This document shows, in pieces, positions 1 to 41,587 of a DNA stretch of 41,587 nucleotides. The notes under the pieces are model-generated. The model was not told the origin of the DNA. It worked only from the letters and a program-made list of their open reading frames with translations, and did not search any database. The position numbers and the translations under genes are program-made. The stretch comes from a virus. Location: positions 1 to 41,587 of the IMG/VR virus record IMGVR_UViG_3300027759_000166, one strand, 5' to 3'. Position 1 is the first letter of the stretch; the number at the start of each line of letters is the position of its first letter.

Positions 1-2870
1 TTTTGGGTTGCTCCTGTTAAATTAACCCAACCTCCCGACAATTTTGGGTCTTGGAAGGTTATTACTTCTCCCACACCTAATTGTTGGATCATACCAGCTT
101 TTGCAATAACAACTAATACCTGATCTTCAAAAGGGTCACTTGGTGTTCCAACTAAAGATGGATTTACCTTGGTTTTAACTTTATTAACACCTGAGTTTGC
201 ACCTCCTGAAGGAGAGTTTTTAAAATATTTATCTCTAGTATTAAACTCATTTAATTTTTGTGGGTATGTTTCTTTAGTGGGATACGCAAACCATCTTTCA
301 TCACTACCGACACTTTTTTCGGCACCAAATAGAAATGGTTGTGGGGCATGTAATTTATAAAGATTTGTGGAATCTATTAGATCATAACCTGAAAATATTC
401 TTTGATAATCCAATAATGCTTGTGTTAACACATCTCCTGTTATTTCCTCCTCAAAAACTCTATTAATAAGTGACTTATACTGAAGGGTACCTCCACAATA
501 AAATTTACCTTTATTATTTTCATCAGTATTATCGTCAGGACTAGCTTGTGGGTAGTTAGGGTGTTCAGCTAAAGAATATGTACCAGGTGAACTTAATGGA
601 GCTAAGAACGTATTATCTGTTGTTGTTGTTGCGGGATTACCGGCTTCTGACTGCTGGTTATTATATTCATTATTTACTTGTTGGGTTACGGAACTAATAT
701 CAAAATCATCATCAATTTCCGCACTTCCACAGTCGCATGAACAGGCGTTACATTCAGGATAAGATAACATAGGTAATCCAATTCTAGGAAAACCTTTTAA
801 TCTTACTATGAATACAATTACAAAAGCAAAGAAAACCAAATATAATGCTAATTTAAATACCGCCTGTAATATTTGCCAAGCGGTTCTAAGTATTACCCCA
901 ATATTAAATACGGGACCTCCTGGAATTGCCGTTGCCGCACTTTCAAGTGCTGATTGTACCGCATCTATGGTTTCCCTAACTTGTATGTATAAAAAATACA
1001 AACATAATATAACTAAAACCCATTTTAAAACAGGCCAAGCCCAAGCTACAAAGTGAGCCACAAATAATAACACTAATATTGGGAATGTTAATATGTTTAA
1101 TAGTAACATCGCCAAGAAATATATAAAATCAAATTTTTGTACCGCATCATTAACAGGGAATGGATTATTTTTAGAAATACACTCTCTATCATCAATCTCT
1201 TTAATCCCTAAATGTCTTGCTCTAGATATACCGTTCTTATAACGGTCTAAAAACATTGCGGTAGTATAAACCTTATTATAATTAAGTTCAAAAAATCTAT
1301 CCTCACAATTGATTGCCTCTTGAATCATTGTGGAATCCCCATAATCGTCCCAATCTAAACTAAATGCGTATGACCTAAAAGAATCGTACGCAGCCTGATC
1401 GTAGAATGTGAATTCAAAGTCTTGTGTTTGAGTTGTGTCTACCGCATTTGAGTTTATTCCTATGTTGGCTCCAGGGGTGTTAATTGGTATACTAGTTAAA
1501 CTTCCTGTATATGGTACACCGTTTATTGTTATAGTAACGTCCTGAGAGTTAACATAAGATTGTAAAATTAATCCACCTGTTTGTGCAGGTAATACTATTG
1601 CCGGGTTTAAACTTGTTGTGGTACCAGGAACTGAAACCGAATAATTTAAAGGAACACCTAATGTTGGATCCGCGTTTGGTGTTGTTGATGCCCAACCATA
1701 CTCTTTAATATTTGGAACTAAGAAATTTGCTCTCAGTATTTCGTTTTGGATTCCTCCGTCATTTTGCCAACTAACTTTAAATCTGTATTTACCTTTTGTT
1801 GGAATCCCTACTGTGGGGTCCAAAGAAATAATTTGATTACCAAACTCATCAGTAACAATATAATCTAAGTTCATAGGGACTTTTAATAAGTAAGTTCCGT
1901 CACCGTCAATTATTTTACCCCCTTGTTCTATTTCATATTCTTCAAGTGCTGGATACCCATTTCCATCAACATTTATTGTTTGTCTTATTGCCGATACTCT
2001 ACCTTGTCCCGCCTTTAATGAACAGAATGTACCTGCCGCCAATGGAACTCTACAATTTGTTTTTAACGCTTGTTCGTCTTGGGTGGTTGCAATTGACCCC
2101 ATAAATGCCGCAGTTGGTTTTATGGTTAAATTTATCTCTTCAGACAAGTCAAAATCTTGTCTTGTAATTCCAATGAAACAAATATCAGGTTCTCCCCATA
2201 ATGGTTCAACATTAACTTGTTTAACTAATGTTATAATTTGTGGTAACTCACTTAAATTGTTTGATGATTTAAACTTAGAACCGTTAAATTGACTTTCAAC
2301 CGCAAATCCACTATCTATTAAATCTTGTGGTGTTAACGAAAAACATCCTATGTTTGAAAGGTCAAGGTTCATGACAAGGGTTTGTTGTCCTGTAGGTACC
2401 CCAAAAATCATAAAGTCACCACTATCGTTTGTTGTTACTGTGTACTTATAATATTTGTCATAAACTTCTATTACCGATCTTTCAAGAATTGCTTCGTCTC
2501 TATCAAAGAAACTACCCGTTGGTACGTGACCTAAATACTCAGGAGATTTAGGTAATAAATTATATTTATACCCATCTTCATTTTTATTATTTAATGTTTT
2601 GTAAGGATATAATTCACTTATAATTGGGTTTAACTCATCCTCATTTGTTAACGGTATAAAAACAGATAATTTTGCGTTTGCAAGTCCAAATCCTCCATTA
2701 ACTGAAACTCTACCTGCAATAACACCATAATCGGCACATCTTCTTTCGTATATTTCTGCTTGTGTTAATTTAAGTGATAGTATTTCTATAAAGTCAAAAT
2801 CTTGATCAAACTTTAAATTTACAGATTTATCTACACCTATATTAGTTCGTATTCTATATGAATGTGGCAT
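1..2870 (-). CDS. Giant tail/virion protein with membrane segments (partial, 3' end outside window)
   Basis: An uninterrupted frame of 956 codons runs from an ATG at 2868-2870 off the left edge, so the C-terminus is missing. It directly follows gp6 in transcription, the position of the gp7 wedge gene in T4, but I see no similarity to gp7. The N-terminal part contains beta-rich stretches resembling transthyretin/carboxypeptidase-regulatory folds (about residues 48-74 and 140-157, with the motif DSGDFMIFGVPTG). About residues 580-630 form one or two long hydrophobic helices, and a further hydrophobic helix lies at about 663-688. A Cys cluster CNACSCDC follows near residue 700, then an Asp/Asn-rich linker. 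A TATTTATC motif 14 bases before the ATG supports this start. Function unknown; a virion-associated membrane-inserting protein is one possibility (inference). Confidence 0.8.
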   Translation of the reverse strand, partial: MPHSYRIRTNIGVDKSVNLKFDQDFDFIEILSLKLTQAEIYERRCADYGVIAGRVSVNGGFGLANAKLSVFIPLTNEDELNPIISELYPYKTLNNKNEDGYKYNLLPKSPEYLGHVPTGSFFDRDEAILERSVIEVYDKYYKYTVTTNDSGDFMIFGVPTGQQTLVMNLDLSNIGCFSLTPQDLIDSGFAVESQFNGSKFKSSNNLSELPQIITLVKQVNVEPLWGEPDICFIGITRQDFDLSEEINLTIKPTAAFMGSIATTQDEQALKTNCRVPLAAGTFCSLKAGQGRVSAIRQTINVDGNGYPALEEYEIEQGGKIIDGDGTYLLKVPMNLDYIVTDEFGNQIISLDPTVGIPTKGKYRFKVSWQNDGGIQNEILRANFLVPNIKEYGWASTTPNADPTLGVPLNYSVSVPGTTTSLNPAIVLPAQTGGLILQSYVNSQDVTITINGVPYTGSLTSIPINTPGANIGINSNAVDTTQTQDFEFTFYDQAAYDSFRSYAFSLDWDDYGDSTMIQEAINCEDRFFELNYNKVYTTAMFLDRYKNGISRARHLGIKEIDDRECISKNNPFPVNDAVQKFDFIYFLAMLLLNILTFPILVLLFVAHFVAWAWPVLKWVLVILCLYFLYIQVRETIDAVQSALESAATAIPGGPVFNIGVILRTAWQILQAVFKLALYLVFFAFVIVFIVRLKGFPRIGLPMLSYPECNACSCDCGSAEIDDDFDISSVTQQVNNEYNNQQSEAGNPATTTTDNTFLAPLSSPGTYSLAEHPNYPQASPDDNTDENNKGKFYCGGTLQYKSLINRVFEEEITGDVLTQALLDYQRIFSGYDLIDSTNLYKLHAPQPFLFGAEKSVGSDERWFAYPTKETYPQKLNEFNTRDKYFKNSPSGGANSGVNKVKTKVNPSLVGTPSDPFEDQVLVVIAKAGMIQQLGVGEVITFQDPKLSGGWVNLTGATQ

Positions 2871-2884
2871 TAATTTCTTTTCTT

Positions 2885-2892
2885 GATAAATA
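2885..2892 (-). promoter_or_regulatory. TATTTATC late-promoter-like motif
   Basis: On the minus strand this reads TATTTATC followed by AAGAAAAG and lies 14 bases before the ATG of the giant partial gene. It matches the motif seen in front of many other genes in this window. No -35 element is evident. Promoter function is inference. Confidence 0.45.
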
Positions 2893-2896
2893 GTTT

Positions 2897-2940
2897 ATTT
2901 CCTATTTTAAAAGGATAACCCTTTTATAAAAAAAGGAAAT
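2897..2940 (-). terminator. Nested hairpin downstream of gp6
   Basis: An inner 7-bp stem (TAAAAGG at 2908-2914 with CCTTTTA at 2920-2926, loop of 5) sits inside an outer 7-bp stem (ATTTCCT at 2897-2903 with AGGAAAT at 2934-2940). It fills the short gap between the gp6 stop and the next promoter-like motif. It lacks a clean U-tract, so it is a weak terminator or an RNA processing/stability element. Confidence 0.4.
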
Positions 2941-2942
2941 TA

Positions 2943-4784
2943 TCAAGAATATGTTACTGAAGATAAATTAACAACACTTACTCTAATATCTTTGTTTCCA
3001 AATCTAACTTGGTATATTTGCGTTGGGTCAGCAAAAATAGTGTCGGATATCAACTGAATTTCTTTTGTTGATTGATTAGAATATGGTTGTGATGTTTGTG
3101 ATGAAGAATACTGTCCCCCAACTTTGTTAAAGACCTGTATATCCGATATTGACAATACTCCGTTTTCCGCTTGTATTAGTCTTCTTAATTCAGAAATATT
3201 AACATTTTGACCTAATTGTCTTGACGTTGGTGACATATATGTAGATACAATATCTATGATTTTTGCAATTATAGATCCCTGACTTTGTGAAGAATCTAAA
3301 ACCACCGCAATGTCAAACCCTAAGTCAATAACATTAGCACTTTCTACAGATATGTAATCATTTATCATTCTATAGTTTGATAAATAATTTGCAATATTAG
3401 TTTTTAATGCGTTTGGAACTACTGATGTAAGTGTCCCACTTGAGTCATAAGAAAGTAATTTTATTTTTATTTTGTTATTTTCCTCTACTATCGACACTTT
3501 AGATGGTGCCCCAAATTGTGAAGGCATATTTCTTAATAATGAATCATAGTCATTAACCGTTACCGCTCTATTTTGTGATGAGAAGTTGAAAGAAACAAAA
3601 TTTCTAATTTCCTCTAATGTTGGTGCTGCCGCTCCACCAACCGCAGCGATCGGGTTTGTACAACTTAATGAGTTTGACGTACTTGTATTAAGACTCTCAG
3701 AAGGACCGTTAACAAAGAAATTACTTTTCTGTACTTGAGTAATAACCCCAACACCGACATTACTTGATATTCCCCCACCAATTCTATACTGAATAAACAA
3801 TGTTGAGTTTGATTTAAGTGTACTTCCTAAACCTAAATTATTAACGTATTTGTTTATGTTAATTGATTGTCCATTCCTTGCAAATTCCCTTAATTGTTCT
3901 TCCGCAGAATTATTACCACCACCAAAAGTTAATTTCATAAAACCTTGTGGGGTATATTCTGTAATAAATTTATCACTTGTTGTAATGTATCTACCGATTT
4001 TAATACCAGGAGCATCCGAAGGTTTTGTTGGGTCTTCAACAAAAACTCTGTCTTCAACTAAGGCCCTTACTTCATAAAATCTGTTATTAGGAGATAAAAA
4101 ATCTTGATCTGAAGGTACGTTACTATATTGTGATCCGTCTTTTACAATGACACTAGTTACTCCCAACACATTTCTTTCAGGTAAAAATAACTCAAAAAAT
4201 GGTTTAACATCGTTAGGTGTTATAACTCTTTTAAAAACTTTAGTTAAACCATTAAGAACTACTTCTCTTTTGGTTACTGTGTAATTTTGTATTGTACCAT
4301 TTGAATCTATATTTGGTCTTACTATTCTTGAATTTGGTTGTCCTTCTCCATTATATTGAGATGAAAAATCTATATCATACACAGTTTCATATGATTGACC
4401 TGCACCATTAACTTGAGTACCTCTTCTTAATATACCACAATATCTTATATCTTCCTTATCTCCAAACGCAGGTACAACAATAGAAAAATCAACTAATGAT
4501 ATTGATGGTCTTTGTCCCGGTATTTTTAAACCGTATGTTCTTGCAATGTTAAATAATGAAGTCTTTTGTTGTGCGTATTGTAATACAGTCTCTTGTATAC
4601 TTCTATCAATTTGAAAATTAAGGTTGTCGGCAACTGCGGCATTTAAATCCATTAAAACGGAAAATACCGAAGCATCATTAAAATTTTGTATTAATTCAGG
4701 ATAATAAGTTTTTACGTAATTAACTAATTCTGTTCTAACTCCTTGAAAATCCCTTGTTGTATATGATATTTTTTTATCTGCCAT
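2943..4784 (-). CDS. 6: Baseplate wedge protein, T4 gp6-like (gpJ superfamily)
   Basis: The 613-residue product matches the T4 gp6 / P2 gpJ family, which forms the baseplate wedge ring that controls contraction. The N-terminus (SYTTRDF, then a helical region with FNDASVFSVLMDLNAAVADNL near residues 35-55) is the conserved gp6 opening, and the C-terminal half has the EEIRNF...QNRAVTVNDYDSLL pattern typical of gpJ-like wedge proteins. T4 gp6 is about 660 residues, so the length fits. It starts 4 bases after the gp25 stop with no promoter motif between, so the two are co-transcribed and probably translationally coupled, as expected for partners in one wedge. Confidence 0.85.
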   Translation of the reverse strand: MADKKISYTTRDFQGVRTELVNYVKTYYPELIQNFNDASVFSVLMDLNAAVADNLNFQIDRSIQETVLQYAQQKTSLFNIARTYGLKIPGQRPSISLVDFSIVVPAFGDKEDIRYCGILRRGTQVNGAGQSYETVYDIDFSSQYNGEGQPNSRIVRPNIDSNGTIQNYTVTKREVVLNGLTKVFKRVITPNDVKPFFELFLPERNVLGVTSVIVKDGSQYSNVPSDQDFLSPNNRFYEVRALVEDRVFVEDPTKPSDAPGIKIGRYITTSDKFITEYTPQGFMKLTFGGGNNSAEEQLREFARNGQSININKYVNNLGLGSTLKSNSTLFIQYRIGGGISSNVGVGVITQVQKSNFFVNGPSESLNTSTSNSLSCTNPIAAVGGAAAPTLEEIRNFVSFNFSSQNRAVTVNDYDSLLRNMPSQFGAPSKVSIVEENNKIKIKLLSYDSSGTLTSVVPNALKTNIANYLSNYRMINDYISVESANVIDLGFDIAVVLDSSQSQGSIIAKIIDIVSTYMSPTSRQLGQNVNISELRRLIQAENGVLSISDIQVFNKVGGQYSSSQTSQPYSNQSTKEIQLISDTIFADPTQIYQVRFGNKDIRVSVVNLSSVTYS

Positions 4785-4788
4785 ACTA

Positions 4789-5247
4789 TTAAATATTTAA
4801 AATAATGAAATCACTACTGTTAAATGCGTCGGAAGTTATTTTATAATCAATCCTAACTCTTGCAGTATGTTCTTTTTGTGAAATGTTTGGTACGGTAAAC
4901 TCTCTTTGATCCTCACCGTTTATAAAAGTACCTTTGTCTTCATACTCTGTTGAGGCGTCTGTAATTAAAACATTAGTAATTAAAACCCCAGGCATAAATT
5001 CCTCAACGGAATCTCTAATTTCAGCCTCTATTTCGGCAAATGTTGGTCCGTCTAATGGTTCAAAAATATATTCATATAATCTTGATCCAAAATCAGGTAA
5101 ATAATATCTACTTCCTTTTCTTGTTAATAATAAATGTATAAGATTAGTTCTAACTTCTTCAGAAGCGTAATCTGTTAAATCTAAATATTTACCGTTAAAG
5201 GAATCCCTAAAAGGGAAAGTAATCCCGTAAGTTATACCATTTGCCAT
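4789..5247 (-). CDS. 25: Baseplate wedge protein, gp25/GPW family
   Basis: The 152-residue product matches the gp25/GPW family, the small baseplate wedge protein that nucleates sheath attachment. The conserved block is visible at about residues 33-80: a helix with LIHLLLTRKGSRYYLPDFGSR followed by a Glu-rich helix (AEIEAEIRDSVEEFMPGV). T4 gp25 is 132 residues. It is followed 4 bases later by gp6, the same partner as in T4-type baseplates. Two TATTTAT-type motifs lie upstream, 30 and 4 bases before the ATG; the farther one overlaps the T-tract of the terminator of the preceding gene. Confidence 0.85.
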   Translation of the reverse strand: MANGITYGITFPFRDSFNGKYLDLTDYASEEVRTNLIHLLLTRKGSRYYLPDFGSRLYEYIFEPLDGPTFAEIEAEIRDSVEEFMPGVLITNVLITDASTEYEDKGTFINGEDQREFTVPNISQKEHTARVRIDYKITSDAFNSSDFIILNI

Positions 5248-5277
5248 ATCTAATAAATATAGTATTCGGATATTTTA

Positions 5278-5285
5278 TATAAATA
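5278..5285 (-). promoter_or_regulatory. TATTTATA late-promoter-like motif before gp25
   Basis: The minus strand reads TATTTATATAAAATA, 30 bases before the gp25 ATG, abutting the T-tract of the hairpin at 5290-5311. A second TATTTATT copy at 5252-5259 is only 4 bases from the ATG and may be incidental. Promoter role is inference. Confidence 0.45.
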
Positions 5286-5311
5286 AAAAAATCACTGATT
5301 TCTCAGTGATT
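5286..5311 (-). terminator. Rho-independent terminator containing the stop codon of the DUF5522 gene
   Basis: A perfect 9-bp stem (AATCACTGA at 5290-5298 with TCAGTGATT at 5303-5311, loop of 4) is followed on the minus strand by a run of T residues. The TGA stop codon of the upstream gene (5303-5305) lies inside the stem. It separates the replication/nucleotide block from gp25. Confidence 0.75.
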
Positions 5312-5521
5312 CTTTAATCTTGTGTTTCCTCTTTCAGACATAGGTTCATAGGGACAATGTAAACATCCGTTTCCACAACATCTACCCCTTTTCATATGAA
5401 AAGATTCTGTCATTACTATATTACCGTTTTTATCCTTATAAAAGTCAGGTTCAGGAGATTTTTTTGTTATCTCCCGAACATATAACTGTTGTATCCAATC
5501 TTTAGATGCGCTTACTGTCAT
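5303..5521 (-). CDS. DUF5522-like small Cys-rich protein
   Basis: This 72-residue protein carries the signature FHMKRGRCCGNGCLHCPYEP at about residues 41-60, a compact CC-x3-C-x2-C cluster that looks metal-binding and that I recognise from the DUF5522 family of small cellular proteins. The function of that family is not known to me. It sits 10 bases after the ribonucleotide reductase stop and appears to be the last gene of that transcript, ending inside a terminator hairpin. The family is mainly known to me from Bacteroidota chromosomes, so acquisition from the host is likely (inference). Possible roles include a small iron- or zinc-binding accessory; this is not shown by the sequence. Confidence 0.7.
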   Translation of the reverse strand: MTVSASKDWIQQLYVREITKKSPEPDFYKDKNGNIVMTESFHMKRGRCCGNGCLHCPYEPMSERGNTRLKNH

Positions 5522-5531
5522 TTTAATTTTA

Positions 5532-7391
5532 TTATACTATTTCACAAGCCCCACCAGCACAGGCGGCTTCCCCTCTAAGGTCGGTATTATCTTGTAACTC
5601 AATAACTTTTGTAAGATCCACATCTTTTAATGTGTTTAATAATCTATCAAAATCTTCTTTTGTACAATCTTCAAAAGGTGCTTGGGTATAAGTTCCTCCG
5701 TTATAAGGTAATACAGATAGTCCATTATAAAACTTACGGTTATCCCACATCCATTCACCAACTAATTCCCATTCGTCTTCTTTAATTGAAACTGTTGCCG
5801 ATACGTTATGAGTATTTTGTCCTGTTCTATGACCTGGTTTAATCCATTCTTGTGCAACTTTTTTAACTCTTTCCAACATTTGGAATACTGATTCGTGTCT
5901 TATGATAGCACCTTCAGGGGCTTTTTGTGGTATACCAATTACTGCAGTATCGTGAGGACGGAAAAACTCATCTTCAATCAACTCAGGGTGATTAATCGCC
6001 AAGTAATTATAGATTGATTCATTTTTACCTACACGGATTCTTCTTAGGTAATAATCGTTATGCCAAGCGTGGATTCCTGACGATGTGCCCAATACCAATG
6101 ATGAGGTTCCGGATGGTTTAACTGTCGTTGATCTTGCAGATTTGTTAATTCCAATAAGACCTGCAACCCTTTCATTTTCTTCTTTAACGGCTTGAGCCGC
6201 CGCTTTCATATCATATCCTAAAACAACACCCGAACCGATTCCTGTCATTCCAACACCAATAAGTGCGTCTTTTTCAGTTGTTCTTTTCCAAACGTCTCTT
6301 AGGTAATGGAAGTCAGTATAACCTGCTTGTAATGTTCCAATGAATGCGGCCCCTTTAACTCTTTGTTCAAAATCTTCTTGTGATTCAATATCAGACGCAT
6401 TTACTTCACATAAGTTACAGAATTGGTTAGGACGAAGTGCAATCTCACAACAAGGATTAGTTCCCCAATCTTTATCGTTTGACAAATAGATACCAGGTTC
6501 TCCTGCTCCTGATAACTCAATACGTTTCCAAAGACCCATAAAGAATTCTTTTGTAATTTTGTGACGAAGAAGTACTGCCGAGTTATTTGCTCTACCTCTT
6601 TGTGCATTTTGTTCCCACCAATTACCTGACTTACAAGAAATCATTTCTTCATCATCAGCCGAGAATAATGAGATAAGTGCCGCTCTTCTAATACCACCTG
6701 CAAGTACTGCGTCTGCAATATGACATATAATATCGTGAGTTTCAATTGATGTTAATTTTTCACCATCTTTTTTGTTATTTAAAACTTTTGTTATGTGGTG
6801 GATACAATCTTTTAACGGTTGAGGTCCTGGAGCTTTTCCTCCAGAAGTAACCAATAAGGCTCCTTTATGTCGGATATCCGAAAAATCAAACACAGGGGTT
6901 GACGCTTTTGTGCCCATATATGACTCAATAAGTACTTTAATTGCGTCTGCCCATCCTTCAATTGAATCTCCAATTAAGTACCTTCTTGTTCTTGTTGGAT
7001 TTGGTTTTTTAATTTCTGGTAGTTTATCTACGTGGTGTCTTTGTACCGAGAACCCTACTCCTGTACCTCCTAAAAGTAAGAACATTGTCTCCGAAAATGC
7101 GTCCGTATGGTCAATAGGTAAATAAGCACAGTTATAAACTCTATTTGGTGAAATCTCAATTGGTTTACCTCCAAATTGTAATGATCTCATTGATGGAAGA
7201 ATTTTTTTATCATATACCATTTTGTATACGTTTTCAATTTCTTCTTTAATTTGTGGGTATTTTTTTTGGTGCATTTCTTTGTTTCTTGTTACCAATTCTT
7301 CCCACGATTCCCTTCTATTTAATTCAGGTACAAATTTAGCGTATTTCATATACACCGTAATATCACTCAATATTTTTTGTGAAATATCCAT
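5532..7391 (-). CDS. nrdJ: Adenosylcobalamin-dependent (class II) ribonucleotide reductase
   Basis: The 619-residue protein resembles monomeric class II ribonucleoside-triphosphate reductases (Lactobacillus leichmannii type, about 739 residues), which make deoxynucleotides using coenzyme B12. The active-site pattern is intact: C88 corresponds to the first redox Cys, N312-P-C314-C-E316 to the thiyl-radical loop (N406/C408/E410 in the Lactobacillus enzyme), and C325, exactly 11 residues after C314, to the second redox Cys. The C-terminal CxxxxC pair (C611, C616) ends three residues before the stop as in that enzyme. It lies 26 bases after the gp41 stop in the replication transcript. The protein is shorter than the model enzyme, so part of the regulatory region may be reduced. 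It implies that the host takes up or makes cobalamin. Confidence 0.9.
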   Translation of the reverse strand: MDISQKILSDITVYMKYAKFVPELNRRESWEELVTRNKEMHQKKYPQIKEEIENVYKMVYDKKILPSMRSLQFGGKPIEISPNRVYNCAYLPIDHTDAFSETMFLLLGGTGVGFSVQRHHVDKLPEIKKPNPTRTRRYLIGDSIEGWADAIKVLIESYMGTKASTPVFDFSDIRHKGALLVTSGGKAPGPQPLKDCIHHITKVLNNKKDGEKLTSIETHDIICHIADAVLAGGIRRAALISLFSADDEEMISCKSGNWWEQNAQRGRANNSAVLLRHKITKEFFMGLWKRIELSGAGEPGIYLSNDKDWGTNPCCEIALRPNQFCNLCEVNASDIESQEDFEQRVKGAAFIGTLQAGYTDFHYLRDVWKRTTEKDALIGVGMTGIGSGVVLGYDMKAAAQAVKEENERVAGLIGINKSARSTTVKPSGTSSLVLGTSSGIHAWHNDYYLRRIRVGKNESIYNYLAINHPELIEDEFFRPHDTAVIGIPQKAPEGAIIRHESVFQMLERVKKVAQEWIKPGHRTGQNTHNVSATVSIKEDEWELVGEWMWDNRKFYNGLSVLPYNGGTYTQAPFEDCTKEDFDRLLNTLKDVDLTKVIELQDNTDLRGEAACAGGACEIV

Positions 7392-7417
7392 ATTATTTAA
7401 ATTTAATTATTTTATTT

Positions 7418-8803
7418 TTATTCAGTTTTTTGATTCTCTCGTTCTTTTCTTTTTTCTAACAATTCTTTAACCCTTTGTCTTTGTCTTTCTTCTTTTTGTT
7501 CTTCAAGACCTAAGAATGTGGTTGTAGATTCGGTATCAATGTCAATCATAGCGTTATCAAATTTGCAATTTTCAAAAACCACACCGTCATCTCCGACACG
7601 AGACTTGGTAATTGCAATTGTGGCTAATTTCATTTCTTTTTGTTGTAACGTTTTTGCTACTGTAATAATAACGTGACCTACTTGAGCCTTTTTGATTGAT
7701 CCTCCCATTTGATCGGTTGTAACAACTTGAGAAGATATAGATGCTCTATTACCTTGTGTTGCGGTCCAACCAACAAGATTTAATTCATGACACATAGACT
7801 CAAATCCTCTCATAACCGAACCTTCACTTTTCCATTCGTCACCCAAATTTTTATCAGGAACGATACAGTCAATATAATCCAAAACAATCATGTCTATCTT
7901 AATTCCGTCCGCAATCATTTTTCTGATTTCGTTCTTTATTTGAGTCATTGTTTTAGTATCTGAAGGTAGTTTTTTCAAATCTAATGTGTTTGGCATTTTT
8001 TCTTTGATTTCTTTTACCTTATTCATCACCTCTTCTTTTTTTTCTGATAATTCATCAGGGTGAATCTTTGTCCAAAGGGTAAAATGTTTCCTTTGTATCA
8101 CTTTTGGGTTGTCTTCAAAAAATATTTGAAGAACGTTAAATCCTAAGTTAAATGCGTGATTTGAAATCTTTGTGAGGATGGTAGACTTACCTACTCCTGT
8201 TGGCGCCAATATAACACCGATCTCACCTTTTGCTAATCCTCCTTTTAACAACCTATCAATTCCTGGAATTCCCATTGGGATAGGGTGTCTGTAATCCTCG
8301 TCCAAGACTTGGTCTAAATTTGAGAAGACATCCATTGTTGTAGTGTCTTTTGACCCAACAAGTAGGGCTTCTCTAACCAGTTCTTCTAGTGTGTCATAGT
8401 TTTCAAACTCACCACCGTCTATGATTTTTTGTGCCTTTTTCATTACTTTCTGTAACTCTTGTTGTTTACAGAATTTAAGTGCCTTTTCTTGTACGAAATC
8501 TACACCATCGATAGGTGCGTCCTTGATTTTTTTAATTGTGTCAAGAACTACTTTAACTGCGGTTTCTTGTTGTAATTCGGATTTTGCGACTTGTTCTAAG
8601 GTATCAAACGATGGTGTATGCTCGTATTTTGTATAATACTCTTTTACCATCTGAATGATAATCTTAAAGTACTTATTCTCAAAATAATTATTTTCAATAA
8701 CGTCAATAATTGAGTGAGAAAATTCTTTGTCTAAAATGATTTGATTAAGTAATTGTATCTGAAAATTGTTACCGAGATATTCAAAATTTTTATTAGTCGC
8801 CAT
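7418..8803 (-). CDS. 41: Replicative DNA helicase, DnaB/T4 gp41-like
   Basis: The 461-residue protein has the two-part build of DnaB-family hexameric helicases: a helical N-terminal domain (to about residue 150) and a RecA-like motor. Walker A is APTGVGKST at 200-208; Walker B is IDMIVLDYID near 315, and a TQGNRASISS motif with following Gln/Arg-rich stretch fits the later helicase motifs. T4 gp41 is 475 residues. It unwinds the fork for leading-strand synthesis and recruits primase. No primase (gp61) or loader (gp59) is recognisable beside it. The C-terminus is a highly charged Glu/Lys/Arg helix. A TATTTATC motif lies 22 bases upstream in the short gap after the 149-residue gene. Confidence 0.88.
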   Translation of the reverse strand: MATNKNFEYLGNNFQIQLLNQIILDKEFSHSIIDVIENNYFENKYFKIIIQMVKEYYTKYEHTPSFDTLEQVAKSELQQETAVKVVLDTIKKIKDAPIDGVDFVQEKALKFCKQQELQKVMKKAQKIIDGGEFENYDTLEELVREALLVGSKDTTTMDVFSNLDQVLDEDYRHPIPMGIPGIDRLLKGGLAKGEIGVILAPTGVGKSTILTKISNHAFNLGFNVLQIFFEDNPKVIQRKHFTLWTKIHPDELSEKKEEVMNKVKEIKEKMPNTLDLKKLPSDTKTMTQIKNEIRKMIADGIKIDMIVLDYIDCIVPDKNLGDEWKSEGSVMRGFESMCHELNLVGWTATQGNRASISSQVVTTDQMGGSIKKAQVGHVIITVAKTLQQKEMKLATIAITKSRVGDDGVVFENCKFDNAMIDIDTESTTTFLGLEEQKEERQRQRVKELLEKRKERENQKTE

Positions 8804-8825
8804 AGTTTTTCTTTCTGTTAGTAAT

Positions 8826-8833
8826 GATAAATA
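8826..8833 (-). promoter_or_regulatory. TATTTATC motif before the gp41 helicase
   Basis: The minus strand reads GAGTATTTATCATTAC, 22 bases before the helicase ATG and just after the preceding stop codon. It fits the window-wide motif, though helicase genes are usually expressed early, so this copy could be fortuitous or could drive late re-expression. Confidence 0.3.
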
Positions 8834-8836
8834 CTC

Positions 8837-9286
8837 TTACTTTTGAATAAATTGTGGATAGAAATAATTAAATTTTTTACCTGAAAAAATGTCAGTTAGG
8901 TCTGTAAGTACCTGTTTTAACTTTGGCCGTAGATCTACGGTATATCTTACCTTTGGTGGGTACACTTTAGCGTCAAATGATCTCTGACAAATTATCATGT
9001 TATCAACTTTAACATAAAGGTTAAAGTTTTCAAGTCCTTCTGTAATTGAAGTGTTCAATACATCTGGATTTTCAGTAATCTCATATCTGTTTTCCAACAT
9101 ATAAACTACCGATCTCATTTTTAAATCATACTTAAGGTCATTACAAAATGTCCTTATATAATCATAAAACTCTTCCGATTTGTGGGCGTGTTTATTAAAC
9201 CCTTTTACATTAAAAAATCTTTGTACTACGATGTTGTCATTACACATCAACAAAAATTCTAACTTAGTTACGTCTTGTTCTTTCAT
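8837..9286 (-). CDS. Unrecognised 149-residue protein in the replication operon
   Basis: I do not recognise this protein. It is predicted soluble, mixed alpha/beta, with the segments LEFLLMCNDNIVVQRFF near the start and MIICQRSFDAKVYPPKVRYTVDL at about residues 97-120, a pattern suggesting a duplicated strand-turn unit (both halves have N-[IM]-I-x-[VC]-Q-R-[FS]-F). It is wedged between rnh (2 bases upstream) and gp41 (33 bases downstream), so a role in replication or helicase loading is plausible from position alone. Confidence 0.65.
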   Translation of the reverse strand: MKEQDVTKLEFLLMCNDNIVVQRFFNVKGFNKHAHKSEEFYDYIRTFCNDLKYDLKMRSVVYMLENRYEITENPDVLNTSITEGLENFNLYVKVDNMIICQRSFDAKVYPPKVRYTVDLRPKLKQVLTDLTDIFSGKKFNYFYPQFIQK

Positions 9287-9288
9287 TT

Positions 9289-10305
9289 TTACTTTTTTGT
9301 TCTGTTTCTAAAATTTGTTTTTTCTTTTCTTGATAGTTTTAAAAATGGCTTTAAAAAATTAACCCAAGCATCATCACCCTTTGGTAAATATTTAAAGAAT
9401 CCGTCATCCATCATCATTCTAATTAAGTTCCTGTGACCCCTTCCATCAGGATCCAATGACTCTGAGTAATACGACTGAACTAATTCTTTTCCTTCTTCGG
9501 AAATTAAAGGTTTTGATAAATCAATTAATTTTTCGTTTATTACAAAAAACTCATCTCCAAATATCCCTTCCTTTGTTTTTCCACTTAAAAGATTTTTTAA
9601 AACCATATTATCTTTTTGTTCTTTAAGTAACTCTTCACCCTTTGTTAAAATATCGGTAAAACTAATTTCCTTTTCAAGTATTTCAGGAAATAATTTTATA
9701 AAAGTTTTTTCACCAAGATAAAAGATACCATCAATATTATCCGAACTATCACCGGTTAATATCTTATAAGTTTTAACATTATAATGTGGGATCTCTGTTT
9801 GATCAATTTTGATTGTATCCCCATTTTTAAAGTACTTCTTTGCTTGTGGCGAATAGATACTTACCTTTTCAGAAATAAGTTGTGTGAGGTCTCTATCTGA
9901 CGAAAAAATTGTTTTATCCTCGTCTTCAGAAATCTGACAATAATAAGCAATTAGATCATCGGCTTCCGAATTCTCAACATCTAATTGTCTTACAAACATT
10001 TCTTCAAGATATTGTTTAACCCTTTGTTTTTGGTTTGAGAAGGACTCTTCTCTAAATTCTTCGGGTTTAACGGATTTACGGTTTAATTTATATTTTGGGT
10101 ATAACAATCTTCTTTGTGAAGAACTTGTTTCTCCGTCCCAAAATACAACCACTTTATTGTAGTTATTTTCTTCAAGGAAACGTCTTACGGTATTTAGAAA
10201 GTGCCAAATACCGCCAACGTGTTCTCCTTTATTAAAGAAATCTTTTACTCCGTGAAATCCAATTTTTAATAGGTTGTTTCCGTCAACCAATAACGTTTTT
10301 GTCAT
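9289..10305 (-). CDS. rnh: 5'-3' exonuclease / flap nuclease, T4 RNase H-like (FEN family)
   Basis: The 338-residue protein matches the FEN-1 / T4 RNase H family that removes RNA primers and 5' flaps during lagging-strand synthesis. The acidic metal-binding residues are visible in the expected order: D8 (LLVDGNN), D57 (VFWDGE), E114/D116/D117 (SEADDL), D137 and D139 (SSDRDLTQL), and D186/D189 in the TGDSSDNIDG helix-hairpin-helix entry. The YPKYKLNRK stretch at 69-77 fits the DNA-binding arch. T4 RNase H is 305 residues. It lies 23 bases after the uvsX stop and 2 bases before the next gene. Confidence 0.88.
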   Translation of the reverse strand: MTKTLLVDGNNLLKIGFHGVKDFFNKGEHVGGIWHFLNTVRRFLEENNYNKVVVFWDGETSSSQRRLLYPKYKLNRKSVKPEEFREESFSNQKQRVKQYLEEMFVRQLDVENSEADDLIAYYCQISEDEDKTIFSSDRDLTQLISEKVSIYSPQAKKYFKNGDTIKIDQTEIPHYNVKTYKILTGDSSDNIDGIFYLGEKTFIKLFPEILEKEISFTDILTKGEELLKEQKDNMVLKNLLSGKTKEGIFGDEFFVINEKLIDLSKPLISEEGKELVQSYYSESLDPDGRGHRNLIRMMMDDGFFKYLPKGDDAWVNFLKPFLKLSRKEKTNFRNRTKK

Positions 10306-10328
10306 TTCTGTTAATTACAGGGTTCTTA

Positions 10329-11333
10329 CTATGATTCTTCTTTTTCTGTTTTCAAATCAAAATCACCATCAACTCCGATAATTTCTTTCCAATACTCAGC
10401 GTATTCTTTTTTGTATTGTTCAATTGAAGCCTTCTCTTCAGAAGCCTCTTTTCCAGGTAAAAATCCATGTGGTGTTATAATTATTTTCCCGTCTTCAAAC
10501 CCAAGTCCGTTGATGTGGTTTTTCATAACAGATACCTTTGTTCTCGATGCAAATTTAATTGTTCGTTTGTCTTTGGTTGCCGTGATTTTAGTTGTCCCAG
10601 CCCCTTTCTGATTTCCAAATAAGAATACCAACGATGAGTTTAACCAAATTGCTTCACCACCTTTTGCTTTAATTTTTGGTTGTCCAAAAGGATTATCAGG
10701 TAATTCAACCCAAGGTTGGTTTACAATGATTAATGTATTTTCGAATTTAGAATCAGATTTACGTGATCCTGAAATACGTTGGTTAATCCCCATACCAATT
10801 TTGTCGGCTAAAGTAGACGCATTATGTTGTTTACCTCCTTTACCTTCAAAAGTCATTTTACAAGGAACAGAACCAACTGAATCCCACATAAAACATAAAC
10901 TATAATCTAATTCTCCTTTTTCTTGTGCATCTAATAAAGAATTTATGTAATCGGTAATTTGTTCTATATAACTAAAGTTATTATTGAATATGTAAAACCC
11001 GTCCCAATCTAATTCTCCTGTCTCTTCATCAACAACTTCTTCACATTCAAATCCCATAAGTTTTGCGTGTTCAAAACTCCATTTTTGTTCTGTAATAATA
11101 AACACAGGAAGAATACCTTTCTTTTGTGCATCTACTGCGGTTTTAACTAAGGCAGTTGTCTTACCAGTATCAGAATGTCCCAAGAACATATTAATATGTC
11201 CCATCGCCGGACCTGGTAATCCAACTGCGTCTAAAAATGACTCTCCAAGATCAAAAAATCTTTGTGGTTTATATTTTGCAGACGTGGAAAATTTCTTCTT
11301 TAATAAACCGAAATCTGTTTTTTTAATTGCCAT
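10329..11333 (-). CDS. uvsX: RecA-like recombinase, T4 UvsX-like
   Basis: The 334-residue protein has the RecA core: Walker A GHSDTGKTT at 52-60, a catalytic Glu in the ITEQKW stretch at 80-84, Walker B CFMWDS ending at D151, and a conserved NQPW motif in the L2 region. The extent and loops resemble T4 UvsX (391 residues) more than bacterial RecA. It catalyses strand exchange for recombination-dependent replication, working with gp32 encoded just upstream. It overlaps the preceding 96-residue gene by 11 bases, so the two are translationally coupled. The start ATG is preceded by AAAACAAAG without a Shine-Dalgarno sequence. Confidence 0.9.
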   Translation of the reverse strand: MAIKKTDFGLLKKKFSTSAKYKPQRFFDLGESFLDAVGLPGPAMGHINMFLGHSDTGKTTALVKTAVDAQKKGILPVFIITEQKWSFEHAKLMGFECEEVVDEETGELDWDGFYIFNNNFSYIEQITDYINSLLDAQEKGELDYSLCFMWDSVGSVPCKMTFEGKGGKQHNASTLADKIGMGINQRISGSRKSDSKFENTLIIVNQPWVELPDNPFGQPKIKAKGGEAIWLNSSLVFLFGNQKGAGTTKITATKDKRTIKFASRTKVSVMKNHINGLGFEDGKIIITPHGFLPGKEASEEKASIEQYKKEYAEYWKEIIGVDGDFDLKTEKEES

Positions 11334-11613
11334 CTTTGTTTTGTTCTTTTAATACGTTTAACATTTCCTCAGTTATTTCAAACTTTTCTTCCCTTTTAAT
11401 GTTGTACTTGTAAATAATTTCCAACATTTCAAGTTTACCTTTAGCATTTGACATTTTTTCTATCACTTTATCTATTTCTTCTAAATGTTGTGGGTGTTCT
11501 CCAATAGCAACGGGATTGTTGAAATAGATTAAAATAGTCGCTTCGGCTTCCGCCATTTCAGACCTATACTTTAAGCATAGTGCCTCATACATTTTTTCAA
11601 TTATTTTATTCAT
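11323..11613 (-). CDS. Small helical protein upstream of and overlapping uvsX
   Basis: I do not recognise this 96-residue, mostly alpha-helical protein. It has a central HPQHLEEIDKVIEKM segment and a repeated charged heptad character consistent with a helical hairpin or coiled coil. Its stop overlaps the start of uvsX by 11 bases, so the pair is co-expressed. Position between gp32 and uvsX is where T4 keeps mediator-type functions elsewhere in its genome, and a small recombination accessory is possible, but nothing in the sequence proves it. Confidence 0.65.
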   Translation of the reverse strand: MNKIIEKMYEALCLKYRSEMAEAEATILIYFNNPVAIGEHPQHLEEIDKVIEKMSNAKGKLEMLEIIYKYNIKREEKFEITEEMLNVLKEQNKDGN

Positions 11614-11629
11614 ATATTTTTGATTTTAA

Positions 11630-11673
11630 AAAGTAAGAACTTGGACACCTTGTCTAAGTAGATGTCCAAGTTC
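11630..11673 (-). terminator. Hairpin terminator after gp32
   Basis: A perfect 11-bp stem (GAACTTGGACA at 11637-11647 with TGTCCAAGTTC at 11663-11673, 15-base loop) lies 6 bases beyond the gp32 stop. On the minus strand it is followed by TTACTTTTTAAAA. It may stop or attenuate gp32 transcription before uvsX, or protect the gp32 mRNA 3' end. Confidence 0.65.
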
Positions 11674-11679
11674 AATAAA

Positions 11680-12543
11680 TTAGAATGGTAATTCTTCATC
11701 CACTTGGTCGTTAGACTGTGGATCCTTTACATCATTAATTGATTTTTTACCTCCACCCATTGTAACATTTGATACTTCGTTATTTGAGTAAGCGTATTTT
11801 CCCGCATCAGAATCCCATCTTGGTGTTTCTCCTCTTGCGATTGACTCAAGGTATTCGATAGGTTTTTTAGAATAAACATCCTCCCAAGTAAGTTTGTCAG
11901 AAACCCACTCATTCATAGTGTTTTCATCTTCATGAACAGATGTAGGATCATCATACATAACCGTTTGAATTACGGTATAGAATGCTCCTTTTGGAGTTTT
12001 TGCCTTTGTCAACTCAAGGATAAGGTCTCTTCCTTTTTCGGAATCAGCAACGTCTCCTTTTGCCTTATAGATAGGAATAATTTTATCAAAAATACCTTCT
12101 TGTTTGTAGTTGTGCTTAAATCTCCAAAATTTAACTCCATCTTCTTCTCTGTCTCGGTCAATAACTTTAACAATATAAAACTTACGAGGTTTGTATTGTT
12201 TTGCAAGTTCTTTATCAGAATCCTTACCTGTTGACATTAGTTCGTCATAAACTTCACTTAATGGTGAACGCTCATTGTCATTCTTGGCAGGATCATAAAA
12301 CTTTTGCCATTTTCCGTCGATAAAAATTTCATGGAACCATACTTCTTTAAATGGTGAAGAACCATCTGGTGTAGGTAAGATACGGACTCTTTTTTGTCCT
12401 TGTTTTTCGTTATCCTTAAGGATTGCCGCGAAATACTTTTTCATTCTTTCTTCTTGTGTAAATTTTGAGGTGGAAGAAGAACCACCTTGTTTTGAGGTCT
12501 CGTATTGAGCCAAAACTGCATCTAAAACATTGTTTGTCGCCAT
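11680..12543 (-). CDS. 32: Single-stranded DNA-binding protein, T4 gp32-like, lacking the zinc finger
   Basis: The 287-residue protein has the gp32 layout: a short basic/polar N-terminal arm, an OB-fold core beginning near VRILPTPDGSSPFKEVWFHEIF (about 54-75) with aromatic residues for base stacking (KFWRFKHNY near 143-151), a Gly/Ser linker, and an acidic C-terminal tail. T4 gp32 is 301 residues. Two differences stand out: the protein contains no Cys, so the Zn-finger subdomain of T4 gp32 is absent, and the last residues are DEELPF, recalling the DDDIPF tip of bacterial SSB rather than the T4 tail. It is flanked by terminators on both sides, so it forms its own transcript with a host-type promoter candidate. 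Confidence 0.85.
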   Translation of the reverse strand: MATNNVLDAVLAQYETSKQGGSSSTSKFTQEERMKKYFAAILKDNEKQGQKRVRILPTPDGSSPFKEVWFHEIFIDGKWQKFYDPAKNDNERSPLSEVYDELMSTGKDSDKELAKQYKPRKFYIVKVIDRDREEDGVKFWRFKHNYKQEGIFDKIIPIYKAKGDVADSEKGRDLILELTKAKTPKGAFYTVIQTVMYDDPTSVHEDENTMNEWVSDKLTWEDVYSKKPIEYLESIARGETPRWDSDAGKYAYSNNEVSNVTMGGGKKSINDVKDPQSNDQVDEELPF

Positions 12544-12572
12544 TGTGTATATATTTATTAAAGGTTTACGTA

Positions 12573-12604
12573 GAAAATATAGTTATAAAAAATAGGGTAG
12601 TCAA
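12573..12604 (-). promoter_or_regulatory. Candidate Bacteroidota-type promoter for gp32
   Basis: The minus strand shows TTG (12602-12604), 20 bases, then TATATTTT (12574-12581), matching the Bacteroidota TTG / TAnnTTTG promoter except for the final G, which is C here. It places transcription start about 20 bases before the gp32 ATG. gp32 has no gene-oriented TATTTATA motif upstream, consistent with early expression by host RNA polymerase. Inference from pattern only. Confidence 0.4.
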
Positions 12605-12613
12605 TAAAGTATT

Positions 12614-12651
12614 TAAAAAAATTTGAGAGAGACACTGATGTCCCTCTCAAA
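12614..12651 (-). terminator. Rho-independent terminator after the Ala/Pro-rich gene
   Basis: A 13-bp stem (TTTGAGAGGGACA / TGTCTCTCTCAAA on the minus strand, with one G-U pair, loop TCAG) is followed by seven T residues at 12621-12614. The wobble pair works only in minus-strand RNA, which supports this orientation. It isolates the structural transcript from gp32. Confidence 0.85.
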
Positions 12652-12655
12652 AGTG

Positions 12656-13357
12656 TTACATCATATCATCTTCATCTTGACCGTACTGATTAAACGTGTC
12701 CTCGATTTGATTTGGTGAATATTGTTTTACTTCATCTGTAGTTAAAATATATTCATTTTTTCCTGATTGTTCCATTTCTTGTTGTTTATCAACAAAGAAA
12801 TCAGATAGTTTTTGTTTGAATGGTCCTGAATCTAAACTTCTTAATTCTAATTTTTCTTGTGGAGTTTTAGGTCTGTACTTTTCAATTTTATCTTCAATAG
12901 ATGTTAATCTATTTGTTAGTCCATCCATTTCTTTAAGTTTAGAGTCCATACCCTCTAATTGTTTAAACAAGTTTTGGAAATATTCTTCTTGTTTATCCTC
13001 AATATTTTTTTGTGCGGTAACTAAATCAGTAATATCTAATTCTTCTCCTTCTTCTTCTCCTTCTTTACCAACTTCTTCAACGTCAGGATCTGTCGCAACA
13101 TCAATAGGTGCCGGTGCTCCTCCTGCGTCAGGTGCCGGTGCTCCTCCTGCGTCAGGTGCCGGTGCTCCTGCGTCAGGTGTGGGTAATCCTCCTGCGTCAG
13201 GTGCAGGTGCTCCACCTAAACCCGCCAAAGGATCTTCAGGTTCCGGTGCTCCACCTAAACCCGCCAAAGGATCTTCAGGTGCCCCTTGTTCTGTTATATA
13301 ATTAGTGATAAAATTCACCCTTCTAATTTCTTCTAAAATTTTTCTGTCTATACTCAT
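12656..13357 (-). CDS. Ala/Pro-rich repeat protein with helical N-terminus and coiled coil; possible internal virion or scaffold protein
   Basis: The 233-residue protein begins with a short amphipathic helix ending in NYITEQGAPEDP, which contains an I-T-E|Q site of the (L/I)xE type cleaved by T4-like prohead proteases. Residues about 25-85 are a low-complexity Ala/Pro/Gly/Asp region built from DNA repeats (PAPDAGG units and two APEPEDPLAGLGG-like units). An acidic stretch (EEVGKEGEEEGEE) follows, then a coiled coil around 115-165 and a polar C-terminus ending DEDDMM. I do not recognise a family. The layout (targeting helix, flexible linker, coiled coil) would suit a head-internal or scaffold-like protein, but this is inference. 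It follows the 74-residue gene with a 1-base gap. Confidence 0.65.
   Translation of the reverse strand: MSIDRKILEEIRRVNFITNYITEQGAPEDPLAGLGGAPEPEDPLAGLGGAPAPDAGGLPTPDAGAPAPDAGGAPAPDAGGAPAPIDVATDPDVEEVGKEGEEEGEELDITDLVTAQKNIEDKQEEYFQNLFKQLEGMDSKLKEMDGLTNRLTSIEDKIEKYRPKTPQEKLELRSLDSGPFKQKLSDFFVDKQQEMEQSGKNEYILTTDEVKQYSPNQIEDTFNQYGQDEDDMM
13107..13277. repeat. Tandem 24-bp and 39-bp repeats inside the Ala/Pro-rich gene
   Basis: Four units of 24, 24, 21 and 24 bases (13107-13130, 13131-13154, 13155-13175, 13176-13199), each beginning GGTG and ending CTGCGTCA on the plus strand, are followed by two 39-base units (13200-13238, 13239-13277) ending AAAGGATCTTCA. All lengths are multiples of three, so the reading frame is kept. 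They are GC-richer than the surroundings. Confidence 0.9.
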
Positions 13358-13358
13358 T

Positions 13359-13583
13359 TTATCCGTTTAATAATGTTTTTATACCAGTTTTAGTTTCTAC
13401 CTGGATTTTTTTAAATTTATTCATAGTATTGTCTACTCTTTCTATAAGACCATCTTTCATTCTTACAACATAACATTCGTTTGTCTCTAAATCACAAACT
13501 TGTTTGGTTCCGTCACCCATATCTTTTTCAGAAATCTTGGTGTTTTTACCCAAATAATTGTCTAAAATTAATTTTGTATTCAT
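13359..13583 (-). CDS. Unrecognised 74-residue protein
   Basis: I do not recognise this small protein. It is polar, with a beta-hairpin-like middle (KQVCDLETNECYVVRMKDGLIERVD) containing two Cys spaced CDLETNEC, and a Lys/Thr-rich C-terminus. A TATTTATA motif 14 bases upstream suggests its own promoter, and it is followed after 1 base by the Ala/Pro-rich gene, so the two are a transcript ending at the 12614-12651 terminator. Confidence 0.6.
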   Translation of the reverse strand: MNTKLILDNYLGKNTKISEKDMGDGTKQVCDLETNECYVVRMKDGLIERVDNTMNKFKKIQVETKTGIKTLLNG

Positions 13584-13597
13584 AGTTATTATTTTAT

Positions 13598-13605
13598 TAT
13601 AAATA
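13598..13605 (-). promoter_or_regulatory. TATTTATA late-promoter-like motif
   Basis: The minus strand reads ATATTTATAATAAAATAA, 14 bases before the ATG of the 74-residue gene. The ATATTTATAATAAAA core is identical to copies before the tail tube gene (28787) and the gene at 36840. Confidence 0.5.
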
Positions 13606-13630
13606 TATCGTTAGGTGTAAATGTTTTAAA

Positions 13631-16600
13631 TTATGCACCTAATCCTAATCCATTAGCCCTATTAATCGCACTTATTATTTTATTGTTTAATGATGTTTGA
13701 TCAGATGGTTGTAATTGTAAGTACACATTATCATCAACAAGATTAGGCCATGTGGTAATATATAATTTACCAAACCCTTGGGCGATTGGTAATAATGCTG
13801 GATTTGTGGTTAATTGGGCGGTAGTTAAATTAGAAAGGAAAGTATCTCCATTAGGATTTTTAGCCAAACTTAAAAATTTATTAACTAAAACTGTAATTGG
13901 ATTTGTTACCGAGCTAAACGCCGCGGTTGGTATTATTTGCCCATTACCACTACTTTGACAATAGTAACTATTTGTTACTCCTGATATATATAAATCATTA
14001 TCACCTAAATGTGATTGATTTAAAGGTATATTTCCAAAATTATTTGAGTTCACTTTAAATGTGGTTCCATCATAATTAGCAATATATCCGATTATGAATA
14101 TATAATATCTTAATGCAGTATTTTGGTTACCTAATGGTAATTTACTATTTACGGTTGTTTTAATTGTGTCAACAATACTTGCTTCAGAAATTACTGTTTG
14201 GGTTGATGCGGAGTAGTTAAATACATCAAACGGAGAAACTAAGAATTGACCACATTGATTTGAACTTGGGGTATTAGGTCCGTTAACAGTATTCATTTTA
14301 CTATTTTGTTGTCCAATTATGTTTGTTGTTATATTTGCACTTGTTGTATTTTTAACTTTATTTAAAAGTGGTGTAACAAAATTCTTATATATTGTTTGTA
14401 GATATGAATCTTGAGCCGATATCTCATAAACGGGTTGTCTTGTTCCTGAAAAAGATGTTGTAAAACTTCCAGGTCCAATAGAGTGTGAAACACTTTGTAT
14501 TTGGTATGGTCCTGAGAACATGGGGACATTTCTTAGGTTAAAATACATTTTTGGTTGTATTAAAGCATTACCTAACATTGAGACATCACAAGTATATACT
14601 CTATATTTGTAAAAATTATACATTGATTGACTTTGTGGAGTAACATTAATACCTCCCGCCTGATTTGCGGTATATTCTAACATTCTTATTTCTTCTGCGG
14701 TTTTTTGACCTGAATTCATATTAATGTCAAAACTTGTAAAGATACCTTGATTAAATCTACCAACATCCATATTAAAAGCAACTAATTTATTAGACTGACC
14801 CCAATCTTGTTTTTTACTTTGATTTTCCAATAATGGGTTTTCAGATTGTCTATTAATTTGGAATACGTCGTTTCTAAAGTCACTATTAGGGATATCTAAA
14901 TTCTTACTTGATTCATTTGCAAAAGTACAAACCATTTTAGTTTTAGAATTTCTAAAATCAACATTTAAGAATGTACCAAAAATATCATTAGCAATTGACG
15001 TTGATCCTTGATTAGATGGGTTTGGTCTTACTGATATATCATTTACATCATAATAATTAACATATCCGGCGTAATCCAAAACGGTAAATCCACTCGCCTC
15101 TATTAGTTCTCTTAATATTTGCCAAAGTGGTCTATCAGGAGTTTTTAAAATAGATTCTTCAAGTTTATCTTTCCAAGCAACTACATCACAATAAACTTCA
15201 CCTGCAATATTTCTTGATGCCCTATCTATAAATAAAAAGTCTTCAAAAAGAGAATTTTCTTTATAATCATTTCCCGCAATCCATTTATCGTTAAATGCCT
15301 TCATTTTTTCCCAAGTCTCAATTCTACCAATATTTCCAGTATAATTCGCCCTATTTGGTTGTGGGGTAATAACCTGTGAAGGTAAGTTTTTAAGGACTTC
15401 AGGCATTAATGTGTTTATAATATCATTCTTAAACAAATTACAACTTTCAAAATGACTATTTAATAATTCTCTAAATTTAAACTCATTAAACGTATTATCA
15501 TTTAATTTTTGTGTTGCATATATTTTAATTAATGGGGCAAAATCTCTAATGTTATCAACAGAAAATGATATATCAAGATCAATAAAGAAATCGGTGATAA
15601 ATGATCCTATATTTGTATATTCTAACTGAGGTATTGTTGAGAACCCAACATAGGTCTCTAAAGCTCTCCACTCATCAGGATAGGCATTCTGTGATTGGGC
15701 TAAAGTAGTCGTACCGTTTAATGACGGTAAAGAATATGGGGTATCTAAATTATAGGATTTAGGTACTATCTTGTCCACCAAAGGTAAACTAGTTAAACTA
15801 TAAAATACTCTTTTATTGTAAAAAGAAGGATTACCATTATCAAACAATAGATCGTAATTTATAAATTTATTAAGTAAATCATAAACTAATTCTAATTGTT
15901 TATCTTTAATTGCGGTAATTGCGTTGTCACTTATATTTTCACTTATAAAAACCGATTCAGGTACTTTAAATAATTCAGTTGCTAATAATTGAAAGTTCCT
16001 ATACTTTATTAAAACCGAATCTTCAGCTGATGGGGTTCCCTGTGGTGTTTTTATTATGTTGGTATAGTCATATTTTGATTTAGAAAAATTTAAAAAGTGT
16101 TCTTCGAATAAATCTAAAACTCTCTTTTCAAAAATAGAAAATATTTCGTCTATTTTTGTATATTTTGTAACGTCTCCGTCTATTAAAAAGTTTTGTTGTT
16201 TTGACTCATCAAGAATAATACTTTTTAGGTACTCATCTGGTGAATTAATTCCTAATCTATTATTATCAAAATACCCGTAATTTGGTAATGCCCAAAACAT
16301 TCTAACAGATCCGTTAAAAACCGCAGGATTATTTTTTACCTCAACTTTTAATTTTTCTTGACCTTGTGGACCACTAAAACATTCATATTTTGTTTGATTA
16401 AAACTAGATCCAAATGATGGGGTAATAAAATAATTTGATCCTGAATCCTCCTTAATCATTGTTGATAACGTAGAAATCTTTAAAGCTCTATTAGGGTCCG
16501 CATCATCAAACCCAAAATCATAATTCATTAATGAGTTATCGGATAAATTTAAATACAATTTTTTACTGTCAATATTTTCTTGTATTTCTAAATCAGTATA

Positions 16601-19600
16601 GTTTTCAAATAGGGTTAACCCATTATAAAAAACATTCAAATCATTAATAAGTTTTGGGTAAAACCCTACATTCATTTGAGTTGCAGTTAAAAATCCTGAT
16701 GTAATATCTCTTTGTAATGATACTTCGGTATTAGCACTTGTAACTGTGGTGTATCCAGATAAGTTATATATCTTTGATATGTTTTGAGTTATTGGGTCAA
16801 AATTTGTTGTGTAGTCAAAATTATCCCAAGGGGTTGTCATAAAATCAAATCCATTATCAATCCAACTTTTATATCTGTGCCATATTGATCCGTACTTTAA
16901 AACCCAAGCGTATGGTAATCTATGTACTGACCCAAATTTTTTAAAAGTAGCAAACATATAATCCAAATCAGTTGTTGCGGTACCGTCAAGTTTTTTATAT
17001 TTTTCCCTTAAAGTTGTTAGTGGTAATGAATTTAAAAACAAATAGGCGGCTTCTTTATAAGGATATAAATTACTATTTCTAAAATTTTCAACCCCTTTTG
17101 AAATTGAGTTAACAAAATATGGGGTATTTAACATTGATGTTGTTTGGTTATATAACAATTCGTTATCGTACTCAACATAATTTACTGTTCCTTCCGTTAA
17201 AAATTGTTTTTCATATTTTTTACTTCTTTCTTCATAAAAATTATATAAACTTTGTTTTGTGGTTAAATTTATTGTTGGGTCTGTAACTCCATTATTGTTA
17301 AAATATGTAAATGGTCTAACAAAATTAGAATCGCTATTATCTTTAAAGTTGGCAGTTTGGACTATTGTTGTATTATAAAAAATTGTATTATTAGTATTAA
17401 ATGCTAATTTAGTGTCTCCACTAACACTAAGTGAGTTTGCTAAATTTTTATTTACCCAATCAACGTTAACATACGGATAAATGTCTGTTCTATCAAACTC
17501 ATTATTTTTTGTTGAGTTTAGAAAGTTACCAACGTCTGTTGAATTTCCAAGAACAGGTTGTGATGGTGGTTCATATGAAGATAAATAGAATGGGGTTTCA
17601 GTCACACTTTTAAGATAAGAAGTATTATAAATCCCTCTTCTAAAATTTTGCCAACTTTCCCCATTACCCTCATTTGAGATGTGTTTTAATATTAATTCAA
17701 AGTTTCTTGCATTAAAATTATAGTTCTTTAAAAGTTCAATTAAAAATGGATTGTCTGTACCTAAAGAATTTTTTATATTCTCGGCTTCCATATCTATTAT
17801 AACTTTATAGATACTATTTTCATTACTACCACCCCTATTTAATTTAGAATAAAAGGCGTAGGTTAAAACTCTTTCATATATTTCATATATAAATTTAACA
17901 TCTTCAGTACTTGAGAATATTTCAAAAGTTATCGGATACTCAATAGAGTTTAAAGTTGTGTATGGTAAATTAACTTTTTGGTTCTGTGTTGTTATAAAAT
18001 TAGTTTGAGCATTCCTTTGTGTGAACCCATAAAGGTACTCTTCCACAAATTCAACTTCGGGCCAAATATTATAATCGTTTGATCCTGTTTCTGCGGGATA
18101 GTCTCCGGGGTATTTTAATTGATAAGTTGTTTTACTCGGATTAGAATTGTCTTCCACGATAAATTGTGGCCAAGGAAAAACAGGGGAGTTAGATCTTGCA
18201 ATCTTAGGTCTATCAACTGAAGTACTGTTAGATACACTATCTATTATCGCCCTTCTCCTTGTTGGGTCGTCTCTTTTGTTCCAAGCACTTTTATGGACCT
18301 CATCCAAAATTCTTAAAAACGCTTCTGAATTGGCTAACAAAACTCCGGCCATGTTTTTTATGGTCGGTTTAAACCCAAGATTTAATTCTAAAGTATCTTT
18401 AAGTGCGTTTGTTAATTCTTGTTCTATTTCAGTTTTTTTAGTTTTTAACTGTTTTTCTAAATCATTAATTTTTTCAATAAAACTTTTATCTCCCTCACTT
18501 ATACCATCAAAAATAAAATAATTTTCTGTCGGTAATTGAGCCGCGATTTCTGTCTTATATTTAACAAAATTAGGATCGGTATCTCCTGTTGGTGAGGTAT
18601 TATAGATAAATTGGTAGGATTGTTTATAATCTATAGGATCACTAGTTGTTAATATACTATCGTTTTTGTCATAATAAAAATCTTCTAATTTAATATTAAG
18701 TGGTATTGTCGATACTGTTGTTTTTCCCGCAATAGTATAATTTGCGGTAGCACTAGAACCAAAGGTGGGGTTATCTCCTAATTTTTTTAAATTATCGGAT
18801 ATTATACTTTGTAATTTATTTAAAGTCGTGGCCGTTAATCCACCTGTCACTATTTCTTTTTTAAATTTATAATTTTTTACAAAAGTAACAGTGTTATTAG
18901 AAGTGTATGAACTTAATACTAATGGAGCTTGTATGTATAAATTTTGATTATACCAAGAATCTTTGTTATAATATATTTCATTTTTAAACTCTGTTAATTG
19001 GTTAAGATATAATTCAGAATTAGTTAAAGCACTTAAAGATTCTTGATTTTGATAGTTATTTAATATGTCCGTAATAAACGTTTTAAGTTTTTCTTTAAAC
19101 TCATAAACAGTATATTCAGGCATATTTTCATCCATCAATTTTTTCTTTTTATACTCTTTGTAAACCTCCCTTATCTTTTGATATCCTCTTGTTAATTTTG
19201 CACTTGATGCAACACTATTTTGGGTAGCAACATTTGGTGTTGAGGTTACAGTTGCATTTGCCTCATACATGTGAGGTAATGCTAATGTATCGGAAAGTTT
19301 AATCTCATTTAATACTGTAAATTGATATGGTTGAAATTTTAGGTCTATGTTAAAACTTCCTGATTCGGCATCAAATCTACTTTTAAAATCGGATAACTGT
19401 AATTTATATCTAATTGCCTTTCCATACCACCCTTTTAAAGTTAAGGTAAATGGTGGGTATGGAAATTGGAAAAAGACTGCATAGGGCGAATTATCCGCTA
19501 ATTCAAATAATGCTCTTCCTCTAACATCAATTAGTGAAATTGACACTTCAGTTCTTAAACTTGTTTCAGTACTAACTTTAATACTTCTAATCCCTAATAA

Positions 19601-20026
19601 ACCAGTGTCTGTTGTTTGATTTTTACCTTCACTTAAAAAAGTTTGATTTAAATAAAACTCATTTGAGTTTTTGGGGTTTTTTACCGCAGTTTGATTTGCT
19701 TGGTTAACTCCTTGTCCTTGTAAAGCCCCTTTACCTGTAATTTGATCTGTATATGAATTATCTAAAAATTTTTTATTTCCAGGGTTTAAAAAATTAATAG
19801 TTGCTATTGATAAGTTTTGTAAGTCTGTTGTGTCAGGTGTTGTCCCAATAATTAATTTTGTTCTTGGTAATACCTTACACTCTAAATTTGCATACATTAC
19901 CAAATTTTCATGTTTAACTGCACGTTCTTTTACATTACCGTCGTTATCTATAATTTTATTGGGATCTATAATTATTATATTCTGGTAATCAAAGTCTACT
20001 AAAATATTTTCATTTTCAATCGCCAT
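13631..20026 (-). CDS. Very large baseplate hub-like protein (2131 residues)
   Basis: This is the largest gene of the window. About residues 140-240 read as a beta-rich tail module (SISLIDVRGRALFEL ... FQFPYPPFTLTLKGWYGKA). The middle is long, Asn/Tyr-rich and unassigned. Residues about 1570-1870 resemble gp27/gpD-type baseplate hub domains: LRELIEASGFTVLDYAGYVN and then a GNALIQPKMYFNL ... MFSGPYQIQSVSHSIGPGSFTTSFSGTR block that is typical of hub proteins. The last ~200 residues form a separate helical domain with an NSNNFGNIPL motif reminiscent of cell-wall hydrolase folds but without an obvious catalytic Glu. Its ATG overlaps the end of gp53 by 11 bases. Inference: a fused hub (gp27-like) plus wall-directed domain at the tail tip. 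T4 gp27 is 391 and gp5 575 residues, so this is greatly expanded. Confidence 0.6.
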   Translation of the reverse strand: MAIENENILVDFDYQNIIIIDPNKIIDNDGNVKERAVKHENLVMYANLECKVLPRTKLIIGTTPDTTDLQNLSIATINFLNPGNKKFLDNSYTDQITGKGALQGQGVNQANQTAVKNPKNSNEFYLNQTFLSEGKNQTTDTGLLGIRSIKVSTETSLRTEVSISLIDVRGRALFELADNSPYAVFFQFPYPPFTLTLKGWYGKAIRYKLQLSDFKSRFDAESGSFNIDLKFQPYQFTVLNEIKLSDTLALPHMYEANATVTSTPNVATQNSVASSAKLTRGYQKIREVYKEYKKKKLMDENMPEYTVYEFKEKLKTFITDILNNYQNQESLSALTNSELYLNQLTEFKNEIYYNKDSWYNQNLYIQAPLVLSSYTSNNTVTFVKNYKFKKEIVTGGLTATTLNKLQSIISDNLKKLGDNPTFGSSATANYTIAGKTTVSTIPLNIKLEDFYYDKNDSILTTSDPIDYKQSYQFIYNTSPTGDTDPNFVKYKTEIAAQLPTENYFIFDGISEGDKSFIEKINDLEKQLKTKKTEIEQELTNALKDTLELNLGFKPTIKNMAGVLLANSEAFLRILDEVHKSAWNKRDDPTRRRAIIDSVSNSTSVDRPKIARSNSPVFPWPQFIVEDNSNPSKTTYQLKYPGDYPAETGSNDYNIWPEVEFVEEYLYGFTQRNAQTNFITTQNQKVNLPYTTLNSIEYPITFEIFSSTEDVKFIYEIYERVLTYAFYSKLNRGGSNENSIYKVIIDMEAENIKNSLGTDNPFLIELLKNYNFNARNFELILKHISNEGNGESWQNFRRGIYNTSYLKSVTETPFYLSSYEPPSQPVLGNSTDVGNFLNSTKNNEFDRTDIYPYVNVDWVNKNLANSLSVSGDTKLAFNTNNTIFYNTTIVQTANFKDNSDSNFVRPFTYFNNNGVTDPTINLTTKQSLYNFYEERSKKYEKQFLTEGTVNYVEYDNELLYNQTTSMLNTPYFVNSISKGVENFRNSNLYPYKEAAYLFLNSLPLTTLREKYKKLDGTATTDLDYMFATFKKFGSVHRLPYAWVLKYGSIWHRYKSWIDNGFDFMTTPWDNFDYTTNFDPITQNISKIYNLSGYTTVTSANTEVSLQRDITSGFLTATQMNVGFYPKLINDLNVFYNGLTLFENYTDLEIQENIDSKKLYLNLSDNSLMNYDFGFDDADPNRALKISTLSTMIKEDSGSNYFITPSFGSSFNQTKYECFSGPQGQEKLKVEVKNNPAVFNGSVRMFWALPNYGYFDNNRLGINSPDEYLKSIILDESKQQNFLIDGDVTKYTKIDEIFSIFEKRVLDLFEEHFLNFSKSKYDYTNIIKTPQGTPSAEDSVLIKYRNFQLLATELFKVPESVFISENISDNAITAIKDKQLELVYDLLNKFINYDLLFDNGNPSFYNKRVFYSLTSLPLVDKIVPKSYNLDTPYSLPSLNGTTTLAQSQNAYPDEWRALETYVGFSTIPQLEYTNIGSFITDFFIDLDISFSVDNIRDFAPLIKIYATQKLNDNTFNEFKFRELLNSHFESCNLFKNDIINTLMPEVLKNLPSQVITPQPNRANYTGNIGRIETWEKMKAFNDKWIAGNDYKENSLFEDFLFIDRASRNIAGEVYCDVVAWKDKLEESILKTPDRPLWQILRELIEASGFTVLDYAGYVNYYDVNDISVRPNPSNQGSTSIANDIFGTFLNVDFRNSKTKMVCTFANESSKNLDIPNSDFRNDVFQINRQSENPLLENQSKKQDWGQSNKLVAFNMDVGRFNQGIFTSFDINMNSGQKTAEEIRMLEYTANQAGGINVTPQSQSMYNFYKYRVYTCDVSMLGNALIQPKMYFNLRNVPMFSGPYQIQSVSHSIGPGSFTTSFSGTRQPVYEISAQDSYLQTIYKNFVTPLLNKVKNTTSANITTNIIGQQNSKMNTVNGPNTPSSNQCGQFLVSPFDVFNYSASTQTVISEASIVDTIKTTVNSKLPLGNQNTALRYYIFIIGYIANYDGTTFKVNSNNFGNIPLNQSHLGDNDLYISGVTNSYYCQSSGNGQIIPTAAFSSVTNPITVLVNKFLSLAKNPNGDTFLSNLTTAQLTTNPALLPIAQGFGKLYITTWPNLVDDNVYLQLQPSDQTSLNNKIISAINRANGLGLGA

Positions 20027-20339
20027 AATAAAAGTAATAATTTTCTATCGTATTTTTATAATCTTGTAGTGAACCAACTAAAGGGAAAGGTACACGTAAA
20101 ATTGATCCGTCAGGAATATTCCATTCTTCACCCCCAAACTGAGGGTTTGCCGCTAATACCAACCAACCAAAAAATGGTGTTCCATAATATTGTTGTGATA
20201 TCTTGTCAAGTCTAGATTGTCCGACTTTATAAATATAGTTCTTATCTGACGGTTTTGTATCTAATTTTACAAAAGGAACAATATTTTGTTCTCCATTAAT
20301 TAAAAATTGGTTATACCTATTATAATATTGTAATCCCAT
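20016..20339 (-). CDS. 53: Baseplate wedge protein, T4 gp53-like (LysM-type fold)
   Basis: The 107-residue protein shows the gp53/LysM-like pattern: YKVGQSRLDKISQQYYGTP at about 38-56, FFGWLVLAANPQFGG at 56-70, and IPDGSILRVPFPL at 74-87. In T4, gp53 joins wedges into the baseplate ring. T4 gp53 is about 196 residues, so this version is the core domain only. It overlaps the hub-like gene by 11 bases and starts 1 base after the preceding 1614-residue gene, indicating tight coupling of baseplate genes. Confidence 0.75.
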   Translation of the reverse strand: MGLQYYNRYNQFLINGEQNIVPFVKLDTKPSDKNYIYKVGQSRLDKISQQYYGTPFFGWLVLAANPQFGGEEWNIPDGSILRVPFPLVGSLQDYKNTIENYYFYYGD

Positions 20340-20340
20340 A

Positions 20341-23300
20341 TTAATTTAATTTAACTTTACCATCAAAGGTATTTTTTTTATTATCCCAATTTGTTTGACC
20401 GTATATTTGAGTGATTTGAGTTTTCTTATCTTTAGATAAACTATCATTACTATCTAATGGTTGTGTTTCATATTTTAATCTTCTATTCACATTATCCTCA
20501 AATTTAAAAGTTTTTAATTCTTTAAGAATATTGTCATTAGAATCTTGTGTCATTTTTTCTTTATCCCTACCGTAAGCCTCCTCAAAATTCACCCTTAAAG
20601 CATCATATTTTTTTGTTAGATCGGCCTTTGCTCCTGATATGGCTTCTATTTCGGGGGTTGAGACAAATTCTATAAACAATAGTTCATATTTATCTTTATT
20701 TGTAAATGTTTGTGATAATAATGTGTATAAACGTTTATCTTCGTCTTTATCTAATTCAGAAAGGGAATAGTCTGTTATTTCAAAACAATTTTCATTATCA
20801 TAAAATTTTTCATTAGGTAATGGTATTATTTTTAAATCACTTTTTTCAATCGCATAATCATTTAATTTTTTGGCGACTGTTAAATAATCATCTATCATTT
20901 TCTCAAATACTGTAATATCTCCCGTTAAATTATAAATTTTTACATTACCATCTGATAATATCTTACCATCAATTCCTGTTAATGTTTGTACGTTTCCTAA
21001 TTTTTTTGTTGTGACAACATTAAGTTTGTTAAAAGTCTTTATTAGGTTTTGTTCATTATCGGTTATAGTATTTATTGGTTGAGCTAAATCTCTTATAATT
21101 TCTTTTTCAACACTTTCTACATAGGCCTTTAATTTCCTTTTAGTGTCTCTAATTATATTTTCTTGACCAGATAAAGATAAAATTTCTTTAAAACAACTTA
21201 TTAACGAATTTGTTTCATTATCTATATCTTCTTTTATTTTAGAACTTAGTTTATTTATTCTTTTTTCAAACTCATTTGGTTTTCCATAAAGTTTTGTATC
21301 AATTTTACTTGCGGTATTAATTATTGTATTCCCTGAAGAATAATTCCTTTCAAAAGTTACTAACTGTAACATACTATAATTAAATTGATCTACAATAGTA
21401 TTATATTGGTTTGTACTAACATTAATATAATCTCTAGTTTGATCTGCCAATTGTGTGTAAATTTTTGTATAATCAATATCCCCACTTTCAGTATCCCCAC
21501 TTTTAATTGTTGTTAATACCGAACCTATAGTATCTCCACCATCATTAGTTTGTTCATTATTAACTGTTGCATTTGCAATAGCCTTATCAACCAACTCCAC
21601 TAAAGCGTAGTTAAGTTCAGTTTCTTCCGCCCTTTCATCATACATTTCTGTATTTGCATAAAAATTAAACGACAATGCATTTTGTAAACTTTCTATTGGT
21701 CTTGCCAATCCGTGTCCTCCAATAAATTTAAGATCCAAACTAACCTTAACAACCATTGGTTGTATACCAATACCTTCAGGGTTTATATCAAAAAATGGTG
21801 CTTCATAAGTTATAGATAAAGTTCCGGGTATTGCCTTAGTATGGTAGAAATCTCCAACTCTAATTACTAAAACAGGTGGGGCCCCAAATGTTGTATTTAA
21901 CGCATCATCATATTTTGGTCTACCATCACTTCCAATAACAGGAATTGTTTGACCAGGTCTAACACATTGATTTAAAAACGTAAGTCTTGAATTTAATCCT
22001 TCAGGTGTCATTGAGTGAAATGCCGGATTGAAGAACTTTAATTTATCTTTTAGTGTTTCAAGAACCATCGGGTCACTTTCTTTCAATAATTCAAAATAAT
22101 CACATTCAGTTAATAATCTTCTTATTAATTTTTTACCTATAGCCTGTTTAAGTTTATCTTGAATGTCTGTATTTGGTTGTGGTTTAACTGCTTGTGAATT
22201 AACTTGGTCAGGAGAACTTTGGTTTACATTGTTTTGGTTTGTGGGGTCAGTCGAAGTAACATCATCAACTATAGTTATTTTACTAACTATTGCCGCATTT
22301 ACCGCCAAATTAGGATAACTATAAAGTATTTCTTTTTGAGTTAGGTTTATTGTAGAACTTAATGGGGCAACTATAGTTTGGTTTGTATTAAAGTCTTGTC
22401 CATTTTGTGGTTGATTAGAGTCAAAATAATTTTTTATAGTTATTTTTGATAGACCTCCGCTTGCCGATATTGTTAATTTTTTATTATCTATTTCTGATTT
22501 AAGTTTTTCAGAAAGGAAAGTTTTTGCGGATTCCGCAAATTCAATTGTTTTACCTTCAATTTTTATGTCAACAATATTTTTATTTGAGACAATACTTCTA
22601 ATTCCGGAAATAAAGTCATTATTAATTGAATCGTAATTTGTTTGTACTATAGTTTTAATAAACGATTCAGTGTTAGATTTAAGGTATGTTGCGTTTGTGT
22701 TTCCTTGGATTAAACATTCAACTGGCGATAATGCGGTAATTGTATTAACATCTGAAATGTATTTTGTTACTTGTTGTTCAAAGTTAAAATTTGTAGTTTC
22801 CGGACCAAAATAAAACCCTAAACCTTCATAGTTTAAACTAAAGTTTTTTTCTTCTTCAGGAGTATTTCCTATTGTATTTGCGTTTTCGGGTGATGTATTT
22901 TCTGCCGGTATTTCATTTTGTATTTGATCTAATTCTTCAGGTGTTAGTCTTGGGTCGTTCAATAAGTTCTGATACATCTCAAGTTCCCTTAGTGGTAATG
23001 TGTTAAATTTGGCGGCCAACTCATATAGATCATATTTTGTACAACCCGCAATAAATGATTTAACAACATTATCAAACTTTTCTTTACCCAATTTTTCTAA
23101 TTGTTTATTCACCAATAAATTCATTATAGATGGGTGATCAACAACTATTTTAAACCCTAATTTTCCTGTTCTTGTTGTGTTCTTATACGTATATATTGGT
23201 TCAGGTCTACCTAAGAAAGGTATCTCGTCAAAGTTTGCCGTACTACCATCACTAAACTCAACATCATATGGTGGAAACCACATAATACGACCTCCGTTAG

Positions 23301-25185
23301 GTCCTCTTTCACATAATGGTAATTCATCAACAGTAAACCCCGGTCTATCGGATGTTCTCCAAGCCAAGTTCTCAATTGAGATCATATACTTTTTGGCCCC
23401 CTTAGATGTTACATTTGTTGATCCAATTCCTTTTATCGGTGCAATATTTAAATTATATGTTTTGTCAAGAACTGAATATGAAAATCTTCTATTTTCAGTT
23501 GTTATACCTTCTGACTTTTGAAGATCATTAAATGTATAATATGGTGTATCTTTAGTAAAAATTCTACAGTATTCTATTCCCGCTTCTTCCCCTGTTGAAT
23601 TATCAACATATGACATTACTTTAGAACCTTTAGTTATTTCTTTATACCCATCATGGAATACTTTACTAACTTGATTAATCGCATTACCTGCATGTTTTAA
23701 TCTTCTTTTACCAAGTAGATTATCTGCAGAATTAACTAATCTTTGTGTGTTATCTAATATTGAACCTTGTTTTAATCCAAAGTTTGTTGATTCGTTAAAT
23801 AAGTAAGAAGAGCTTATTTGATTAAAGTCCCCATCTTGGGACACTAAGTCCCCCCCTTTTTTAACTTTATATCCTGCGGCCTCTTTAAATCTTGGTGATG
23901 TCCAAACAAACCCACCATCAGGTTTTCCTCCGTTTTCAGATGCGATACTGTTAAGTCCAAATTTGGCCTCTTCCATTCCGTTACCTTCAAATTGGTTACC
24001 CATTTCATCAGGACCAAAGACAATCGCATTTGTTAATTTACCATATGAATTAACGGGCACTGCATTTACAGGTGATGTTATATATTCAGGATTATTAATG
24101 TCAGAACCTATATAATAACCTCCACTAACTGTGGCTCCAACCGCTCTTAATATTGAGTTTACGCCTGCAATTGCTACGTTTCCTAAACCTCCTATTTCAT
24201 AAGATGGTCTATATAAATTTTTATTTAATAATGAATATAGTGTAGATATTTGTCCCGCTCCTGTTTGTTCTAATAATCTTTTAGATGGTTGTAAAAATCT
24301 ACTTGACCCATCCGATAATAAATTAAATGATCCAGCGGCGGTATTTTGTAAAACGTTTGCAATTTGATTTCCTGTTGATGGATTTCTATTTGAGTCTTCG
24401 TCAATAAATAATGGACCAACTAATGGTGATCCAGGACTAAAGTCTCCTCTTAATCTATCTAAAAATGTTATTGTACTTGATGGTATTGTAATTCTATAAT
24501 CTCTACTTCCACCAAGACCACTTCCTGCTAAAGCGGAAGGTGATGTTAAATTTGTATTTGTTTCTCTAAATAATTGTCTTTGTTCTTCGGCCGCAACGTT
24601 AGCATTAAAATTTGTCTCTAATTTTGTTGCCGATAATCTCATCAAATATGAATCACTTGATAATGAACCGTCACTACCTATAGGATTACTTTGAGTATAT
24701 AATAAATAAGGATCGTATTTTGATGGTGTAAAAAATATTGGGTCAAAGTACGGTTGATGAACCTGATTTGCTAATAGAAATTCAGTAACATCAAACATCT
24801 CATTAAATCCTCCAATAGGTCCGTACTTGTTTTTACTATAGGCCGAGTCAATGAAAAATTCATTTATAATATCTAAATTTGTTTCAGATGGGTTATACTC
24901 CCCCGCATTTGTTGCGGGTATTATTGGGTCCTGTTGTAATCCAATAGTATTAACAAATCCACCATTTGGTCCGTATTTGTTTAACGTATAAAATTCATCA
25001 GCAACATTTGTTGATCCTATGTTCGGTAAATTTACATTCGAATAGTCAGATAATGTTTCCTCAAAGTTTTGTGGTCCTAACGGGGCACTAAACGCACCAC
25101 TAACATTATAGGGCGGTAAGGTTCTTGAAACTAATGAATTTCTAAAATCCGAACTATTATTAAAACTTAAACTACTTTCTGGCAT
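20341..25185 (-). CDS. Large baseplate / tube-cap-like structural protein (1614 residues)
   Basis: The N-terminal ~300 residues are Asn/Ser/Pro-rich with a degenerate repeat NKYGPNGGF (about 68-76) and NKYGPIGGF (about 118-127). A beta-rich region with TTRTGKLGFKIVVDHPSIMN ends near residue 690. Around 1095-1180 a block with VIRVGDFYHTKAIPGTLSIT, then Pro-x-Val-x-Val-x-Leu strands and ARPIESLQNALSF recalls tail-tube initiator/cap proteins of the gp48/gp54 type. The C-terminal third is Glu/Lys-rich and probably coiled coil. The gene lies between the tape-measure-like gene and gp53, the place of gp48-gp54 in T4. Function as a tube-cap fused to other baseplate parts is inference. A TATTTATT motif lies 15 bases upstream. 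Confidence 0.6.
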   Translation of the reverse strand: MPESSLSFNNSSDFRNSLVSRTLPPYNVSGAFSAPLGPQNFEETLSDYSNVNLPNIGSTNVADEFYTLNKYGPNGGFVNTIGLQQDPIIPATNAGEYNPSETNLDIINEFFIDSAYSKNKYGPIGGFNEMFDVTEFLLANQVHQPYFDPIFFTPSKYDPYLLYTQSNPIGSDGSLSSDSYLMRLSATKLETNFNANVAAEEQRQLFRETNTNLTSPSALAGSGLGGSRDYRITIPSSTITFLDRLRGDFSPGSPLVGPLFIDEDSNRNPSTGNQIANVLQNTAAGSFNLLSDGSSRFLQPSKRLLEQTGAGQISTLYSLLNKNLYRPSYEIGGLGNVAIAGVNSILRAVGATVSGGYYIGSDINNPEYITSPVNAVPVNSYGKLTNAIVFGPDEMGNQFEGNGMEEAKFGLNSIASENGGKPDGGFVWTSPRFKEAAGYKVKKGGDLVSQDGDFNQISSSYLFNESTNFGLKQGSILDNTQRLVNSADNLLGKRRLKHAGNAINQVSKVFHDGYKEITKGSKVMSYVDNSTGEEAGIEYCRIFTKDTPYYTFNDLQKSEGITTENRRFSYSVLDKTYNLNIAPIKGIGSTNVTSKGAKKYMISIENLAWRTSDRPGFTVDELPLCERGPNGGRIMWFPPYDVEFSDGSTANFDEIPFLGRPEPIYTYKNTTRTGKLGFKIVVDHPSIMNLLVNKQLEKLGKEKFDNVVKSFIAGCTKYDLYELAAKFNTLPLRELEMYQNLLNDPRLTPEELDQIQNEIPAENTSPENANTIGNTPEEEKNFSLNYEGLGFYFGPETTNFNFEQQVTKYISDVNTITALSPVECLIQGNTNATYLKSNTESFIKTIVQTNYDSINNDFISGIRSIVSNKNIVDIKIEGKTIEFAESAKTFLSEKLKSEIDNKKLTISASGGLSKITIKNYFDSNQPQNGQDFNTNQTIVAPLSSTINLTQKEILYSYPNLAVNAAIVSKITIVDDVTSTDPTNQNNVNQSSPDQVNSQAVKPQPNTDIQDKLKQAIGKKLIRRLLTECDYFELLKESDPMVLETLKDKLKFFNPAFHSMTPEGLNSRLTFLNQCVRPGQTIPVIGSDGRPKYDDALNTTFGAPPVLVIRVGDFYHTKAIPGTLSITYEAPFFDINPEGIGIQPMVVKVSLDLKFIGGHGLARPIESLQNALSFNFYANTEMYDERAEETELNYALVELVDKAIANATVNNEQTNDGGDTIGSVLTTIKSGDTESGDIDYTKIYTQLADQTRDYINVSTNQYNTIVDQFNYSMLQLVTFERNYSSGNTIINTASKIDTKLYGKPNEFEKRINKLSSKIKEDIDNETNSLISCFKEILSLSGQENIIRDTKRKLKAYVESVEKEIIRDLAQPINTITDNEQNLIKTFNKLNVVTTKKLGNVQTLTGIDGKILSDGNVKIYNLTGDITVFEKMIDDYLTVAKKLNDYAIEKSDLKIIPLPNEKFYDNENCFEITDYSLSELDKDEDKRLYTLLSQTFTNKDKYELLFIEFVSTPEIEAISGAKADLTKKYDALRVNFEEAYGRDKEKMTQDSNDNILKELKTFKFEDNVNRRLKYETQPLDSNDSLSKDKKTQITQIYGQTNWDNKKNTFDGKVKLN

Positions 25186-25200
25186 TATCCAATTTTATTT

Positions 25201-25208
25201 AATAAATA
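25201..25208 (-). promoter_or_regulatory. TATTTATT late-promoter-like motif
   Basis: The minus strand reads CTATTTATTAAATAAAA, 15 bases before the ATG of the 1614-residue structural gene, in the 41-base gap after the tape-measure-like gene. Confidence 0.45.
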
Positions 25209-25226
25209 GAATTTAAGAATGTTTTT

Positions 25227-27236
25227 TTAATAAAAACTTGTTCCTTCGATTGATTTTGTTGCCGCCCTTACTTTATCTAAAAATTCGGGTTTAAGTATCA
25301 TTGTCTCAAGAACGCCTTTTAATTCGTTTTGATTCATATTTGTTGGCACATTTTTTAAATCAATTGTCATATCCAATTTATGGTTAATATCGTTTGTCGA
25401 CTTTATTTCTTTTGCCGTTGTTTCAACTTCTCTTTTGTCTATACCCATAGTCATCATAATATCCGTTAAAGATTTTTCTCTTTGTTTTTCTATTGAGGAC
25501 ATTCCCATAGTCTCATTTGTTAAAATGGGTTTTGTTTCTATTGTTGCCGGAGTAACGGATCCTTGCGGATTTTTAATAAGGTCCATCATCATCTTAACCT
25601 CATCTTCACTTTTTGGTCCATCTGTAGTTGATATAATAGTATCTTTATCATTTATTCTACCTATTGATCCTTCAGGTCCCATAATTAATCTATCATTACC
25701 AGGTAAACTAATAAAGTCATCTAAATTAAATGTATTGGTTAAAAACGTAGTAACACTACCTATAGCATTTGTAAAACCATCCAAAGCGGTTGTCATTCCG
25801 GCCAACATAATACCTATACTTGATTCTACTGTATTTGCAATACCCTCTAATTTAGGCGTTATTTTAGTAACCGCATCTCCAATCAATTCAATTTTTTTAT
25901 CAATAATTTGTCCGGCTTCATCACTTAATTTATCAAGTTGGGTTAAGGATACGTTAGCCAACTTATCAGTGCTTTCCGCAATTTGGGCTATCATTTTTTC
26001 TCCTGTTTTAGATCCGGCGATTTGAGATGGAATTACAGTTTCTAAAGCTTTTAATGTTTGATTAAATTTAGTGTTCACATCCATTTGGGATTCCACAAGT
26101 TTTATTAAAGTTTTATCCTCACCAGGTTTTGCCTCAAATGTTTCTTTTATTTGTTTATTTTGGGACGATAAGAAATCTTGTAATTTTGTTTTTTCATAGG
26201 CATTCATGTCTTGAAGTGCCTTCGTAACTTGTTGTCCATCTTGTTCATACGTAACTTCAAATTTACCATCTTTACCTTTGGTAAGTAAGTTGGTAAGTTT
26301 CTCCATCTCTTTAGGGTCGGCAATTTGGAGTCCTGTTGTATTAATTAAATCTTGTTTATCTTGTAGTTGTGACATTGAGATACCCATTTTCGCTAACTCG
26401 TCAGCACTATAACCTGCCGCAGTTTCTATTTCTTTTAAAAAGTCCATACCGATTGCAGACATTTTACCTGTTTCGTCAACAAATTTTGATGACATTTTTG
26501 CAATCTCTTCTTGTAGTTTTGCGGGTTCATTTCTTGCCAAGAACCTAACCCTTTCAACATTCATCAGTTCAGAAGAACCTGTTGCCCCCAATCTTGATAG
26601 TGTGTTTACAAATTCTTGAGCCTTTTCAGGTTTATAAAGTAGTTCAGCCGAACTAACCGCCTTACCCATATCAACTCTTAAAACCGCAGATTTGGCTGCC
26701 ATGTCGGCAAGTCCCATAACCCCGTCTTTAAAATTAAATTTAGATAATGCGGACATGTTTGTACTAACCGCATTGGCAACTGCCTTAGCATTAACACCAA
26801 TAAGATTAGCACTCTCCATTATGTTTGCCATCTCAGAGTTCGCCTCATAAATTGATTTACCTAAATTTGCATAATTTTCAAATAAGACTTTTGATTCAAT
26901 TCCTGTTGCCTGTGTTGTTGCAAATAATTCATCTGTTGCGTTTTTATTTAAAACTATTTGAGTTCCAAATGTTTCAAATAACGCCGATTGTTGTTTTACT
27001 ATTGAGTCTACACTACCTCCTAATCTTGTAATTTCGGTAAGACCTTCTGTAAGAGTTTGTTTTAAAAGAAATGCCTGTTCCCTACCGGCCCCAATTGAGC
27101 TGGCCATTTTTGAAAACTCTTTATCGATGTTTTCAACCATCTCTTGGATTCCGGTTAAATTTTTCTTTAGAGCATCTGCAAAATCTTTTCCTGTCCCAGA
27201 ATCAAAAGTAGTACCCGAAGCAAAAAACATCATCAT
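25227..27236 (-). CDS. 29: Tape-measure-like tail protein
   Basis: The 669-residue, almost entirely helical protein follows the tail chaperone and precedes the tube-cap-like gene, the position of the tape measure (gp29, 590 residues) in T4. It has long Ala/Lys/Glu-rich helices, an SAELLYKPEKAQEF-type region near 200, and a Gly/Ala-rich hydrophobic helix at about 462-505 (SSIGIMLAGMTTALDGFTNAI) as in tape measures that insert into membranes. The gene begins with two ATG codons; with the TATTTATA motif 13 or 16 bases away, either could be used. Assignment rests on composition and position; the gp29 symbol is by synteny only. Confidence 0.65.
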   Translation of the reverse strand: MMMFFASGTTFDSGTGKDFADALKKNLTGIQEMVENIDKEFSKMASSIGAGREQAFLLKQTLTEGLTEITRLGGSVDSIVKQQSALFETFGTQIVLNKNATDELFATTQATGIESKVLFENYANLGKSIYEANSEMANIMESANLIGVNAKAVANAVSTNMSALSKFNFKDGVMGLADMAAKSAVLRVDMGKAVSSAELLYKPEKAQEFVNTLSRLGATGSSELMNVERVRFLARNEPAKLQEEIAKMSSKFVDETGKMSAIGMDFLKEIETAAGYSADELAKMGISMSQLQDKQDLINTTGLQIADPKEMEKLTNLLTKGKDGKFEVTYEQDGQQVTKALQDMNAYEKTKLQDFLSSQNKQIKETFEAKPGEDKTLIKLVESQMDVNTKFNQTLKALETVIPSQIAGSKTGEKMIAQIAESTDKLANVSLTQLDKLSDEAGQIIDKKIELIGDAVTKITPKLEGIANTVESSIGIMLAGMTTALDGFTNAIGSVTTFLTNTFNLDDFISLPGNDRLIMGPEGSIGRINDKDTIISTTDGPKSEDEVKMMMDLIKNPQGSVTPATIETKPILTNETMGMSSIEKQREKSLTDIMMTMGIDKREVETTAKEIKSTNDINHKLDMTIDLKNVPTNMNQNELKGVLETMILKPEFLDKVRAATKSIEGTSFY

Positions 27237-27249
27237 ATTCTTTTTATTT

Positions 27250-27257
27250 TATAAATA
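27250..27257 (-). promoter_or_regulatory. TATTTATA late-promoter-like motif before the tape-measure-like gene
   Basis: The minus strand reads GGTATTTATAAAATAAAAAG, 13 bases before the first ATG. It lies just downstream of the stop codon (27264-27266) of the frameshift extension of the tail chaperone. Confidence 0.5.
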
Positions 27258-27263
27258 CCTATT

Positions 27264-27419
27264 TTATTGTTTTGGGTTATTCATTTCAATAACCTTATCT
27301 ATCATATAATTTCTTTGATATGTTGGTACTTTAAGAAAATCAGAATATGACATTCTAAGAAATTTCGCTAAAAATATATATTGATCTAATAGATATTGTT
27401 TATATGTCAAAGAAAGGCC
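27264..27419 (-). CDS. C-terminal extension of the gp26-like chaperone, reached by +1 frameshift
   Basis: This 51-codon frame (GLSLTYKQYLLDQYIFLAKF ... EMNNPKQ) is open across the end of the gp26-like gene and has no ATG near its start. Its helix and the motif SYSDFLKVPTYQRNYMIDKVIE match the C-terminal end of gp26-like chaperones and the extensions of tail assembly chaperones in many phages. It is in the +1 frame relative to the upstream gene and joins it at TTT TTT CGG (27418-27426), where slippage from TTT to TTC would precede a rare CGG codon. Fused product: 245 + 51 = 296 residues. Alternatives: independent initiation at TTG (27408-27410), or an assembly indel in the six-T run. Confidence 0.7.
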   Translation of the reverse strand, partial: GLSLTYKQYLLDQYIFLAKFLRMSYSDFLKVPTYQRNYMIDKVIEMNNPKQ

Positions 27420-28155
27420 GAAAAAAGTCAACCCCAAACGTTATCGAGGTCGATACGTTTTCTCCAGACGGGGCTATTACTTCTAAGGTTAAATCTAACC
27501 CTGGCTCATTTTGTGAAATGAATCTTTTTATATATTTTGAATCCATAATTGGCATGTTCTGAACAAACTCAATTATTTTACCTCTATCTGATTCACCATT
27601 TAATTCAACAATTTGTTCTTGTAGTGTCCATATTGTTAATGGAGCAACTCTACCTTTAGGATATTTGGTTTCCATATCAGTAATTTTAGTCTTATCTCCC
27701 AAAGTTAAAAGTCTTAATTTAACTGTCGCTCCAGTTCTTGGTAAAGTCGTTGTAAAAGTACCGTCTTCGTTTGGTGTTGTGTTTGGTTTTTTAAAATTAA
27801 TCTCATCAATAATAAAAGTGTGTTGGAACATCTTTCCTGTTGCGGGATCCATTAAATTTATTGTGTACTCAGGACCGAATGACGTATTTCTTAAGAAGAT
27901 TAAAATTGCTTCAATGTCTCCATCCAAAAGATCTTCAGGTTTTATTTCAGGTTCATATAATTTATTTCTTAACAAAGTTATTAATAAATTATTATTTTTT
28001 ACTCCCGAACTTAAAACGTCCTCATCTGTTGCGTTTAAGTAACCAATTTTTACCCCAGATTTTTTATTTTTATAATATAAACCTCTAGACGGTAACTCAA
28101 CAACATCGTGAGGTAAATTAAAATTAGTCTGTCCATATAAAATTTCATTTTCCAT
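27400..28155 (-). CDS. 26: Baseplate hub assembly / tail chaperone, T4 gp26-like (0-frame product)
   Basis: The 251-residue protein matches the T4_baseplate family (gp26 type): VVELPSRGLYYKNK at about 18-31, then YLNATDEDVLSS and the LLDGDIEAILIFLRNTSFG segment near 80-98, which is the signature of this family. Residues 100-235 contain a beta insert and conserved helices. It lies between the tail tube and the tape-measure-like gene, the site of tail assembly chaperones. The 0-frame stops at ...RPFFDI after a TTT TTT CGG slip-like site; a second open frame continues for 51 codons. An upstream TATTTTTATAATAAAA sequence (about 12 bases before the ATG) is a variant of the late motif, and a hairpin separates it from the tube gene. 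Confidence 0.8.
   Translation of the reverse strand: MENEILYGQTNFNLPHDVVELPSRGLYYKNKKSGVKIGYLNATDEDVLSSGVKNNNLLITLLRNKLYEPEIKPEDLLDGDIEAILIFLRNTSFGPEYTINLMDPATGKMFQHTFIIDEINFKKPNTTPNEDGTFTTTLPRTGATVKLRLLTLGDKTKITDMETKYPKGRVAPLTIWTLQEQIVELNGESDRGKIIEFVQNMPIMDSKYIKRFISQNEPGLDLTLEVIAPSGENVSTSITFGVDFFRPFFDI
27418..27426 (-). other. Putative +1 programmed frameshift site TTT TTT CGG
   Basis: In the chaperone reading frame the codons are GAC TTT TTT CGG CCT. A P-site Phe tRNA on TTT can slip one base to TTC, with the A-site held by CGG, which is rare in this AGA-preferring sequence. The 0-frame stop TAA is 15 bases further on. Confidence 0.6.
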
Positions 28156-28198
28156 ATACTTTTTTATTATAAAAATAATTACATTTGTTTTATAGTAA

Positions 28199-28232
28199 AT
28201 AAAAATCCATACCGTTCAAGACAATATGGATT
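28199..28232 (-). terminator. Hairpin terminator after the tail tube gene
   Basis: On the minus strand, AATCCATATTGT pairs with ACGGTATGGATT (12 bp with two G-U pairs, loop of 5) and is followed by TTTTATTTAC. The stem lies between the tube stop and the chaperone gene and probably makes tube mRNA more abundant than the downstream genes. Confidence 0.75.
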
Positions 28233-28258
28233 AAATATTTTATATGTAAAAAGATTTT

Positions 28259-28747
28259 TTAGTAAACAAGAATTGCTCTATCCATCTTTAAGGTCATTGA
28301 AACTTCAACAGGACCGTCAGTACCATAACCAACTGAACCAAAATCGGCACTTGTTGGGAAAGCGTTAACTAGAATCCATCTTTCAATTACAACCCCTGTA
28401 GGATCTAACATTTCTAAATCTACATTTCTTTTATATCCTGCAGCGTATCCCATACGACCAGTTACTGATTCCGCAACCAATCTTACCCATTCCATAACCG
28501 CTTGGGTTGATGAAGGTCCAATTGGGTCCAACATCTTAACAGTAATATCACCCCAACTAAATGAACCTGCAACATATGTTTCAGTGTTAAGGAATTTTAT
28601 TGTATTTGGTGTTATGGTAATTTTTGGTCTTGATGCAGTTTGAACGAACCATTCATTGATACCCAAATCAGTAGGGAACCTCAATATAAATCGGTTCTGT
28701 TTTTTTGGTTCATACGGTATCGGCATTTTCATTAAAAGATCAGCCAT
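28259..28747 (-). CDS. 19: Tail tube protein, T4 gp19-like
   Basis: The 162-residue protein is the length of T4 gp19 (163 residues) and shows its pattern: YEPKKQNRFILRFPTDLGI at the start, SRPKITITPNTIKFLNTETYVAG in the first beta sheet, WGDITVKMLDPIGPS, and the VDLEMLDPTG...ERWILVNAFPTSADFGSVGY C-terminal block. It forms the hexameric inner tube. It is flanked by a TATTTATA motif with a 39-base leader and a downstream terminator, an arrangement also seen for the sheath and fitting a highly expressed virion gene. Confidence 0.92.
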   Translation of the reverse strand: MADLLMKMPIPYEPKKQNRFILRFPTDLGINEWFVQTASRPKITITPNTIKFLNTETYVAGSFSWGDITVKMLDPIGPSSTQAVMEWVRLVAESVTGRMGYAAGYKRNVDLEMLDPTGVVIERWILVNAFPTSADFGSVGYGTDGPVEVSMTLKMDRAILVY

Positions 28748-28786
28748 GTTTTCAATTTTTTAATTTAAGTTTATTTTTATTTTTAT

Positions 28787-28794
28787 TATAAATA
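28787..28794 (-). promoter_or_regulatory. TATTTATA late-promoter-like motif before the tail tube gene
   Basis: The minus strand reads CCGTATATTTATAATAAAAA, 39 bases before the tube ATG, giving an A-rich leader without Shine-Dalgarno sequence. Confidence 0.5.
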
Positions 28795-28833
28795 TACGGT
28801 AGAAAAAATTTTTCTATTTACTTCAAGTTTTTT

Positions 28834-29736
28834 TTAAAATATTCTTCTACTAGACCGGTGCTCATATAATCTTTTTTCACCTCCTTTAGTTAAATATATA
28901 TTTAAATCTTTATTACCTATATCTGAAAATCTTTTCTTTACTGATTGTACATTTCTTTCATCATCATCTGAAAAACCAAATGAAGGTTTATTGAATTTAA
29001 ATAGACCTCCTCCAATAGACTCTTTACCTGTGTTAACGTGATTTACAAATTGAGCCTTTTGGAATTTTTTGGACGACCTCATCATTTTATTGTAGTATTT
29101 TAATAATTCATTAAATTTGGCCTCTTCTGGGTTTGACGCAGATCCACTACCGTAAGACACGGGAGAGAATTGACATCTGTCCAAGTAATCAGTTATTAAC
29201 CAACTTTCATTTTCAATTTGTTTTAATCCCGAAAGTCTCCTGTATTCCTTTAAATGTCTAACCAACTCACTTTTTTCAATACCGTACATATTATTTTCTA
29301 TAATATATTTAACGGCCTTTTTAAGTGTTGCCGGTGAATGTCCTCTAGCGGTTACAATTGCAATCACAGAACCATTGTTAATAGCCTCTTTAAAGTCATT
29401 CCATACTTCCTTAGACGCTATTGGTGCTTGTTTGATATCTTCTAAAAACTTTCTATCTCCCGTAACACTAAAGTCTCTAAATGGGTCTGTATCATAACCA
29501 ACTATAGTTTGTCCTTCATACTCAAAAGGATTTCCTATTAAAGTTCGATACTCAGCAAAATCCTCCGTATTCATTCCTATAACATTACCGTCCTCATCTT
29601 TAAAATAAATTTTAGTTGGCATTTTCATGAGGTTATCATCCCAATCAAAAGCGTAATATTTAGAAGCATAATTTGTTGATTTTTGATCAACCACTTCTTT
29701 TAATATTTTTTTTGCTAAAAATTTGTAATAATTCAT
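28834..29736 (-). CDS. HAD-superfamily hydrolase-like protein between tail sheath and tube genes
   Basis: With the start at the ATG 29734-29736 the product has 300 residues. It opens with a Lys-rich helix ending ILKE|VVDQ, an (L/I)xE site. HAD motif I follows (YAFDWDDNL, catalytic Asp pair D31/D33), and motif II-like VIAIVTARG near residue 125; a later DYLDRCQFSPVSYG stretch may supply motifs III-IV. HAD enzymes are Mg-dependent phosphatases or phosphotransferases; the substrate cannot be told. The C-terminal ~90 residues are Lys/Arg-rich and family-unassigned. An in-frame ATG 18 bases upstream exists, but the TATTTATA motif lies inside that extra segment, favouring the shorter start. T4 has no gene here. 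Confidence 0.65.
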   Translation of the reverse strand: MNYYKFLAKKILKEVVDQKSTNYASKYYAFDWDDNLMKMPTKIYFKDEDGNVIGMNTEDFAEYRTLIGNPFEYEGQTIVGYDTDPFRDFSVTGDRKFLEDIKQAPIASKEVWNDFKEAINNGSVIAIVTARGHSPATLKKAVKYIIENNMYGIEKSELVRHLKEYRRLSGLKQIENESWLITDYLDRCQFSPVSYGSGSASNPEEAKFNELLKYYNKMMRSSKKFQKAQFVNHVNTGKESIGGGLFKFNKPSFGFSDDDERNVQSVKKRFSDIGNKDLNIYLTKGGEKRLYEHRSSRRIF

Positions 29737-29740
29737 ATCA

Positions 29741-29748
29741 TATAAATA
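29741..29748 (-). promoter_or_regulatory. TATTTATA motif overlapping the upstream in-frame start of the HAD-like gene
   Basis: The minus strand reads ACATATTTATATGATATG, 4 bases before the preferred ATG. A start at the first ATG (29752-29754) would translate through the motif. Spacing of 4 also occurs before the gene at 37711. Confidence 0.4.
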
Positions 29749-29759
29749 TGTCATATGTA

Positions 29760-29790
29760 TAAAAAAAAAGAGGGAATTACCCCTCTTTTA
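29760..29790 (-). terminator. Strong terminator after the tail sheath gene
   Basis: A perfect 9-bp stem (AAAAGAGGG at 29766-29774 with CCCTCTTTT at 29781-29789, loop of 6) lies 20 bases after the sheath stop and is followed on the minus strand by a long T-run. The stem is symmetrical enough to act in both directions. Confidence 0.85.
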
Positions 29791-29809
29791 AATTTAGATT
29801 TTTTATTTA

Positions 29810-32800
29810 TCAAACATCTTCGAAAGAAGCTCCCGTTGGTGTTATAAAGAATGTAATATCTATGAACTCTAACGATCTTGTTGGTTTGATGTAAATTTTA
29901 CCTGTCATTTGATTTCTATCTAAATCAGCAGTGTCACTTGAAACCGTTACTCTAAAGTCGTAAAGACCTCTGTCTCTTCTGATTCCGTCTAAAATAGGGT
30001 TAACCGCATTTAAGAAATCTTGTCTTACTTTTTCATCGTTTTGATCGAAAAGTAATCTAACTGAAACCGCAGATATTAATTTACGTGCTTGTAATAACAA
30101 TCTTCTAACGTTGATTCTATCAAGGGCTGATTGTCTAACTTGTAAAGTTTTGTTACCCCATATTACCGTACCTACATCTGAGAAAGTTGCAATTGGGTTA
30201 ATTCTTCCAAGATATAAAACATCTCTATCTTCTTGAGTCAACTTCTTACGTGCTTTAATTGAGTTAACAATACCACGAGTGTAACCCGCCGCTGCGAACC
30301 AAGGGAACGCGATGTTATCAGTTAACGCCAAGTTTCTTGTTACTTCAGCGGTTGGTGGTAAATAAATTTGAGTATTATTTACACTATCACGAGTTAATAC
30401 CCAAGGGTAATAAGTGGCCGTGTAGTTAGAGTCGATTCCCGTACCGTCAAGATTATCTACTGCCTCTTGTGGGTAAATTAATCCGTCAATACCTGTTGTT
30501 GTTGGTAATAACAAATTGTAATCAGGTGTTGTTGTAATGTACAATGAATCCGCTCTATCATTCTCAACCATATCAATAGTGTCTTCAACAAGGTCACTAT
30601 TATTTACATAATCAATACCAGGAGTTACGAATACGTTAATGTTAACCGCTTCAGGGTTAGCAAATGTTCTAATTCCTAACAAATATGCGTAATAATCGGT
30701 ATTTGCGTATTCTCTTGTTCCATCACCAACAGTGATTTGTTTGAACGCTCCCCAACCAATTGCGTTTGGATATCTTGTTGTAGCACAAGCTCCGTTAAGG
30801 TAACCTGTTCTACCTAATTGGTATTTGTCGGCGTTTGTTCTTCTTTCTCTGTAAATGTCCCAACCGTCAAATCCACCTTGTACTAATACTGTAAATTTAC
30901 GAGCGAATAATCTATAGTATGGGTTTGTCTCAACTGTAGGTTCACTACTAAAGTCTGCCGCTCCTGCGTAGAACCTAGGAGTTCCACTTGTTGCAAATAC
31001 ATTTGCAATTGTGATACCACTTGCGTTTTTATCCATGTGGAAACCTCTTGTTCTATATAACCAAGGAGAAGATTCAGTGGCGAAACATATGTTGGACGGG
31101 TTTCTTTTTCCTTTGTATTCAAAGAAACTAGGATCGTATCCATAATCTGCACTTGTAGAAAATCCTAAGTAAGTTTTTCTAATATTATCTCCCGAAGAAA
31201 GTCCTGCATCATCAGTTCCTGATGGAGTACCAAACGGAGGATTAAATACTAATTCACCAGGGAAATCATATTTTGTTTTAATAATAGGGAATGGAGATCT
31301 TGCTCCTGAATACTCTCTAAAATTGTATCCCTCAAAACCACAAGGTAAAGAATCAATAGGAGCATCCTCATTCATTTCTACCATTACGTATCTTGACTTT
31401 AATTCGTATTCACCGTCTAACGTACCTATTTTTTTAGCTATAAAGTTATTTTCACTTGGGTTCATAGAACAGTTAGTAAATTTCTCAACAACAACAGGGT
31501 TAGAATCTGTATCATAATAATCACGAACTAAAACCGTAAATGTTTCATTTGCAAATGAGATATCAGATATTGATACTTTAACTTCTGTATTTGCACTATT
31601 ACCATCAGAAATTGTATAGAATTTAAATAGATTATAAACTTTAGAACCTCTTAATTCAGAAACAACCCATGGACTTTCAGGTGATTGATATTTTTCTAAA
31701 TACCATCCAATTGATGTTGGGTCTTCACTTTGTGCTTCAGGTAAAGATATTAAATCACATTTTAAACCTCTAATATAACCTTTATTGTATGCCCATCTTA
31801 ATAATGATTGGAATCTTTCCTCAACAAATAAAGGAACTACGTTTCTTGGTTTACCAAAATTACTACCTCCAAACACTTTAGAAATATATTCGGAATCTGA
31901 ATTAGAGAAAGAAGTTACAAAACTAAAATTATTACCAAGGTAATTTGTTGCGTTTATTACGAATTTTGCAAAAGGATTTTTAAGTACGTCATCATATTGT
32001 CCTGTACAATCAATGTTAACATCTGTTAAACCTGTTATTTCAAATCTTGGATTAACATCATCACTATAGTCGGCAATACCTCTTGATCTTAAAGTTGCGA
32101 CAACCATATCATCATACTCTGTATATGAATTACCACTATAAACATAAATCATACCCACAACGGTACCTGAATAACAATCTAAAACAGTTGTTGTAGTTGT
32201 AGTTGTTGGTACAACAGGTGTAGGGGTAACACAAGGATTTGGAGTTGGTGTTGGTATTGGTAATGTTGAAGTTGTTGTTGTAATAGGATTAATTAAAGTT
32301 AAACCTGTAACTACATTCCAAAAAGAATAACCTGTATATAAACCATTTCCTGTATTTTCAAATAACGCATAATACCAAGGATCATTAAATGGTGATGTAA
32401 AATCAGTTAATGAACTTGATGGTGATGGAACATTAAACACGTTTGTAGATGCGGTATATCCTGTTGATAACACATCATAATCATCTCCGTCAATTGTACC
32501 AAAATATGCAATAGACGTATTTTCTGAAGGTGGGTTTAATATTCTTTGGTATGTGAAGAATTGTAAATCGTTTAACAATGTTGAGGTACTACCATTAAAT
32601 TGTTCATATTGATTAGTTAAAATATCTTCGATCTCATCAGGGAATAAACCAAATTCAACTGATGATGCACTGTTTGAACATCCCGTAAACGTTACTGTGA
32701 AAGGAATTGTTTTAGCCAATACACAAACAGGTTCACAAGAACCAGAAGGGGTAACTGCACTTAAACAATATGGTGTTAATGTTGCTGGATCTAAATTTGC

Positions 32801-33139
32801 ACTTGTAATTATAGACCAAGATGGTCCTGCATCATATCCTGATAAACCTAATACTCTTGTAACAAACAATTGATTTGATTGTTGTAAGTAGGATTTAGCG
32901 ATATAAGCCGCCTCATATTTTGGAATTTGTGTATTAACAAATTTTTCAGGTGTTGTACCACCAAAGTAGGATTGGAATTCGTCAAAGTTTTTTATAAAGA
33001 TTGGTTCAAATGCTGGACCTTTTAAAGTTTCTCCGACAATCCCTAAAGTTGTAACACCAACACTCTGTGCCACAAAACTTAAATCTACTTCTGAAGTATA
33101 GACACCAGGTGAAACGAAAATTTTACTGTTAGTTGCCAT
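29810..33139 (-). CDS. 18: Tail sheath protein, T4 gp18-like, enlarged
   Basis: The 1109-residue protein has the sheath start (KIFVSPGVYTSEVDLSF) and the conserved C-terminal sheath domain: NINVFVTPGIDYV near 845-860, then NVRRLLLQARKLISAVSVRLLFDQND and the final YDFRVTVSSDTADLDRNQMTGKI block. It contracts to drive the tube into the cell. T4 gp18 has 659 residues; the extra ~450 lie mainly between residues 130 and 620. They include a Thr/Pro-rich low-complexity linker at about 283-320 (PTPTPNPC, then a run of seven Thr) and probably surface-exposed beta domains. It has its own TATTTATA motif with a 38-base leader and a strong terminator. Confidence 0.92.
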   Translation of the reverse strand: MATNSKIFVSPGVYTSEVDLSFVAQSVGVTTLGIVGETLKGPAFEPIFIKNFDEFQSYFGGTTPEKFVNTQIPKYEAAYIAKSYLQQSNQLFVTRVLGLSGYDAGPSWSIITSANLDPATLTPYCLSAVTPSGSCEPVCVLAKTIPFTVTFTGCSNSASSVEFGLFPDEIEDILTNQYEQFNGSTSTLLNDLQFFTYQRILNPPSENTSIAYFGTIDGDDYDVLSTGYTASTNVFNVPSPSSSLTDFTSPFNDPWYYALFENTGNGLYTGYSFWNVVTGLTLINPITTTTSTLPIPTPTPNPCVTPTPVVPTTTTTTTVLDCYSGTVVGMIYVYSGNSYTEYDDMVVATLRSRGIADYSDDVNPRFEITGLTDVNIDCTGQYDDVLKNPFAKFVINATNYLGNNFSFVTSFSNSDSEYISKVFGGSNFGKPRNVVPLFVEERFQSLLRWAYNKGYIRGLKCDLISLPEAQSEDPTSIGWYLEKYQSPESPWVVSELRGSKVYNLFKFYTISDGNSANTEVKVSISDISFANETFTVLVRDYYDTDSNPVVVEKFTNCSMNPSENNFIAKKIGTLDGEYELKSRYVMVEMNEDAPIDSLPCGFEGYNFREYSGARSPFPIIKTKYDFPGELVFNPPFGTPSGTDDAGLSSGDNIRKTYLGFSTSADYGYDPSFFEYKGKRNPSNICFATESSPWLYRTRGFHMDKNASGITIANVFATSGTPRFYAGAADFSSEPTVETNPYYRLFARKFTVLVQGGFDGWDIYRERRTNADKYQLGRTGYLNGACATTRYPNAIGWGAFKQITVGDGTREYANTDYYAYLLGIRTFANPEAVNINVFVTPGIDYVNNSDLVEDTIDMVENDRADSLYITTTPDYNLLLPTTTGIDGLIYPQEAVDNLDGTGIDSNYTATYYPWVLTRDSVNNTQIYLPPTAEVTRNLALTDNIAFPWFAAAGYTRGIVNSIKARKKLTQEDRDVLYLGRINPIATFSDVGTVIWGNKTLQVRQSALDRINVRRLLLQARKLISAVSVRLLFDQNDEKVRQDFLNAVNPILDGIRRDRGLYDFRVTVSSDTADLDRNQMTGKIYIKPTRSLEFIDITFFITPTGASFEDV

Positions 33140-33177
33140 ATTTTTTTAATATTAATTTATTATAATTTATTTTTATA

Positions 33178-33185
33178 TATAAATA
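33178..33185 (-). promoter_or_regulatory. TATTTATA late-promoter-like motif before the tail sheath gene
   Basis: The minus strand reads CCGGTATTTATATATAAAAA, 38 bases before the sheath ATG. It is back to back with the plus-strand motif at 33222-33229, so this is a divergent promoter region. Confidence 0.5.
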
Positions 33186-33221
33186 CCGGTGTTTTCCGCA
33201 AAAACTTTACTTATATCAAAC

Positions 33222-33229
33222 TATTTATA
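33222..33229 (+). promoter_or_regulatory. TATTTATA motif, divergent from the sheath promoter
   Basis: Plus-strand CTATTTATATCTTGG lies 35 bases before the ATG of the small ribbon-helix-helix-like gene at 33265. Confidence 0.4.
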
Positions 33230-33264
33230 TCTTGGTAAGATTTTTTTCTGCCTTTTTTCTACCT

Positions 33265-33426
33265 ATGGATAAAGAACCAAAAAAAATAAAAAATTTAAAA
33301 ATTGATAAGGATGCTCACGAAATTTTAAAAAAATATTGTGACAAAAGAGGTATTAAAATGTATAGGTTTTTAGAGAATCTAATTATAGAAAAATGTAAGG
33401 AAAAGAAAGACGTTTACGGAGAATAA
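33265..33426 (+). CDS. Small ribbon-helix-helix-like protein (53 residues)
   Basis: Starting at the ATG 33265-33267 the product is highly basic with KNLKIDKDAHEILKKYCDKR followed by KMYRFLENLIIEK, the strand-helix-helix spacing of ribbon-helix-helix (CopG/Arc type) DNA-binding proteins. A longer frame from a TTG at 33232 is less likely because it adds a hydrophobic leader overlapping the region after the promoter motif. It is transcribed divergently from the tail sheath and stops exactly one base before the convergent stop of the gp15-like gene. A role as a regulator is inference. Confidence 0.6.
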   Translation: MDKEPKKIKNLKIDKDAHEILKKYCDKRGIKMYRFLENLIIEKCKEKKDVYGE

Positions 33427-34458
33427 TTATATTAACTTTTGTTGTAAAATTAAATTAGAATCCTTTGTTATATCGTCTTTAACAATATCAATTTTAATTA
33501 TGTCACCTGTATTGATTTGTATCTCACTAATATTATTACCATAAAAATCACCATTAATAAAAATACTATACGAATCAACGTTATCTGTGTTAGAAACTTT
33601 CATATCCGTTGTAAAAAATATTTTATCCGTAAATGATTCAGATCCCACTTTATAGTTAAAGGTTAAATCAAGTGGTAATAAATCATTTTTCTTAGGTTTA
33701 CGTTTTTTAATTGATGTGTCGGTTTCATAAACTTGCATTGTTCTTACAATTGCAGGTTCTACAACAAAATCGTTCTCATCTAAAAGAAACCCCTGTAACG
33801 TCATTGGGTATTTTTGAATATAGTATTTTCTTTTCTCCAAATCCAAAACCGACTCATCGGCAATATCTCCCATAATTATAGGAATATAGTGTCCTTTTAT
33901 TTTTTGATATGCCTGTCTTGAGGCAAAGACTTGCATGACCACTTTATTAAATTCATTAATCTCCCTCATTCTGTTACATATTATTATAACAGTATAATTT
34001 ATTTGTACGGGAATTGGTTGTGGTATTTTATAAACATCCATACCATGTCTTTGTCCGTCCCATGTTGGTACTTGAGCATAATGATAAAGTCTTCTATTAG
34101 GAATGTTATATTTTATTTGAGGGTCCCCAAACTTTACTTCAGGTTGTCTTACTACAGTTACAAATGGAGGTTCGGCATTTTTATCTATGTTTTGAAAATT
34201 CCAAGTTTCAGTAAACTGAGACCAATTTTGGGTTGTTATTAAAATATCAATCATAGATATTTTTTTACCGTCTATTGTTATTGAAAAGTTTTCTTTAACA
34301 AATTCTAAAAATCCTTTATCTAAATCCGCATGTAAAAGACCTTTAGGTAAAAAAGTACCATGTTCCCCAATCATATCAGCAAGTTGTTGTCTCCTTTCTA
34401 AAGGACTAACCCCAAATTCTAATGGTATGTGTTTTTTTATTTTCTTTGGTAATCCCAT
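33427..34458 (-). CDS. 15: Tail terminator / sheath-completion protein, gp15-like (tentative)
   Basis: The 343-residue protein lies just upstream of the sheath gene in transcription and contains a PIPVQINYTVIIICNRMREI ... NKVVMQVFASRQAYQKI pattern (about 150-185) reminiscent of T4 gp15, the 272-residue ring that caps the tail and joins it to the neck. An N-terminal block (EFGVSPLERRQQLADMIGEHGTFLPKG) and a C-terminal beta domain (about 265-343) are extra. It starts 9 bases after the gp14-like stop and is convergent with the small gene at 33265. Assignment is from position and partial pattern. Confidence 0.5.
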   Translation of the reverse strand: MGLPKKIKKHIPLEFGVSPLERRQQLADMIGEHGTFLPKGLLHADLDKGFLEFVKENFSITIDGKKISMIDILITTQNWSQFTETWNFQNIDKNAEPPFVTVVRQPEVKFGDPQIKYNIPNRRLYHYAQVPTWDGQRHGMDVYKIPQPIPVQINYTVIIICNRMREINEFNKVVMQVFASRQAYQKIKGHYIPIIMGDIADESVLDLEKRKYYIQKYPMTLQGFLLDENDFVVEPAIVRTMQVYETDTSIKKRKPKKNDLLPLDLTFNYKVGSESFTDKIFFTTDMKVSNTDNVDSYSIFINGDFYGNNISEIQINTGDIIKIDIVKDDITKDSNLILQQKLI

Positions 34459-34467
34459 AATTCTTTA

Positions 34468-34980
34468 TTATAATCCTCTAAATTCATTAGACGTTACTGG
34501 TGACGCAATTATTGTCCTATAAAAAGGTTTAAATCCTTTATATGTGTGTTTTATGTCGGAAATTACACGTCCATCATTAGCGACTGTATAATATCTCACA
34601 AAATTCTCAGTATCGTAATACCCAATATAATCACCAAAACTAATATCAATATTTAATTCTTCTAAAGTTTTTAAATAAACAGATATTGTAATATTACCTG
34701 GCTCAAACTGATCAATTTTAGTTGACCCCATAAGTTTGTTTTCAGGAGCTGCGATTCCAACATAAGCATTAAACTCAACAGGAGGTAAAAAATTAATACT
34801 GTCCGAAGTAGTTTCACCGTAAACATCATCAATTTTTGTTTTGATTCTATCAACACGATATAAAACACAAGTATAGTTCATATCTCCGTATAACCATTCT
34901 TGTCCCATAGAAATTTCAAGAGAAAAATCCTTTTCCCCAAAAAATTTACCTAACCTTGTTATTGGAATTTTATTATCCAT
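34468..34980 (-). CDS. 14: Neck protein, gp14-like (tentative)
   Basis: The 170-residue protein precedes the gp15-like gene and has a beta-rich body with FGDYIGYYDTENFVRYYTVANDGRV near 115-140, a pattern I associate with head-tail connector/neck proteins of T4-like phages. T4 gp14 has 256 residues, so this would be shorter. A TATTTATC motif sits 14 bases before the ATG, divergent from the SNF2 helicase gene. The exact neck role is uncertain. Confidence 0.45.
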   Translation of the reverse strand: MDNKIPITRLGKFFGEKDFSLEISMGQEWLYGDMNYTCVLYRVDRIKTKIDDVYGETTSDSINFLPPVEFNAYVGIAAPENKLMGSTKIDQFEPGNITISVYLKTLEELNIDISFGDYIGYYDTENFVRYYTVANDGRVISDIKHTYKGFKPFYRTIIASPVTSNEFRGL

Positions 34981-34994
34981 TTAAATCTTTTATT

Positions 34995-35002
34995 GATAAA
35001 TA
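34995..35002 (-). promoter_or_regulatory. TATTTATC late-promoter-like motif before the gp14-like gene
   Basis: The minus strand reads GATATTTATCAATAAAAG, 14 bases before the ATG. The plus strand of the same 55-base gap carries a looser TTTATTTTTTATAAAAA sequence in front of the helicase. Confidence 0.5.
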
Positions 35003-35035
35003 TCTTTTTTTTGTTTATTTTTTATAAAAAAAGTT

Positions 35036-36799
35036 TTGTCTAATATTAAACAAATTATTGAGCACCAAGCTTTGGACATTTTGGACACATATAGTGGGTC
35101 CAATAACCATATTTTGTATCTTAAAACAAAAAAAGAAACTAATAAAAAATTCTACCCAACGAGGTCTCAATCGGATTACATAATTAATTATGAAAATGTA
35201 AAACCAAAGGTGGCAAGGAAATGGGTCGATTTAGATACTTACTTTGCAAAAAAGTTTTCAGAAGAACGATACCTATTAAATGTTCCTGAAAAAATATATG
35301 TTGAGAAGTTATTGGTTGAGAAAGAAAAATCTTACCATATATGGGGTAAGTTTTTTGAGACCGATTCTTTATCTGAATTTTGGGTTCCTAAATCGGCGTT
35401 AATTAAAACTCACATTATTGAGGAGGTATCAATAGATTATTCAAAGTACGACCACAGACCTCCATTAACTCATCAAAAAGAGGCTATTGAAAAATTAACA
35501 GGATCAAGAAGGTTTATATTAGCGGATGATATGGGACTTGGTAAAACAACCTCGACTATTATCGCAGCATTAGAAACGGGAGCAAAAAAGATTTTAATTA
35601 TTTGTCCCGCATCACTTAAGATAAATTGGGAAAGAGAAATTGCAAATTATACAGACAGGTCCGTTTATATTGCGGAAGGAAAAAAGTTTTCAACTGAATC
35701 TGATTTTGTAATTGTAAACTATGATATATTAAAAAATTTCCACGATCCAAAGGAGAAGGACAATTCTTTGTTATTTAAATCTGAATTTGAGTTGGTTATT
35801 TTAGATGAGGCACATATGGTTTCTAACGCTCAAGCACAAAGAACTAAAATTATTAATAGTTACGTTAAAACTATAAAAAGAGTTTGGTTGTTAACTGGAA
35901 CCCCGATGACATCAAGACCTATGAATTACTATAACCTTTTAAATATAATTGAAAGTCCCGTCGCACAAAATTGGATGGCTTATGCTATTCGTTATTGTCA
36001 AGGATACCAATTTACTGCGGGAAAAAGAAAAGTTTGGAACGTAACGGGAGCATCCAATTTGGAGGAATTAAGGGATAGAACCTCAAAACAAATTTTAAGA
36101 AGACTAAAGGAAGAAGTGTTAGACTTACCTGATAAAATTATTACTCCTGTTTATTTAAGATTAAAATCAAAAGAATATGAAGATTTAATGGGGGAATATT
36201 ATGAATGGTTTGATAAAAACTCAAATGAGTCTTCTTCATTAACTGTTCAGTTTTCTAAATTAATGAAAGTCAGAAAAGTGATCTCAAACGAAAAGGTAAA
36301 ACAAACTATAGAATTTGTAGAAAACATTATTGAACAGGGAAAAAAAGTTATTATATTCACAAACTTTACCGATACTCTACAAACAATATATCAACATTTT
36401 GGTAAACAAGCGGTTTATCTTGATGGTAGTTGTAACAAAGTCCAAAGACAATTTGCGGTTGACCAATTTCAAGACAATGAAAAAATAACCGTATTTGTTG
36501 GGAACTTAAAGGCAGCAGGGGTTGGGTTAACTTTGACTTCAGCCGAGGCGGTAATAATGAATGACTTATCTTTTGTACCTGCGGAACACGCTCAAGCGGA
36601 AGATAGAGCATATAGATACGGTCAAAAAAATAATGTATTAGTCTACTACCCGTTATTTGAAAATACGATAGAAGGTGCGGTTTATGACATTTTAAATCAT
36701 AAGAAAAAAATCATTAGTACTGTGATGGGAGATGAGATATCGGAAAACGTAGGGGATGTTGTGGAAGAAATTTTATCTTTAATAAACAAACATCGTTAA
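35036..36799 (+). CDS. SNF2-family DNA helicase/translocase (SMARCAL1-like), TTG start
   Basis: The 587-residue protein has the SNF2/SF2 motor: PPLTHQKEAI Q-motif region at 142-151, Walker A DDMGLGKTT at 164-172, DEAH at 257-260, LTGTP at 286-290, then the second RecA domain with KVIIFTNFTDT, GVGLTLTSAEAV and the arginine-finger motif AEDRAYRYGQ near 530-545. The N-terminal ~130 residues are a separate domain. Related phage proteins act in replication-fork repair or recombination, as UvsW does in T4. The start must be TTG at 35036: no in-frame ATG occurs until the Walker A motif, which would destroy the enzyme. It is divergent from the gp14-like gene. Confidence 0.88.
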   Translation: MSNIKQIIEHQALDILDTYSGSNNHILYLKTKKETNKKFYPTRSQSDYIINYENVKPKVARKWVDLDTYFAKKFSEERYLLNVPEKIYVEKLLVEKEKSYHIWGKFFETDSLSEFWVPKSALIKTHIIEEVSIDYSKYDHRPPLTHQKEAIEKLTGSRRFILADDMGLGKTTSTIIAALETGAKKILIICPASLKINWEREIANYTDRSVYIAEGKKFSTESDFVIVNYDILKNFHDPKEKDNSLLFKSEFELVILDEAHMVSNAQAQRTKIINSYVKTIKRVWLLTGTPMTSRPMNYYNLLNIIESPVAQNWMAYAIRYCQGYQFTAGKRKVWNVTGASNLEELRDRTSKQILRRLKEEVLDLPDKIITPVYLRLKSKEYEDLMGEYYEWFDKNSNESSSLTVQFSKLMKVRKVISNEKVKQTIEFVENIIEQGKKVIIFTNFTDTLQTIYQHFGKQAVYLDGSCNKVQRQFAVDQFQDNEKITVFVGNLKAAGVGLTLTSAEAVIMNDLSFVPAEHAQAEDRAYRYGQKNNVLVYYPLFENTIEGAVYDILNHKKKIISTVMGDEISENVGDVVEEILSLINKHR

Positions 36800-36817
36800 T
36801 ATTTTAAATGTATGTGA

Positions 36818-36825
36818 TATTTATA
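36818..36825 (+). promoter_or_regulatory. TATTTATA late-promoter-like motif
   Basis: Plus-strand GTGATATTTATAATAAAAAA lies 14 bases before the ATG at 36840, in the 40-base gap after the SNF2 helicase. Confidence 0.5.
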
Positions 36826-36839
36826 ATAAAAAATTAATT

Positions 36840-37145
36840 ATGGATAGATATAGTACAAAAAAAATAGAGAATATCTTAAGAAGAATTTTAAGAGAAGAGG
36901 AAGAAGAAAGTGAACTAACCTCAATCTTTAAAGAAAAAGGATATTCAAATATTCCTGAAGCGTGTAAACCAAGTACAGACACCTCAACAGGAGAAATTTC
37001 ATCTAATATTAAATCGTGTTTTGATGAATTTCAAAAGGCAAATCAACAAGTAATGGATATTGCAAACGCATTAAAAGGTCTTATGGACGAAAAAGGAATA
37101 CAAGCAGAATCAAGAAGAAGATCTTTAAATAGAAGAAGATACTAA
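36840..37145 (+). CDS. Small charged helical protein with (L/I)xE N-terminus
   Basis: I do not recognise this 101-residue protein. It opens with a basic amphipathic helix (STKKIENILRRILREEEEE) whose ILRE|E is an (L/I)xE site of the kind cut by prohead proteases. The middle is helical with two Cys (EACKPS and IKSCFDEF), and the C-terminus is Arg-rich (ESRRRSLNRRRY), which suits nucleic-acid binding. Expected from the late motif 14 bases upstream to be made late, and ended by its own terminator. A head-internal, DNA-contacting role is inference. Confidence 0.6.
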   Translation: MDRYSTKKIENILRRILREEEEESELTSIFKEKGYSNIPEACKPSTDTSTGEISSNIKSCFDEFQKANQQVMDIANALKGLMDEKGIQAESRRRSLNRRRY

Positions 37146-37169
37146 ATAAAATAAAAAATATTTATTATT

Positions 37170-37195
37170 CCCCATCTTAACAGGTGGGGTTTTTT
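37170..37195 (+). terminator. Rho-independent terminator after the 101-residue gene
   Basis: Stem CCCCATCT (37170-37177) / AGGTGGGG (37182-37189), 8 bp with one T-G pair, loop TAAC, followed by TTTTTT. It resembles the terminator at 37662 in sequence (shared GGTGGGGTTTTTT). Confidence 0.88.
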
Positions 37196-37219
37196 GTTTA
37201 TTAAAATAATTAATATGTT

Positions 37220-37235
37220 ATCTTATTAATAAGAT
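37220..37235. repeat. 16-bp perfect palindrome upstream of the membrane-anchored gene
   Basis: ATCTTATTAATAAGAT is its own reverse complement and lies about 33 bases before the ATG at 37269, where no TATTTATA motif is found. It could be an operator for a dimeric regulator or a small hairpin. Overlaps one arm of a 13-bp inverted repeat. Confidence 0.5.
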
Positions 37236-37660
37236 GAGAATTAATAAACATTAAAAAAAAAAGAAATTATGGAAACAGTTATTTTACTATCAGTTTTATC
37301 TACTTTGGGTGTAGTTGCGGTTGTTACTTCAGTTGTGGTTATGTTTTTAAAGTTAAAAGGTAAGGTTGGTAAAGACACATTTTTTACAGAGGTTAAATCA
37401 TTTCATGATTATATTGACCACATTGAAAGGGAAAGAATAAACTCTATCTCTGAATTAAACAATCATGTTGAAAGATTGTATAAAGAATTATCAACAAATT
37501 TAAATGCTTACGGTGATGAGTCACACCGCAGATTGATGGAAACCGAAAGAGTACTTCAAAATGAATTATCACTATTACAAAGGAATTTAGATTCTCGTTG
37601 TGATAAATTAGATTCAAAAATTAAAGAAAAAAAACAATAAAAAATATATTCTCATCTTAT
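37229..37660. repeat. 13-bp inverted repeat flanking the 123-residue gene
   Basis: ATAAGATGAGAAT at 37229-37241 and ATTCTCATCTTAT at 37648-37660 are exact reverse complements bracketing the gene at 37269-37640, the second arm lying just before its terminator. Confidence 0.6.
37269..37640 (+). CDS. Membrane-anchored coiled-coil protein (123 residues)
   Basis: The protein has one N-terminal hydrophobic helix (about residues 4-28, rich in Val/Leu/Thr) followed by a Lys-rich stop (KLKGKVGK) and a long charged helical body (about 40-120, HIERERINSISELNNHVERL) that is probably coiled coil. The positive residues after the membrane helix predict a cytoplasmic C-terminus, which argues against a classical inner-membrane spanin. 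No family recognised. It is bracketed by two terminators and a 13-bp inverted repeat, so it is an independently regulated unit. A role in lysis, takeover of the membrane, or superinfection exclusion is possible but unsupported. Confidence 0.65.
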   Translation: METVILLSVLSTLGVVAVVTSVVVMFLKLKGKVGKDTFFTEVKSFHDYIDHIERERINSISELNNHVERLYKELSTNLNAYGDESHRRLMETERVLQNELSLLQRNLDSRCDKLDSKIKEKKQ

Positions 37661-37661
37661 A

Positions 37662-37690
37662 ACCCTACCATAACGGTGGGGTTTTTTATT
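37662..37690 (+). terminator. Rho-independent terminator after the membrane-anchored gene
   Basis: Stem ACCCTACC (37662-37669) / GGTGGGGT (37675-37682), 8 bp with one T-G pair, loop ATAAC, followed by TTTTTATTTC. Sequence is related to the terminator at 37170. Confidence 0.88.
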
Positions 37691-37698
37691 TCTTTTGA

Positions 37699-37706
37699 TA
37701 TTTATT
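37699..37706 (+). promoter_or_regulatory. TATTTATT motif before the metallopeptidase-SOD fusion
   Basis: Plus-strand GATATTTATTTTTA lies only 4 bases before the ATG at 37711, directly after the preceding terminator. If it is the promoter, the transcript would have almost no leader. Confidence 0.4.
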
Positions 37707-37710
37707 TTTA

Positions 37711-39837
37711 ATGAAAGTTACTTTTAAAAACATAGGGGCAAATATAGATGATAAGAAAAACGATCTATTAAAGAAGTTTTGTAAATTTTTACAAAAAAAT
37801 CACAAATTAAAAGAGGATATTACTATCCATCTTATGGGTGAAAAAATTGGCAGAATGACAACAGGTAGTCAACATAAAGAAAAGGGTATTAAGGTATTAA
37901 TAAATAATAGAATGAATAGGGATATCTTAAGAACTTTGGCTCACGAATGGGTTCATTCATATCAAAGAAATGTTATTGGCAGAGATAGGGGACCAGATAT
38001 TGGAGGTCAAAATGAAGATGAAGCAAATTCATTGTCAGGATCTTTAGTTAAATCTTTTGAAAAAGAAAATCCTGATTTAGATAATATAATATATGAAGGG
38101 TACGGTACAATCTATAAAAGAATTGATTTATTAAAAGAGGAAATTATTATCTACGATAAAGTTAATATAAAAAATAACTTTATTATGGAAATGAAAAAGA
38201 TTGGTATCGATAAATTACCTTATTCATATTCGGCAATAAAACAATTTGTTGATCCAAAAACTATGGATATCCACTATAATAAACATTATAAAGGATATGT
38301 AAAAAAACTTAATGATGCTTTATCTAAAAAAAAATATGGTGATTTAGAGTTAGAAGATATTATTAAATCAATTGGTAAATATGATGACACCATAAGAAAT
38401 AATGCCGGAGGTGCATTTAATCACGCATTATTTTGGAAAATGTTGTCTCCAAAGAAACAGGTCCCTAAAGGTGAGGTATTTGAAAAGATCAACAAACAAT
38501 ACGGTAACATTAAAAAAATGAAAGATGAGTTTAATGATGTTGCAAAGAAAAGGTTTGGTTCTGGTTGGGTTTGGTTATTCTTAACAAAGACAAATAGATT
38601 AAAAATTATGTCTACACCAAATCAAGATAATCCATTAATGAACGTTATAAAAGACGGTGGTTATCCACTACTTGGTCTTGATCTTTGGGAGCATTCGTAT
38701 TATTTAAAATATCAAAATAAAAGGGATGAATACATTAAAAATTTTTGGAATAGTGTTAATTGGGAATTTGTTAATGAATTGTACTTAAGTAGGACAAAAA
38801 ACATAAATGAGTCATTAACTGAGGATTCTATTTTATCTGAAGCTAAAGAGGTCTTCCCATTAACCTCAAAATCTTTTAGAGGTTTAATAAACGATGCTTA
38901 CCCTAAATGTGATGGTTTAAAACACACAAACGGTTGTTTAGGAAAAATTGAGACAGAACAATGTAAAACTGATGAAGGGATCATTGGTGGTAAATATACT
39001 GAGCAAAATTATGGAGGTATTGGTAATTGGTCTATTATAAATAGATTTGATACGAATAGTTCCGTACATAAAGAGATTCAAAAAATTTGGTCAGAGGAAA
39101 CTAATTCCGTAGAAAATTTTAGAACATGGATTACAAATAACATGGGAGAACTGGTTGGGGATGAAGGAAGATTTACTGAAAGATTGGTGAATCTAAACGT
39201 AAAAACAATAGTTGACGGTAGAGCAAATGAGAATTATGCAAAGTCAGTTTTAGTTACTTCATTTAAGTTAAATCCTGAAGAGGAAGGTCTTACTTGGAAT
39301 ATTATAGAGAGGTGTGCTGGGGATGTTAGGGATAGAAAATTAGGTCAAGACTTTGATGTTGTTATTGATAATGTCTCATATTACATTCAGGTAAAGCCAA
39401 TTGATTATAAAAAAATTGAAAAGATTGGGTCAGAGAGGGGATACTATTATAAGGTACCTTCTTGGCATTACCATTCTAAATATACTGAAAGTAACGTTGA
39501 TGTTATTTTGTATGTTGATAGACCAAAAGAAAAATTTGTTATGTTTAGAAATGATTTTGCGAGAATTCAAACGGTTGCGAACCCAACAACATTCCCTAAA
39601 TTTTTTGTAATATATTACGAGAATCCTTTAAAAACAAATATGGATTTTGAGGTTATAGTCGAGCCTGATAAGGTAGAATCAAAACTTAAACTTACAAGAG
39701 ACACCCAAACAGAAATTGAGTACTATAGAGAAAGGATACAATATTATAAAGATAAATTACGTGAACTTGGCGATTCTGAAAATATAACTGAAATGATCAA
39801 GTATTACAATGAAGAGTTATATCAACTTATTAATTAA
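37711..39837 (+). CDS. Metallopeptidase-like / Mn-type superoxide dismutase / PD-(D/E)XK-like fusion protein
   Basis: This 708-residue protein has three parts. Residues 1-130: a zinc-peptidase-like domain with HEWVH (H78, E79, H82) and a downstream E104 as likely third ligand. Residues 165-360: a full Fe/Mn superoxide dismutase, from KLPYSYSAIKQF to NFWNSVNWEFV, with metal ligands H188, H238, D324 and H328, gateway Tyr Y196, and the Mn-type pair G234/Q305. Residues 363-380: a linker with LTE|D and ILSE|A sites of prohead-protease type. Residues ~385-650: a domain whose GQDFDVV (D547/D549) and IQVK (Q560, K562), with E533, form a PD-(D/E)XK-like nuclease core. The end (660-708) is a Tyr/Glu/Lys coiled coil. 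Superoxide removal and peptide/DNA cleavage are family-based predictions; the combination is new to me. It is transcribed just before the gp13 neck gene. Confidence 0.85.
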   Translation: MKVTFKNIGANIDDKKNDLLKKFCKFLQKNHKLKEDITIHLMGEKIGRMTTGSQHKEKGIKVLINNRMNRDILRTLAHEWVHSYQRNVIGRDRGPDIGGQNEDEANSLSGSLVKSFEKENPDLDNIIYEGYGTIYKRIDLLKEEIIIYDKVNIKNNFIMEMKKIGIDKLPYSYSAIKQFVDPKTMDIHYNKHYKGYVKKLNDALSKKKYGDLELEDIIKSIGKYDDTIRNNAGGAFNHALFWKMLSPKKQVPKGEVFEKINKQYGNIKKMKDEFNDVAKKRFGSGWVWLFLTKTNRLKIMSTPNQDNPLMNVIKDGGYPLLGLDLWEHSYYLKYQNKRDEYIKNFWNSVNWEFVNELYLSRTKNINESLTEDSILSEAKEVFPLTSKSFRGLINDAYPKCDGLKHTNGCLGKIETEQCKTDEGIIGGKYTEQNYGGIGNWSIINRFDTNSSVHKEIQKIWSEETNSVENFRTWITNNMGELVGDEGRFTERLVNLNVKTIVDGRANENYAKSVLVTSFKLNPEEEGLTWNIIERCAGDVRDRKLGQDFDVVIDNVSYYIQVKPIDYKKIEKIGSERGYYYKVPSWHYHSKYTESNVDVILYVDRPKEKFVMFRNDFARIQTVANPTTFPKFFVIYYENPLKTNMDFEVIVEPDKVESKLKLTRDTQTEIEYYRERIQYYKDKLRELGDSENITEMIKYYNEELYQLIN

Positions 39838-39845
39838 TATAAAGA

Positions 39846-39853
39846 TATTTATA
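39846..39853 (+). promoter_or_regulatory. TATTTATA late-promoter-like motif before the gp13-like gene
   Basis: Plus-strand GATATTTATATAAAAAC, 14 bases before the ATG at 39868. Confidence 0.5.
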
Positions 39854-39867
39854 TAAAAACAACCATT

Positions 39868-40995
39868 ATGTCGATAATAAGTAATGAAGAAAGAGAAAGA
39901 CTATATACGAGAGTACGACATGTCTTGGGAGCACCTTTAAGATCTGTTGAACTTGAGGATGAACAGTTAGACACTTTATTAGAGTTCTCTATTGAGGACT
40001 ACTCTCAGTACATCCAAGATTGGTTAATTGAGAGTCAGTGGACAAGTCTTTGGGGTCTTAATGTTGAAACCCAATCATTGGCTAACGCATTTATGACAAA
40101 AAGTTTAGATTATGAAACAAGGTACACTTACGCATATTCTAAAATTGTAGGACTACAGGCAGGAGGAGATTCTGTAATGAAAAAAGATTACATCCAATTA
40201 GTTCCTAATCAACAAATATATGAAATACCTGCAGGTAGAGAAATTAATGAACTTTTATGGTTCAGTCCTGCAACCTTAAACAATACAATGTTTGATCCAT
40301 GGTCTTTTGGTTCTTTAGGTGTTGGTGGTGGACTTGGAGGAGGTGGAGGTCTTGCTCAAATGGGTAATATGGCAGGTAGTTACTTTATGATGCCGGCTTT
40401 TGATATGTTATTAAGAATGCAAGAAATTAATATACAAAGAAGAATTATTGTTGGGGATTTAACATATAGGATTACCGCATTACCTGGAGGTAAAAAGGCG
40501 ATTCACTTAATGAATACTCCCGGTAGTAAATTTGATTTTGGTAACTCAACATTAGCAAAAGGTAAGGTTTGGTATTGGTATTATCCAACAGATGAAAACG
40601 ATAGAGACAGATGTTTAAAAGAGAATCCAGATATAATTAAAATGCCTTCTGATGTTCCCTTTGAAAGAGTAAGTTGGACCGAACTAAATAACCCGTCACA
40701 AATTTGGGTTAGAAGGTGGTTTGTGGCATCAGCGAAAGAATTATTATCAAAAGTAAGAGGTAAGTTTAGTGGTAATTTAAAGGCTCCTGATGGTGATCTT
40801 ACTATGGATTATCAGTCATTGGCTACGGAAGGTAAAGATGAAAAAACTAAATTACTTGACGAATTGATTGGTACTGAAGGTAGACTCACAAGATTAAAAC
40901 CGGAAAAGGTAATGGAAAGAGAAGCGTTAATTGCGGAAAACTTAAACAAGACTCTTAAATTTAGAGCCATGCCAAGACAAATTTATGTAATATGA
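39868..40995 (+). CDS. 13: Neck / head-completion protein, T4 gp13-like
   Basis: The 375-residue protein fits T4 gp13 (309 residues), which caps the packaged head and connects to the tail. The N-terminal EERERLYTRVRHVLGAPLR and ELEDEQLDTLLEFSIEDYSQ blocks and the C-terminal LSKVRGKFSG (near 290), LTMDYQSLATEGK (near 310) and EALIAENLNKTLKF ... PRQIYVI (350-375) form the recognised family pattern. A Gly-rich loop (GVGGGLGGGGG near 150) is an insertion. Its stop overlaps the next ATG by 4 bases. It lies on the plus strand whereas gp14/gp15-like genes are on the minus strand, so the neck cluster is split. Confidence 0.6.
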   Translation: MSIISNEERERLYTRVRHVLGAPLRSVELEDEQLDTLLEFSIEDYSQYIQDWLIESQWTSLWGLNVETQSLANAFMTKSLDYETRYTYAYSKIVGLQAGGDSVMKKDYIQLVPNQQIYEIPAGREINELLWFSPATLNNTMFDPWSFGSLGVGGGLGGGGGLAQMGNMAGSYFMMPAFDMLLRMQEINIQRRIIVGDLTYRITALPGGKKAIHLMNTPGSKFDFGNSTLAKGKVWYWYYPTDENDRDRCLKENPDIIKMPSDVPFERVSWTELNNPSQIWVRRWFVASAKELLSKVRGKFSGNLKAPDGDLTMDYQSLATEGKDEKTKLLDELIGTEGRLTRLKPEKVMEREALIAENLNKTLKFRAMPRQIYVI

Positions 40996-41336
40996 CAAAT
41001 ACACCACAAAGAAAAAATGTTATTAAATATCAAACGTCTATTGATCCACCAAAAGAACAAGACAAGTCGTTAATCATTTCTAAAGATAAGTACACCACAA
41101 ACGATGAAACCCTCTTAATAGTAAGAGGAGTTCCAAATTCTGAGGTAACTTTAAATTCTACGGTTACAAAAAGAATTGTTGTTAAATCATTAACTTCAGT
41201 TTTAGTAAAACCTGATATGGGTATGATAGATGAAGAGTGGGATGAATTACTTTTAGAAAAAGGATCTTGCGTCCAATTCCAATTTGTTCAAGGTAATTGG
41301 TATATCTTATCTTCAGATGGTTTAAAAATATCTTAA
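40992..41336 (+). CDS. Unrecognised 114-residue structural-type protein coupled to gp13
   Basis: The start overlaps the gp13 stop (ATGA), indicating translational coupling. The protein is beta-rich; its end, CVQFQFVQGNWYILSSDGLKI, looks like the last strands of a small beta-sandwich, often found in neck or fiber-attachment proteins. I do not recognise a family. Its TAA stop shares bases with the TAA stop of the convergent gene at 41333. Confidence 0.6.
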   Translation: MTNTPQRKNVIKYQTSIDPPKEQDKSLIISKDKYTTNDETLLIVRGVPNSEVTLNSTVTKRIVVKSLTSVLVKPDMGMIDEEWDELLLEKGSCVQFQFVQGNWYILSSDGLKIS

Positions 41337-41587
41337 ACCAATTCTTCCCATCCAGGTTCTGCCAATTCATACATATAGTTAGGGTCAATACCAACCTTTT
41401 CCCAAAACTCTATTTCACCATCTTCCAGTTTAATTAAATGTTCTTCAATATCATCTTGGTCCTTTTCTTCAAACGGAACACCATTAATTAACTCACATTG
41501 TGTTTTTGTAAAGAACCCTCTTTCTTCAGGATTCTTAACTAATAATCCATCTCTCACTTCTTCTTTAAAAACTATTAATAAAGGTTC
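41333..41587 (-). CDS. Unrecognised protein, 5' end outside window
   Basis: An open frame of 84 sense codons plus stop enters from the right edge on the minus strand with no stop before the edge, so its start is not visible; an internal GTG at 41557 is only one possible start. The visible part is acidic, with an FFTKTQCELINGVPFEEKD stretch and a C-terminus MYELAEPGWEELV. No family recognised. It converges on the 114-residue gene with overlapping stop codons. Confidence 0.55.
   Translation of the reverse strand, partial: EPLLIVFKEEVRDGLLVKNPEERGFFTKTQCELINGVPFEEKDQDDIEEHLIKLEDGEIEFWEKVGIDPNYMYELAEPGWEELV

Follow-up and report, generated by a model that had tools for sequence, protein, structure and literature searches.

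A phage fusion of a zincin-like domain and a superoxide dismutase, with exchangeable C-terminal parts and candidate prohead-protease sites at its joints

Why would a phage build a metallopeptidase-like domain, a superoxide dismutase (SOD) and a nuclease-like domain into one chain, and where would such a chain act? The question is raised by a gene of the viral record IMGVR_UViG_3300027759_000166, of which positions 1 to 41,587 (41,587 nucleotides, hereafter the window) were analysed. A preliminary description had seen there one uninterrupted 708-residue frame, and the translation of the window confirmed it: positions 37711-39837 of the plus strand encode 708 amino acids without a stop. Pfam matches, models and conserved residues also support the three domains that it had placed in this single chain. 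The features needed in what follows are these:

36840-37145, plus strand: small gene upstream of the fusion, with a leader-like N terminus (KIENILRRILREE) and a TATTTAT element
37699-37705, plus strand: late-type element TATTTAT ahead of the fusion gene; of 77 distinct upstream stretches in the family, 69 have it
37711-39837, plus strand: zincin / Mn-type SOD / PD-(D/E)XK-like fusion gene, a single 708-aa frame
37711-38097, plus strand: N domain, residues 1-129, predicted zincin fold (AlphaFold2, VIA-align), with HEWVH at 78-82 (37942-37956) and NEDEAN at 101-106
38098-38190, plus strand: linker 1, residues 130-160; E143 and E160 each end a candidate prohead-protease site (conservation)
38206-38778, plus strand: Mn-type Fe/Mn superoxide dismutase, residues 166-356 (Pfam, conservation)
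38791-38847, plus strand: linker 2, residues 361-379, predicted disordered, with candidate sites INE-367, LTE-371 and LSE-377
38848-39834, plus strand: type A C-terminal part, residues 380-708 (model, conservation), with a PD-(D/E)XK-like core at 497-644 (E507, D547, Q560, K562) and a helical hairpin at its end
39868-40995, plus strand: neck / head-tail adaptor-like gene downstream (phrog_211 head-tail adaptor, E 2.3e-10)

The fusion is conserved well beyond the window. The viral collection was covered by three scans (best 80 of 142, best 80 of 133 and best 80 of at least 168 stretches), and when only the type A part served as query, 18 stretches were found. Classified with profiles built here, at least 120 distinct frames from viral contigs, fragments included, carry the zincin part followed by the SOD; according to their C-terminal part, 50 have none, 28 have A, 20 C, 11 E, 7 D, 3 D-A and 1 D-D-A. 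Among the matches listed, the zincin part occurred without SOD in one frame only, which is cut by the contig end. Residues were compared in a set of 104 distinct cores, which left out 5'-open frames, SOD parts shorter than 190 residues, identical cores and 3'-open frames without visible cargo (L174, a 3'-open frame, was labelled D by hand). At 27 of 28 tabulated positions, which include H78, E79, H82, E102, E104 and the SOD ligands, the residue is identical in all 104 cores; the exception is E143, a Glu in 100 of them.

The preliminary description had itself pointed to an assembly error between unrelated genes as something to be checked. Nothing in the window speaks for a join by assembly or frameshift; among the relatives, L186 has the gene in two overlapping frames. 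Against this, the same domain order recurs in many viral contigs, in 28 distinct frames with all three parts (zincin, SOD, type A) and in the 120 or more with the first two, and the neighbourhood is similar in nine loci. The artefact was therefore rejected, its probability being practically nil.

Within the chain, an SOD-family match had been called for between residues 160 and 360, and both Pfam halves were found there, Sod_Fe_N at 166-246 (E 1.7e-20, 73.7 bits for a cut-off of 27) and Sod_Fe_C at 252-356 (E 1.4e-38, 131.5 bits for a cut-off of 20.9). The closest solved chain by sequence was the SOD 6gsc (E 2.9e-60 over 168-358). Three histidines and one aspartate that we take to be the metal ligands (H188, H238, D324, H328), the presumed gateway Tyr Y196, the presumed second-shell Gln Q305 and also G234 all stand where the first reading of a complete Mn-type enzyme had put them, and all are identical in 104 of 104 distinct cores. 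With both Pfam domains and this set of ligands, Tyr and Gln, the protein falls among the Fe/MnSODs. Its invariant ligands and other tabulated positions support the view that the SOD part looks active; a role in superoxide defence is a guess. The nearest cellular relatives of the SOD are mostly Bacteroidota by their titles (best 80 of 281), the best being a Ferruginibacter MAG (54%).

The HEWVH motif, from which a zinc-peptidase-like domain had been proposed, lies at residues 78-82, and E102 and E104, as invariant as the motif's own H78, E79 and H82 (104 of 104 cores), are candidates for the third, acidic ligand that a zincin combines with HExxH. The model supports this assignment. Built by AlphaFold2 from 76 sequences (pLDDT 90.5), it aligned in VIA-align with 1oz9 at Z 10.0 over 108 residues at 2.8 A, with M1 aminopeptidases at Z 8.2-9.7, with Wss1 at 8.6 and with a DPC-repair protease at 7.5; 20 of 988 chains reached Z >= 8, consistent with a predicted zincin fold, and Foldseek alone gave no match at E <= 0.001. 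YbeY, a metallo-endoribonuclease (7y7o), was also matched, at Z 9.1, and peptidase activity is therefore not implied by the fold. Named peptidase families all remained below cut-off for the window protein (DUF6055 18 of 27 bits, M76 14.3 of 25.2, SprT-like 13.6 of 25.6), weak DUF6055 matches recurring in 55 of 76 family members. Sequence profile searches of Pfam and the PDB brought up nothing credible for the N part, and its sole match in PHROGs was phrog_1365 (E 0.012, residues 25-104). In the genome collection 170 stretches fitted a search pattern and none was confirmed as a relative; in phage records there were two distant relatives only, in Synechococcus phages B23 and S-SRM01 (3 records). 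The freestanding relative of phage B23 begins MNYKQFLRES, which contains LxE, and that of S-SRM01 begins otherwise.

The type A part was modelled over residues 361-708 from 24 sequences (pLDDT 81.6), and residues 497-644 of the model match the restriction-endonuclease fold weakly but consistently. The best Foldseek match was I-Ssp6803I (E 9.2e-3). The VIA scores were Z 7.3 for a SPARDA complex chain, 7.1 for DpnI, 6.3 for I-Ssp6803I, 6.0 for Hjc and 4.0-4.7 for RecU, all of them below 8, and the C-terminal hairpin draws unrelated matches of up to 6.8. All 24 type A sequences compared have E507, D547, Q560 and K562, which follow the pattern E...D...(D/E/Q)xK. Pfam gave the window protein no match to a nuclease family, and in a few members it showed weak hits, here and there, to families of other kinds; since a curated nuclease-family match is absent, we name the domain PD-(D/E)XK-like and do not file it in the superfamily. 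The first reading of this domain is upheld to that extent, except that the supposed coiled coil at its end is predicted as two helices, 665-686 and 690-707, forming a hairpin. No credible match to the type A part came from Pfam or PDB sequence profile searches, none at E <= 1 from tblastn of 50,697 phage records, and none at E <= 0.001 from Foldseek against viral models. Distant standalone relatives occur in three related phage records (G002, G003 and G006), with E...D...QxK retained as judged by eye.

This nuclease-like part is one of four exchangeable C-terminal parts, and it is absent in many relatives; 41 of the 104 cores have no cargo at all. On the tree of the 104 cores the cargo state changes 24 times, the least possible being 6 and the shuffled mean 55.1, which indicates that lineages keep their last part for a time and exchange it often. 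This tree was built by a quick method; support is good for 41 of its 101 inner branches, and near-copies group together on it. Taken by themselves, the well-supported branches still require 10 or more changes for A and at least 7 each for E and for the state without cargo. Part D is also found in standalone genes, in tandem beside the fusion in several loci, and parts C and E were found in fusions only within the 12 records searched. The invariant residues of type C include E, D and CK, from which no nuclease is claimed; this part has no credible Pfam match, and A and C parts showed no profile similarity (hhalign probability 0.2).

Nine loci, the window among them, were compared gene by gene. 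In 7 of them a neck-like frame, recognised by eye from its similar start, comes directly after the fusion; in the other 2, tandem D genes stand in between. A helicase-like frame is found upstream in these loci; its assignment by profile concerns the window alone. The preliminary description had placed the fusion directly before a gp13 neck gene: the two adjoin in the window, and the identity of the neighbour rests on a single phrog_211 match (covering 275-335 of 375 aa) and gene order. A gp21-like protease is encoded in G001, G002, G003 and G005 (273-296 kb), that is 4 of 7 records searched, and a gp23-like capsid protein in these four and in G007 (152 kb), 5 of 7, so that 4 of the 5 relatives of 270-296 kb searched encode both. 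G004 (274 kb) and G006 (224 kb) matched neither; gp21 matches were lacking in 3 of the 7 records and gp23 matches in 2, and these records may be fragments. The gp23-like N termini of G001-G003 contain FLINE-A. Among the cultured phages listed, the capsid protein is nearest to a Microcystis phage (43%) and to Flavobacterium phage immuto (41%). From these phages and the nearest cellular relatives of the SOD, the host of these large T4-like phages probably belongs to the Bacteroidota.

A protein encoded at such a place might be a structural one, associated with the neck or the portal, in which the SOD and zincin folds serve as dimerisation scaffolds. Its position before the neck-like gene and its late-type upstream element would suit that role. 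Yet a mere scaffold would not need SOD ligands, a gateway Tyr and other tabulated positions kept in every core, and a load-bearing part would hardly tolerate the loss and swapping of cargo; we regard a structural role as improbable. The same invariance of the ligands and other SOD positions is why we disfavour the earlier suggestion that the SOD scaffold had been reused for structure. The rest of that interpretation, namely three domains, an active-looking SOD and a possible virion association, is supported, the virion association by indirect evidence.

The joints between the parts bear more directly on the question of where the chain acts. According to the excerpted text of PMC9026906, T4 gp21 cleaves after L/I-X-E, and 6 of the 12 [LI]xE motifs of the 708-aa protein lie within or at the edge of the two linkers, where cutting would be expected. 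The motif is enriched at the joints to the cargo. From 93 distinct proteins, linkers of at least 25 residues between SOD and cargo were deduplicated to 36; all 36 hold at least one [LI]xE and 30 hold at least two. Two or more occur in 16 of 16 type A linkers (shuffle mean 1.34, maximum 6 in 1000 shuffles) and in 11 of 12 type C linkers (mean 1.4, maximum 6), and the type D linkers, with at least one in 4 of 4, are inside the shuffle range (mean 1.84, maximum 4). E377 is conserved in 24 of 24 sequences and both glutamates of the type C linker in 13 of 13. In linker 1, E129 and E160 are Glu in 104 of 104 cores and E143 in 100; the strict motif is found at E160 in 103 of 104, at E143 in 97 and at E129, a weaker candidate site at the linker's edge, in 18. 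The linkers look rich in E and K.

Linker 2 is predicted to be disordered (residues 1-19 of the type A model, pLDDT < 50). E143 and E160 lie inside a confidently predicted helix, 132-164, and we count this mostly helical prediction for linker 1 against easy cutting there. The joints resemble the phage's own prohead-protease cut sites, and the enzymes may therefore travel inside the virus particle. What the fusion lacks is an N-terminal capsid-targeting leader: [LI]xE occurs in residues 2-12 of 0 of 104 cores and in residues 2-24 of 10 of 104. We therefore do not file it as a T4-type internal protein, though it may work like one.

N-terminal [LI]xE is found on other genes, and in two genomes, G001 and G002, it goes together with the element seen upstream of the fusion. 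The late-type motif of the preliminary description is present as TATTTAT in most of the family, as listed above, but it precedes only 6 of the 16 window genes printed and does not mark every virion gene. It precedes the gp13-like gene in the window and, in G001, the gp21-like and gp22-like genes (the latter label being given by position only, to the frame between the gp21- and gp23-like genes); the genes for sheath, tube and hub have no such element, nor has the gp23-like gene of G001. The element is AT-rich and was chosen after inspection of upstream stretches. In G001, [LI]xE falls in residues 2-18 of 38 of 84 TATTTAT genes versus 63 of 250 others (p 5.6e-4), and in G002 of 43 of 86 versus 66 of 269 (p 1.2e-5); for the G002 genes without G001 homologue the counts are 23 of 32 with the element and 33 of 124 without it (p 3.7e-6). 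Internal control windows showed no such difference (p 0.66, 0.76 and 0.89).

Several features of these counts bear on how they are read. The motif is common in itself, random internal 11-residue windows averaging 43 of 334 versus 71 of 334 at the N terminus, and the open reading frames were mechanical, ATG-only and made piecewise, so that genes spanning piece ends were lost. Twelve sets of length, window and pattern were tried, with p from 1.6e-4 to 0.0085, and two patterns were repeated on G002 with residues 2-18. With leader patterns that were written after inspection of the data, TATTTAT precedes 12 of 23 pattern-bearing frames versus 72 of 311 without patterns (p 0.0046). In G002 a leader of the MKIIITE type starts 15 frames, 11 of them with TATTTAT, versus 86 of 355 for all frames. 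Of 22 distinct standalone D genes, 21 were counted by eye as having an MKIII[TS]E-type leader, which in 3 of these is preceded by an in-frame extension. At locus L179 the fusion joint IITENQSDKIN matches the start of the standalone D genes of the same locus, and the leader of a separate gene thus seems to have become a joint of the fusion.

These leaders also bear on a further explanation, in which the N-terminal zincin itself processes the chain or its neighbours at the linkers, independently of gp21. The invariant HExxH, E102 and E104 would fit, as would the fact that an SOD follows the zincin in every frame uncut by a contig end, among the matches listed. But the linker sites fit the [LI]xE of a Glu-specific prohead protease, and the same motif recurs in leaders of genes that have no zincin; we hold self-processing to be a shade less probable still than the structural role.

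We lean, with confidence barely above even, towards a late, head-packaged, modular enzyme precursor that is cut by the gp21-like prohead protease and whose parts are ejected into the host. The gene would be expressed late, and its product, a constant zincin-SOD pair with exchangeable cargo, here the PD-(D/E)XK-like nuclease domain, would be taken into the prohead as a precursor, where the gp21-like protease would cut the joints at [LI]-x-E and free the parts. A cut after E160 would give an SOD of ordinary length, and one after E377 a nuclease-like domain minus its disordered tether. Once mature, the enzymes would share the head with the DNA and pass with it into the next host; there the SOD would remove superoxide near the incoming DNA and proteins, and the zincin and nuclease would act on host molecules, like the T4 internal proteins and Alt. 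Targeting to the head would be due to the zincin, to the joints themselves or to binding partners; one of these would have to do it, as the fusion has no N-terminal leader, and this is the weak point of the proposal. The cargo-free forms, the records in which a gp21-like or gp23-like match was lacking, and the commonness of [LI]xE and of the AT-rich TATTTAT also count against it. The earlier suggestion that the protein may be packaged or virion-associated is supported indirectly, by the late-type element, the joint sites and the leader-bearing D paralogues.

The chain could instead remain unpackaged and uncut, as a cytoplasmic multi-enzyme whose SOD shields the infected cell and the place where virions are built, and whose zincin and nuclease act in that cell. 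Conserved residues in all three parts and the leaderless N terminus of the fusion agree with this, and the standalone phage SODs of Callisto and Vibrio phage 2.275.O are encoded among metabolic, translation or chaperone genes. It would leave aside that [LI]xE is kept at the joints although the linkers diverge, that the fusion shares its upstream element with head genes, and that leader-bearing standalone D copies adjoin the fusion in some relatives. We judge it unlikely, if a serious contender.

The head-packaging proposal has a wider version, to which we give rather less than even confidence. The fusion would be a cleavable virion polyprotein, in which a constant zincin-SOD chassis brings any of several cargo enzymes into the head, where cutting by the prohead protease yields the individual enzymes to be ejected; many further late genes would carry this signal in its simplest form, the MKIIITE-type leader, and dozens of head-packaged proteins would therefore be readable from sequence alone. 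If so, an antioxidant enzyme would belong to the injected payload of a phage, and a group of T4-like phages would carry this payload as a precursor with swappable modules. A short motif together with an upstream element would then predict packaged phage proteins, which would fill a gap for jumbo phages, and superoxide would be indicated as a hazard during the first minutes of infection.

Among the matches listed, we recognised no report of such a fusion, or of an SOD in a phage virion, in the titles and abstract openings of the open-access literature, and the fusion domains matched neither the T4 internal proteins nor Alt. The closest parallel is nevertheless that of T4 IPI-III and Alt, which are packaged in the head, processed by gp21 and ejected: T4-like phages and [LI]xE sites are common to both, and the related genomes encode gp21- and gp23-like proteins. 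T4 Alt is cleaved at ITE-6 and LTE-619 according to the excerpted text of PMC5694885, and the ITE-6 site resembles the MKIIITE-type leader of the standalone copies of cargo D. Unlike IPI-III and Alt, the fusion has no leader and joins two constant domains and an exchangeable cargo in a single chain, and its packaging is inferred. For SPN3US, the same excerpt gives three head proteins with propeptides of 124-127 residues. A large phage and, presumably here, Glu-specific prohead processing are shared with such ejection proteins, but the SPN3US motif in that excerpt is A-x-E, and the fusion leads with an apparently intact zincin domain and not with a known propeptide.

PA5oct-like phages and Vibrio phage 2.275.O likewise encode an Fe/MnSOD, but as standalone proteins: that of Callisto (182 aa) is 25% identical and that of 2.275.O (189 aa) 28% identical, and both are unfused. 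An SOD is packaged in virions of eukaryotic giant viruses, as stated in the excerpted text of PMC9405923, in which the Cu,Zn-SOD of Megavirus is cited. These viruses provide a precedent for an SOD in a virus particle and are unrelated to the phages described here. The fold of the Megavirus Cu,Zn-SOD is also unrelated to that of Fe/MnSODs. Phage SODs and packaged phage enzymes are each of a known kind, as are proteins that swap their C-terminal parts. Families such as the polymorphic toxins, which are bacterial secreted proteins, keep a constant leading part and exchange their C-terminal parts, and the fusion, likened to them by architecture alone, likewise combines a constant leading part with repeated exchange at its C terminus.

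Part E (L192:4134-5207), a fourth type of the exchangeable C-terminal parts that follow the zincin-SOD core of the fusion gene, is about 350 aa long and occurs in at least 11 distinct fusions. One relative of the fusion gene (L186:4001-6145) consists of two overlapping frames instead of one, a split that is probably due to a frameshift in the contig. SODs 43-48% identical to that of the window were also found in the unannotated phage-labelled records OR850395, OR845917 and OR846594, which are perhaps bacterial DNA among phage records.

The frame upstream of the fusion gene in one relative (L020:3513-5915) is helicase-like, and directly after its P-loop what looks like an intein-like insertion begins (MGLGKAEFVENRVFTPNGRKKIGDLIVGDEV). 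The portal-position frame of the related phage genome G002 (L099:2873-5968) is 1031 aa long vs 608 in G001 and 602 in G003, and this extra length looks like an in-frame insertion, perhaps an intein. The tail-sheath gene of the window (29810-33139, 1109 aa) has a long N-terminal extension, with its best sheath matches beginning only at residue 830-896.

Standalone copies of the small D domain, another exchangeable part, adjoin the fusion gene in tandem, with leaders of the MKIIITE type:

L042:5046-5963 and 7560-8963, standalone D copies
L179:5607-6962, standalone D
L038:5201-5881, standalone D

A few recurring short leader types start many uncharacterised genes of G001 and G002:

Leader types: MKIIITE... 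/ ..LTESDLxRIVRRVIxE / MxSLxxEIxRIKxLMG
Loci with leader-bearing genes, G002: L379-L392, L099, L100
Loci with leader-bearing genes, G001: L097, L098, L199-L211

These leaders may target the proteins to the capsid; the MKIIITE type, a short N-terminal stretch with [LI]xE, is likened to the T4 Alt site ITE-6.
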